Origin: Loxodes magnus
Taxonomy: Eukaryota > Ciliophora > Karyorelictea > Loxodida > Loxodidae
NCBI GenBank assembly: GCA_946699065.1
Contig: CAMPDV010000022.1
Span: forward strand, 248,001 to 312,000
Reading direction: 5' to 3'
DNA length: 64,000 bases
The notes beneath the pieces were generated by a model that worked only from the letters and a program-made list of their open reading frames with translations, did no database searches and was not told the origin of the DNA. This document shows positions 1-64,000 of the stretch, piece by piece. Position numbers and translations under genes: made by a program. How positions within the stretch are numbered: the first letter of the stretch is position 1; each line of letters begins with the position of its first letter.

Positions 1-336
1 AAGTTTTTTTTATACTTCTTGTTGTCATTCTAGCTGTCCAATGAGTCACTTCATCTTTTCCAAATGAGGAATCTGCTAATTATAAATTATTCTAGAATCT
101 TGAACTAAATGCTTCAATCTTCTTGAATAAGATCCTAATAAGAATTTGTTATTAAGTCATTAGAAGGCCCATCAGTCAAACTTTCAAGCTGATAGAGAAT
201 TCTTTGACAATTTAGGCTTTTCTCTCCGAGTTTGCCCACCCTTCCTTGTGGTAGCATCTAGTGCTAGATTACTCTCAATACAGTATACACTGCACTAGAT
301 TACCTACTAGTTCTCTTGGCCGCATCCAACATTCAT
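1..336 (-). CDS. Hypothetical protein, C-terminus off the left edge
   Basis: The frame starts at an ATG at 336 and stays open to the window edge, giving 112 codons read with TAA/TAG=Gln and TGA=Trp. The visible part begins MNVGCGQENQQV, has a basic stretch near residues 38-55, then a Trp-rich segment (two adjacent Trp in the motif FDWWAF) and a charged, probably helical end (motif KMKWLIGQLEWQQ). Local GC is higher than in the flanks, which favours coding. I do not recognise a family. The reading depends on several TGA codons being Trp, which matches other genes here. The rest of the gene lies outside the window. Confidence 0.5.
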
Positions 337-550
337 TTTATAATATATTTAATAAAGAGATCTTCAAGCTTAGTGATGTAATTATATTGACCACTAGAAC
401 AAACTGAAATTAATAAAAGTAGAAGCTTATCCTACTTAATTAAAATTAACAGAGTATTCAGCAAAATAAATTTATAATCAAGGGGTGGGGGATTATGGGA
501 TTGGATATCGAAGCAACAGAAAAATAAAGTAAAAAGAATCTGAGAAAATA

Positions 551-895
551 ATGGAATTAAGATAAAAGCAACAAAATTTTCAACAATTAAAAACTAACCG
601 AAAGAAATTTCTTACTGTGGTTTCAAAATATCATTTATTCCAGAATTGTAAGATAATCTGGAAATAGAAGGGAATAAAAGATTAAGATTATGAAGGAAAA
701 TGTCAATATTATATTGAAATAATGAATATTGATACAGTGATGTTTGCCTCTCTCGATATATACTACTGATTTCTGACGGAAACTAATAAAAAACTATCTA
801 GAATCAAGTAAATATAAAAAGAAAAAAGCAAATAAAAGGAAATAAAATAAATCTAAATTTGTTAAATTTTAAATCATAATAATTAACTGCTTTGA
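551..895 (+). CDS. Possible small hypothetical protein
   Basis: An ATG at 551 opens a 115-codon frame ending at TGA 893-895, with one internal TGA read as Trp (motif IYYWFL). The start is Gln/Lys-rich and the middle has a mixed, protein-like composition (motifs KYHLFQNCKIIWKQ and CQYYIEIMNIDTVMFAS). No family is recognised. In this AT-rich DNA a frame of this length can arise by chance, so this is a weak call. It lies just before the large duplicated segment and has no counterpart beside the second copy. Confidence 0.3.
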
Positions 896-965
896 TCTAG
901 CCAAAATAAAGAATATGGTTATCATTAAAAATAAAGAAAAGAAGAATATTTTAATAAACCAAGTT

Positions 966-3900
966 CTCATTTAAAAGAATAAGTGATTAAAATTGAAAAA
1001 ATATAATCTTTATTAGGTTATTCTAAATTCATAAAACTGAAAATTAGAGGAAAAAGTTTTATCTTTAAATCTAATTTTATCAGCAAAAATAAAAAATTAT
1101 CTTATATGAGAGATCTTTAAACATATAATGTGATAGTTTATTAATTTGAACTACATCTTTAGAAATAAAAGATATATCTTTTTACTTTATATATCCTTGC
1201 TTTATTAACTAAACATAATTGCAACAAGTTATTTAAATTTCATTCTATAGATCTAAGTGTTATTAAAAATAAAAGTTTATTATTTATAAAAATTCCCTTG
1301 CTTGCATACATTATTAGTTGATTATAATTATTTATTTGGTATGGGAATATAATAATTTAAATACATCCAAAGATATAGAGAATCAATACATGTTCATATA
1401 AAAAATAGTAACTTTTAGAATTCTTAAGAATGCTAGCATTGATATTATTTTAATTTTAAGTGTTTCTTCTATTTTTTAAATGGTATTAATACTTTTTATA
1501 TCCTTTGCTTATATATTTAAGAGTATAAATAGCAATTTAGAGTTATATTTAAAAGTTCTAATGATATATAATTAAAAAAGTCTTTAGTTATAATAGGCTT
1601 ATAGTATATTTGTATTTATAATGTAAATTATTATTGCAATACTTATTATTTTAAAAGTAAATAGTAATTGTATTCTCACTAACGCCTTTTGTAGTATAGC
1701 GAATAGGCATTCCTATCTTGGAACGAATTACATTCAGTTACCTAAGAATCGTTAAAAGTATACCACTAATCATCTACTTTTATATGAGCTAAATAATGTC
1801 CACCTCTTGAACTTCCTAAATGAACATTGACTCCATATAAATCATAAACAGTAGGTTTATTATAATTTTTTGGAAGAAATTCCTTTATATCAAATACCTC
1901 TGGATATTAAACTGATTCTTCATTTTTCTAAATAAGCTATCCAATTTGCTTAAATCTCTTGAGATAAACTATAAAAATTTCTGGAACTTTGTATAAATTT
2001 AAATTTTAACTTCCATCAACATGAACTTTACATGTTTTGCAATAAAATTAATTCTCTTAATTTAAATACTCAGTTAATTCAAAAAATCTAAAGCAGTCAG
2101 TTAAATGGAGTAAGGAATCAATTTTACGATATTGTATTTATCTTTGTTAAGCTTTTCTTATAAGAAAATTGGATTCTTGATTTTAAATGGCATTCTTAAT
2201 ATTTACTTTTATTCTGAAATTACTTATTTATAATAATTATTCTACTGTTATGTTTTCATTTTATTTTAAAAGATGACCATTGATACAACCACAGTATGAA
2301 TTGCAAAAGTAGCAATAGTATTATGACATTTCGGCTCTTTGTTGTTATTCACCATTGAATCCTAGATTCTATCCATTTAGTCACATGACTATTGAATTAC
2401 TTTTAGGTTCTGGAATAATAGTTATATTATATAGATCTTCATAGCTTTCATTTTATTTTTCTGGTAGTAGTAAATACTAATAATAAACATATCTATAAAG
2501 CTCATTTGCCTTCATCTACTTTCTCAAATCTACTATCTCAGGTACTCCTAATCTTATTCTTTATTAATTATCTTTAGAATAATTAGAAGCTGCTTCTTAT
2601 TAAAACTCAATTAAAGTTCTATAAACAGCTTAGTTAAATGGGTAAACTTCATAAGCGAGTACTTAATCTTGATTAATATCCATAATATTTTAGCTGAGGG
2701 GCTTAAATGATTAGATTTAGATTTATTAGTCAGATTATATGAATATTATGTCTGAAATACTATTTTACTAAATATTCTTTCTTATTTCATCTAGTAGTTT
2801 CTATGATTATTTTGTAATTAGTATTTCAAATCCTAAAGTTTGTGATTTTTATTCGAATATTAAAGGAATAAAGGTTACTTATACTTTTGTAGTTTTATTA
2901 GGAATTTCAACGCAGAATAATGCAAATGGATCAAATATTACTGAGTCCTTTTTGCATGTGCCACATCTTAGGGTAGATTTACTTTATCCATGCATTAAAT
3001 CTACTATTTTAGAGTCATTTCTCTTTAGATATCTATCCCAACATTCGAAAGAAACTTCTTCATCGGGTCTTCCATCACTAGGTTTACCTTCTATATATGG
3101 TTTTTTTGTAATTTTATTGACGTCTTCATGTAAAGAGTCAAGTAGGAAATTAATAAACTGCTGAGAATCTGCTTACTAGCCATATTAAAACAGAGATGAA
3201 AATTTAAGCATTTTATTTTAAAAGCTTTTTGTACTATAACTACCTCCTTTTTGCTAATCAAATTTTACTACTAGTTTATAAAATTCTTCAGCTAAAACCC
3301 CTCTAGTTCCAAAGGTATTAGCTACATTTAAATCGTTTCTCCATTAATCTGAAAGAAAGTAATTAAATAAAGGAGGAGTATGTAATAGACACTATAAGCC
3401 GGAATTCATATAGGAAGTATTTCCTAATTTTTCTAATCCTACTAAGCCTTTCTTACCAGTTTATATGCATGAATGATTAAAATCACTTAAAGAGCATTCT
3501 TTTTTGCACCATTATCTGCTACTACAAAAAGGACATTCATACTATATTTCTTCTTATTTACAGTATACACAGCCTGCCAAAATTCAATCTTCTCCTTATC
3601 CTATTATAATAGTTCCTTAAGCAGGAATTGAAGCTTCATTGAAAGTTTATTATAGATGTATAATTTTATCAACAGGAAGCTTATAAATCCTAATTTAATC
3701 AATAGCACTGCTAAATAATTTTAAAATCTACAAATGAGTAATATTCTATTGCAATTTCCAAACATTATAAGGCCTTTATTAAAAGTATTAGTTTATAAAC
3801 TACTAAATGGTTTGCTATTTATTGATGAAACATTTAAAGTATCTTCGGTAGTTTTTTTTAACAAATATTACATGTAATAAACTAATTTACGACATATATT

Positions 3901-6900
3901 AGTTTATATTACTACTTTAAGGCACTACTTCTGGAGAAATTACAAACTCTTGAGAAGTATAAACACTTTATTTCAAAAATGTATATATTTCCTAGGTTAA
4001 AGAATTCTAATTGATGAACTAATTTTACTAACTTTAATTGCTAAAATCTCCTAACAATTAATTTTAATTTTCATCACTTGCCTCAAAGATTAAATGAAAT
4101 TCAAGTTCTTTTTTACTAATTTTTTTGTTATTGGTTGAGTTATTGAAAATAGAGCTAAATTTATTTTAAAATTAATTCTAATAATTCTTAATCTAGTTAG
4201 CTATGTTTTAATTTAGATTATTTAATACTTAATTCTAATATTATTGAATAAATTCTATTTATTTTTTACCATATTATTCAAGCATTTACTCCTAAGTAAG
4301 TTAAATTTACTATAAAATATTGAAACTGGTTTACTAAAATGCTTATTAATTATTCGATTTTATATGCTCATCAATTTAAGCCCCAATATGGGCTTTTATT
4401 TGTTCTAGTTTCTATTAAAGTTCTTTATTTATTTTTTATTCTAAATTCTATTTTAATTCTTAAATTTTTTGAGTAAGTAACATATTTTCTTCTATTTTTA
4501 TTTGCTTCTCTACATTCTAATTTATATCATAATTTTATTCTTAAAAGTTTGGCTAAGTTTAATTTAAAATTTATTTTATTTCCAATTCAAACCTTTATTA
4601 TAAATTATCTTGTAATTCCTTTGAGAGAATTTCTTCTTGTTTGCCTTTCATTGAATCTATTAAAGATTATGCTAAATTATATGATTTTTAATTTATACTA
4701 TCTATATAATTTAATGCTTAAGTTTATATGCTTTCTTAAAGCTGCTACTAAGTATTTTTTATTTCTGTCATTCTATAATTATAAAGATCTTTGAAGTAAT
4801 TATTACATTAAATTTCAAATTTGTTTATTATTTGATTTTGAATTTTATATAAATTTTTTTCATATTCTTATCTTTTTTCCTTTTATTCTTAATATAAAGT
4901 TTAATTAGTTAGTTTTTTAATTTTAGAGTTGTATTTCTTAACTATATTATATGCTTATTTTTTTAATTCCTCGAAAATTTCTTCTTTATCTTTATTTTTA
5001 TACAGCTTTTCGATTTCCTAAGCTTTTTAATTTATTTTAGGATTAGTTTCTTACTGGATTTCATTTTTTTTATCTTAAAACTATTATTTAATTTAGTCAT
5101 TAGCTTACTTTTAAATTCTATGTTATAAATCTTTTATATTTTAATATATAGTTTGATTTAGCTATTCATTAAGTTAAGTTACTTAGTAATTGTAAATAAG
5201 TTCCTAATTATCTTATTCCTTTTGATCTATAAAGTTTTAAAGTTATTAAATTTCCTTTTAAAAAGTTTCTTCTTGCTTGTTTTTGAAAACATTATATATT
5301 TCTTAATTTTTTTAGTTAATTTCATAATTTTGTCTATTCTAAATTTCTTAAATTAACTATTAAATTTGAAGATTAATTTCTTTTTGTTTTTATTAGTTTA
5401 TCTATTAGCTCAATACTTTTGTTTATTTTTCAATTTCTAATTATTCTTAGCCTTAAATAGAATCATTTATTTGCTTTAGTTCTTAATCTAATAAACTTAT
5501 TTTAGAATCTTCAATTTACTTCTGAAGTTCCTCAAGCTAACTACTATAATCTTGGTAAATTTAATCTTATAAGTTTTTAAAGTTTTCTAGAGATGAAGCA
5601 TCAATATTTTATTGCTAGATGTTTAAAAATGAGTTACAAAGTACCAAGAGAGCATTAGTTTTATCTTAAACCGATAATTGAAATAATTAAACCAGATACT
5701 ATAATAATATTTAGCTTTTTTCTATATAAAGAGGCTATAAATCTTATTCAGAAAATTGTGAAATTTACTCTTAATTATACTATTAGTTTGGGTTTATTTA
5801 ATCGAAAAAGCATGGCTATTCTTACTTTAATTAGGTAATTAAGATCTATATTTTCATTACTTAGCTAAAAAGTTATTTTTAATCTTAAATTTGTTAAACA
5901 AGAATCTAACTCTAAATTTATAATTATTCACTTAAAGAATCCTATAATAATAATTATTTAATTTATTCTTAACTAAAAATCTATTCTTATATTTCCTCTG
6001 AGCTTTCTAAAGCTTATTATAATTATAACAGTGGATTAGATTCTTTTTATATTTAAATTTCTTCAGCTTTCTTCATATCTTTCTCGATTAATTTTGATAA
6101 TTTTATAATTTATAATTTATTTTTTTACACTTCTATTATGTTAATTTTAATTTTTTACATTATTTCCTTTTATAATTTTTCTAAGTCCTTCAATAATTAG
6201 ATTTATATTTATTTGCTATATTATTTTTATATCTAGGCTTTTTGCTATTAAAGTTAATTTTTCTGTTTACTTTCAATTTCTTTTTCTTTTATTATTTTTT
6301 AGCTTTAATATTTTTGTTCAAATTCTTTTTTTATGTTCTAAATTAATTAATCTGTCTTTCTTGTTTTATTGTCTTCAAATTACTGATTAATTTAATAGTT
6401 TATTTATTCTTATTTTTCATTTTTCTCATTTTACATAATATTTTATATTTTTATTTTTTCTTCTTCTATTTGTTATTTTTAATAACCTTAATAAAGCTTT
6501 TTAATACTTTCTTGCAGTCTTTACAATTTTAGTTAGACTTCTGTTTGGGTTAAATTCTCGATTTAATTCATTACTTTCGATTTAGCTGTTAATTTAAAAT
6601 TTTCTTCTTCATTTTTTTACTGAACTAATATTATTTCTATTTGCTCTTCTATCAAAGTTTTAGCTTTCATACTTTCTGATTTTTCAATTTCTATTTATTT
6701 CTCTTATTCTTTATCTTAAGCCTCTTTTCACATTATTTCTCTAAATTATTACTATTCTTATTTTATTTTTCTTTATATATCTTCGGTTATTTTTTATTTT
6801 ATTTCTTTTATTTTTTGCTTATAAAAGTTTATTGCCTAATTATTTAAATCATTAAAGATAGTTTCTTTCTGCTTGTCTATTATTTGCTTTATTTATTCTT

Positions 6901-7794
6901 TCAATGGATTTTATAGATTTAAACACAAATTCTCCAATTCTTAGTTTAAATCATTCAATGTCTAATTCTAAAAATTATGCAATTAGTTTTGCATTTCTTA
7001 TTGTTTTTCATTCATTTATTTCTAATTCATACTTAAATAAAGTTTTGTACTATGTTCTTATATAACTAAGCTTTAAAATTATTTCCATTCTTATTGAGCG
7101 AGCATGTCGACTTTATTTTTAAGAATTTCCAAGATTTAGTTCGAAACTTCTTCAATTTTCTAGTTGATTTGTTCAGTATAAAAAGTTTCTTATAAGACTT
7201 TAACTTATTATAATTTCTAGAGTTATTCTTCACTGATTTACTCTTGCTATTTTTTTTCATTCACTTCTTTTCTTTCTTCTAAGTTTAGCTATTACTATTA
7301 TTCTTAGCCTTAATTTCAAGACATCTCATGTATATCTTTCTGTAGCTCTATACTTTTATGATTATTAGGTAATAAACGGAATGTTTAATCTCCTGTTTTA
7401 TTTTCTTTTTTTAATTCCAAACTCACACAATCTTAACTGCTACATATACTACAGCTCTGCTTTTTTAAATTATCTAATTTTATCCTTTAATTACTCTAAA
7501 TAGATTGACAGCTGCACTTTCATTAAAAGGTTGATTTTTGGCTTGAGGGGATTTAAGTATAAGGGCAAATTCAATCCATTTTAACGATTTATTTTAATAA
7601 ATTATTTGGCCTTTTAAAACTCAAAATCGATCATAAATCTAAAAATTATGATCAATCTTTAAGTTTATTAAGTAATCTCCAAGCATTATAATATAAATTA
7701 TTGTGTTTGATTCTCAAACTCTTAAGTTTAAGCTTTATTATGATGTTTAATCTTTTTCTCTTCGTTTTTACATAAGAGCTTTATATATTCTTTT
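966..7794. repeat. Large direct repeat, copy A
   Basis: This segment recurs in the same orientation at about 40194-48865. From about 1312 to 5680 and from about 6130 to 7794 the copies are nearly identical, with scattered single-base changes and small indels. The first ~340 bases (966-1310) are clearly related but much more diverged. The homologous part carries one whole gene plus flanks, so it looks like a segmental gene duplication and not a transposon: no terminal inverted repeats, target-site duplication or polymerase was seen. The main internal difference is near 5990-6130, where copy B instead holds a 132-bp tandem array. Confidence 0.85.
1676..7579 (-). CDS. MYND-finger ubiquitin C-terminal hydrolase-like protein, copy A, nucleophile Cys replaced by Ser
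   Basis: A single frame of 1968 codons runs from ATG 7579 to TGA 1676-1678. I sampled it at several points and it stays in phase. The N-terminus (MDWICPYTQIP...) has paired cysteines like a small zinc site (CSC, CSICSSQDC, residues ~20-60). A long Gln/Glu/Lys coiled coil fills about residues 90-1200. A MYND-like finger follows (motifs CVYC, CPFC, WCKKEC, near 1325-1370), then a USP domain: Cys box near 1380-1395, finger CGTCKKD, and His box GGHYLAHIKVDDQWY (His about 1928). USPs remove ubiquitin from proteins. The Cys box reads LGNTSYMNSGLQ, so the nucleophile (about residue 1389) is Ser. Copy B has Cys. It is therefore probably a ubiquitin-binding pseudo-enzyme. No introns are needed. Confidence 0.85.
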
Positions 7795-8342
7795 ATAAAG
7801 ATTTTTATTATTTAATAAGTTATAACGATTAGAGTATAATTGAACTTAGAATAAAGGGATTAATTAGAAGTTATTTGATTAGATAAATTTAAAGATTTAG
7901 TTAGATTTTAATTATTTATTTATATTGCTTTTTGCTTTTTATTTATTCCTTCTTAGACATATAGAGTGCTTTCTCTTTATTATTAACCTTTTCTTTCTTA
8001 TAATTTATTCCTGGAATATATTCTATGAAAGAATCATTATTCGATTAAATTTAATTTGGTAATTATTAAAAGTAAGCTCTTTCTATTTCATATTTTAGGT
8101 TTATAATTTTCCAATTTATGTCAATTGTCATTTATTTCCTTTTTACCTATCTTTTTTTCCTTTATATCATTTCTTCAATCCATCTCTCTCTTAATTTTTG
8201 ACTTCAAATTGGTATTTGAAATAATTATTTTTAAGCATGCTAACTTAGGTAAATATTTTAAATCTACTTTTTGCCTCTTTTAAGAATGAAGAATTAAAGT
8301 AATAACTCATTTTGCTTATTTGATTTAAGTATATTAATTTAA

Positions 8343-9926
8343 ATGAAGGATTTTAGAATTTTTAAATATAAAGTTCAGACTTTGATTGAGGATTAATCTA
8401 TAGAAATATTCATTAAGCTTGAACAAATTGGAGGAATAAACGATTTCGTAATATTTTTGTGTAAAGCATTAGGAAAAATTACTACTTGAATAGAGAGCTA
8501 ACTAAGAAATTGTTTCCAAAGATTTAATAAACTTACCTAATAAGTATTACAATTCAAAGAAATTAAAGATAAAAAACCTGAATGTCTCTTGGAATCTTCT
8601 AAAGTCTAAGAGGTTCTGATTTAGTTAAAAATAATGCTTATAACTACAATCTGTTCTAGAAATCTATTATATAGAAGTATCGACATTTCTTCTGATCTTT
8701 ATTTGAAAGATTTCTTTTATGAAGATTTTAATTTAGAAAGGCTATCATTAAATATAATTTTTCTAGTACTTAATATCAGTTACCTCGCTTTGATTTAACC
8801 AGTTGGTTTAAGATTTTTAATTCCTTCTAGTTAAGATTAATTTCTATTCCGATGAAGTTTCCTCAGTTTGTACAATTACTATCTCTTTTATATGAGTTTC
8901 TTAAGTTTGATTTAATTAAGCTATTCTTACTTAAATTTAATCATCTTCCCTATCTTTCTTTTATCTATTATATAATATGTCTATTATTAATTTTCAACTT
9001 TTTATAAAAAAGTAATCAAAGTATTCTAAGCTTATTCCAAAATTACTCAAAACTTTTCTATGAACATACTTCAAAGATAAACAAAGGTAGAATATAAAGA
9101 GCTAATAAAACCTTAATACTTATATAAGAAGCAGAATTAGAAGATTTAAAGGAAATTATTTTATTCAGATGATTGAGAGCAAAATTGCTTTAGTATTTCT
9201 TAATTAACAGGTTGAGATAATCATCTTTACATTTTTTAATAGAAGGACTTTCTTCATAAAAAAGATAAAGAGTCTATTCTAAAAAAGTTCCTTTTCTTTA
9301 TATCATTTTTATAGATTTTAACCCTTTATTTTAGTTTTTATACAATTAGCTTTATATTTTGATCTTACAAACTCCTAATTTACACTCCTTTTCTATATTT
9401 GGCTAGAATGTTTAAAGATTAAACTTCTATAGAATGATTACCATATTTATTTGGTAAATTAGTGTAGAAGCTTATAAATAAATAATAAAGAGAATTTAGA
9501 TTTAATTTTCAATTATTTTAAACTTTAAATTTTATAACAATCAGACTCTTAAGAATTAAGCAGTGGATTATAAATTATACTAACCAACTAATTAATAAAG
9601 TACTCATTCTATTTAATTTTTATATACTTAAATAGATATAATTTTGAATAAATCAATTAACTATTAGGTTAGATCAAATAGAAGATTTAAAGCAGATATA
9701 GAAATAGGAATTGCTTTATTTCATTAAAAATTATTTTAGAAAGTTGGTGCTTTGAAGAGAAAAAGTGATGAGTTTAATTATGAAATTAGATAAATAAATT
9801 AAAACATCTTATAAGGTGAAACAATCATATAAATAAAGAATTTTTAAATTCTCTTTTAAAATTAAATATCATTCTTCATCTAATTCAGGATAATCTAAAA
9901 TTCTGATTTCATATTTCTAAATGTGA
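8343..9926 (+). CDS. Possible hypothetical membrane-like protein
   Basis: An ATG at 8343 opens a frame of about 528 codons closing at TGA 9924-9926, with about four internal TGA codons. The first ~140 residues are mixed and soluble-looking (motif LEQIGGINDFVIFLCKALG). Then come hydrophobic stretches that could span membranes (motifs LSLNIIFLVLNISYLAL and LNLIIFPIFLLSIIQYVYY), followed by a basic tail. No family was recognised. TGA is rarer than chance would give, but T-rich DNA always yields hydrophobic translations, so coding status is uncertain. The end overlaps a competing minus-strand reading. Confidence 0.33.
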
Positions 9927-11060
9927 ACTCCCAGTCTTTCGATATTTTTTTATTTCAAAGGTTAATGCCGTTGAACTTAAATGAAATAGAGCTCTAATGA
10001 ACTAAATCGCTTATTTTCTAATTTTCTTTTTAAGGATTTTATAGGAAGTGCACTTGGAAATTAAGGAAATAATAATAATTTTTCAGAAATTTAATCCTGA
10101 AATCATAAAAACCATGCTGATTAATTGCTAAATTTAATAGACAAAAGTTTTAAGACATGCTATAAATCTATCTGATCTATTTGCTAACATCCCTAAAGCT
10201 TTTTCTAAGATTTTAGATTACTTTTAGAACTTAAAAACGAATATCAGCATAAAATTTTATTTCAAATTCTAGACTTAGAAACACTAATGTTCCTAGTCTT
10301 CGCTCTTTAAGATAGTAAAATTGATACTTCTTATTAGTTTATGTACTGCTAATTTATATAATTAAGTAAAAAAATATCCAACTAAGAAGATATAGAGTTA
10401 AATGAGCTTGATTCTACCTTCTGAAGCTGAAAAGTATTGATATCTAGATTAGTTCCTTCATATTTATAGAGAACTATAAGCTTAATCATCTCGTTATATA
10501 GCATCTAGAAATTTCCTTTGAATGAGCTTTAAGATCCTTAACCATTTAATTTCTGCATAATTTTAATGTGAGGGCACTAAAAAATAATTTAATTATTATT
10601 TTAAGCAAGGATGAATTAGCTCCTAGCATCTCAGCACTGATTAAATGCTCCTGCTTATAATCTCTTATGTAATAATATAATTCTCACTTATCTCTCATAA
10701 TGTTTCATTATACTTTCATGACATGCAAAATATCTGCCTAGTAACAATGAATGTCTACTATTATCTGGAAAGTATATCTAGAAAGTATTCACGTCTTGAG
10801 TAAAATAGATATCAATAAAGTGATTTGATGGAAGTATTAAGATTTTGTTTTGTTTTCTATTTTAAGAACATTTAATCTCTCATATTCTGCTTTGTTAATC
10901 CATTCTCCAATAATAGCTTCAAAATTCTGCCTATCATTATCATATACCTAATTTTTTATATGACAATCACTCAGAACTCTCTTACTAAGTATCTAGATCA
11001 TTCTCAATATATCCTAGTAACTTTAACTCACTAGTCAGAAATATTTTGTTGAAGTAAGCT
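9840..11060 (-). other. Coding-like stretch, frame unresolved, unknown protein
   Basis: Long minus-strand frames with few TGA codons cover this stretch. One reads GEWINKAEYERLNVLKIEN near 10,890. Another, nearer the 3' end, reads RLGVHIQKYEIRILDYPELD near 9,900-9,970. These lie in different phases, so at least one short intron would be needed, and I could not place it uniquely. No domain was recognised. I record it as probable coding sequence without a fixed start or end. Confidence 0.35.
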
Positions 11061-11149
11061 AAGATGAGACTTAATTATAAACTAGGGTAAATTAGAAAGC
11101 ATCAAAGAAAGTAAGGACTACAAGTATTATCTTAATTTAAAGCTTTAAA

Positions 11150-11450
11150 TAGCTTTCTACATAATAAAGCTTTATCTCATTTCTACTCTTTTCTTACTTA
11201 TCCTTCTATTTAATTATCTAAGCTTCTCGTATTAGTTGGTATTAATAGGGAAAAGGAAATATTTGAGAAGTATATTAAGAGATAGATAAAGAAAAATAAA
11301 AATGTTTTAAGAAACTGAAATAAAGAAAAAGCTAAGTAGCTTTAAATTAAATTTGAAGTAGCTTAAAGTAGTTAAGTGAAGGAATAAATGATAAAGGAAT
11401 ATTATAATTTTATAACTAATAAGCATACAAATTTAATTAATTATAGTAGA
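11150..11450 (+). pseudogene. Diverged relative of the tail-anchored coiled-coil gene at 26.9 kb
   Basis: Read on the plus strand, this stretch gives LVGINREKEIFEKYIKRQ, which aligns with LVGNNKKKQIFEKYSHGQ of the gene at 26867-27634. Upstream (YPSIQLSK against GIEYSK) and downstream (KEKAKQLQIKF against KKKAQQLQLQS) similarity extends the match. I found no convincing N-terminal start or C-terminal membrane helix here, so it is probably a remnant or strongly diverged paralog. The DNA match is patchy, implying an old duplication. Confidence 0.45.
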
Positions 11451-11665
11451 TGCTTATATTTAAACTAACTGTATAAGACTTTTTATTTCCTTATATTTAG
11501 TAAAAATCATATTGCTTACAGAAAATCAGATAGAGTGCTTTAATTATGAATATGTCAACTTGCTTATATAACACTACAAATTGATAGTTATAAGAGCTAA
11601 AAAAGATAGTTAAAGATCTAGAATCTTAGCTAAACAATACTTATAGAATATCAGATGGGAAAGGA

Positions 11666-12292
11666 ATGTAGTTTATGAAAGAGTGCAGGATTTATAATTT
11701 ATCTGAAATAGTATTTACAAAGCGAATTTATGAAAATTTCAGATAGAAAGAAGATTTTCTTAGTAAGTATTGACAATAATTCTAATGCTACAGCTTATTA
11801 ATAGAGGATTACATAGGAAAGCTTTTTAAAACTGATTTAGAATATCTCTAAAAAAGAAGAGTTAATAACTAGAATTAATTAACACAGAATTTATCTTATT
11901 TTAAAGGAAATTGCTTTTAATTTAAAAACAGCAAAAGCCTTATTAATAGCTTTATTATATAAACTTGTATTTCATCTGATCCTGATCTCATTTAATGTAT
12001 GGCAATAAGATTAAATTAATATTCCTTAGTAATTTGTATAAACTTGCTTACTTATACTAACTACCTTTTATTGCGTCTAATAGAAATTTCTTCAACTGCT
12101 AGATAAAATATTCACTATCATTCCTTAAATTGCAGGTATTATTAATTAGATCCAATTTCAAAAACTAAATCTAAGAGAAGAAATATCTTAAACATAGGAA
12201 TTTCGATTTAAATCAAAAAGAAAAATTTGGAGTTTCCTTTTTCATAAAATAATAAATCTTTAATAAAGGAAAATTAGAAGGATGGAATTTGA
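11666..12292 (+). CDS. Possible hypothetical protein
   Basis: An ATG at 11666 opens 209 codons ending at TGA 12290-12292, with a single internal TGA (read Trp). The composition is protein-like, with motifs such as SDPDLIQCMAIRLNQ in the middle and a Lys/Arg-rich C-terminal third (SKTKSKRRN). No family was recognised and alternative frames are also fairly open. It converges on the RBR gene ending at 12434, leaving about 140 bases between the two stops. Confidence 0.4.
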
Positions 12293-12433
12293 ATAAATGG
12301 AATAAATAAGACAGAAAGGAGTGAAAATCTAAAAATTAAGATTTTAAATAATTAGTAAAGTTAATTAGGCCAAATTGCCTTTAAAATTAAATTGAATCTA
12401 AAAATTTTAATTTTTTGATTTATCTCAAATGGC

Positions 12434-15400
12434 TCATTGATGCTAAGCTTCTCGTTATCTTTATTAGTTGTTAGATTCTAGTAATTCTGATTTGATTCTT
12501 CCTGGTCTTGGACAGAGAGTTTTTTATACTTAGCATTCTTCGCAGTTAGTTTTCATTATATCTTAACCTTAAAAATCACTTCAACATCAACAACCTTGAG
12601 CATGATAATGATTTCCATGTGCCATAACTGGCTATATATATTTATTAAAACTTACACTTCTTTTTGTTTCACAGCAAAAGTTTCAATCTTTTTTGCATTT
12701 AAAGCATTATACATGTTGACATCCAGTACCTAAAGTTACAGAATCTTTGCAATAAGGACATTATCGTATATCAAAGCCATCTTTCATTAAAGCTTCTCTT
12801 ATCTAAAGAGGGTTAAGGTGAAAATTAAATTACCTTTATAACTGATTATACACATTCACCTTAGTGAGATTTCTCAAGACAGCTTGAGCAAAATTGATAT
12901 TTACAACTAACGCAGGTTAGAGTCACTTATTCATGAGGAATTTATCAAAATTCTTTACAACGTGGATTAGGGCATTTTCTAAATATTAAATACTTACTTT
13001 ATGTCTTCTATTCCTTCCATTCTTAAAATACAAAGCTTATTAAATCACTAATCACCTATCACTTCTTTTATTATCTCATAATTATCATTTCTTTGAAACC
13101 ATGCTGTAAGAGGTACTCCACAAACTTTATTATTCTATCAGAAAGTACATATTAAATCATTTTCAAGTACTTTTCTTTATTTTATTTGTTCTATTATATA
13201 TTGATTTAAGCAAGAGCAACATATTCTATGATCACAATAAAGAGTTTTGATCTAATCTATATTAAATTAATTCTAGCATATATAGCACTCAAAAAATAAC
13301 TGGTTCTATTCTACATATCTAGGCTTTACTAACTCTCCTTAAAACTTTTCTTCTTCTGCTGCTTTTTTGCTACTTTCAAATTTCTAAAGTGTTTATAACT
13401 GATATTTTAATTCTTCTTATGAATATCCTTTTGCATTCTAATAATCCTAACCAGTAAACTATTTATTACAGTTCTGAGCCATGCAGTTGAAAGTATTATA
13501 CTAGAAATTTTCCATACATTTTTCAAGACATTTTTTATGAAATTGATGCTAGCACTCTATCAGTCGGTAGTATTCATCTTTTTCAACAGTACAAATGGGC
13601 ATACATTTTCTCGTTTAGCTAGTTTACTTAGTACTAAGAGAAGGTTGATTAGGAGTTATTGAACTTTTTTGCTAACTTTAATATAATTTCTACTTTCTTT
13701 ATTCTCTTTGCTAATAGTACCTTGTAAATATTTCATCCCCATAAATCTAGTAAATATCATTTTCTGTATATTGAGTGTGACATTGTAGGCAACAAAGACT
13801 TTCTCCTCCTTTTTCACCTGGAAGAATTAAAATTTTTTCTTCTGTGTAATATGATATTTGCTACTGCAAGCAAATTCTGCAAAATCCGTGTTAACACTAT
13901 AGTTATAAAAGATCTTAAACTTGCATGCATTTAAAACATCAGAGGACTTTAATCTATTAATAATTTTAAAAATTAACGAAGATATCAACTGCAATTCGAT
14001 GAAATTATTAAGCTTTTCTATCCTCTAAAAAATAATTTAGTCCTTATAGTTTTTCTAATAAAAAAAGCTGGAAATTCTTTATACCATTATCATCGAAATT
14101 TTGCTGTTTAATGGAATCCTCGAATTAAAAAAGTTAATTTCTTCATCTTTCATCATCTGATATAAATGTCTAAAGCCATTACTGGTAGTCTTATAGAGAT
14201 TGTGCCGTTTTTAACTGATCATAAAGTTGTTAAATTCTATCAAATTATAAACTAAACAAAACTTAAATTTATTTGTTAAAATCTTACTACTATTATAGCT
14301 TTTGACGCAAGTATTCCTGAGAATTATTCAGGGAATTTTAAAGTAGTTCTATTTATTGATCTTTAATCAGGTTTTATTCTTTATTTTCTCTTTTCTTTTC
14401 TTTTTCTAATTCTGTCATTTATTGATGCAAATTTTACTATATTTTCTAATTTTCCAATGATAAACTCTGTTTCTATGCTTCTAGAGTTCTTATTTCTTCT
14501 TTGAGCTTGCTATTTTACTCTTAAATATTTTTTTTATTTTATTACATTTCTTATTAATTATTAATAAAATCTTGGTTTTATGCTTATAATATTTGCATTT
14601 ATTCTTAAAGATTTTCTATCTATTAATCTTTAATCAGGCTTTACTCTTGCTTTTCTTTTTCTAATTCTGTCATTTATTGATGCAAATTTTACTATATTTT
14701 CTAATTTTCCAATGATAAACTCTGTTTCTATGCTTCTAGAGTTCTTATTTCTTCTTTGAGTTTGTTATTTTACTCTTAAATATTTTTTTTATTTTATTAC
14801 ATTTCTTATTAATTATTAATAAAATCTTGGTTTTATGCTTATAATATTTGCATTTGTTCTTAAAGATTTTCTATCTATTAATCTTTAATCAGGCTTTACT
14901 CTTGCTTTTCTTTTTCTAATTCTGTCATTTATTGATGCAAATTTTACTATATTTTCTAATTTTCCAACGATAAACTCTGTTTCTATGCTTCTAGAGTTCT
15001 TATTTCTTCTTTGAGCTTGCTATTTTACTCTTAAATATTTTTTTTATTTTATTACATTTCTTATTAATCATTAATAAAATTCTTCTTCTATTGTAATAAA
15101 CTGTTTACTTATCCCTAAAGCTGTTAGATTTATTTTTGTAATTTCTCTTGTTTTAATGTAAGTTATTCTTTTTCTTAATTATAATTCTTGTTTTATTCTT
15201 ACAAATTTTATAGATTTAATTAAAGTTCTTTTCTTTAATTTATTTATTATTATAAATTGTGTTTTGCTTCTTTCTTCTTTATACTTTAATTTAGCAACTT
15301 TTGCTACAACTGTTGTATTATTTCTTATGTCTATTCAGCTGTTTTTATCTTTTGAATGTATAGTGGATTTTATTTATAATTTTCTTAGAACTTTGTTGGT

Positions 15401-17310
15401 ATATTATTCCAGTAGGTTTCATAACATCCTTTGGAGATATCAAATCCATCTATAAAAATTATTTCTCCAGTGTATAAAATTCCATACTATCTTTGCCATT
15501 GTAAAATGTAAATAGCTGGCAGCATTATATTTTCAAGTCCATGTATTACTTAAGTTTTTTAAGGGTCTGAAGTTGAGTTAAGGACTTCAATACAAAATGC
15601 GACTCTTAACTCTTCTACTAAGCTGTCAATTATAAGTTACAATAATGCCTCATTTATTTTCTTTTATTCCTTATTTAATAAACATTATATCACATTCTCA
15701 TGGTCAGCTACTTAAGCTTTATGATTTTAGATATAATTAACTACGATTAGTTTTAAAGTTCAAATCATATAAGTTTCAAAGTTATCTTTATTTTACATAA
15801 GATAACTCTCAAGCATCTTAGCAGCTTCAGAATGTTTGCTTTATTTTTTAAGACTTTTAAGTTAGCCTAGAAATGTAGAAATTGAACTTATTATTGATTT
15901 ACTTGTTACTTATTTATTATCTATCTACAAAGCTTAATCTTAAAAGAGCTCTTGATTGCTGTAATTAATTTTATTTATAAATTCATCTAACTCTTATTAA
16001 GGTGTAGTTCTTCTTATTAGATGCTCTAGAAAACCAACAGCTACAGCTCTGAAGAAATTATTTCCGTCCTCTTTTATTTATCTTCATGCTACATACTTGT
16101 TTGATAATTCTAAAACCCTTCCCAAAATGTTAGAATCAGAACTATGTATTTTGATGAGTTATTATATACTTTTTCTACATTCTTTGTTTGGAAATTCCTA
16201 GTTTATACTTTATTACTGATTAAAGGCAAAGCTCTTTCCTTAATAATTCATTTTTGGATAGTTTTACTCTTTAGTCTCTTGTGGAACAGTCTAATCGTTT
16301 AATAATTTTAAAGCTTGATTTTGATTTTCCTGGCAGGCAAATTTTTCTAAGCTTAAATTTTAAGTTTTTAATCCTTTTGTAAATATATTTATAGAGCTCG
16401 CTTATTTTTGGATGGTTTATTCCTTTTAAGATTTAGTATTATCTTAATTTTCTTAAAGCTCTTCAACAAATTTTTGAGAATAGACTTATTTATTTTAATT
16501 TCTTTCTAATCTATTGGACGATGGTCTATTTCCAACTTCTGAAGTTGGAGTTTTCTATGAGTCATTATTTTGTAAATGCAAACCTCTATATGCTTTATTT
16601 GAATATGCTGTTTAACATCTGAAGTTTGAATTTTGATTAGGATTTAAGAAATCTTCCTATACTGTATTTTTCTGTTACTATTGAATTTAGATATTTTACT
16701 GCTTTGTTTAAAATGACTAAGGGATAATAAGCTCTTTACTATTCTTATTTTATATCATTAAGTTTTTATCGTATTCTTACTAGTTCAATTTAAAATCTCT
16801 AGTTATTCTATTTTATTAATCCACAATATTATTTCTATTACTTTTCTATACAAAAAAATTTTATAAGGATTAACTATTTCCATTAGTCTGAGAGCTTTAG
16901 ATAATTTTATCCTGAGAAAATGGATTTTGTTAATTTTTGCGATTTATATTAATCTAAGAGCTTTAAATATTAAAATCCTGATTATATAATTCTTATTAAG
17001 ACTCATCAATCTCAGTTTCCTAGATTTATTCACAGATACTAAATTTACTTTTTTTCTCTTGAGATACTTTTTACTTAGTAGATTATGATTATGTACTATA
17101 TTTTTAGTCTGTCTACTTACAGTTCTCTGAGGATTAATCCAATAAATCTTATAATTCTTGAAATGGAACAATATCTTATTACTGTTTTGGGAAGTTTAAA
17201 TTCCGCTTTTATTATCCTTTCTATTAGACAAATTAACCTTCTTAATTGATTAAGGAAGACTATTACTATATATTTTGTGGCTATTAGAATTAAAGTTTAG
17301 CGTTTTGCAT
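12434..17310 (-). CDS. Pseudo-otubain / RING / RBR-type E3 ubiquitin ligase fusion, about 1608 residues
   Basis: From ATG 17310 to TGA 12434, two introns (12979-12997 and 12803-12833) bring the length to exactly 1609 codons. Residues 1-400 are Gln/Ser/Asn-rich and disordered. Residues ~400-620 resemble otubain (peptidase C65): motif EDGNNFFRAVAVGFLEHL near 414-431, and RQYGILYTGEIIFIDGF near 607. In active otubains these are DGNC and HY.ILY, so Cys is Asn (about 418) and His is Gln (about 608). A Gln-rich coiled coil with an 85-residue tandem repeat fills ~640-1200. A RING-like finger follows near 1236, then RING1 from Cys 1342, an in-between-RING (CPNPRC...CVSC) and RING2 (CPYCKDSV, near 1501). 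RBR ligases pass ubiquitin through a RING2 cysteine. The architecture suggests ubiquitin sensing coupled to ligation. Confidence 0.8.
12803..12833 (-). other. 31-nt intron of the RBR gene
   Basis: On the minus strand this stretch begins GTAATTT and ends CTTTAG. Removing it joins the in-between-RING to RING2 in one frame (VIK then IREALMKDGFD). Reading through it shifts the frame by one. Confidence 0.8.
12979..12997 (-). other. 19-nt intron of the RBR gene
   Basis: On the minus strand it reads GTAAGTATTTAATATTTAG. Splicing restores the in-between-RING Cys pair (CPNPRC) downstream of RING1. With the 31-nt intron, the whole gene becomes an exact multiple of three. Confidence 0.8.
14359..15080. 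repeat. 255-bp tandem repeat, about 2.8 copies, inside the RBR gene
   Basis: Units are spaced exactly 255 bp (for example the shared 10-mer at 14421, 14676 and 14931) and nearly identical. The first unit has a 12-bp length difference. The period is 85 codons, so the array stays in frame and lengthens the coiled coil (unit contains motifs such as KLKEEIRTLEAQKQSL). High identity points to recent expansion or homogenisation. Confidence 0.9.
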
Positions 17311-19878
17311 GATTGGAGAGGTAAGTCGAGTTAATTTACTCCTTTAAAAGTCTTAATTCACTCAAAATTCTTGGTTTTCCTAATTTATTCCAGATTAGTC
17401 AAATCTTTTTCCAACATTTAACCTAGAACTTGAGGATTTTAATGTAAAATCTACTTCACCTTAAAATTAAAGATTCTTGGTCTCGTTAAAATTAAATTTT
17501 GACATTTTCGTTATGAGATACAGAACAAGAGATTCATTTAAATAGATTGAAATCTATAAAATTATGATAAAGATCTAATCACTTTTACTTTAAATGGATT
17601 AGGCTCCTTTTTAAACATTCCTATTCTTTATCTTATAAAATTAATATTTTTATTTATAGTTTTTAACTAAGCTTTTACTAAAATTTACCCAATGCTCATA
17701 GAAATTTATCTGAGTACTAACTCTTATAACTTCTATTTTTTCATTATCATATTTCAACTTTTAAGTAATAAAGCGTCATTTTTATTACATTTAATTTGTT
17801 TATTGAGTGGTTTATTTATGATAAACAATGCTTGATGCCCTTTAGCGGATTAAATTAAGCATCTTTAATTTAAAATAAGTAGAATAAAGGAATCTCATAA
17901 ATCCTAATCACTAATTACTGTCTTATCATTTTTAAATTGGATTGGCTATTGATTCTCTATGTTTATTAGGCTTATAATCAATCCTTATCTTTGGAAACTT
18001 AGCTTTCTATAGTCTTTTGATAGAATCGTCTTTGAATTTATAAATTCTTTAAGTCCTTTTTATTTAGTGCTAAGAAGTTTGCTAAATAATGGAATACCAT
18101 CAGAAATTGAAGGATATCTTATAAAAATAATAGAGAACTACTTTATAAGCAAAGCTAATTAATAAATATAGGGATATTGAAAAATGCTTTAGAATACAAA
18201 AATCCAGGAAGCTCTTCTTTATAATTTTACCTCAAAGCCTTTTAATGGGAAAAATCATAAATTTTACATTAATGAAGCCTTTAAAAGTAATTAAGGTTAT
18301 ACACTCCTTTAAGTAATCACCTGATTATCTTAATTACCCATTTAAGCTTTTGGTTGTATAGAGTATAAATAATGGTAGAAGCTAATTATCTCTTAAATAT
18401 CATGATATCAATTATTATAACATTAGACATATCTACTTATTACAGTTAAGAGTTACTTCCTTAAAATATTACAATTAAGCTTTCCTTAGTTATTTGTAAA
18501 ATAAGCCTAGTATTTATAGAAGACTTATCTTAATAACTAAGTGCTAGTAGCTCTATATAATTAATAGGTATTTTCAAATATCTAAGATAATTTAATTCTT
18601 TAAATAGATTATACTTATAAGAGCTAAGGGATATTAATTGACTGTTTCCTGCTTCTATTATTTTTAATTGATAATCCTTATTACAATAAACAAACATACT
18701 AATTTAACTTAAGAGTATGCAAGCTTTTTTAATGGATAATCTTCTATGATATTAATCTTATATCAAAGCTAAGCTTATTCTTTTAAATATCAAACTAGTA
18801 TAAGGGATATAAAAGATTAGCTACTCTAATACTTAGATTCTAGTTTCAAATTTTGAAATCAAACTAATTCAATGTAACTAAGAAGTCTATTTGGTTTATG
18901 TAAATTCTTAACTAATTTGAAAAAAGAGATCAAAAGGGTACAATTAGATTATGATAATGGAACAACTTAGTAGGAAAAAAGCTTGATTTAAATATGATCT
19001 GATTAAGTATTTATTATTAGTACCTAACTTTATTATACTTCTACTTTTTGCTCCTCACTTTTCTTATTCTTACCTATTTTTATTTTTAGTAAGTAGAATG
19101 TTCTTTAGCTTACCATATTTCTGTATTTTGTTGTATCAATCAATATTTAATTAACTTAAACCTTGAGAATGTTAAATGGAATAAAGATAAATAAATGAAA
19201 TTAGATATTCGAATCAAGTTTGAACTAAAACTAATGAGACTGATTTTGATAATAGATACACTCATTATTTTAAATGCTTGATAGGATAAAAAAAATTAAA
19301 GTTTGATATAACTTTAAATTGTCTTAGATAAACTAATCTATTCATTTAAAGGATATCTGCTATAATTATTAAAGCAGGTTTCTTTTAATAGTGTTAAAGT
19401 TAAAAAGAGATGGAATATAAATATACAAAGAACTAAGGAATTAGATATTCTTGGGAAATAAAAGTTAAATATAATATAATTATAAAATGAAGGTCATTCA
19501 ATTTGAAAGTCTAGTACTTTAAAGCTATTCAACAGTATCTATCGCCAGATTAAAGATGATATTAGAATATAATAATTTAACTATTTTATATCTAATTACA
19601 TCTTTTATTTTTAGTAATATCTGCTCAAATATTACGAACTTTAAAGCAAGTTGAACTTGAAAATTCCCAAAGAAAGCTAAGCATTTTTATTCTAATTGCT
19701 TTAAGTAATTGGATTTTCAGATTTAACTCTATCGATAGAGTAAGAACTAACTATAAAATTTAAAATTAAATATAAAATATTAGAAAAATTTATCAATAAA
19801 TATGAAGTTTGATCTATTTTGTATGAAATGGGAAATTAATACTAAGTTAGCTTTTACACGCAGAATAATATCAGCATT
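17311..19878. other. AT-rich region with no supported gene
   Basis: This should hold the promoter of the RBR gene at its left end. Several frames are open on both strands because only TGA can stop them, but I found no domain, no convincing start and no repeat shared with the rest of the window. Confidence 0.5.
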
Positions 19879-21230
19879 TCATTTATTTATTATATTTTTG
19901 GTTAATACTTTTAGCAAATTTCTTAAATTGTGGCTTTTCTTTTCTTTTCTATTTTATTTTAATTTAGTTTTTTTCTTCTATAATTGATTTTGCTTTTTTT
20001 TATTTTTATAATTATAAAAGTTTGAATAATACTTACTTTCTCTGAGTTTTCTATCCGTTCAAATCGTTAATTTTTTAGTAATTGCATTCTTTATCCATTT
20101 TTATGTAAATTGCTATCACTCCTTCTCCATTTTACTAAGGGGTTTTTTCTCCAATTTTTTTGTAGATATTTATCTATATTTTTGAGCTTTATTTAGTTCA
20201 AAATTGCTTGTATCTTCCAAGTCTTTTTAATCCAAAGCGTAATTTAATCAGATATTGAGCCAATTTTCAATATTAGCATCTCTTTATCTGTTTTTTTGGA
20301 AGAAAAAAATCTTAATTTTTTCCAATTTTTTAAGTATTTTGGTTCTTTAAAATTTTATTTTTACTTCTATTTAATTGATCATAATATCAGTCTTAATTAA
20401 ATCAGTATTCATTTGAACTTTCTCAATTAAGTTTGATTATGGATTGTTGATATATTTATTCTCTGTTATGTTTTTATTTAGACAGGTTATTTTAGTAATT
20501 ATGCTATTTATAATTAAAAAAATTCAATATAATTCATGAATTTTCTTATTCTCTCTGAAAAATTGCTTATTAGTTCATTCTACTTGCAGAGTATTTTCTG
20601 TATATTGTAGCATGACTCAGATATAAATTATTTCTTCTATTTGCTTAAAGAAGTATCATCTTAATTATCTTATAGTACATTTACTTTAAATGATGACAGT
20701 AATCTGATGATTTACTTTGTTGGACTGCTCGAGTTAGTCTTCTAGGCTTTCTTGCCCATTTTTCTAAATTTTTTACTAATTTCTTTTCCAAGATATTTTT
20801 ATATTGCATTTATTAAGTCTATTAGTTACTTTATTTACTCTATTCATTATTTTTAAAGAGATAAACCTTAAAGTTTAATATCTAAAGATAAATTAACTAA
20901 CTTATTTACTTTGGTATATTTCTTTACAATCATTCAATTCTAGATTTTACTTTTCAATTAAGTTCCTCACAGAGTTTTTCTTAATTTAAGTTTTATTTAA
21001 GTACCTGTCTTATATAAGGAGCTGATATACTTTATTCTAAAGTGTTTAAAAATTTGGACTGAAGCTTTTTGATTTTTCTAGTTGATTTATTCAGAATAAA
21101 AAGGAATTTCTTAATCTTTTAGCTTTTATATCTTCTTTAGTTTTATATCCCTATCCTTTTATTCAAATATTGACATACTACTTAAAGTGATTTAATTATA
21201 AGAACAGCTTCAATCTATTTTAATGATTTA
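19879..21230 (-). pseudogene. Decayed or truncated N-terminal paralog of the MYND-USP copies
   Basis: The right end reads I-D-W-S-C-S-Y-N-Q-I, matching the MDWICPYTQIP start of copy A/B, but the start codon position is ATA (21216-21218). Upstream flank similarity (the AATCTCCAAGC motif near 21285, compare 7672) continues past the start. Near 21060-21120 the DNA matches the copy A coiled-coil region at 7140-7200. Downstream, a Lys/Gln/Glu-rich coiled-coil frame runs to TGA at 19879-19881, but in another phase than the start. No MYND or USP domain follows. It is best read as a fragment of the same family, possibly still expressed as a short coiled-coil protein. Confidence 0.5.
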
Positions 21231-21348
21231 ATATAACTTATTTATTTGAATGCTTAAAGCAAAAAAAATCTTAAATTATTATAAATCTCCAAGCTTATTT
21301 AATAACTACAAAAGATATAATAATAATTAATTATAGTGATCCCACCTA

Positions 21349-22077
21349 TCAATAAGGTTCGTCACTTTTTAAAGTTCAATAGTTTTGTTAAAATTTCCAT
21401 TTCCATTCTTCTTCTGGGTCTTCTTCTTGAAGCACATATCTATCTGTGCTGTGTTCTCCCTTTTTTATTTTCGTAATCTAGCTTCAATCAATCTTCATTC
21501 CAAGCATTTGTTCATTTCTTCTTTGTCCTGCTATAATCACGTCTTCTAGAATTTTATCCCCTGCGTACATCTTTCTTCTATAAATTCTTCTTTCCGCAGT
21601 GCAATATAGTTTACTTATGGTTCTTCATAGCTTTAAATTTTCTGCTTTCTGTTTTTATTGGAATTAGAAGCAGTTTCTAACTTTGTGTCCTGGTCTCTTG
21701 CAGTATCAGCATCGCAGTATTTTCCTATAGGGAATATCTTTTATTGCAGGTTGTTTCTCCACATCCATAGGATCATTCCCCTGTATATTTTGCAAAAATA
21801 TGCTTTCAGTTAATTCTTCGAATTAGTCGAATTTTTTCTCTAGCTCTTCTATTTTGTTGTTTCCTGTCTATTTATTTTAATTTTTCATTTATTCTTATTA
21901 ATTGTACATCAGGTGCTCTATTTTTCTTTCTAGTTCTTGAACTGTTCTTAGGAGGTTGAAATTTTCTTATTACAGCAATTGGAGTGCTTAAAGTATATTT
22001 TATTGCTCGTAAGATGAATCCTTTGAGAAGAGGTTTTTTACAAGAAGTTTTCCATTTTTTCTTTTTTATATAAAATA
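21349..22077 (-). CDS. Zinc-knuckle (CCHC) protein with coiled coil, start not resolved
   Basis: One frame runs from before 22077 to TGA 21349-21351. The N-terminal half is a coiled coil (motif LRTVQELERKIEHLMYNQQ), then an acidic linker (QGNDPMDVEKQP), then a CX2CX4HX4C zinc knuckle (CWYCKRPGHKVRNC), and a charged tail rich in Glu and Lys. Knuckles of this type bind single-stranded nucleic acid. The order coiled coil, knuckle, basic/acidic tail recalls nucleocapsid-like first ORFs of mobile elements, but no polymerase or integrase ORF was found beside it. Related copies lie at about 24457-25041 (plus) and 29880-30330 (minus). The true start is unknown because no in-frame ATG precedes the coiled coil. 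Confidence 0.55.
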
Positions 22078-22180
22078 AACCCTTCTATTATTACTCGTAC
22101 TCTTATATTTAGACTTTATTATATTTTTAATTTAAGCAAGGTGGGCATTGATTCAAGAGGTGACCGAAAATAAATTAACA

Positions 22181-22669
22181 ATGAGGAATTTGACTAAGGA
22201 CTAAAGATTCTAAATTTTGAACTGGACTAATTATTATAACATAGGATGGAAAATAAACCTGTAATTGCTTGATGGCGTCCTGTGCTTTGGTGATAAAGAG
22301 ATTTAATCTTGTCAGCTATTAGATGGAGGAAACAATCTAGTATAGAGAGACTTTTATAATTGAAGTTTTTTAATAGGACTTGCACTATTGAGGTACTATG
22401 CGCACTTTAATCAAATTTCCTTTTATGATGATTCACATCTTCCTTTTAATTCTAAATTAATGAAATTAAAAAAATTCCTTTCTGGAAGTATCAACCCTAT
22501 CTAGAATGCTTTAGTTTGCATCCCTACTGATTTTTTAAATGAATGAAATAACAGATTTTTCCGAGTTCTGAAACTCACATAATCTTATTTTTCTGAGTTC
22601 TTTTTTCTTAATTTCAAATGTTAATATTTCCTTTTATTACTTTCGCTACTAAATAATTTGGTAATCTGA
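22181..22669 (+). CDS. Hypothetical protein, 162 residues
   Basis: An ATG at 22181 opens 163 codons to TGA 22667-22669. The translation has a balanced, protein-like composition: motifs QILNWTNYYNIGWKINLQLLD, LCFGDKEI, LIGLALLRYYAHFNQISFYDD and a basic centre (KLMKLKKFLSGS). Local GC is raised compared with flanks. Two TGA codons are read as Trp. The family is not recognised. It is divergent from the zinc-knuckle gene, with a short gap between them. Confidence 0.45.
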
Positions 22670-23222
22670 TCTTATATTCTTCAAATTTGAATCGATTTCC
22701 ATATTTAGTATTTCTTTCAAGCTTTAATATAGCTTTTAGAATTTGTAATAGTAACGTCTCTATAGCGATTTGATAATTCTCAATTTAGATTTTTTGCTTT
22801 GTTGCTTTCTTCATAAATAATAATCTAATTTCACTTTTAATTCTTCTATCTACATCATATTCTAATATATCTTGAAATAACGTTTGATTTTATAGCCCTT
22901 ATTGTTTTTCAACTAGTTTGCTTGATTAAATAAAACATATCAGCAAAAAATATACAACAAAATATTATTTTGGAAATAATTTTTAGACCATTTGTATGAA
23001 AGTGTAGTATACATTTAAAAAATATAAGTCCAAGCATAATTAGATTGATTTTATAATGTTAAATAAAATAATGATGTATAGAACTGGAAGAATAAATAGT
23101 AATCAAGAAAATAAAGACATCGAAAGATAATTAGATTTAATTAAATTATATTAAAACAAATAATAGCGAACCTATTAAAGGTGGATACGCTGTAAATAAG
23201 TAATAAATTAATAAACGTTACT

Positions 23223-24149
23223 TCACCTTTGATTGGCTTGTCGCGAATTAATTTTAAAATAATTATTAGTGTTCTCTGAATTTAGAAATATTTTTCCTGG
23301 TATTCTTGAATCTTTCTTAATTTAGTTTTGGTTCTGTCTTAAGTTGGGATTTGTATCCTAAAGGAAATTATTAATTGTTTTACAAAATATCGTATAATAA
23401 TAATAACAAGATTTGATTAGCATGATTCCTCTTTTTGTATGGTCTTTAAGGTTTTAGTTAAGTCTGATTCCAATGCTTTTTTATCTTATCTTGCTGCTTC
23501 CGAAATTATTAAAATCATTTTTTTCATTCTTCCTTTTAGATAATTCTTTTCTTGCTCTTTTAAGATTTTGCACATCTAGTTCCTTTATCATTCTACTTAA
23601 TTTTATTTTTTTCGTTATTGATTCATGTAAATACATTCCTAGCTACAACTTTTTCCTGTAACTTTTATCTTCTCTTGAGTAATATTTTTACTCCGTTTGG
23701 CTCAGAATATTTTTTCTCTATTAATTACTTTTGCTAAACTATAAGCACTATCTTACTAGGTGTTCTTCCTTATCAAGAGTCATTATCTTAATATATTTCT
23801 CTGCTTATAGGTATTTATTGTTTATACTGTTTCTCGATATCCTTAGATCTCCATTAATTTATTTTTATTAGATTATTTATTATATAAAGAGAGTAAACTG
23901 ATTAGATCCCTCCATCTATTTATTTTAGTTGTAAGCTTACTTTTATGTTTCTTATTTACTACAATTTTCTTTTTTTGTTTGCTATTCCCATTTTGAATCT
24001 TAACCATGGTTTATAGCAGTACTCTAAACTTTAATTTCCTTAATTAATCTTCATAGTTTGATTCAGCAAGAAACAGATACTATTTCTTCTTTTACTAGTT
24101 CAAGTCCAAGTTCGTTGCATTTGTTTCCTTAAAAGGAGGTACTATCCAT
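23223..24149 (-). CDS. Hypothetical basic protein, 308 residues
   Basis: A single frame runs from ATG 24149 to TGA 23223-23225 (309 codons), checked in phase in the middle, with only two internal TGA codons. The N-terminus (MDSTSFQGNKCNELGLELVK) is followed by a Lys/Gln/Asn-rich low-complexity region and then a strongly basic helical stretch (motifs SRMIKELDVQNLKRARKEL and SKRKNEKNDF). The C-terminus is Asn-rich. Such composition would suit a nucleic-acid-binding or nuclear protein, but no domain is recognised, so function is not assigned. No intron is needed. Confidence 0.55.
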
Positions 24150-24456
24150 TTTTGATATTATAGTATAAATTAAAGTGAATATTACTATTAACCAATTGCT
24201 TAAAAAGCAAATTACAAGTACATTAAAAAACTATTAAACTAGCTGATACTTTTTGGAATGCAACTGTATCAAAATTGTTTCTAGCATTATGGTTATATAA
24301 AATAGCTTCTATCTCAAATAAATAAAATAAATAGATAACCTTTTATCTTAACTAATAAAAGCAATCCTAAAAATTATACACAGAAAATAAGAATTTCTAA
24401 AATTAAGTTATTAACTAAATGAAAAAATTAAAAGTCTACTATCAAATGCTGTGAAG

Positions 24457-25041
24457 GCTTAGCAAGACGATAATTAATTAAAAAAGGATATCAGTAATAA
24501 ATCTGAATCTTCGGAAGGAAATATGAGATTAGACAGGTAGAAGAGAAACTCAACAAGTTTACAGCAAAAATGTAAATAATTTATTAAAAAAAATAATATA
24601 ATGTAGATCTTTTGGACATCAAGGAGGAATAATTTCAACCTGTAAACAGAGGATATATCAAGATGTTGGTTTTGCAAGAAAAAAGTATACCCAGTCAGGT
24701 AATACTGGTAATTTACGAGAGAAAAAAAGATAGAAGAAATGAAACTCTGGAATAAACTGAATTAACTATAATGTACGGAATAAGGAAAAATCGATACAAT
24801 AAAATTATGCTAAGGATTAGAATTTCCTGAAGCAATAAAAGAAGCAAAAATAAAAATGAAGATACTAAAAGGTGTATAAGGGCATATCATACTATAAGAG
24901 AAAGAAGAAAACTGAATAATAGAAAAAGAAGAGCAAGAAATTTGTGAGCTACTTCGTAGGAAGAAGCAAGAGTACTAAAAGAATAAATACAATTAGACTT
25001 AAAAGTGGCTAGTTAAATAATGGCAGAGCCACTATAATTAA
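24457..25041 (+). CDS. Diverged zinc-knuckle family member
   Basis: The plus-strand translation aligns with the protein at 21349-22077: CWFCKKK against CWYCKRP, followed by KIEEMKLWNKLNQLQCTEQGKI against KAENLKLWRTISKLYCTAERRI, and a similar acidic tail. The knuckle region is no longer canonical and the ends are not defined, so it may be inactive or have changed role. Sequence divergence from the 21-kb copy is large, implying an old duplication. It lies on the opposite strand. Confidence 0.45.
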
Positions 25042-26866
25042 TTATATCAATTATTTTATTACAATCATTTTACTAAATAAAATAGTATATTCAGATAAGA
25101 GAATTAGATGAATTCTAATTTATCTCAAGCCAGTTTAATTTCTTGCTTTATAACTTAAAAAAAGAAAATAAGGAATTAATTTAAGGGAGTTAATAGAATA
25201 AGTATAAAATGGGGAATATATCATTTTAAAGGGGTGTATATAACTAACACTTTAAATAGAGACTAGTTATATTTACTTTCTAAATAAAAGTCATTTAGAT
25301 ATTAATATATCATATTTGATTATAATTGCATGAAATTAAAATAGTTATCATATTTTATAAAATTAAGCAAGACTAAGTTCTTTTATTAAAATTGTTGGCT
25401 AAATACTTAATAGAAAAAATTGATAGGAGATTTGCAATTAAAATGAAAGCAAAGTTTGGAATATATCTTAGAATTGAGCCAAAAATACACTCATATGTAG
25501 TTTTTATCGAATAAACTATTGAGATACAAAAATAAATGTATTTTTAGAACATAAAATAGAAACTAAATATGTTTGATTGTTTTATTTAATTGGTAATATA
25601 TTTTCTAAAGATAGAGTAGAGAATACTAAGTAAATTATTAGTAAAAGCATAGAAATAGTTATTCAGTAGTATCTAATTAGAGATAAAAAAATAAATAGCT
25701 TTAATAAAAGCAAGCTATCTTGCTTGCAAGCGATTCTTATAACTCTTTAAATAATATTTAACTCTACCTCATACTTATAGAACATATTATATTAATAGCT
25801 TTGCATTTAATTTAAATAACTTTCTTTAACTTGTCGATCTTAAATATTAAAGCTAAATCTAATTTTTATTTTCTTGACTTTCTTTTATAATTTTTAAATT
25901 TGGTATATATTAGCAAGTTTTAATAGCTGAATTTCTAAGCTTTTTATATACAATTATTGTTATCCATAAAAACCAACTTAACTAAAAATTTATTCTTTTA
26001 TTTTCCAAAGCCTTTAAATATATTTCTACAATCTAAGTTAAGTTAATAGCTTCTTATAAATTCTACACCTTCATATAATAAGATGAAAGTGGTTTTTCAT
26101 ATATAAAACATTATTAATTTAAGATAATATAATTAAACTAAACTCCTTGGTTCCTCTTTTTATATACTCTATTAGCCAAGCTTTATTATTGTCTATTTTA
26201 TTTTAGCTATATTTACTATTTTCTTATCTCTTATATAAAAAAGATCAAAACAGTATATGCTTATCTATAGTGATTCAAGCATAGAATTATATTTTTAGAC
26301 ATATTATTTCTAACTCTAATTTTTGGATAGAAGAACATGCATTTAATCTGATATACCAAGTGGAAGTATTTGAGATAATAGCCTTCCTTCATACTCTTTC
26401 CTTCTAATATTTGATTTTAATGTAGAAATAAAAATTATATTTGAGTGTTTTTACATTAAACTCTCTAGCTTAGTAATATCACAATAGTGATGATACTCAT
26501 TTAATAGTTAAACTATTTAGTTATATTTATAAGAGACTGAAACTAAGTAAAATAATAACATTAATTATAGCTTACTTTATTTAACTTATTCTCCATTGCT
26601 TCAATTATAAAGGAACTTCCTATTATTATATTTTAAGCTAAAAGTAACTAGAAATTGTATCCAAAGCCTGTTTATTTTCTATTATAAACATTAAGTCTAA
26701 ATCAAATAGCTCATACTTAAGATATCCAATAATCTATGGCAATCACTTTACAGGCTTTAATCTTTATATATTCTAAGTAAAATATAAGGAAAATGAGGAG
26801 CTTGTAAGCATAAAATGGAAAGAATACCTGGCTAATAAATTAAATAGAGGGTTAAAATTTATAAAA
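25042..26866. other. AT-rich region with no supported gene
   Basis: I saw no recognisable domain, tandem repeat or RNA gene. The right end should contain the promoter of the tail-anchored protein gene. Confidence 0.5.
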
Positions 26867-27634
26867 ATGGCTAATAAAAAAGAGCTTTTTAGAATAGATT
26901 CCTTATCTTTATATGAAGATAGTCCTTATATTTAAACTAAGCAAACCAATCATCCTCAACCTACTCCTCTAGAAACACTAAAGCAATTTTGTCCTCATTC
27001 ACTTGAAGAAAATACTCCCCCTTTTGGTATTGAATATTCTAAATTTCATGAACTGGTAGGTAATAACAAGAAGAAGCAAATATTTGAGAAGTATAGTCAT
27101 GGTTAGAATCTTATTCAGAAGAAATAAAAAGTGTTCTTTGAAAATAGAGTAAAGAAAAAGGCTTAGCAACTTCAACTTCAATCTGAAGCTAATTTAGCAG
27201 CTAAAAAGCAGCAAAAGAAAGTGGATTATCCAATGTTAATGAATTAGTTGATACATATAAAAAGCAAATTGTAAGCATTTCATGAAAAAAAGTAGTTTAT
27301 TGGAAACACTAGAGTGAATAAATCAGAATCCTGTATACTTGAACAGACTAAGAGTCTGGAAAAGTAATTGAAAAAAATAAGCAAAACAATTTAAAAGCAT
27401 CAGCCGAAAGAGAACTATTAATTATCTAATACTAAAACTTACGAAGTTCTCTAACTTTAATTAGATTCACCTCTTAAAGTCAAATCTCATACCACTAAAA
27501 GATCTATTTAATAAGAAACAGACCAGTAGAGAAAAAAATTAATTCCTACGTACTTAAACATGATAGTGTTTTCCCTTTTCGTGCTTATTTTATCGCTATT
27601 CTACGTCATTATATCAAGTGCATTTAGTCTCTGA
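26867..27634 (+). CDS. Tail-anchored coiled-coil protein, 255 residues
   Basis: An intron-free frame of 256 codons runs from ATG 26867 to TGA 27632-27634 with no internal TGA. The N-terminal third is Pro-containing and soluble (TNHPQPTPLETLKQFCPHS). Residues ~75-200 are charged and helical (QIFEKYSHGQNL, VKKKAQQLQLQS, LEKQLKKISKTIQKH). The last ~25 residues form one hydrophobic helix (MIVFSLFVLILSLFYVIISS) with a very short tail. This is the layout of tail-anchored membrane proteins such as SNAREs and tethering factors, which insert after translation. No SNARE layer pattern was established, so the family is open. A diverged relative lies at about 11150-11450. Confidence 0.75.
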
Positions 27635-29879
27635 CATTAATATAATTGATATTTTGCATTTCTATTTTTCGATTTAAAGAATCTCCATCAATTAATTAAT
27701 TAAGCTATTTCTGTTTCATTCCTCTTTCTCTTTACTAATTATTCTTAATTTTCTATCATATCTATCCATATTTCCTTCTAGTAAGCTATGAGTCTTCTAG
27801 TTAAATGTGAATATATTTAGTTATGAGAATTACTTGCCTTTATTATTGAGGCTCTTAGTATTTTCTTTATCGCTCTATATATAATTAATTTATGCGTAAA
27901 AAGTATATCTATTGAAGCTTAAGGATTTAATAGGGCATCTTACTTTAAGAAATTAGGCTTAGAGATGATGAGCAGTTAAAGGTAAATTTTACGTATTTTA
28001 TAAGGTAAAAATGGAGATTAAAGGTAGTTAGCTAAATAAATGAATTGATGATATAGCTAATTATATATATCTAGCTTTAATTATACCATTCTTTATATAA
28101 GCTGTAAAGTAATTAAGTCTATTATAGTCAAGATAAGTTAATAATAGAACATAGTCTAAAAGCCTTATGGTTGTATTTAATAAATAAAACAAGCATTAAT
28201 CGTTAAATCTATTAGGACTGCTTATAAAATTTATTATTTAACAGGTCTTTTAGTATAAGGTAGCTCTATGAAAGGCTTATTAGATTATGTATTAAGTCAG
28301 ATTTAAAATAGATTAAAAAAGGCTAGAAGGTAATATAAATAGAAGTGATAAAAGATAAAAATTTAATTCTCAATGAGTAAAAGATTTGCTGATTTGATAT
28401 CCTTCTGTAAGAAACTGAATAAAGAATAGTAGAAAACTAAAAACCATTATTAGCTTATTAATACACAAGGAAAGAAATTTCAAACTAGCTTAAAAAGAGA
28501 TTTGATAGTTTTATTAACAGTTTAATGAGATCTATGATAAAGATAATAGCTGATATAGATATATAGTTATTCTAAAATAATCAAGATTATAAGATAATAA
28601 ATATATTAATGATAAGTATGATAATATTTCTACAAGCTATTTAAGTCCTTGAAATTAAGCCTATAATATTAAAATTAAAAATCGGCTAAATTAAATTATA
28701 GCTATAAGGAAGATTATCTAAAACCTCTATTCTTTTTATTACTTCTATGCTTTAACATAAATTAAAGCTACTTTAGTTTAATGAAGACATTACTAGCTTA
28801 AGAATAAATTACTTAGCTAATGATAAAAAGTAAATTAAATGGAAAAGTAAGTTCAATAAGCTTTGATAATTTGATATTAAAATATTAACCTAAAGATTAT
28901 TTAATGAACATTAATTATTCAAGTCTTATAATTTTATTTTAGAGATGCTTAAATTATTCTAATCTAAAGCTGGTAAAGTATTTAAAGCTCCTTCACTTTA
29001 GATTTATAACCATATTTGATAACTTATTTACTCTCTTGAAATTAATAATAGCAATTTAGTTATTTTCATGTCTAAAATTCCTTTCATCTATTAAAAAGGG
29101 TTAAAAACAAAATAAAATTAAATAAGTAAATTGAAAGTTTAGATAGGCATATTAATTATTCTTATTTAATTAGATTTCTAGCTAGCAAACTATTTAACTA
29201 AAATTAGTTTCTCTTTATCTAAATTGTATTCATTTCACTTATCCCTAAATTACAACTTTATTGGAATTTGTTTCTCAAAATATTAGAAATAGGAATAAAT
29301 ATATATATCCTTATGATAGAATATCAATCTACGAAAAAGGAAAAACCTTTCTTAATTAAGTATATTGAAAAAGAAATTTATTGGTAAATTCTTATGAAGG
29401 TAATTTAGAGTAAGGAGTCTCACTAGGGAATTACCAATGCTATATATAAAGAATGGTATTATCTTCTTATAGATTGATAGTATTTAATTGATTCTTAACA
29501 AAAGTGATAGATATATTCACTAATAAGCATAAATAATATAATTAAAAACCTTTTTAGTAGGATTTATTGGAAATTAAATCCATCTAACTTTGATCTGACT
29601 TTCATTTATAGTAGACTTTTAGTTATTAAGTCTTATTATGCAGCTAATTTTTTCTAATTTTATTACAAAAAATAATTTATTATTGTGGTATTCCCTTTAT
29701 TTGGCTTTTCATATATTAGTTTATTGTTTAAAAATAAATATTCACCTCAAACTTGCTTTGATCTTCATTTTTATTAGTCATGCTTATTTTTTAATTATTT
29801 TAAATTATTATCTCTATAGGTCAAACTCCAGACATTTTCTATTGAATTAATTAACTACTTATTAGATATAGGTAACTTC
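27635..29879. other. AT-rich region with no supported gene
   Basis: Minus-strand frames near 27640-27900 are open and Gln-rich (motif RKIEMQNINYINV) but have no defined start and no domain. The remainder is very AT-rich on both strands and I see nothing I can support. Confidence 0.4.
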
Positions 29880-30330
29880 AATATTTACTTTAAATGTTTT
29901 TTCCGTTAGAGCAAACCTTTCTGATTGCAATAAATGCAATCAATTCTAAATAATTTTCCCATTAATTTTTCTATTATGCTTTATTTTTCTTTTAATTTTG
30001 AAGCAAATTCGTACTTTAAGTCCAATTATTTGCAGTATTAGCATATCGTTATACTTCGGTAGGGGAATACATTTTGTTATAGGTTGTAGTTCTATTTCAA
30101 TTGGATAATTGAGAATTTAAGATTGCTCTGTCTGACAGTTTCTATTATTTTTACTTTCCCTCTCAATCTATTCCGTAAATAAAATTCTTCCTTAAATTTG
30201 CTATAATGACGGGTTTAGAACTAAAACTATTTTAAAATCGAGTTTTCAAATTTAAAAAATTCCACGTACTTTAAAAGATCTAAAGTTAATTAATAAAGAT
30301 CATTAGCAGACTTTCTCTAATTTTTAATTT
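29880..30330 (-). pseudogene. Degraded zinc-knuckle family copy
   Basis: The DNA around 29990-30120 matches the zinc-knuckle region of the gene at 21640-21780 (shared blocks such as TTGCAGTATTAGCAT near 30031 and the following GGTAGGGGAATA), but the protein frame is not maintained. It is a decayed copy of the family. Only the middle of the element is recognisable. Confidence 0.5.
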
Positions 30331-32479
30331 CCATCTAAAGAAGGAAAATTTGTTAGCAACATCCTTCTAAGAATCATTAGGCTTATTGAAAGAGATTTAT
30401 TTCTTTGGAGCTATTTATTTTTAGTATGAAATATAAAAAAATCAGAGATTTTAATCTAAAATTAGAAAATAACTTTTGCTTAAAAAAAGATTTCATAGTT
30501 CTATATTTTCCAAAAAAAGAAATAAAAAAGATAAAAAGTTTTGGAAATTATTTAAAAGGTTGATTATGAAACTACATCTTCAAAGTTGACAAAAGAAGCT
30601 AAATAAATGAGAAATTCAAATCTTAAGAAGACTTTAATATAAAATACTATAAATAATTTAAATTTTAAATTATAGAGTAGATTTCATATGATAGAATGAA
30701 ACAAATAAGTAAAAAGTTCTAAACACTCTTAATTTATATCTATAAAATAATTTATTCTGATAATCAACTTATTAACCAGCGAAAACTAAATAAAAGTAAA
30801 TACGAAATGTAAGATAAAAGAAAGGTAAAAGATGAGAAAATCATAATTACTCTTTTATAAAGTTAAATATGCAGAGAAATAAGCAACTGCTACTAAATTT
30901 ATTTAAATCAAATGAAAGTTAGAGTAAACATTTTGATATATAGATATTTGATATATAATTAACTAATATAATATAAGACAAATATCTCCATTAGAATGAC
31001 AAGGTATTAAATAAAAAAAAAATTAAAGATTATTTTCGTATTTAATTTAAAAAGGCAACATAAAGAAAAAGAGTAAGGATACTCTTATAAGGAAATATTT
31101 ATTTTAATAGATTTTTGCTTAAATAATAGTAACTATATCTTCAAGGATTAAGCAAGAAAAATACTTTTATACTCAAACTAATTAAATGAACAAGAAAATT
31201 ATAAATACATATTTATCTCTTGTAAATTAATACATCATTTAATTTATTTCTTTTTTTCAAAAAATAGCTAATATTAATCTTCATTTATTAGAAATAAATT
31301 ATTCATTTATTTTATTTTTAGTTATAATACAAGTGAATAAGAAATTTAGAGCTAATACTTACCAACTATCCTTTAAATTTATTAAATTTATCTTTCTAAG
31401 ATAAGATTTTCATATTCTCTTTCTTTTTATTTTTTTTTCTTTTTTATATAATTTTATAAAATTTTTAAATTAGATTGATAAATACCTAAAATGAAGATAC
31501 GTTGACAATTTCTAATTATTTAAATAAAATAATTTTTTATTATTTTTTCATTTACCGTTTGCTTTATTAATCCCTTAGTTCATAGAATTTATTTTTTCTC
31601 AAGTATATTTGATTTGACTTATAATCTTGTAAGATTATATAATCCACCATATAAATATTATGCATTTACCCATTATATTTAATTAGAAAATGATAATTAT
31701 AAGATGCAAAATCCTTAAAATTATTCTCTAATACAAGCAAGATCTTTCTGTTTCTTAATTTCTTTCATAAAACTTATTTTTTCGTTGATGTTCTAACATA
31801 TAAAAATTTGCTTCTATCTTATCATCACATTTTATATAGGTTTGCTTTCTCTTTAAAATGACTAAAGATATATAGAAAATTAATTTTAGTTTGGCAACTA
31901 ATAAAAAAATAGCATCCATAAATAACTAGACAATTTGAATAAATATAATGGTATTATCTTAATAGTAGTAACTAATACCTATTTTAATGATTATTACTAA
32001 GAAACCTAATATTTATAGATGTTTCTACTTATTATTATATAACTAAAGTTCTTTTTTAATCTTAAACTCAAATTAGAATATTGAATTATCTCTCTTGGTC
32101 TTCTGAAAAGAATTAATATTCATAAAGTTTGAAATGGAATAAGTTTTGACTTGCATCTGGTTTATCTTTGTTTATTCAACTTTTATTAGCATTTAATATT
32201 CCACTAGCTAGCTTAAATTTATCTTATCAATGATGCTAATTAAATGCAAGCTGTTTACTATTTTAGTTATATATTCTATACTTAATATGCCTTCCATATT
32301 TATTAAATTCCTATAATAGAACTATAAAATCTCCCAGATATAGAAGTTGTTTTAATTAAAGTTTATAGCTATATAAAATACTAAGATAGTTAGAGATAAA
32401 ATGATATTCATGCTGCTAGTAGATTAAATAGATAAAAATTTAATAATTAAGATATAAATAAATAGAAATTCGCTCTCCT
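30331..32479. other. AT-rich region, no gene assigned
   Basis: Lys/Gln-rich plus-strand frames between 30,390 and 31,300 are unusually open, but two phases look equally good and I could not define a start or stop. I see no domain. From 31,300 to 32,479 the sequence is very AT-rich and shows nothing supportable. Confidence 0.35.
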
Positions 32480-34756
32480 TCATTTATTTTTTTTCAGCAG
32501 CTTTAAATTTATACAATTCTTCAACTTATCATTCTCACAAAGCAGCTCATCAACAGCTTTTTAATTATTAACATATTATTGCAGCTCTTAATAATCTACC
32601 TCTCTAAATGTCTTCTTTTAATAAACTTACTCTTTGAATATCTAGAACTTGCTACTTCTAATTGGTCTGTTATTCCTTTCTCCTCTATTGATAGCTTTAA
32701 TACCAATTTTTAATTCTTTTATGCCTCTACTATGAAAACTTACTTTTTCTAGCATTTATTTGTTACTCCAATTTAATGTGTTTAGGTCTATTTATCAGGT
32801 ATTCTATCACACTTTCTTGCTTCTCTTTTCTTCAGCCATTTCGTTTTTAATTTTTTTCCTAAGTATATTCTCAGTCGTATCTTAGTCAAGACATCTAATT
32901 TTAATTTCATTTATTTCTTCTTTATCCAGGATATTATAGAAATACTTCTTATTAATCTGAAGAACTGTACAATCTGTTAAGCAGTGTGCCTATGCTTTTC
33001 TCAAGACATTAAGTGCAAGCTCTATGACTCCAAATATCTATTTGCTTTCTAGTATTTTGATATTATATAAGCAATTATTATAAATCGTTTAGATCTCTCA
33101 TGTCTTCTAAGTCTTAGGCTGTATATAATCATTCTTAAGAACTACCTTTTTCTGTATTGCTACTTTTCCACTTCACAGAATGTAAAAAGTAGAAGGCAAA
33201 TCACCTTCGTTGTAAATGTTTTATGCTTTTCTAAATCTTTTAGCAGTCATGAAAGAAGAAAGTAACCCTTTTTTGAAGTCAGATACGCACTCTAGGTCTT
33301 TAATTTCTTGTAGAAAGCTGAAAATCTAATCTTTTTCCTTTTTCTTAGCAATTTATCAGACTTCTAAATAATCTTTTCTTTCATAAACAAGAGTGTCAAC
33401 TATAGTATGAGCAATACATGAAGCTGTTCTTTTTTCATTATCTTTAAGTGATGCTTCTCCTAGCATCTCTGTGGTTCCTAACTCAACCAAAAGTTTCAAA
33501 TTGTTTTAGACTTACTTGTAAACTCCAACTTTACCTTTAGTAATAATGAACATTTCATTTCCATAAGAACCTTCTTCAATAATTACTTCTCCTTAGTTAA
33601 ATATCCTGGCCTTGAAGTTACTGCAAGCAAATTTGCACTGTATTTTAGATAGATAGTTAAAAGGATAAATTTGCTATACAAACTCAGTAATTACATCCAT
33701 TTCAATTTAGCTTCATTTTGAATATTCCTTATGAGCTATCACTGCTGGATTTTCCTTCAGCTTATTATAGAAATCAAGTGTCCTTTATAAAATCTTCTCG
33801 CTAATATTCAAAGACTCTTCCTAGTCTTGATTAATAACCTTTATTTACCAAGAGTTCTACGATGAACGAAACAGGTTAAACCATCATTTTTTTTCACCTT
33901 GTTAAGTTAGCTTTTTTTCTTACACTAATTTGTTGGTAAATTTCTTATTAAGTTAGATATTCTTTTACCTATCATTTGAAAAGGATAAATCAGTCACTGA
34001 AAAGCATTACTTTAAGCTTCCTTATTTTTAGCTTTCTTTAATACTTTATTAAAAAGTTAGACTTTTAATGTTATTTCTGGATAGAATTTTTTGAGATGTA
34101 TCCTGAGAAATGGAACTTTACAGGATATTAATGGATTATATTTGTGTACTTTGTTGGTCAGTTCAAGTTGAATCTTATTCTTGGTTAATTGATCCTTCAC
34201 TTGACATTTGATAAAGAGTTTATTTAACTGCACTTTCTTCAGTAGACAGATTTGCAAAGCTGTTCTTATATTTATCTTAATTGTTGATCTTTTTACTAGT
34301 CTTCTTAATTCACTGCTTAAGTCAGTTAGAATTATACTTCCAGTGTACTTTTTTATTAATAGGACTAGAGGTAGTAGAAAGCATCTAGTTAGACTTATTT
34401 TTGATAAGCTTAATTTTATTTTGCTCAATTTTCTACTCAGTAGAAAGCTTTAGTTTATACTCAGATTTTAATATTTCTTGATTCTTTTGAAATGCCCTGC
34501 TGTATTAAAAATTATGCTTAGACTTAGCTTTATTATAGCTTGTATTCTCATCAATCATATAAGACCTAGTTAGCTCTTTAATATCATAAGTAATTGCCTT
34601 TTAATTCTTCCTTTACATTTCACTCTCTTTTTTGATTTTATCATCAAGTTTTTTAAAAATAGAAATATCCACCTTACTAAGCTCTTTACAAGACTGGTTT
34701 TTAGATATAGTAGGTTGATCCTTAACGATAGATATGTAATTAGGTAATTGCTTCAT
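32480..34756 (-). CDS. Tandem cyclic-nucleotide-binding-domain protein, 758 residues
   Basis: An intron-free frame of 759 codons runs from ATG 34756 to TGA 32480-32482. Residues 1-290 are Ser/Lys/Asn-rich without a domain. A helical segment near 300-370 (EKILQRTLDFYNKLKENPA) leads into the first cyclic-nucleotide-binding domain (IFNQGEVIIEEGSYGNEMF, then the phosphate-binding cassette LGEASLKDNEKRTAS with Glu434 and Arg443). A second follows (YNEGDLPSTFYILWSGKVAI, then FGVIELALNVLRKAQA with Glu579 and Arg586). The C-terminal ~130 residues are helical. Paired domains are typical of PKA regulatory subunits and PKG, but no kinase domain, channel helices or inhibitor motif is evident. It probably senses cAMP or cGMP as a regulatory or scaffold protein. 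The first domain looks more canonical than the second. Confidence 0.85.
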
Positions 34757-36075
34757 ACTATTTTGCCTTTACTAATTATGTTTATTCTTCATTAATTAAA
34801 TACAATAGAAGCTATAAGCTATTATTCTTTAAAAATAACTAATACAATACATAGCATATTATGTCTTAATACACTATTCACTTTCACTTACTACCTATAT
34901 CAATATATTAACACTTTATAAAGCTATGGAATGTATAGTAAGTAGTGAAGCACTTAGAAGAATAGAATTAGTTAGAATTTTGAAGAGTTAAGAGCTTATC
35001 TGACTAATTAGCTATGCTTTATTAATATCCATGTCTATAATACTTTAACTAATAAGTCTCAAGCTTATATATACTTATACTTTCAGTCATTCACTCTTTA
35101 TAATTCAATTACTCTAAAACCTAAGGAATTACAAGTTTTATTTATTAGAGAGCATCTATAGTACTAATGACTAGCTTGTATAATAAGTAAATAATATCTA
35201 AAGCATAAAGAATAGATAATTTAATAGAAGCATGCATTACTATAAGTTTAAGGTAAATCTTATTAAATAATAGATATATTGCAAGTTATTAGTCTCTTCT
35301 TACATTAATTCTAGAATCTCCTTTATTAAGCTAATATAGTGATGAATAAGCATCCTTTTTTAAATAAAAATTGGATGTTATAACTAATTTAAGTTAGTAA
35401 ATATGCTTAATTCTAAGCTTTATAATGAAAATAACTAAGGCTTTATATAAGTAAGCTTTATCGTTTTGGCTATAGCTAAATATTTATTTATGTATATATT
35501 TTGAAGTATTATGATATTAGAGATAGTGTATTAACTAATATATGAATTATATTAGTTATTAAGTTACATATTAGGGTAATAAGATAGAGGAATAAATGGA
35601 TATCAATATTATATTTGATGTGTATAGTAAGAAATATTTCTAAATATAAGAGATTGCTTTGTAGTATTATAAATATAATCTATGCAGCTATTAAATTTAC
35701 GCATTATTTAGAAATAAAAACAAAGAACTAAAAATAAATTTAAGAAGATAGTTATTAATAGTGACTAAAACTATTAATAAGGTAGAACTTTAAATACAAA
35801 TAAAAGTAGAAAGATTAGGTAAAAAGTTATAAGTATATAAGGCTAAAATTAAATAAAAAGTATAAGTAAAATCTAATAATAACTTATTCTAATTTAAACA
35901 AATTATTAAATAAATCTAATTAAATATAAACTTAATTATTTTAAATCATAAAGTACTAAGTTTATTATATAAGCAAAGTTTATACTTATTTACTTTGTAA
36001 ATTCCATTATAACTAAAAAAACAAGTAAGCTTCTAATCAATGAAGATTAACACCATAAATTATGCTTCAAATATT
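34757..36075. other. Intergenic region between divergent genes
   Basis: The minus-strand cyclic-nucleotide-binding gene and the plus-strand kinase-like gene diverge from this stretch, so it should hold both promoters. It is extremely AT-rich with no recognisable gene, repeat or RNA. Confidence 0.5.
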
Positions 36076-38285
36076 ATGCTTTAGAAACTAATCATCCTAT
36101 AGGTATGTCCTAGTTTCATTGAAGAGCCTTAGATGATGTTATTAGAAGAGGATAAGTTTAAGCTGTATACAGCAAACTGTAAGAAAGGAAAAAAAATAAT
36201 AAAAGAGTTTTGTGATGAAAAGAATAAAAAATAGCTTTTAAGAAAGGAAATTTAGTTCTATGAGTTTTTGATGAATTAGTAAATAGACTAGTCTACTTTT
36301 CTATAGCCAGAGTATTTCACTTTAAACGATAAGTATACTATTATATTCAAAGATTGCCAAGTAGAACTTCTGCCCTCTCTTTCTTCTACTATGTGGTTTT
36401 AATAGTCATTACTTGAGAAATATGACTTAAGAACTAAACTTGCTTTCGTTTTATAACTAGTGTAGCTTATAGAAAAACTACTGATAAATGTTACGATGAA
36501 CTTAGCTGACTGAAATCATCTACTTATAGAAAGGAGTCAGAAGTATAAGGAAAGCTAATAGACCTTGAATTCTTAAAGTGTGAAGTAAACTAACTAGGAC
36601 AGTAAAGTTATAAGAAATCTACTAAAATAAACCGAAGTAATTTAAGACTTTTGATTTAGCAAATATGCAGCCTCATTATATTCATACTATAAGATAAGTC
36701 TAAGGCTCATACTTTTACTGAAATTAATGAATCACTACTAGCAAGAAAATATACCCCCGATTTCTAAGTTAACTCTAAGGATATATCTTAAACTTACTAA
36801 GCAAAGATACTAAACTAAATGATTAAAGTATTTAACTAAGATAAAAGAGCAGATATCATGTTTATTATTTAATAGCTAGAATTACTAGTACATTTCAAAC
36901 CTTAGCCTACTACTTTATTAAATGGCTAAATTATCTCTAATTGGCCTGAAAATATATTCAATTAGCCTTAGTTTCATTAAATTAAAGAGCTTTATTAGTA
37001 AAATGACCAAATCTAAAGGCTAATTAAAGCAACTGAAAAATCAATGAAGGAGATGTTTAGTTAGTTAACTCATTGACTTAATCTTACTAACTGGCATCCT
37101 ATTTCTATACTATCTTAGAGTAAAAACTAAATAGAAATGTATCTGATTACAAAGGCAAATCAAAACAGCTATAAAATCTGAAGGTCTTGGATAATTCCTT
37201 AGTCAATTAAAAAGAACTAAAAGGAATATAATTATAAGATAGATATATCTGAGATTAGAGTTAACAATATTATCAAAACGTATGATTTAAAGCCTCTTTC
37301 ATTATATCTAGCTTAAGACCATTTAATACCTTAATATCTTATAGAGAATTTCTTATACTCAATCACTCTAATCTGCCTTAAACTTTATAGAAAGAAGAAA
37401 TTTTTGTTATCTCTAATTCCTGATTTAATATTAATTGATTAAAGCTTTTCCTTTATAAAGATAGTAAATAAACCCTCATATTTTTAAAGTATTTACCTAA
37501 GGGAAATAAATAGCATAGTGTTACATGCTAATGTACTATACTATTAGTATCTTAGCTTTTATTAGAGAGATAAAATACTAAAAAAATACAAATTGCCATG
37601 GGATTAGCTTATTATATATTAGATCATTGAACTAGCTCATCATCTAATTACTAGAAGCTACTAGCCACTTGCCTCAAAATTAATAAAACTAATTAAAGGA
37701 AAAAATGTGACTATCATAGCAAGTACAGTAGTACAGTAGCTCTCTTATTAATCTACTAAGAAGCTTACAAGCTTAAGATAAAATTACTTTTATAGATTTT
37801 TGCTAATAAGTTTCTATAAATGGGAATGGAAATCATCTAGTATAAAAATCAATACTAAAGCACTTAAATCTAAATTACTCTTACCATACTAAAAAATACT
37901 AAACTGAAACTGTCACTTAAATAGACAAGAAAAAGGTTGATAAGAAAGAGAGCTAAACAACCTATAATAAATTTTAATCTAATTAGAGTACTTAGGAAGT
38001 TAAAAAAATAAGTCTTGGCTAATATATTAGATAGAACTAATAAATCTAATTAGATTATTAAAAAGAAGAAAATTAGGGGGATTAAATTTAGACTCATAAA
38101 GAGAATAACTGAAAAACTATTAAAAAGCTTTCTTAAGCTACAGAACTACTTTATATAAATACATTCCCATAAAATAACTTTTCATTAAGACTACATGCAT
38201 AGCTTGCAAAAATATCAACAGACTTTTAACTAAATTCTTGGAATTTTTGCTCTTTTCTAATATACTTAGAGCGCTTTGGCTTTGA
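36076..38285 (+). CDS. Divergent protein-kinase-like protein, about 721 residues
   Basis: With one 44-nt intron (36698-36741) the frame from ATG 36076 to TGA 38283-38285 is exactly 722 codons. The N-terminal half follows a protein-kinase plan: a Lys strand (KKGKKIIKEFCDE), an alpha-C-like helix with Glu (RKEIQFYEFL), a hinge-like strand (DKYTIIFKDC), an alpha-E-like helix (TKLAFVLQLVQLIEKLL), a catalytic-loop-like segment (NLADWNHLLIE) and a DFG-like segment reading DFWFSKY. The HRD and DFG motifs are not canonical, so it may be a pseudokinase. The C-terminal half (motif YLAQDHLIPQYLIENFLYS) is unassigned. Six TGA codons are read as Trp. The kinase call is inference from motif order only. Confidence 0.45.
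36698..36741 (+). other. Proposed 44-nt intron
   Basis: GT at 36698 and AG at 36741 join the DFW-containing frame to the downstream frame (RKYTPDFQVNSKDISQ), and the whole ORF then becomes a multiple of three. The 5' end (GTCTAAGG) is not the GTAAG form seen in other introns here, so the exact borders are tentative. Confidence 0.4.
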
Positions 38286-38405
38286 ACTATTTGCCTAGAA
38301 TTATATTAATATACTTCCTCTTTGTGGTTTTATAGCTTCTCAACTTGTACCCTAATCCAAAGAAAAGGTAAGCAAATTATAACTAAAAGGAGAAAGTAAT
38401 TATAA

Positions 38406-39805
38406 ATGATTTACCTATATCTATAACAACTTTATTTTATATCTAAAGAATTAAAATTAGACTTAAATGTGAAGAATCATTTAATCCAGCAAGAGTACAA
38501 CAAGCTCATGCATTTCTAGAAATAGAAGAAAGAACCTAAAAATAAAATAAATCAGATAGTTGATTTCATATGCTAAAAATATATGCAAGCATCTAAAGAA
38601 AAAAGGTATAGTTATTATATTTTAGTATCTAGGACTCTATTTATAGTGAAACTGTCAAGGATGAAAAATAGGAAATTAATAGCTTTGGAAATAATAAAAT
38701 ATTCTATTCTAATGAAGAAAAGCTAAATTAATTAGCTGGAAATGCTTAAGTAATAAAGTCACTTCAAGTTATTAATCAAGGTATTCCTCTTGTTCTTATA
38801 GACGAAGCAGAATAGTAAGTGGAAGTGGTTTCAGCAGCTAATTTTGATAAGTAAGTTGAAGAGAAGGAGCTAATTGATTTTCAAGAAAACATGAAAATTC
38901 TAGCTTTGCTTATACGTGAATAAGCTATACCTTAAAACTTATTCAAGAATTACTTTAATATCCTTCATGAAAGTTAAGAGTAAAAAGTGTGTGTTATTGC
39001 AAAAGGGTTTTGTAAAGAAGTTGTTAATGACATTCAAAATCTAATTGAAAGTGAAGTATATATAGACAGACCAATTCAGAGATTACCATACATTGATCCA
39101 AGACTATTTAATAATATAAAAGCTAAAGAACACACTAGCTCTAAACTATTAATGAAAGTACGTAATGAGAGTTTATCATGTCTCGAATGAACAATTTATA
39201 TCAAAACTCTTAGAAATTAGAAGTATTAAAGATTCTTCATTTATCTTTCAATCTTAAATGAATTGTATAATAAGCTAACTAAATCTAATTTTCCCTCTAG
39301 AAATATTCCTTTTTAGTTATATTTAACCTACTTGCAGCAATTTGATGGCTATAATGAATATAGCTTAGTATAAGTTCTAGTTATTTATAATATAAGCATT
39401 TAAGAAAGAGATAAATGTATTAGTATATTATCCTTAAGAAATTGCATAATTATATAACCTTTCTATATGCATTACAAAGATTTGGCAAATGAGTGAAGTC
39501 TGCCAAATTTGACTGAATGGTTAATTTTCTTTCAGACTACTAATTAAATAAAGGGCATCACAGATAAGCTGTAGTATGTGTACTACTAAAACTGCAAAAG
39601 TTTTCTCATTAAGGGAGAAAAATTTAACTTAGTTGTGATAATACTTTGCTTATTGAAGCATAATTGACATAGCTACATTATATCTGAATTAATCTATTTA
39701 ACACTAAACAAACAGAAGATAATAGCATAGCATTAAAAGTGTTAAATAATAATAAGATAGTAGTTAAAAGAGAAATAGAGGAGATCTTAATTACAATAAA
39801 GTTGA
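38406..39805 (+). CDS. Hypothetical protein, up to 459 residues
   Basis: An ATG at 38406, a 20-nt intron at 38606-38625 and TGA 39803-39805 give exactly 460 codons. The first 254 codons are strongly protein-like: an acidic/helical N-terminus, motif VINQGIPLVLIDEAEQQVEV, then FDKQVEEKELIDFQENMKIL and KGFCKEVVNDIQNLIESEV. An earlier TGA lies at 39188-39190. I read it as Trp because the same frame continues with good composition (NEWSLPNLTEWLIFFQTT, YQNCKSFLIKGEKFNLVV), but stopping there is the main alternative. No family was recognised. It follows the kinase-like gene on the same strand by about 120 bases. Confidence 0.6.
38606..38625 (+). other. 20-nt intron
   Basis: The sequence is GTATAGTTATTATATTTTAG. 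Removing it joins QASKEK to SIQDSIYSE in one frame and makes the gene length divisible by three. Without removal the frame shifts. Confidence 0.65.
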
Positions 39806-40193
39806 TAATCTATTAATTAAACTTCTTTAGTATATTCAAAGAGTTATAGATAAATAGTGTAGCTATTCAAATTTAATAAGCTATTATATAGTTATTATAC
39901 TTCTATAATCTATGTAGTAGAACTTATGAGTATCTTAAAGGAAGAATATTATTTTCAATTATATTGGAATTAATTTAGCTTTTATCATTTACTAATTGTA
40001 ACTCACTCTTCATGCAAAGGATTACTATCTGGGTAAAAAGTAGAAGTAAATTAAAGAAAATAAATTTATCTAAAGCTTTGTCACCTTAAATCTTACTAAA
40101 TAACTACTTTGATTGAGTAAAATAAGGAACAACATACAGTTATATCTAAAGATAAAGACTTAAAAATATTGTAGTGAAATCAGATTTACATTA
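39806..40193. other. AT-rich spacer before copy B
   Basis: No gene is supported here. The left border of the duplicated segment falls at its right end. Confidence 0.5.
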
Positions 40194-41097
40194 AAAAGAA
40201 TGAGTGATTAAGATTGAAAATACGTTCGATCTTTATAAGGTTTTTCTTAATTAATAAAACTGAAAAAGGAGAAATAAAGCACTTGTCTTTAAATCTAATT
40301 TTATCAGCAAAAAAATATTTAATCTAGTCTGAGAGATCTTAAAGCATAAAATGCTATAATTTATTAATATGAACTATCTATCTAGAAAATAAAATGTATT
40401 CTCTCTTTATTACCTTTAAAAAATTATAAAGCTAATAATTTAGCTTAAGAAAATATGATTAACAAACATAAATAAAAATAAGACTTAAGATAATCATTTA
40501 GTTTAGAATATAAACCAAATGATAAAGCTAAATTAAAAGCTAATAAGAAAATGCATTATTGGCTTAGACGGGAATATAATTACCATGATTTTATATTCTA
40601 AATTTGCAGAATAAACTAAGCTTAAACAAGTTATTTTAATATATATCCATAGAACTAAGTATTATTTAAAAAATGACTTAAATTAATACTTATCACTTAT
40701 AAAAGGTAATTTACTTGCTTGTAATTATTTCTTTATTAGTTGATTATAATTATTTATTTGGTATGGGAATATAATAATTTAAATACATCCAAAGATATAG
40801 AGAATCAATACATGTTCATATAAAAAATAGTAACTTTTAGAATTCTTAAGAATGCTAGCATTGATATTATTTTAATTTTAAGTGTTTCTTCTATTTTTTA
40901 AATGGTATTAATACTTTTTATATCCTTTGCTTATTCATTTAAGAGCACAAATAGCAATTTAGAGTTATATTTAAAAGTTCTAATGATATATAATTAAAAA
41001 AGTCTTTAGTTATAATAGGCTTATAGTATATTTGTATTTATAATGTAAATTATTATTGCAATACTTATTATTTTAAAAGTAAATAGTAATTGTATTC

Positions 41098-44000
41098 TCA
41101 CTAACGCCTTTTGTAGTATAGCGAATAGGCATTGCTATCTTGGAACGAATTACATTCAGTTACCCAAGAATCATTAAAAGTATACCACTAATCATCAACT
41201 TTTATATGAGCTAAATAATGTCCACCTCTTGAACTTCCTAAATGAACATTGACTCCATATAAATCATAAACAGTAGGTTTATTATAATTTTTTGGAACAA
41301 ATTCCTTTATATCTAATACCTCTGGATATTAAACTGGTTCTTCATTTTTCTGAATACTATATCCTGTTTGCTTAAATCTCTTGAGATAAACTATAAAAAT
41401 TTCTGGAACTTTGTATAAATTTAAATTTTTAGTTCCATCAACATGAACTTTACATGCTTTGCAATAAAATTAATTCTCTTAATTTAAATACTCAGTTAAT
41501 TCTAAAAATCTAAAGCAGTCAGTTAAATGGAGTAAGGAATCAATTTTACGATATTGTATTTATCTTTGTTAAGCTTTTCTTATAAGAAAATTGGATTCTT
41601 GATTTTAAATGAAATTCTTAATATTTACTTGTATTCTGAAATTACTTATTTATAATAATTATTCTACTGTTATGTTTTCATTTTATTTTAAAAGATGACC
41701 ATTGATACAACCACAGTATGAATTGCAAAAGTAGCAATAGTTCTGAGACATTTCGGCTCTTTTTTGTTATTCACCATTGAATCCTAGATTCTATCCATTT
41801 AGTCACATGACTATTGAATTACTTTTAGGTTCTGGAATAATAGTTATATTATATAGATCTTCATAGCTTTCATTTTATTTTTCTGGTAGTAGTAAATACT
41901 AATAATAAACATATCTATAAAGCTCATTTGCCTTCATCTACTTTCTCAAATCTACTATCTCAGGTACTCCTAATCTTATTCTTTATTAATTATCTTTAGA
42001 ATAATTAGAAGCTGCTTCTTATTAAAACTCAATTAAAGTTCTATAAACAGCTTAGTTAAATGGGTAAACTTCATAAGCGAGTACTTAATCTTGATTAATA
42101 TCCATAATATTTTAGCTGAGGGGCTTAAATGATTAGATTTAGATTTATTAGTCAGATTATATGAATATTATGTCTGAAATACTATTTTACTAAATATTCT
42201 TTCTTATTTCATCTAGTAGTTTCTATGATTATTTTGTAATTAGTATTTCAAATCCTAAAGTTTGTGATTTTTATTCGAATATTAAAGGAATAAAGGTTAC
42301 TTATACTTTTGTAGTTTTATTAGGAATTTCAACGCAGAATAATGCAAATGGATCAAATATTACTGAGTCCTTTTTGCATGCGCCACATCTTAGGGTAGAT
42401 TTACTTTATCCATGCATTAAATCTACTATTTTAGAGTCATTTCTCTTTAGATATCTATCCCAACATTCGAAAGAAACTTCTTCATCGGGTCTTCCATCAC
42501 TAGGTTTACCTTCTATATATGGTTTTTTTGTAATTTTATTGACGTCTTCATGTAAAGAGTCAAGTAGGAAATTAATAAACTGCTGAGAATCTGCTTACTA
42601 GCCATATTAAAACAGAGATGAAAATTTAAGCATTTTATTTTAAAAGCTTTATGGACTATAACTACCTCCTTTTTGTTAATCAAATTTTACTACTAGTTTA
42701 TAAAATTCTTCAGCTAAAACCCCTCCAGTTCCAAAGGCATTAGCTACATTTAAATCGTTTCTCCATTAATCCGAAAGAAAGTAATTAAATAAAGGAGGAG
42801 TATGTAATAGACACTATAAGCCGGAATTCATATAGCAAGTATTTCCTAAGTTTTCTAATCCTACTAAGCCTTTCTTACCAGTTTATATGCATGAATGATT
42901 AGAATCACTTAAAGAGCATTCTTTTTTGCACCATTATCTGCTACTACAAAAAGGACATTCATACTATATTTCTTCTTATTTACAGTATACACAGCCTGCC
43001 AAAATTCAATCTTCTCCTTATCCTATTATAATAGTTCCTTAAGCAGGAATTGAAGCTTCATTAAAAGTTTATTATAACTGTATAATTTTAATAACAGGAA
43101 GCTTATAAATCCTAATTTAATCAATAGCACTGTTAAATAATTATAAAACCTACAAATGAGTAATATTCTATTGCAATTTCCAAACATTCCTAGTGCTTTA
43201 CTAAAAGTATTAGTTTATAAACTACTAAATGGTTTGATATTTATTGATGAAACATTTAAAGTATCTTTAGTAGTTCTTTTTAACAAATATTACATGTAAT
43301 AAACTAATTTACGACATATATTAGTCTATATTACTACTTTAAGGCACTACTTCTGGAGAAATTACAAACTCTTGAGAAATATAAACACTTTATTTCAAAA
43401 ATGTATGTATTTCCTAGGTTAAATAATTCTAATAGACGAACTAATTTTACTAACTTTAATTGCTAAAATCTCCTAACGATTAATTTTAATTTTAATCACT
43501 TGCCTCAAGCATTAAACGAATTTGGAGTTCGTCTTTTTTTATTTTTTTGTTATTGGTTGAGCTAAAGAAAATAAAACTAAATTTATCTTAAAATTAATTC
43601 TAATAATTCTTAATCTAGTTAGCTATGTTTTAATTTAGATTATTTAATACTTAATTCTAATATTATTGAATAAATTCTATTTATTTTTTACTATAATATT
43701 CAAGCATTTACTCCTAAGTAAGTTAAATTTACTATAAAATATTGAAACTGGTTTACTAAAATGCTTATTAATTATTCGATTTTATATGCTCATCAATTTA
43801 AGCCCCAATATGGGCTTTTATTTGTTCTAGTTTGTATTAAAGTTCTTTATTTATTTTTTATTCTAAATTCTATTTTAATTCTTAAATTTTTTGAGTAAGT
43901 AACATATTTTCTTCTATTTTTATTTGCTTCTCTACATTCTAATTTATATCCAAATTTTATTCTTAAAAGTTTGGCTAAGTTTAATTTAAAATTTATTTTA

Positions 44001-47000
44001 TTTCCAATTCAAACCTTTATTATAAATTATCTTGTAATTCCTTTGAGAGAATTTCTTCTTGTTTGCCTTTCATTGAATCTATTAAAGATTATGCTAAATT
44101 ATATGATTTTTAATTTATACTATCTATATAATTTAATGCTTATGCTTTTGCTTAAGTTTATATGCTTTCTTAAAGCTGCTACTAAGAAATTCTTATTTCT
44201 GTCAATCTAGAATTATAAAGATCTTTGAAGTAATTATTACATTAAATTTGCAATTTGCTTATTATTTTATTTTGAATTTAATTTAATTAGTTTTTATATT
44301 ATTATTTTTTTTTCTTTTATTCTTAATATAAAGTTTAATCAGTTAGTTCTTTAATTTTAGAGTTGTATTGCTTAACTATATTATATGCTTATATTTTTAA
44401 TTCCTTGAAAATTTCTTCTTTATCTTTATTTTTATACAGCTATTCGATTTCTTCAGATTTTTAATTTATTTTATGATTATTTTCTTACTGGATATAATTT
44501 CTGAACCTTTAAAGCTATTATTTAATTTAGTCATCAGCTTACTTTTAAATTCTATGTTATAAATCTTTTATATTTTAATTTTTAGTTTGATTTAGCTATT
44601 CATTAAGTTAAGTTACTTAGTAATTGTAAATAAGTTCCTAATTATCTTATTCCTTTTGATCTATAAAGTTTTAAAGTTATTTAATTTCCTTTTAAAAAGC
44701 TTCTTCTTGTTTGTTTTTGAAAACATTATATATTTCTTAATTTTTTTAGTTAATTTCATAATTTTGTCTATTCTAAATTTCTTAATTTAACTATTAAATT
44801 TGAAGATTTATTTCTTTTTGTTTTTATTAGTTTATCTATTAGCTCAATACTTTTGTTTATATTTCAATTTCTAATTATTCTTAGCCTTAAATAGAATCAT
44901 TTATTTGCTTTAATTCTTAATCTAATAAACTTATTTTAGAATCTTCAATTTACTTCTGAAGTTCCTCAAGCTTACTACTATAATCTTGGTAAATTTAATC
45001 TTATAAGTTTTTAAAGTTTTCAAGAGATGAAGCATAAATATCTTATTGCTAGATGTTTAAAAATGAGTTACAAAGTACCAAGAGAGCATTAGTTTTAACA
45101 TAAACCGATAATTGAAATAATTAAACTAGATACTATAATAATATTTAGCTTTACTCTATATTAATAGACTAAAAATCTTATTCAGAAATTTTCTTTTATA
45201 AAGTATCTATTTCTTAATAAAATTGTGAAATTTACTCTTAATTATATTATTAGTTTTTATTTATTTAATCGAAAAAGCATGGCTATTCTTAATTTAATTA
45301 GGTAATTAAAATCTATATTTTCATTACTTAGCTAAAATGTTATTTTTAATCTAAAATTTGTTAAACTAAAATCTAACTCGAAAGTTAAAATTTTTAACTT
45401 AAAGAATCCTATAATGTTAATTATTAAATTTAATCTAGTATTTATGCTTAACTAAAAATCTATTCTTATATTTCCTCTTTAATACCTTCAGATTTTGAAG
45501 AATACAGCTAAAAAATAGTTTCTTTTACTTATTCTTACAAGTTATTTTCTGTACTTAAAGTCTATTCTTTATCTTTATTTTCAACTGCTTCTTCTGTTTA
45601 ATTTGTTGCTGAACTTTCTATTGTTTATTATGATTATAGCATTGAGTCAGTTTCTTTTACTTATTCTTACAAGTTATTTTCTGTACTTAAAGTCTATTCT
45701 TTATCTTTATTTTCAACTGCTTCTTCTGTTTAATTTGTTGCTGAACTTTCTATTGTTTATTATGATTATAGCATTGAGTCAGTTTCTTTTACTTATTCTT
45801 ACAAGTTATTTTCTGTGGTTAAAGTCTATTCTTTATCTTTATTTTCAACTGCTTCTTCTGTTTAATTTGTTGCTGAACTTTCTATTGTTTATTATGATTA
45901 TAGCATTGAGTCAGTTTCTTTTACTTATTCTTACAAGTTATTTTCTGTGGTTAAAGTCTATTCTTTATCTTTATTTTCAACTGCTTCTTCTGTTTAATTT
46001 GTTGCTGAACTTTCTATTGTTTATTATGATTATAGCATTGAGTCAGTTTCTTTTACTTATTCTTACTAGTTATTTTCTGTACTTAAAGTCTATTCTTTAT
46101 CTTTATTATCAACTGCTTCTTCTGTTTAATTTGTTGCTGAACTTTCTATTGTTTATTATGATTATACCATTGAGTCAGTTTCTTTTACTTATTCTTACAA
46201 GTTAATTTTCTGTGGTTAAAGTCTATTCTTTATCTTTATTTATCAACTGCTTCTTCTGTTTAATTTGTTGCTGAACTTTCTATTGTTTATTATGATTATA
46301 CCATTGAGTCAGTTTCTTTTACTTATTCTTACTAGTTAATTTTCTGTACTTAAAGTCTATTCTTTATCTTTATTATCAACTGCTTCTTCTGTTTAATTTG
46401 TTGCTGAACTTTCTATTGTTTATTATGATTATAGCATTGAGTCAGTTTCTTTTACTTATTCTTACAAGTTATTTTCTGTGTACTTAAAGTCTATTCTTTA
46501 TCTTTATTTTCAACTGCTTCTTCTGTTTAATTTGTTGCTGAACTTTCTATTGTTTATTATGATTATACCATTGAGTCAGTTTCTTTTACTTATTCTTACT
46601 AGTTAATTTCTGTACTTAAAGTCTATTCTTTATCTTTATTTTCAACTGCTTCTTCTGTTTAATTTGTTGCTGAACTTTCTATTGTTTATTATGATTATAG
46701 CATTGAGTCAGTTTCTTTTACTTATTCTTACAAGTTATTTTCTGTGTACTTAAAGTCTATTCTTTATCTTTATTTTCAACTGCTTCTTCTGTTTAATTTG
46801 TTGCTGAACTTTCTATTGTTTATTATGATTATAGCATTGAGTCAGTTTCTTTTACTTATTCTTACTAGTTAATTTCTGTACTTAAAGTCTATTCTTTATC
46901 TTTATTATCAACTGCTTCTTCTGTTTAATTTGTTACTGAACTTTCTATTGTTTATTATGATTATACCATTGAGTCAGTTTCTTTTACTTATTCTTACTAG

Positions 47001-48650
47001 TTAATTTCTGTGGTTAAAGTCTATTCTTTATCTTTATTTTCAACTGCTTCTTCTGTTTAATTTGTTACTGAACTTTCTATTGTTTATTATGAGTATTGCA
47101 TTAAATTTTCTTTATTTAAATTTTTAATTTCCTCTAATTTTCTTGCATTTTGTTCTGATACTTCTTTTTTTTTAATATTTTTTTAAAAATTTTTTTATTT
47201 TTCTATTATGTTATCGCTAATTTTTTGCATTATTTCCTTTTGAAGTTTTTCTAAGTCTTTTAATATTTATATTTTATTTATTCGCTATATTATTTTTATG
47301 ACTTGTCTTTTTGCTATTGAAGTTAATCTTTTTGTTTACTTTCAATTTCGTTTTCTTTTATTATTTTTTAGCTTTAATATTTTTGTTCAAATTCTTTTTC
47401 TATGTTCTATATTAATTAATCTGTCTCTATTTTTTTGTTGTCTTCAAATTATTGATTAATTTAATAGTTTATTTATTCTTATTTTTCATTTTTCTCTTTT
47501 TACAACATATTTTTTATTTTTATTTTTTCTTCTTCTATTTGTTATTTTTAATAATCTTAATAAAGCTTTTTAAAACTTTCTTGCAGTCTTTACTATTTTA
47601 GATAGACTTCTGTTTTCTTTAAATTCTCGATTTAATTCATTACTTTAGATTTAGCTGTTAATTTAAACTTTTCTTCTTCATCTTTTTACTGAACTAATAT
47701 TATTTCTATTTGCTCTTCTATCAAAGTTTTAGCTTTCATACTTTCTGATTGTTCAATTTCTATTTATTTCTCTTATTCTTTATCTTAAGCCTCTTTTCTT
47801 ATTTTTTCTTAAATTATTACTATTCTTATTTTATTTTGTTTTATATATCTTCGGTTATTTTTTATTTTATTTCTTTTATTTTTTGCTTATAAAAGCTTGA
47901 TGCCTAATTATTTTAATCATTAAAGATAGTTTCTTTCTGCTTGTCTATTATTTGCTTTGATTATTCTTCCAATAGATTTTATAGATTTAAACACATATTC
48001 TGCAATTCTTAGTTTAATTCATTCAATGTCTAATGCTAAAAATTAGGCAATTAGTTTTGCATTTCTTATTGTTTTTCATACATTTAGTTCTAAAAATTCA
48101 TATTTAAATCTAGTTGTGTACTATGCTCTTATATAACTAAGCTTTAAAATTAGTTCCATTCTTATTGAGAGAGCATGTCGACTTCATTTTTTAGAATTTC
48201 CAAGATTTAGTTCGAAACTTCTTCAATTTTCTAGTTGATTTGTTCACTATAAAAAGTTTCTTATAAGACTTTAACTTATTATAATTTCTAGAGTTATTCT
48301 TCACTGACTTACTCTTGCTATTTCTTTTCATTCACTTCTTTTCTTTCTTCTAAGTTTAGCTATTACTATTATTCTTAGCCTTAATTTCAAGACATCTCAT
48401 GTATATCTTTCTGTAGCTCTATACTTTTATAATTATTAGGTAATAAACGGAATGTTTAATCTCCTGTTTTATTTTCTTTCTTTTATTCCAAACTCACACA
48501 ATCTTAACTGCTACATATACTACAGCTCTGCTTTTTTAAATTATCTAATTTTATCCTTTAATTACTCTAAATAGATTGACAGCTGCACTTTCATTAAAAG
48601 GTTGATTTTTGGCTTGAGGGGATTTAAGTATAAGGGCAAATTCAATCCAT
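41098..48650 (-). CDS. MYND-finger ubiquitin C-terminal hydrolase, copy B, catalytic Cys present, phase changes in the coiled coil
   Basis: It has the same design as copy A: start MDWICPYTQIP at 48650, cysteine-rich N-terminus, long coiled coil, MYND-like finger and USP domain ending YYKRR before TGA 41098-41100. The Cys box here reads LGNTCYMNSGLQ, so the nucleophile is present, and the His box is intact. It should be an active deubiquitinase if expressed. The start and the USP domain are not in the same phase: the span is 7553 bases, not a multiple of three. Length changes within the 132-bp array (units of 132, 133 and 134 bp) account for part of this. Short introns, assembly error in the array or real decay are the options. 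Because TAA and TAG are sense, a shifted frame meets few stops. Confidence 0.75.
45518..47095. repeat. 132-bp minisatellite, about 12 units, only in copy B
   Basis: Unit starts are spaced 132 bp at first (45609, 45741, 45873, 46005, 46137) and then 132-134 bp up to 47068. The units are almost identical, with small indels around the TTTTCTG and ATTATCAAC positions. On the minus strand the best frame gives a 44-residue unit with Glu, Gln and Thr (parts: QTIESSATNQTEEAVEN and EQTLSTENNLQEQVKET). Copy A has unrelated sequence at this place (about 5990-6130), so the array arose, or was lost, after the duplication. Confidence 0.95.
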
Positions 48651-48865
48651 TTTAACGATTTATTTTAATAAATTATTTGGCCTTTTAAAACTCAAAATCG
48701 ACCATAAATCTAAAAATTATGATCAATCTTTAAGTTTATTAAGTAATCTCCAAACATTATAATATAAATTATTGTGTTTGATTCTCAAACTCTTAAGTTT
48801 AAGCTTTATTATGATGTTTAATCTTTTTCTCTTCGTTTTTACATAAGAGCTTTATATATTCTTTC

Positions 48866-49387
48866 AGATGCTATATAGTTATAACGTAATGAATTTCTTT
48901 AAGAATATTTAAAGAATTAGATTTTAAATTTTTATGTTGATGGAATTCAAGAGAAACTTAAGCTATTCATGTCTTAAGTTTCAGTTTGCTTTTTATACAT
49001 TTATTTAATCAATCTTAGCCAAACTGAAATGCTTCTCTTCTAATACTTATCTTCTCTTCCTTCTTATGCTTTTCCTTATAGCTAACAAGCTTATATTTAA
49101 TTAATTTTAAGTAAGCTAATTGTATTTATTTAATGCTTTAGGCTTATATTTTCTTAGATTGAACCTTATTTCCATTTTACCTTAATACTTTTAACTTTCT
49201 TTTAAAGATCATACCTCCATATCTTATTTCTGGGCTTTGTGTTTGCATCTTGAAGTGATATTAACTTAGTCTGAAGGATATAAAAAACTTTTATTTTTAA
49301 GTTCTAATTTTGAAGAAAAACAACATCATTCAAATAAATCCTTAGATTTGTTAAACCTAAGTTTATAACAGGAAAAGCAAAGAGATT
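48866..49387. other. AT-rich spacer
   Basis: It contains the upstream region of copy B at the left and of the plus-strand gene at 49388 on the right, so it is a divergent promoter region. No other feature is supported. Confidence 0.45.
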
Positions 49388-50053
49388 ATGGAGTTGTCTC
49401 AGATAATTACTTAAGAAATGGTATCAATTTAATAGCTAAAAGAATCTATATACTAGGAAGCTGAAAAATAAGATAGGATGATTATGTAAAATGCCGGTAT
49501 TAGTACCAAAACTATCTAAGATATTGGTATATTAATAGCATAAGGCATTATATGATTTATATAGTGAAAGCGTAAGTTATAATACGCTTTGCAAGTTTCT
49601 CTAAAATTGGAACTGAAAAAAGGATTAAAATTCTAATTTAAAAGAATCAATTAATAATTAAAAAGGCAAGAGAAGCATAAAAGCGAGCAAAATAATAGGT
49701 AAAATAAAAGCGAATGAAGATTTCATTCAACTGGGATTTTCCGTTATTCATCATATAGTAATTAATACGTTAAGTTTCCGAGTTAAATTAGAAGAGAGTT
49801 ATTACAATATAATTGCTTCTAAAGACTCACTCTATTTGTAGTAAATAAGTTAAAAATATAATAAAAAAGAATTAAATGCTTACATCAAAATAAATTTAGC
49901 CTAAATGAGCTTAAATTTAAATTGAGGTTTACAATAAAATCTGAACTAATTTAAAATAAAAAGCCAAGCACATATTTTACACTTAAGCCTAAGTTAAAGG
50001 ATAGAGAAATGATGAATTTAATATGTGAGCATTTATAAAAAAGTAACTAATGA
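49388..50053 (+). CDS. Hypothetical protein, 221 residues
   Basis: An intron-free frame of 222 codons runs from ATG 49388 to TGA 50051-50053, checked in phase at three points. The N-terminus is an amphipathic helix (MELSQIITQEMVSIQQLKES) continuing as QEAEKQDRMIMQNAG, then a short hydrophobic piece (IGILIAQGIIW), a Lys/Gln-rich middle, and a C-terminal half with Phe/Tyr/Ser motifs (STGIFRYSSYSNQYVKFPSQ, KPSTYFTLKPKLKDREM). Three TGA codons are read as Trp. Local base composition is raised over flanks. Not recognised as any family. Confidence 0.55.
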
Positions 50054-51185
50054 AGCTTTGAGCCTTGAAGATTCTTTCTTCTTCAAGCTAAAATTTATTT
50101 CTAAGAGATTTTTTTTTAATTTATCATATTTAAATGCCAAACTGATTTAGAATAAAATTGCTAGTTATATTGATTCTTCAATTCTTTTAAATAATTTGAT
50201 CTATTAAACTTGCCTCAAAGGTCTGAAAGGAGATTTATAATGATTAAATTGTGTTTTTCCTTTTCCTAGTTTAGTATTTTTTATATCCATATTCATTTTT
50301 TCGATCTCTGTTATGCTGAATTTCATATCCTTTGTAAAAATGCTTCACATAACTGACACACCGGGAAATTTTATAAAATTCATTTAGGTTAGCAACTGTA
50401 AAAGAGGTTTTAATATTAAAGATTTCGTGAAGGTAAATAAAATTTTAAACAAAAGTGAATTTGACTATATTTTAAGCTAAAAATACATCTAATAATTATC
50501 TTAAATAGAAATAAAAACTAACTTGCTATGATAATACAGAAAGTGTTCAATAAATAGAGAATTAATAAGTTTACTAAGATTGAGTCCGAGTTATTTCACA
50601 TGAAAGATTCGCTTTTATATTCTTTCAAAGGCAGATCATCTGGTTAAACCTAGAAAAAAACTCGTACTTATTATCTATTTAAACCGCATCTTCACTTAAA
50701 GTTTATTTAATTTATACTCATTGTTAAATTTAAAATCTAACTTGCTTTTTTTATTTTAATGGCCATTAGAGAAATTACTTAACTGCTTTATATAAATTAT
50801 ATAACTAATTCTATCTAATAAATTTAATGCATATCCTTATATATGGTAAATAAAAGCTAGATCACTATAATTAAGCATCAATTTCAGTATTAATTAAATT
50901 TTGATAGTTACTAAATTAAATAAATAAAGATCACTATCTTCATAATTCTCATTCAATTGAAATTCTTTCTTTTGACCAAAAATTTACAAATCTATGGAGT
51001 TAATAAGCTGCTAGAGGTAATTAACTAAAAAGACAACTTAAGATACTTAATTAGAGGGAATAACCTTAGTCTTTTTTGATAAATTTCTTGATTATATAGT
51101 TTTATTATGATAGTTGTAATTAAATGAAATGAAGAGAATAAAATGGGATGTTAATTTTTAAAGGAATTTATAAATAAATCTCTTA
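50054..51185. other. Region with no supported gene
   Basis: The stretch lies between two convergent genes. I saw no domain, repeat or RNA gene. Confidence 0.45.
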
Positions 51186-54061
51186 TCAATACTGCGGTTC
51201 GATTCCAGCATTTTTCTCGTAATTCTACATTTCAAAAAGACCGATTAACTTGTCTGAGTTTTGAAGCTTTTTCACCATTTTTAGCCAGATCTGAATTAAA
51301 AACTTACATCATAATCTTCTTTTAATCTCCTGAAGTTTGAAGGAAATTAGAATGCCAAATATTCTTCCTTCCATCCATCAACCCAATCATAAAGATCAAC
51401 TTGCTGAAACTCTTCCACCATTTATTTTATTTAAGCAGGAGAATCATAATTTATAGGTTCCATGCTAGTTTTATCCTTTAAAGACTTAGTGATTTGTTCC
51501 AATTAAGTCAAGTCACTTGCCTGCAATTATGTAGAGCTGTTTTGTATTCATTCAATCGAATTTTACAGATTTTGCTGAACCTACCTATAAAAATTGTTCT
51601 ATAAATAAAAAACTGCTAAATTCAGAGCCATTTTTGCTAGAGGTACAATCTCAGTTAATTTGCTCTGATACGCATTCTCGTTAATCTAGGAACATAACCT
51701 TAAACATAATAGCTTGCAGCACTCCTAAATAACACTTAGATAGTAATCCCTTTTATCCCCAGTTTCTATAGCAGTTCCTTATAATTATATTTGCTAATTT
51801 AAGTTAAAATCATCTTGCCTTAATAGGTAGCAAAAGGCTTAATATGCTTATTCTCACTATTTACCTATCATAAGCTTTATAATTTCTAATCCAATTTTTG
51901 CAGTCAGGACTAACTGGCTATATTGTTAGTAAAAATGTCCAAGCTAAACTTCATTATAAGGTTAAATCTCCAAATTTACTGGAGCAACGTTTTTCTCAAA
52001 CTTACTTATTTATTGCAATATCGCTTAGTACAAAGTTTCACCTTTACTCAACTCCTTTAACTTCCTCCCAGTTACTTAGTTTATGCATTGATCTAAAATA
52101 GTCCATCTTGAAAGGAAAAACTGCAAGTTTACACACAGAAATATAGAGAAGTTAGTAAGTTCCTATAAGCATTAGATTTTCTCGTAATAATCAGTATTGT
52201 GTTTATCTTATAGGTATTATTATGTTTAGAATTATAAATCGTTAAATCTTTTAATATACATCTCGCTTATTTAGTTCACTTTTATTTAGATCTATTTTTC
52301 ATTCACTTAGTCACTTATTTTTATGCTATCTTAGTATATTTATTCCTTTATATGGCTAGGAATTTTACTTTCATAGAGTTCAAAGAAAGAACTCTTCTCT
52401 AAAATTTTAGCTAAATCTAGCTTTATGTAAAATAGACATTAAGCTGATGTCTAACTGTTTCCTCCTACTACTTCGGAAAATACATTTTCTTGGTTGACTT
52501 TCGTTATATGAGTGTCGAAGTATTTTTTTCATTAGTTCTAAGAAAAATCTTTTATAAAGGCATAATAGTTTCCATTTAGGATATTTCCATCGTGTATTAG
52601 TACTGAATGCAATACATACTTCTCTTAACATAACTAAGGATCTTCAAATGTTTAATTTAGTTCTTTTTTTAAAGCTTCAAACTATTCATTCAGTGATTGC
52701 ACCGAATATTTTACCTTACTTCCATACTCTTACAATACTTACAAAGCTTCATTTATTTGTTCTGGCGCTCTTTATGTTGCTACCCTTGATATATCAAGCT
52801 AACCTTCTTACTAATTACTCTATTAGCTCTATTATCGCTAAAGGAAATTAGAGACTAAGCGTAATATTTCGTCTAAAGGTAAGTCGGTTTTTTAGAATTT
52901 CATAAGCTAATCTAAAGTTTGCTCCAGTTTTGTTTTCTATTTATGTAGTTCTAGCATTTTCTACCTTAGTTCTAGAGCTTTTTGTTTGTTCTGAAGCAAA
53001 AACCTATCTGCATATATTTCTAAGGGGAAGTGAAAAGCATTTGCCAGTTTACGAATTTTCTAAGGATCTTTACTATCTACTCTTTACAATTAAAAGCTTA
53101 AAACTGGAGGAAGGATTTTTATCCAGTTTTCTCTATTAGCCTACGTCTCTAATCCTTTAGGTGTTTGCCACTAAATATTTTCAAAAACATAATCATCCCA
53201 GGCTGAGTACAAATCTTTGTTTCTTTCTATATCAAGCTTTATAGCCCCAAAATCAACCTCTGAATTCACTTCAACTTGCTTACCTTCTTCCTAATAAATA
53301 ATATTCTAAAGCATTTGTCCAAAAAAGATGTTCTAGATATTTCCCCTTACTTAATGAGGCACTACAAATTACTTTTAACTTGGATCTTATGCACTTACTT
53401 AATCATTATAGTTAGGAAGTTGAACTTATCCTATCTAAGCATCAGCCAATATTTTAACACCTTCATCTAATCTCTCTAAGAAATTCATATTGTAGCTTGT
53501 TACAACTTTTTAATTCTCAATCCTCATTTGATTTCCTTTACTGTCTACTATATTTTAAATTAATTAAGTTGGATTGACAAACTTTCTTTCACTCAACGTC
53601 ATCAACGCAAAAAGCTACTTACTCTATTAAACCAGCTATACACAAGCTTATTATCTCTTATCAGTTAAGTTTTGAACTACTTCTGGTGCTTATCAAATTT
53701 GATCTAATAACTCTGGGATTGTAAAATATATCTACAACAGAGAGTTCACATAACAAGTGTTTCTAGTATTTTTTAGTCCTACTGGTATTCCTTATTCTCT
53801 AATAATTTTCTCATTTATTACTTCACCAAAGAATTAAGAAAGCTCAACTGGAGCAACTGGTACCTGTGCATTTTGACCAGGAGGTATCTGTTGCTAAGAA
53901 CCTGTCACTTATTGATTTAGATTCTAAGTTAATCACTCTAAAGTCTATTCAAAATCATTATTATTATTCTAAAGAGCTAGCACAACCTATTACTCATTCC
54001 AAACATTTTTTCCTAACTCCAATAATTATTTTATTAGTTCCTTATTTGGTTATTGAGCCAT
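51186..54061 (-). CDS. UBA-USP protein of the USP25/USP28 family, catalytic His replaced by Asn, 952 residues
   Basis: From ATG 54061 to TGA 51186-51188, one 17-nt intron (51291-51307) makes exactly 953 codons. Residues ~8-46 form a UBA-like three-helix motif (LLELGKNVWNEQQVVLALQ, ending LEWLTQ). The USP domain starts with VGLKNTRNTCYVNSLLQIYF (Cys103) and includes WIKILPPVLSFQLQRVD, FHFPLEIYADRF, a long helical insertion, and YVLHSVLIHDGNILNGNYYA followed by KKYFDTHITKVNQENVF. Spacing and motifs match USP25/USP28. The expected GHY of the His box is GNY (Asn498), so hydrolysis should be lost or very weak. A helical C-terminal extension (~560-952) resembles the long tail of that family. A conserved Trp of the His-box region is encoded by TGA (52529-52531), supporting the code. 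Confidence 0.85.
51291..51307 (-). other. 17-nt intron
   Basis: On the minus strand it reads GTAAGTTTTTAATTCAG. Splicing changes the C-terminus from a short run to IWLKMVKKLQNSDKLIGLFE and ends at TGA 51186-51188, with the gene length then divisible by three. Confidence 0.75.
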
Positions 54062-55094
54062 TTTAAAAAATTATAATAAGCTCATTTCCAAAATTAAATA
54101 AGATACCTATAGATAAAGCAAAGAAAGTAAGAGAAACTTATGAATATCATATACTTTAAAGCTAAGGAAAGGAGTTAAATAGCGTAGAATAAAGGAAGAA
54201 GATCAAAGAAGTAGAAGGTAGAGATGAGAGTGCTATCTTAGCTTTATCTGATTATAAATCCCAAGAGAAATTAATTATGAAATAAATCTATAGAAATCCA
54301 ATATAAACCTATCTATTTATTAATGCAAGTTTAAGTATAAAGAGGGCTAAAGTAACTATTCTGGGTAGTTTTTAGGTCAGCTTGAGTAATTTAAATAAAA
54401 GATATAAGAAGAGAAGACGAGGAAATTAGTAAGAGTGAAGGTAAATTAATTTATGCTTTTTGGATAGTTTTTATGTCATAATCATACTTAGTAATTAATA
54501 AAGGGGAGCAAGGAAATAATGAAATAAGCTGTGGTGTAAAATACAAGTAAGCGAATAATTGTGAAAGTATAGAAATTTTAAATGGATAGAGACTAATAAA
54601 ACAATATAACTGCATACTATAAAAACCTCTTATTTCATTTACAGCTAAACAGTAGAAAATCATAATGCTATATGTTCTAAATATCTAATTATAGAGAATT
54701 TTAGCTAGTGAAAGTAAAATTAAAATAGACTTAATTGAAAAGATATGAATAAAGATATATTTATACTTTAATACTCTTAATCATAGATTTATATAACTTA
54801 AGATACAAGTTCGAAGCTTAATAGATTAAGCTATAAAGAAGAAGATAAGCGCATTATAATAAATATTAAAGAAAGGGTTAGTACTCTTGTTCTAAACTAT
54901 TCAAAATGTATTTTATTTAAATTGTAGGTGAATAAGCGTAAAATGCTTCTATTGAAATTAGTAAAGAAAGTAATAACTCCAAGTTGCATAAATTAATCTT
55001 ACATTGGACTAAAATTCACACAAAACCATATTTTTTAACACTTGATTCTCTCTCTTTTAGACACAATAACACTTCTAATAACTTGGTAATAACA
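54062..55094. other. Region with no supported gene
   Basis: The left end should contain the promoter of the UBA-USP gene. The rest is AT-rich with no domain or repeat. Confidence 0.45.
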
Positions 55095-55367
55095 ATGTCG
55101 TAAATAGAAAGATCATCTGTTTTATCTGATTTTATACTGAAATGAAGATAAAGTATAGTGTATTAAATAAAAGAAAGCAGAAGAGGAAAGTATTTAAATA
55201 GTTAATCAGTTGAGTTTTATAAGTTAAATAAATGTGCTTAAAGGAGAAAAAATTTAGCTATGAATTGATTTAAGAGCTAGATATTAAATGATATAAACTA
55301 TGGAAACTTAAATAAGAAGGAAAGTGGTGATATATACTTAAGTTCATTTCCAAGTATAGCTTTATGA
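55095..55367 (+). CDS. Possible small hypothetical protein, 90 residues
   Basis: An ATG at 55095 opens 91 codons to TGA 55365-55367, with two TGA codons read as Trp. The product is basic and Ser/Asn-rich (MSQIERSSVLSDFILKWRQS, CAQRRKNLAMNWFKS). No family was recognised. The frame is short, so this is tentative. Confidence 0.3.
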
Positions 55368-55849
55368 ATGAAGGTAAAAATGCTTATATAAAGGTGGTAT
55401 AGAGTATCCAAAGATAAAAATACAACTTACTTAATTGATTAAAGAAGCATTAAAATTAAAATTTTAAAATAATTCAAAAAGTATAAGTCAAAATAAGCTT
55501 ATTCAATCATACAATCACATACAATAAGTCAATTATTTAAATAGATATACTTCAAATGTTTAAAATAGGAATAAGAGAAGCAAATATAAGCTTCATGCTT
55601 AACTTAATTTTAATATATCAAGTAAAGAGGAAACTTGTCTAAAGGAATTTGAGTTACTATATGAGGTTCTAATTTGAATTTAAACTAAATAGATAAAGAT
55701 ATATTGTATCAACTGTTTAATTTAATGCAAATAAGTCTTGATAAGTAATAAAATCAGACTGTTCTTATATCTAAAGAAATATAATAACTCTCTATTTTCA
55801 TAATCGAATGATAAATCCTATTTATCCTTAATAAAGGCATAAAGCAAGA

Positions 55850-56527
55850 ATGATTTATATATATTTAGAAAAGATAAAGTAAGATGGATGGATAATATCT
55901 ATCTTAAGAGTTATTCATTTATAAGTTAAAAAGGAAACTAGTGATGCTAATTTTACCATCATACTTAAAAGAAATAGCTTTTAACTAAAAGAAAGTAAGC
56001 TATCATTAGTATTTAGACAGGTAAAACAAAGTTATTTTTCAAAAGCAATTGATAAGTACTATATAGAAAAGTTCCACTTTATTTAAAAGAAAATAATATT
56101 GGCAGTGAAAGATCTACAGAAAGACTAATGTGGAAATATATCAAACAGAGTCGGTTAAAGCTTAATTCTATTTCTCATTTTAGTAAGCAAAGCAAATGTA
56201 ATCATCTTAAAAGATTCATTGCCAGATAGAATAATTTAAACTTCAACTCTATTTAAACTTAACTATCTACATCAAGCTCATATCTCTAAATTCTCTATTC
56301 TTATCTTAAAAAATTACTTTACTTAAAATAGCTTTTTATAATCATCAGATTAAAAAAGAGAAAAAGAAGTGATACTTAATAGTACTCACAAATACAATGA
56401 AGATGAAATACATAATGCTAATTTAAACCCAAATTTTGCTAAAAAGCAGAATGAAAATGATAAAAGTTCCGTTTTTAAGCAACTATAGAAGCAACTTAAA
56501 AAGTATCTTTATTAACTGCTTAAATGA
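55850..56527 (+). CDS. Hypothetical protein, 225 residues
   Basis: An ATG at 55850 opens 226 codons to TGA 56525-56527 with no internal TGA, checked in phase at two inner points. The N-terminal part is mixed (LEKIKQDGWIISILRVIHLQ), the middle hydrophobic and beta-like (SLILFLILVSKANVIILKDS) and the C-terminus polar, Asn/Lys-rich (HKYNEDEIHNANLNPNFAKK, FKQLQKQLKKYLYQLLK). No family recognised. Absence of any TGA over this length in AT-rich DNA is some evidence for coding. Confidence 0.45.
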
Positions 56528-57319
56528 AGATAATATACAAGTAATTAATAAAGAATAACAATAAAATTAGCACCTTTATTTGATTATTTATAATCTATTT
56601 CTTGCAATTATACAACAAAAGAGTTAGTAATTTATTAAGCTTATGTAATTTAAAGAGATAGGGAGATAGAAAATACTAAGCTATAGAAAGTTCTTTGACA
56701 AGATGGGAGTGATTTAATGTCTTATTAATATTAACTAGGATTTACTTGACAGTATTAGATAAAAAATTAGGTTATATTTTGAATAAGATCAGTTAAGCTT
56801 AATTGAAAATACGAGATAAGGATATACTTGATTAATAATTTCTTTTAAAAGAATCAGTTTAAGCTTTAGTTTAATAGTTCACTCCGTATTCTATAAAGGA
56901 AGGTTTAGTAATCAAGGTCTGTTAGAGTAACTGAGTTTTAGTAACACTTTATTAATTAAATACCAAACTAGTTTCTTTGATGCTATTCAACTCTTTTTAT
57001 AAAAACAAGACAGAAGACCAAAATATTAAAGTTAACATAAATAAAAAAACTTAGATAGTATGAGCATTAATAAACTCCTATTTTGTATATGTAAATTAGA
57101 TAAAACTTAAGCATAAGGAGTATACGTGAGATATAGCTTAATATATAAAAATTGAAGTATTAAGACAAGGATGAGAACAAAGATGATAAAGAAAACTTAC
57201 AATTAATTTAAAGTTTATTATATGATCAAAACACTAAAGCAAGAGCATAGGAAACTAGATAATACAATGCTGCTATGGCTGCAATCATTAAGGCAAATAT
57301 TATCTTATTTACAATCTCG
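56528..57319. other. Coding-like stretch without a defined start
   Basis: A plus-strand frame from about 56560 to 57060 reads plausibly (motifs GYILNKISQAQLKIRDKDIL and SIKEGLVIKVCQSNW) but I found no ATG for it and no domain. The remainder contains nothing I can support. Confidence 0.3.
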
Positions 57320-58113
57320 TCACTGAAATCTTACAAAATCCAGTTCTTTTTAAACTTTTTTTTCTTTGATTTTTTATTTAGATTTTACTAAGAAATGCTC
57401 ATGAAACTTTCGTTTTAAGAATTGGATAAAGTTTCTTAGTCTAGAGATTTGCTTAGTTTCTAGTTTACGTTTGGCAGCGATTCATAAGAAACTTAGTTAC
57501 TCAGAGACTAGTTTACATTCATCTACTTATTGATTCATTTTTATTTCTTATTCCTTTTGATATTTTTCAGCTACTTCATTAGGAAAATTAACTAAACCTA
57601 CAAGTTGCTTTGGTCTTCTTAGTATTATTATTTGGCTATTTCAGATAGTTCATTTTTAGACTTCAGATTAATAAGTTTAATCTATAGCTAAGCCTATTTG
57701 TACAAGTTAAGCTTAATCAGTCTTTTTACATTCATTACTTGCTTTGAGTTCTCAAAACAATCTGCAAATTTCAAGCTATCTTCTGAATTTTACACTTTAT
57801 CTATCAGTTTATTAGTAAATATCTGTTTTTTTTTCTAGCTTCCCATAGGGCTTTTATTCTTATATTTTTCATATATCTAATTTTGCTTCATCTTCTGGGT
57901 AAAATCATTAGCAGTATGCCTTCTTCCATTATTTCTAAAATGCTTACTAGTCTCTTCTATAGTAAATTAGTTTTCCATCTCTTCTTAGTTACTTTTGTCT
58001 TCATCACAAAAGTTTAGCTATTTCTCCTCCTGCTGTACTTCTTCTTACTCTCCATCTGATAAAATCACAAAGAGTTCATTACTTTTACTCTCATGCACTT
58101 CGCATATGCTCAT
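57320..58113 (-). CDS. Hypothetical acidic-to-basic coiled-coil protein, 255 residues
   Basis: From ATG 58113 to TGA 57320-57322, one proposed 26-nt intron (57636-57661) gives exactly 256 codons. The N-terminal ~60 residues are acidic (ILSDGEQEEVQQEEKQ, DEDKSNQEEME). A middle section holds RRHTANDFTQKMKQ and SLKFADCFENSKQVMN. After the intron come LRRPKQLVGLVNFPNEVAEK and a highly basic helical end (RLRNFIQFLKRKFHEHF, then a Lys-rich run). No family is recognised. Acidic start plus basic helical end would suit a nuclear or cytoskeletal adaptor, but that is speculation. Confidence 0.55.
57636..57661 (-). other. Proposed 26-nt intron
   Basis: On the minus strand it starts GTCTAAAAATG and ends GAAATAG. 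It joins KLINLN to QIIILRRPKQL and makes the gene length divisible by three. The GTCTAA start resembles the proposed intron at 36698. Confidence 0.5.
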
Positions 58114-58499
58114 TTTAAAATTACGCTTAATTAAGTAATTTTAAATTAACTAAACGAAGAGCAAATTTTCTATAATCACTTCGTTTAAATAACACGATGA
58201 TTTATTAAAAGAAATACCAGAATTCGATGTACAATCTAAGAAATTACACGAAATACCACATATCAATATAAATACCAGTATTAATGCCGTTGTGTGGCTA
58301 GCTAGTATAAAATAGCTATAAGATTATCCTTAGTCTTATATTATAGAAACTAGATAAAATTTTGCTTATTATAGCAAGGTGATTTAAGAAGGGTGGTTAC
58401 ATAGTAGATGAAGATAAAGTTTATAGTTAGGCTTAGTGTTTGGATATCCTAGATAATTATTTTTTGTATACCTATAAGATACTTTCATACATATGAAGT

Positions 58500-59027
58500 T
58501 CAATTTATTTTCCTACTTATAATTTAGTCTTTAACTAAAAGAAAAATCACCTTAAATCCAGCCTTTTTATTTATTTTATTATAGATTACTAATATTATTA
58601 GTTAAACTTAGAGCTTATCTAACTTAAGTACTGAGTGCTTTACTCTAACTAGAAGAACTAGAATATTGAGATGGGACTTTGCAGTTTTCACCAGGACCTT
58701 ACTAGAATAAATTCTTTAAAGTCTAATAGGCTATTTATAAGGAACCTTCCTCATCATTTTAGTTTTTCTATTCTTTGCTTAGCATTACTAATCCCTCTAT
58801 GGCTAATTAAGGAGATTATATAATAGTGTAGCTTCTGAGGTTATATAACTTAAATAATGGGCATAATCTTTTTATCAGCTTCACTCTTTTCCTTTATGCT
58901 CTGATCTTAGATCAATAACAAACCAATTTTTAGCCTTTGAAACTTCATCCTTCAACGAGAAAAAATAAAAAAATAGTAGACTAAAGAAGGTATAAAAGCC
59001 CCTCTAAGTATAATTAGTAATGGACAT
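58500..59027 (-). CDS. Hypothetical protein with an N-terminal hydrophobic helix, 175 residues
   Basis: An ATG at 59027 opens 176 codons to TGA 58500-58502, checked in phase. The start (MSITNYTQRG) leads into a hydrophobic helix (FYTFFSLLFFYFFSL) that could be a signal anchor. Then come KNWFVIDLRSEHKGKEWSW and YAHYLSYITSEATLLYNLL, and a basic second half (KMMRKVPYKQPIRLQRIY). Two TGA codons are read as Trp. It is not recognised as a family. The anchor and Lys/Arg-rich remainder suggest a small membrane protein. Confidence 0.5.
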
Positions 59028-59975
59028 AAAATCACTAAGCAGCTTCTATTAATTACTAAGAGCAAGGCATATAAAGAGTAGCCATAATAGTGAATATCTA
59101 GATTGTATTTAGCAGGCATATGTTCTATTTTCCTTAATTTGATTTATATAGTTTTCTTCTATAAGTGATACTGTAAAGAATATATTATGTTAGCTATCTC
59201 CTCTTTTACTTGGAAAGATAGCTATGTAATATTAATAAACTAAGTTAAAATTTTAATATGATCTAACTGATAAATGTAGATATAAGCAATAAGACATAAC
59301 TATTATAAATACTATAAGAGCGAGATGCAACTAAGAATTTTAGAGTTGGATAAATTGGAGTTGCAGTTAAGGTGAAACAGTTTTGCAATCAGAACTAATT
59401 AAGATAAGTTTATAACTCGGTAAATTTTGATACTAAATCAAGATCCAGAAAACCATAAAGATAGAAAGCATCTTAGCTAAAAGGTTCTATAAAGAGTGTA
59501 TAAAAGATATAATTATACAGAAGAGCTTTTAGACTAAGATAGTGCAAATGGAGGAAGATCCTTAGAGTTAAATCTCTAATTTTAGCTATTAGCTATTAAA
59601 GGCTATAAATTTTGCTAATATAAATAGATTGAGATTAAAAAATTCTAAGCTTACTCATATAGTTAATATTTTAATATTTACACAATCATATAGTTAATAT
59701 GGTAAAATCTAAAGAACAAATAAAGGTGATAATTATATTAGTAAATCTAAGTGGAAATATAATCTCATAGTTCATTCTTCTTGATTAGAGTTTTTCTTTT
59801 TAATTATCTTTTTTCTGGTTTAGGTGTTAAATTACTATTTTAATACCATATTTATATATTAAGCATCTGCGTTGAGTTGATATTTTAATTTAAGAGTGAT
59901 TTAGAAGGGTAGATAGATAAACTTTGGAATTGAATAAATTTAATTTTTTAGATAAATAAAGAGTTAAATAAGAGT
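59028..59975. other. Region with competing open frames, no gene assigned
   Basis: Around 59325-59780 two plus-strand phases both look protein-like (motifs NQDPENHKDRKHLSQKVLQ and FANINRLRLKNSKLTHIV). Neither has both a convincing start and stop, so no CDS is called. Confidence 0.3.
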
Positions 59976-60968
59976 TCAGGCACTAGGATATACCTTACTT
60001 ATGAGCTCCTTATAGTTAACTTCTCCTTTTCCATTTGCAAGTTCCTTTAATACTAGCTCTACATCTTAAGCTGGTAATTACTTCTCTTCACAAAGTAGGA
60101 TATTCTTAAGTATTTCTAGACTAACAAATCCTTTTTTTTCTATATCCAGTGCTTCAAATACATCGAATAGTTCACTTTGAGTTCTTGATTAAATTGTTTG
60201 ATATTTTTCAAAGAATAGATCAAAACCAATCTTTTCTACTTAAATAGAGTTGATTAAGGTCTGAATATCTTATTCAGTTAAAACTTTACCAAGAGCTCTA
60301 TAAGCATAACCTAATGCATTCTTTTCAACATAGCCATTTGTTTGAAATCTAATGAAAATTTCCACGCATTTATGCTTTATTTCCTCATTTATTTTAGTTT
60401 AAGCTTGTTTTGCTTATTGAGGTTAATCTTTTGTTGTTGTCTCTTTAGTTTAAACTTGCTTTACTTATTGAAGTTAATCTTTTGTTGTTGTCTCTTTAGT
60501 TTAAACTTGCTTTACTTATTGAGGTTAATCTTTTGTTGTTGTCTCTTTAGCAGTTTCTGCTTTTGGAAGATTTTATTAAGTATTTTAATTCTAAGCAGCT
60601 TATTTTCCTTCGCTTGCCTTAGTGTTCTAAGCAACCTCTTTACTTTATTCACTTTACGGCTTCTAAATTTAATTTTACAAAGCCTCAGGTTATTTCTATA
60701 CCTGACTATTAGGTTACTATACAGCCTATTAAGTTTAGTTTTGTTACTAACCTGCAGTCTATTTTTCTTCTTCCTATTTCTTAGCTTCAGCGATTACATT
60801 AGCTGAAGGCTTTAGTTAAGATCCTAAATTACTCCTTTTTTATTCACTATTTGCCTCCTTTGATTGATTTTATTATGACTGGCTGTCTGCCATTTTTAAT
60901 CTTATTATTTTTCTAGTTTAATTAAATTTTGAATCATCGCTTTGAAAGCTAGGAATCTAATAATCCAT
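59976..60968 (-). CDS. EF-hand-like (calmodulin-fold) protein with Gln/Thr-rich repeat N-terminus
   Basis: A frame of 331 codons runs from ATG 60968 to TGA 59976-59978. A second in-frame ATG at 60893 (MADSQSQQNQSK) may be the real start (306 codons). Residues ~30-185 are low-complexity Gln/Lys/Ala/Thr, ending in a 17-residue repeat (QQVKQVQTKETTTKDQP) present about 2.7 times. The C-terminal ~140 residues follow the calmodulin/centrin pattern of paired helices (VEIFIRFQTNGYVEKNALGY, ALGKVLTEQDIQTLINSI, ELFDVFEALDIEKKGFVSLE, LPAQDVELVLKELANGKGEV). The calcium loops lack the usual Asp/Glu set, notably the last Glu, so calcium binding is doubtful. It may be a structural light-chain-like protein of the cytoskeleton. 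Confidence 0.75.
60410..60550. repeat. 51-bp tandem repeat, about 2.7 copies
   Basis: The core GTTAATCTTTTGTTG recurs at 60422, 60473 and 60524. The 51-bp period equals 17 codons, so the array stays in frame in the low-complexity tail of the EF-hand-like protein. Confidence 0.9.
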
Positions 60969-61016
60969 TTTAAATAAAGTCATTTAACTTATTATTTTAA
61001 CCTTTCTAAGTCAGCT

Positions 61017-61517
61017 TCATTTTATCTTCTTAAAAGTTAGTTTTAGAAAATATTTTAGAATATCTATTTCTAGGTTGCTTAATAATACTCTTAGTGACTT
61101 TTGTTATGTAGTTGACTGAAATTGAAAGAAATAGTGTAATAGAATAAATCACATTTTAAATTAAATAACCAGAGCTTCCAATATTAGAGTAAAGAAGCTT
61201 TTATTTTAATTGCTATACTATCAACCAAACGTGACTTAATTATATCACCTTGTTGTTTTTTTGTACTAGATCCACTCAAATTTACCTGCTAAGTTATAAA
61301 GATCTCTACTTCTATTAAGTTGAAAAGAGATCATTGAAGTATCTATATTCAGCTTTAAGTTTAATTTCTCCTTGGATTAGATTATTAGTATTATTATCAT
61401 TTCTCTATCTTTAAATTCAAAAATAGCATAAACATCTATTTTGGTTACTTTTTTAAATTACACCTTGCTCGCTTTTTTCTTTTCTCTTTTTATGCTTCTA
61501 GATAAAGTTTTTTTCAT
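61017..61517 (-). CDS. Hypothetical small protein, 122 or 166 residues
   Basis: An ATG at 61517 starts a basic N-terminus (MKKTLSRSIKREKKKASK), followed by a beta-rich pattern (KIDVYAIFEFKDREMIIILI, KLNLKLNIDTSMISFQL) and KTTRWYNQVTFGWQYSNQNK. The first possible stop after this is TGA 61149-61151. Reading it as Trp extends the frame to TGA 61017-61019. I list the longer form but cannot choose between them. Not recognised as a family. Confidence 0.4.
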
Positions 61518-63064
61518 AGGTAAGAATCTAATATTTAGTAAAATAGTAAAGTCTTTTGGTTATATTATAGTTTACTTAAGAGTAATCAAAGAATTCTGCT
61601 TTATTATTCAAAATCCTTAGGAATAAAACAGAATTTGAGGGCTTAAGGATATATCTTTGATTAATAGCGAAAACTTGGAAATATAACTAAAAAAATAAAA
61701 TTAAAGGATTGTCTTAGATCTTTTAACACTTTAAGCTTATAGCTAAAAGCTTTAAATTTAAATACATTAAATAGAAGAATCAAAGCTGAGAACTTCTAGA
61801 CTGCTAAACCTATTATAAATCAAATTCTTTGCTTTATCTCTTAAACGAACCAAGTTTTTAAGATAGTTGCATAGAAATATAAGATACCTTTTAGATGTTT
61901 AGCATATCAGTAGAGATTAACTCACGACACTAATAATTTTTTATAGCTTAAAATGATAAAAAAATTCTAATCTAAACTTAAGTGAAAAGTAGTGACTAGA
62001 TATTCTTATTTACCTAAAGAATTTAAATAAGGCTATAAAATAAATAAAAGATAGGTAGATCTATTTAATTAGTTGTTGTCTGTCTTTATAGAATTTCATC
62101 TATTAATAAAATAAAAATTCTTATCCTAGAAGCTCCTTTAAGATTTACTTTAGTACTAAATTATCAAATTGTATCAACTTCCCTGTTGTTTGTTATGGTT
62201 ATAGTATAGCTATATTTTTCTAGTAGCTATGCTTTTAGAAGACTGATGTGAATATTTAAAGTGTTAATAAGATTCTTGGACTCTCTAATTTATTTTAAAT
62301 TTTTATTTCATAAAATCTAAAACCTAAATACCTCTAATCTTTATTTCATTAATACTTTGAAATCAACTAACTATTAAAAAAATTCTTTATTCATATAACC
62401 ATAGCAATGGACTAGATATATTAAGATTATATTTAAATTTATTAACTGTATAGCTAAGTAGCATTATAAAAGAAATAAGCTAAGCCATTATACCTTTAAG
62501 TTCAGTTTTTTAGCATCAAATTTCAATAAAAATACCATTTTAATTATCTTTTCTTGCTTTTGTGTTTTTTCTTAATAGTTCTAACTCGATGAGGGAAGTT
62601 GTCGAGAACATAAAGATATTTTAATTTTAGTATCATTTAGTGCTACTAACTAATTTGATCTTTTTATGAATGTTTCTAATTCTTAATTAGTATATTAATT
62701 TTCACGCTCGTTGGATGATTCTCCATATCACTTGAACCTGTTTTAACTGCAATTTAGAAAAATACATTTAAGATTAATTCTTCACTAACTCATCCTCAAG
62801 TTTAATGCCCATCAATCTGATCTTCATCTCTAGCTTCTCTTAATTCTAATCACTTATAGCCTTTATAAACTGAGAACAATAGCCACTTTAAAAAGCGAGC
62901 CATTCTCATAAAACCTTAGATATTTACTTAAAGCTAAGCAAGAAATAAATCAAAAATAGATTGACTAGAAAAAATTCTAGTAAACTGAGTAATTAAAAAG
63001 TTATAAAAGGCTCTTTATAATTAAGGTTGTAAAGGGAAATTAATTATAGAAAAGCTTTTTAATA
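61518..63064. other. Region with weak coding signals only
   Basis: A plus-strand frame near 61700-62246 (motif KIVAQKYKIPFRCLAYQQRL) and minus-strand frames near 62560-62900 (motif ENQYTNQELETFIKRSNQLV) look protein-like. Neither has a defined start or a known domain. The right end should contain the promoter of the third MYND-USP gene. Confidence 0.3.
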
Positions 63065-64000
63065 ATGGAGGGATAATCTAACTAAAACTTCTAAAGTTTT
63101 TATATTATTCCCTGTAAATTAAAGGCTCCCAATTTATAGAATAGAGATGAGGTTACTATTGATGAAATATTATCGATTAAAAGCGATAAGAAACGTAACT
63201 AAAAATTTAAACCTAATCTCATTGAAAACATTGACTATACAATTTATGATTAATAGGAATGAGAAAATATCAAAAATAAGGTAAAGGAACATTAGTTTAT
63301 AGAAAGATAAAATGTTCCAATTGGTGCTCCTTGAAATGATATTGTATATCAAAAGCCAATAAAAGTACTTCTTCTAGAAAAAGAAAAGCGCAAGTATAGA
63401 AAATACTATGTGTATAGATAATAAACGATAAAGCAGTTTATGGATCAAAATAACATTAAAGCTGAGAAATTTAAAATACTAGATTCAAGCACAACGACAG
63501 ATAAGCTTTATTTGTTATTAAATAGTTAAGTGAAAGAAATAAATGATTAAGGTATAAAATGAAAGAGTTATAAAAATTTGAATTTAAAGTTCCTAGAAAT
63601 TAAAATGTAAAAGAGAGATATTTTCGTTTTTGAAATAGGAGAATTTTAAATTATAAAACGATAAAAATGCAAAAACTGCTAAGATAATCAAGCAATCTTT
63701 AAATGCTAAAAATGCAAAAATAAATTTTGGTGCTCTTTATATTGCTCTTAATCTGATCGTACTCATAAATGCAAGATTGATATCTTCTAAATTGATAGTT
63801 TAGTAGGACTTAGAAATTTAGGAAATACTTGCTATATGAATTCTGGTTTGCAATGTTTGCTGCATACTTAACCTTTAGTATAATTTTTTCTCTCAAACTA
63901 ATGATAAAAAAAGATAAATAAATAAAATGCCCTTGGATCAAAAGGAGTTATAGCTAAATCCTTTTCATAACTTCTTTAGCAAACATATAAGTAAAAATAT
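63065..64000 (+). CDS. MYND-finger ubiquitin C-terminal hydrolase, third paralog, N-terminal part
   Basis: ATG 63065 starts a frame open to the window edge (312 codons seen). Residues ~40-190 correspond to the region just before the MYND finger of copies A and B (KYRKYYVYRQQTIKQFMDQ against YFKCFINKQQTIQQFINQ), but the long coiled coil is missing, so the protein begins close to the MYND finger. The finger has CKNC (from Cys202), CQKC, CSLYC and a His/Cys end. It is followed directly by the USP Cys box LVGLRNLGNTCYMNSGLQCL (catalytic Cys256 intact) and QNALGSKGVIAKSFSQLLQ. In-frame TGA at 63902-63904 aligns with a TGG Trp in copies A and B. The His box lies beyond the window. Confidence 0.85.

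Follow-up and report, generated by a model that had tools for sequence, protein, structure and literature searches.

The window, which is the whole stretch of 64,000 nucleotides analysed here, was found to contain a three-exon gene on the minus strand; this strand assignment corrects an earlier reading. The predicted product was 1608 amino acids long. The gene and its features were as follows:

12434..17310, minus strand: whole gene, 1608 codons plus stop (spliced translation, TAA/TAG=Q, TGA=W)
17310-12998, 12978-12834 and 12802-12434, minus strand: three exons
17310-17308, minus strand: start ATG; 12436-12434, minus strand: stop TGA
12979..12997, minus strand: intron 1, 19 nt, GTAAG...TAG
12803..12833, minus strand: intron 2, 31 nt, GTAATT...TTTAG
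16171..17310, minus strand: N-terminal Q/N-rich tail, residues 1-380
15331..16170, minus strand: otubain (Peptidase_C65) domain, residues 381-660
16057..16068, minus strand: DGNN motif, with Asp415 retained and Asn418 at the catalytic Cys position
15487..15489, minus strand: Gln608 at the catalytic His position (RQYGILY)
13951..15330, minus strand: linker, residues 661-1120, coiled coil over at least 661-1010
14395..15080, minus strand: tandem repeat within the coiled coil, 255 bp x 2.7 (85-residue unit)
13668..13938, minus strand: extra RING-like finger a, approximate borders (family HMM, E 1e-22)
13441..13605, minus strand: extra RING-like finger b, approximate borders (family HMM, E 2e-23)
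13081..13293, minus strand: RING1 of the RBR module
12852..12974, minus strand: IBR finger (Pfam IBR)
12584..12760, minus strand: RING2, with catalytic Cys1514 (codon 12721-12719) in GCQHVQC

The coordinates 12434-17310 given in the earlier note were retained, whereas its description of one exact-length ORF did not hold as an uninterrupted frame, the gene containing two introns and ten in-frame TGA codons, which were read as Trp. The two intron positions were found again at paralogous loci, in 12 of 14 and 13 of 14, respectively. The standard code gave no ORF of 80 amino acids in the region, therefore a variant code was needed. In this code TGA is either stop or Trp, according to the available text of PMC11441545. 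Four Trp columns contained TGA in the window gene and TGG in some paralogues, so that TGA was taken as coding there; the reading of the in-frame TGA codons as stops was rejected on this TGG/TGA exchange together with the presence of sense codons of other RBR genes at the linker TGA columns. An extra intron candidate of 24 nt at about 16.1 kb, noticed by eye, was dropped, as column 409 contained Trp, Tyr or Phe in 20/20 loci, a count for which the search pattern itself required one of these residues. Three more candidates in low-complexity stretches (one in locus L028 and two in L032) were set aside.

The pseudo-otubain domain and the RBR module

The excised domain matched Pfam Peptidase_C65 (PF10275) with an E of 3.2e-15 and 56.7 bits (cut-off 24.3), and a phmmer search against the PDB matched OTUB2 (E 2.1e-5), which upheld the otubain-like domain proposed earlier. 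Peptidase_C65 was found with the excised domain only; the whole protein, scanned with Pfam, gave no such hit at E <= 0.1. The match covered the profile only up to position 202 of 243 and did not reach the His, whose column was therefore assigned from the PDB and family alignments. In the alignments, Asn and Gln occupied the catalytic Cys and His columns of OTUB1/2 and of the live paralogues, which bears out the earlier note in that both catalytic residues are lost. Since Asn418 and Gln608 replace the catalytic Cys and His, the domain is, as judged from its sequence, a pseudo-otubain and not an otubain protease. The motif Asp (Asp415 in the window protein) was retained in every OTUB domain covering the site. 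The likeness to OTUB1 and OTUB2 (Peptidase C65, OTU superfamily) spans the whole domain and includes the motif Asp and the D-G-N...R-A residues, whereas the window domain has Cys changed to Asn and His changed to Gln, and its chain continues into a coiled coil and RING/RBR fingers.

The linker was found to have a hydrophobic period of 3.54 across residues 661-1010, and 0 of 300 shuffles were equally strong; no helical periodicity was found over residues 1011-1120. This period, together with the 255-bp x 2.7 repeat, agreed with the long expandable coiled coil described before. The extra RING-like finger placed ahead of RING1 was also present, except that the family HMM found two fingers instead of one.

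In the RBR module, Pfam IBR was found both in the whole protein (E 3.7e-7) and in the RBR segment (E 1.8e-8), and the profile match to ARIH1 (E 2e-9) ran from RING1 through the FCC of RING2; the claim of a full RING1-IBR-RING2 set therefore stands. The hits of the RBR segment contained no RING2-specific Pfam model, and RING2 rests on the ARIH1 alignment. The module contained RING1, IBR and RING2 in order, the zinc ligands and the RING2 catalytic Cys1514. The zinc-ligand columns were invariant across 8 aligned members, except for one RING1 Cys that was substituted by Asp in L041. The RING2 catalytic Cys was found in 14/15 OTUB-RBR genes and was substituted by Phe in L035. ARIH1/HHARI and other RBR ligases are alike in the RING1-IBR-RING2 order, the zinc ligands and the catalytic Cys (G-C-x-H). 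The RING2 wording is FCWVC in ARIH1 and FCC-E in the window protein, which, compared with ARIH1/HHARI, adds two RING-like fingers and an otubain domain on one chain.

The OTUB-RING family and the single chain

In our study, the window gene was found to be one of no fewer than 15 OTUB-RBR genes, which are themselves part of a much larger OTUB-RING family of the same genome; downstream flanks were uneven (about 1.4 kb at six non-RBR loci, mostly 2-3 kb at L045-L064), so that a distant RBR may escape this count. The family comprised OTUB-RING, OTUB-multiRING and OTUB-RBR genes. The scored OTUB-RING loci numbered at least about 95, a count that takes in haplotype copies, and many stood in tandem arrays. 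OTUB and RING together were spanned by at least 95 of the 102 genome matches scored among 707 candidates; the other match counts are similarly lower bounds (150 scored of 474 candidates, 138 of 429 and 95 of 632). The contigs C167/C285/C296 and C897/C2897 resembled haplotype copies. A RING-like finger followed in frame after 49 of the 51 OTUB domains read. RING-like hits were found downstream of an OTUB in 103/103 cases, a weak count because the loci were selected around OTUB hits, and one for which the background was partial, being taken from the 64-kb window alone. The finger search with the family HMM excluded L001, L003, L009-L016, L018 and L019, whose positions coincided with those of other loci, as well as L021-L024, which were pieces of loci in the set, and the tree was built without L017 and L020, which duplicate L031 and L033. 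The OTUB and RBR alignment patterns matched no relative in IMG/VR, and a viral origin was set aside.

OTUB and RBR shared one frame in 15/15 genes (14 loci and the window), and the window gene is thus predicted to encode a single-chain OTUB-RBR fusion. The rival reading, in which two adjacent genes are separated by a true stop at one in-frame TGA between OTUB and RBR, draws on the double meaning of TGA in this code (PMC11441545, available text) and on the presence of two such codons, 1056 and 1124, between OTUB and finger a. L025 and L026 have TGA at both positions and L027 has it at 1056, so that the C22 genes alone do not decide against a stop at 1056/1124. In the more distant RBR genes, however, column 1056 was Phe in 7/8 and column 1124 was a sense codon in 8/8, as it was in L027. 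No linker TGA was found in L028, L029, L033, L034, L035 and L037, and L034 contained no TGA in the OTUB, the linker or the exon bearing RING1 and IBR. Against these six loci and the single frame in 15/15 genes, the two-gene reading is hardly credible. The earlier note knew of no otubain-RBR fusion; the single-chain fusion is real and none was found in the titles and abstract openings covered by our literature search, but it is not a one-off, as at least 15 genes carry it.

Loss of the catalytic residues and possible role of the dead domain

The tree placed the 15 OTUB-RBR rows in one clade (100/100). Five of the 15 genes, L029 among them, kept the otubain Cys and His intact, whereas the catalytic Cys was lost in ten, which formed one nested clade (98/96). 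Ser occupied the Cys position in 6/10 dead genes and Asn in the window gene. Changes at both Cys and His were seen in the window gene and in eight of the nine remaining dead genes, and the replacements varied by gene (N, S or T for Cys; Q, C, S, D, R or N for His). The dN/dS of the OTUB domain ranged between 0.11 and 0.41 (six pairs, four C22 genes), which indicates that the dead domain is under continued purifying selection. The tail (330 codons ahead of the domain) was weakly constrained, with 0.67-0.96, and RING2 gave 0.15-0.38 in 5/6 pairs and 0.68 in the remaining pair, where four differences were counted. Outside the dead clade 39 OTUB columns were conserved at >=90%; 20 of them were retained in >=9/10 dead members and the other 19, some outside the catalytic motifs, were not kept at this level. 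Within the PGHYD motif of the catalytic loop, Pro, His and Asp were retained in 0-1/10 dead members.

Catalytic residues were thus lost and constraint was retained, as in pseudo-DUBs, from which the window protein differs in carrying the pseudo-DUB on a ligase. We know of no otubain example among pseudo-DUBs. These make up about 13% of DUBs (PMC10919355, available text). At the level of sequence, the architecture, the single frame, the otubain Cys/His loss, the selection and the nested dead clade are firm. The likely history is that of a live single-chain DUB plus ligase, in which the DUB half lost its activity a single time and was retained afterwards as a binding module.

ARIH1-type ligases take ubiquitin from the E2 and then pass it to the substrate. 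The RBR module would similarly use Cys1514 to accept ubiquitin from an E2 before handing it to a substrate, and the coiled coil may oligomerise the ligase. The pseudo-otubain would no longer cleave but would still dock ubiquitin or E2~ubiquitin, and when docked it may recruit or restrain the ligase in cis. This best explanation, an RBR ligase with an in-cis docking module for ubiquitin or E2~ubiquitin, has in our judgement an even chance of being right. The chain-sensing ligase suggested in the earlier note is possible; by analogy, OTUB1-like non-catalytic binding of E2 or E2~ubiquitin would be an equally good lead.

The available text of PMC6254341 describes a non-catalytic activity of human OTUB1, which binds E2 and E2~ubiquitin and prevents transfer; C91S OTUB1 still restores UBE2E1 levels, whereas T134R fails to, and Thr134 is named as an E2-contact residue. 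According to the available text of PMC10919355, an N-terminal ubiquitin-binding region precedes the domain of OTUB1. The function of C91S without catalysis (PMC6254341) was counted for docking. Counted against it were the weak constraint ahead of the domain, at the place of the ubiquitin-binding region in OTUB1, the poorly aligned loop of the window domain into which Thr134 falls (an alignment position counted by hand) and the 19/39 columns not kept.

An autoinhibitory brake, in which the pseudo-otubain traps E2~ubiquitin like human OTUB1 and the ligase stays off until the domain is displaced, is unlikely. It agrees with the non-catalytic block of transfer and the cellular function of C91S (PMC6254341, PMC10919355, available text), a change that is the same as the Ser of the six dead genes, although the window gene has Asn; the weakly constrained segment ahead of the domain and the poorly aligned T134 loop speak against it. 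A structural or substrate-binding scaffold that makes no ubiquitin contact, retained for dimerisation or partner binding, is unlikely: the catalytic-loop columns are eroded while other columns persist and the coiled coil directly follows the domain, but nothing specific points to a new partner, and sister genes retain the otubain Cys and His at the same place, so that ubiquitin contact would be the default inherited function. It is very improbable that the domain still works as a hydrolase by means of unusual residues; USP52 was at first taken for a pseudo-DUB but counts as active in the available text of PMC10919355, which allows that USP39 may be active too, and the motif Asp is retained, but the paired loss of Cys and His and replacements varying from gene to gene are expected once catalysis is unselected. 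Decay of the domain or the whole gene is very unlikely too, as the near-neutral tail and the close copies on the same contig are outweighed by the dN/dS of OTUB and RING2, a frame intact over 1608 codons and a loss common to a deep clade.

With the docking reading preferred for the window protein, a wider proposal can be made tentatively and is on balance doubtful. Ubiquitin writers and erasers are mostly separate proteins. The genome may contain one-chain eraser-writers throughout, with the eraser of the RBR branch switched off once and now gating the writer as a built-in sensor of ubiquitin or E2~ubiquitin. If true, live and dead members may compete for the same substrates, like an expanded recognition or proteostasis repertoire. 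The OTUB-RBR clade would show a protease turning into a regulatory module, and its live and dead otubain halves on one RBR chassis would offer ready-made pairs for telling the catalytic role of otubains from their docking role. No report of a one-chain OTUB-RING eraser-writer system was found in the part of the literature searched. A20 (TNFAIP3), an OTU DUB plus zinc-finger ligase, likewise carries a DUB-type domain together with a ligase-type module on a single polypeptide. Its OTU domain belongs to another subfamily and is paired with A20-type zinc fingers; A20 is not known to contain RING or RBR fingers. The Pfam hits of the whole window protein and of L034, L029 and L028 included no A20-type finger, and the DUB domain of the window protein, in contrast to that of A20, is without its catalytic residues.

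Domain composition and gene structure

The gene in the window (C22:248001-312000) was found to contain 1608 codons with ten in-frame TGA codons, and was arranged as follows:

from ATG at 17310 down to intron 1, minus strand: exon 1, in one frame
12997-12979, minus strand: intron 1, 19 nt
between intron 1 and intron 2, minus strand: exon 2
12833-12803, minus strand: intron 2, 31 nt
from intron 2 to TGA at 12436-12434, minus strand: exon 3

The earlier note had assigned an otubain-like domain to this protein. The assignment held for the excised region, which matched PF10275 (Peptidase_C65; E 3.2e-15); the Pfam scan of the whole protein did not list PF10275. The excised region also directly matched the chains of OTUB2 (E 2.1e-5) and OTUB1 (E 4.4e-5); in the OTUB2 alignment, Asn occupied the Cys column and Gln the His column. 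A profile of 18 otubain (OTUB) members, all of which matched PF10275, matched OTUB1 with E 8.6e-30. The linker following the domain contained a coiled coil by periodicity (residues 661-1010) and a 255-bp repeat, and was 461 residues long, against 277 and 279 residues in L025 and L026, two of the other OTUB-RBR loci. After the linker, two RING-like fingers were present, followed by RING1-IBR-RING2. The RBR profile (8 members) matched ARIH1 (E 2e-9), the match extending from RING1 as far as the FCC of RING2 and placing the catalytic Cys in the corresponding column. The zinc-ligand columns were invariant in its members, except in L041, where the fourth-site RING1 Cys was substituted by Asp.

PMC11441545 describes a Loxodes magnus macronuclear assembly of 706 Mbp, which uses translation table 27 (UGA encodes either Trp or a stop) and whose introns average 19.3 bp, 93% of them being 25 bp or shorter; the assembly searched here comprised 705,730,643 bases. 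Intron 2 is long for this genome. TGA encodes Trp in the window gene: four of its Trp columns written as TGA are TGG in other loci: column 409 in L030, L032 and L033, column 517 in nine loci, column 1526 in L028, L029, L033 and L035, and column 1558 in L028, L032, L033, L034 and L036. In the linker, codon 1056 was TGA in all four genes of contig C22 (the window gene, L025, L026 and L027); of the eight more distant RBR genes aligned there, seven contained Phe and one Asn. Codon 1124 was TGA in three of the C22 genes (the window gene, L025 and L026); L027 had Leu there, and the eight more distant genes had other sense codons. In a guided splice search, introns 1 and 2 were at the identical residue in 12 and 13 of 14 loci, respectively, and a third intron (residue 1544) was present in 11 of 14 and absent from the C22 genes.

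Otubain and RBR parts in a single chain

The proposal of the earlier note that otubain and RBR are joined in a single chain was borne out, as both parts were in one frame in 15 of 15 genes (the window gene and 14 further loci). In L034, TGA was absent from OTUB, linker, RING1 and IBR, and the first predicted intron lay 3' of the IBR; therefore no translation stop is possible from OTUB through IBR. Among 51 OTUB domains of 47 loci (copies dropped), 49 were followed by a RING-like finger, in the OTUB frame in every case. The OTUB-to-RING interval was devoid of TGA in 38 domains and the whole stretch from OTUB start to RING end in 13. One of the two domains lacking a downstream finger was cut by the locus end; the other was the second OTUB of L042 (C37:1063000-1069000; coding positions 3244-4026), which has Asn at the Cys position and keeps the His, and downstream of which no RING-like finger was found.

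In the whole-genome OTUB-RING search, 102 of 707 candidates were scored. Of these, 95 extended to query residue 384 or further, beyond the last RING Cys (residue 373), and 25, counted by eye, were entirely devoid of TGA. Large OTUB-RING gene arrays were present on contigs C37 (where 35 of the 102 scored candidates lie), C91, C493 and C89. Four to seven RING-like fingers followed OTUB in L052, L057, L060, L062 and L064; only the last finger of L060 was out of frame with OTUB. At C214:387371-389477, the IBR-RING2 part was apparently triplicated with a spacing of 858 bases.

Among the titles and abstract openings covered by our literature search, which took in a minority of subscription journals, neither an OTUB-RBR nor an OTUB-RING fusion was described, and the word 'ubiquitin' is absent from the main text of PMC11441545. 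We file the window gene as an RBR ligase with a new putative regulatory domain, within a family of single-chain DUB-ligase proteins.

Live and dead otubain domains

Both catalytic residues were kept in five of the 15 distinct OTUB-RBR genes (L028, L029, L030, L032 and L041). The Cys was lost in the other ten ("dead" domains, including the window gene with Asn418 and Gln608), nine of which had also lost the His; L033 kept it. Where no RBR was detected, 34 OTUB domains were complete; 29 of them kept both residues and 5 had lost one or both. This count leaves out L017, a copy of L031 whose flank is too short to reveal its RBR, as well as two truncated domains. In a tree of 49 rows, midpoint-rooted for drawing only, the RBR genes formed one clade (100/100). 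The ten dead genes can be explained by a single loss, since they formed one nested clade (98/96). The live/dead label requires six changes in total on this tree, against a shuffled mean of 13. L035 (C285:33800-40500) was doubly dead, its otubain Cys and His being substituted by Asn and Asp, and the RING2 catalytic Cys by Phe.

Constraint and putative role of the dead domain

The dN/dS values were obtained by simple counting in six non-independent pairs of the four C22 genes. They were 0.11-0.41 in OTUB, 0.34-0.46 in the linker, 0.30-0.84 in the two RING-like fingers, 0.31-0.92 in RING1, 0.15-0.38 in RING2 for five pairs (0.68 in the sixth, with four differences) and 0.67-0.96 in the Q/N-rich tail before OTUB. 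The dead domain is therefore constrained at least as much as the fingers. Outside the dead clade, 39 OTUB columns reached a conservation of at least 90%; 20 of them were retained in 9-10 of the 10 dead members, including Leu, Glu, His, Leu, Arg and Thr soon after the Cys position. The PGHYD loop kept Pro in none of these ten, Gly in three, His in one, Tyr in eight and Asp in one, and drift was also found at other OTUB columns beyond the catalytic motifs.

The RBR (writer) half looks competent, judged by its residues, and the otubain (eraser) half is without the standard chemistry. Putative docking or gating in cis by the pseudo-otubain is the best-supported reading, because human OTUB1 lacking its Cys can still control ubiquitination through E2 binding, according to PMC6254341. 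A rival reading is that the pseudo-otubain acts as an OTUB1-type brake; the region of the window protein that would hold the N-terminal ubiquitin-binding part shows little constraint, and no alignment of the T134 loop was obtained.

USP-type deubiquitinase genes were also present in the window, at 2381-3409 and 52529-53602 (minus strand) and at 40733-45188, with Pfam UCH matches of E 3.9e-23 and 6.2e-17. The stretch 40733-45188 copies 1311-5754, the site of the first of these genes, at 96.4% identity, and a USP-like His box was found at 1816 and 41238. The copied stretch is adjoined by a 132-bp unit (44 codons) repeated 12 times at 45517-47102.
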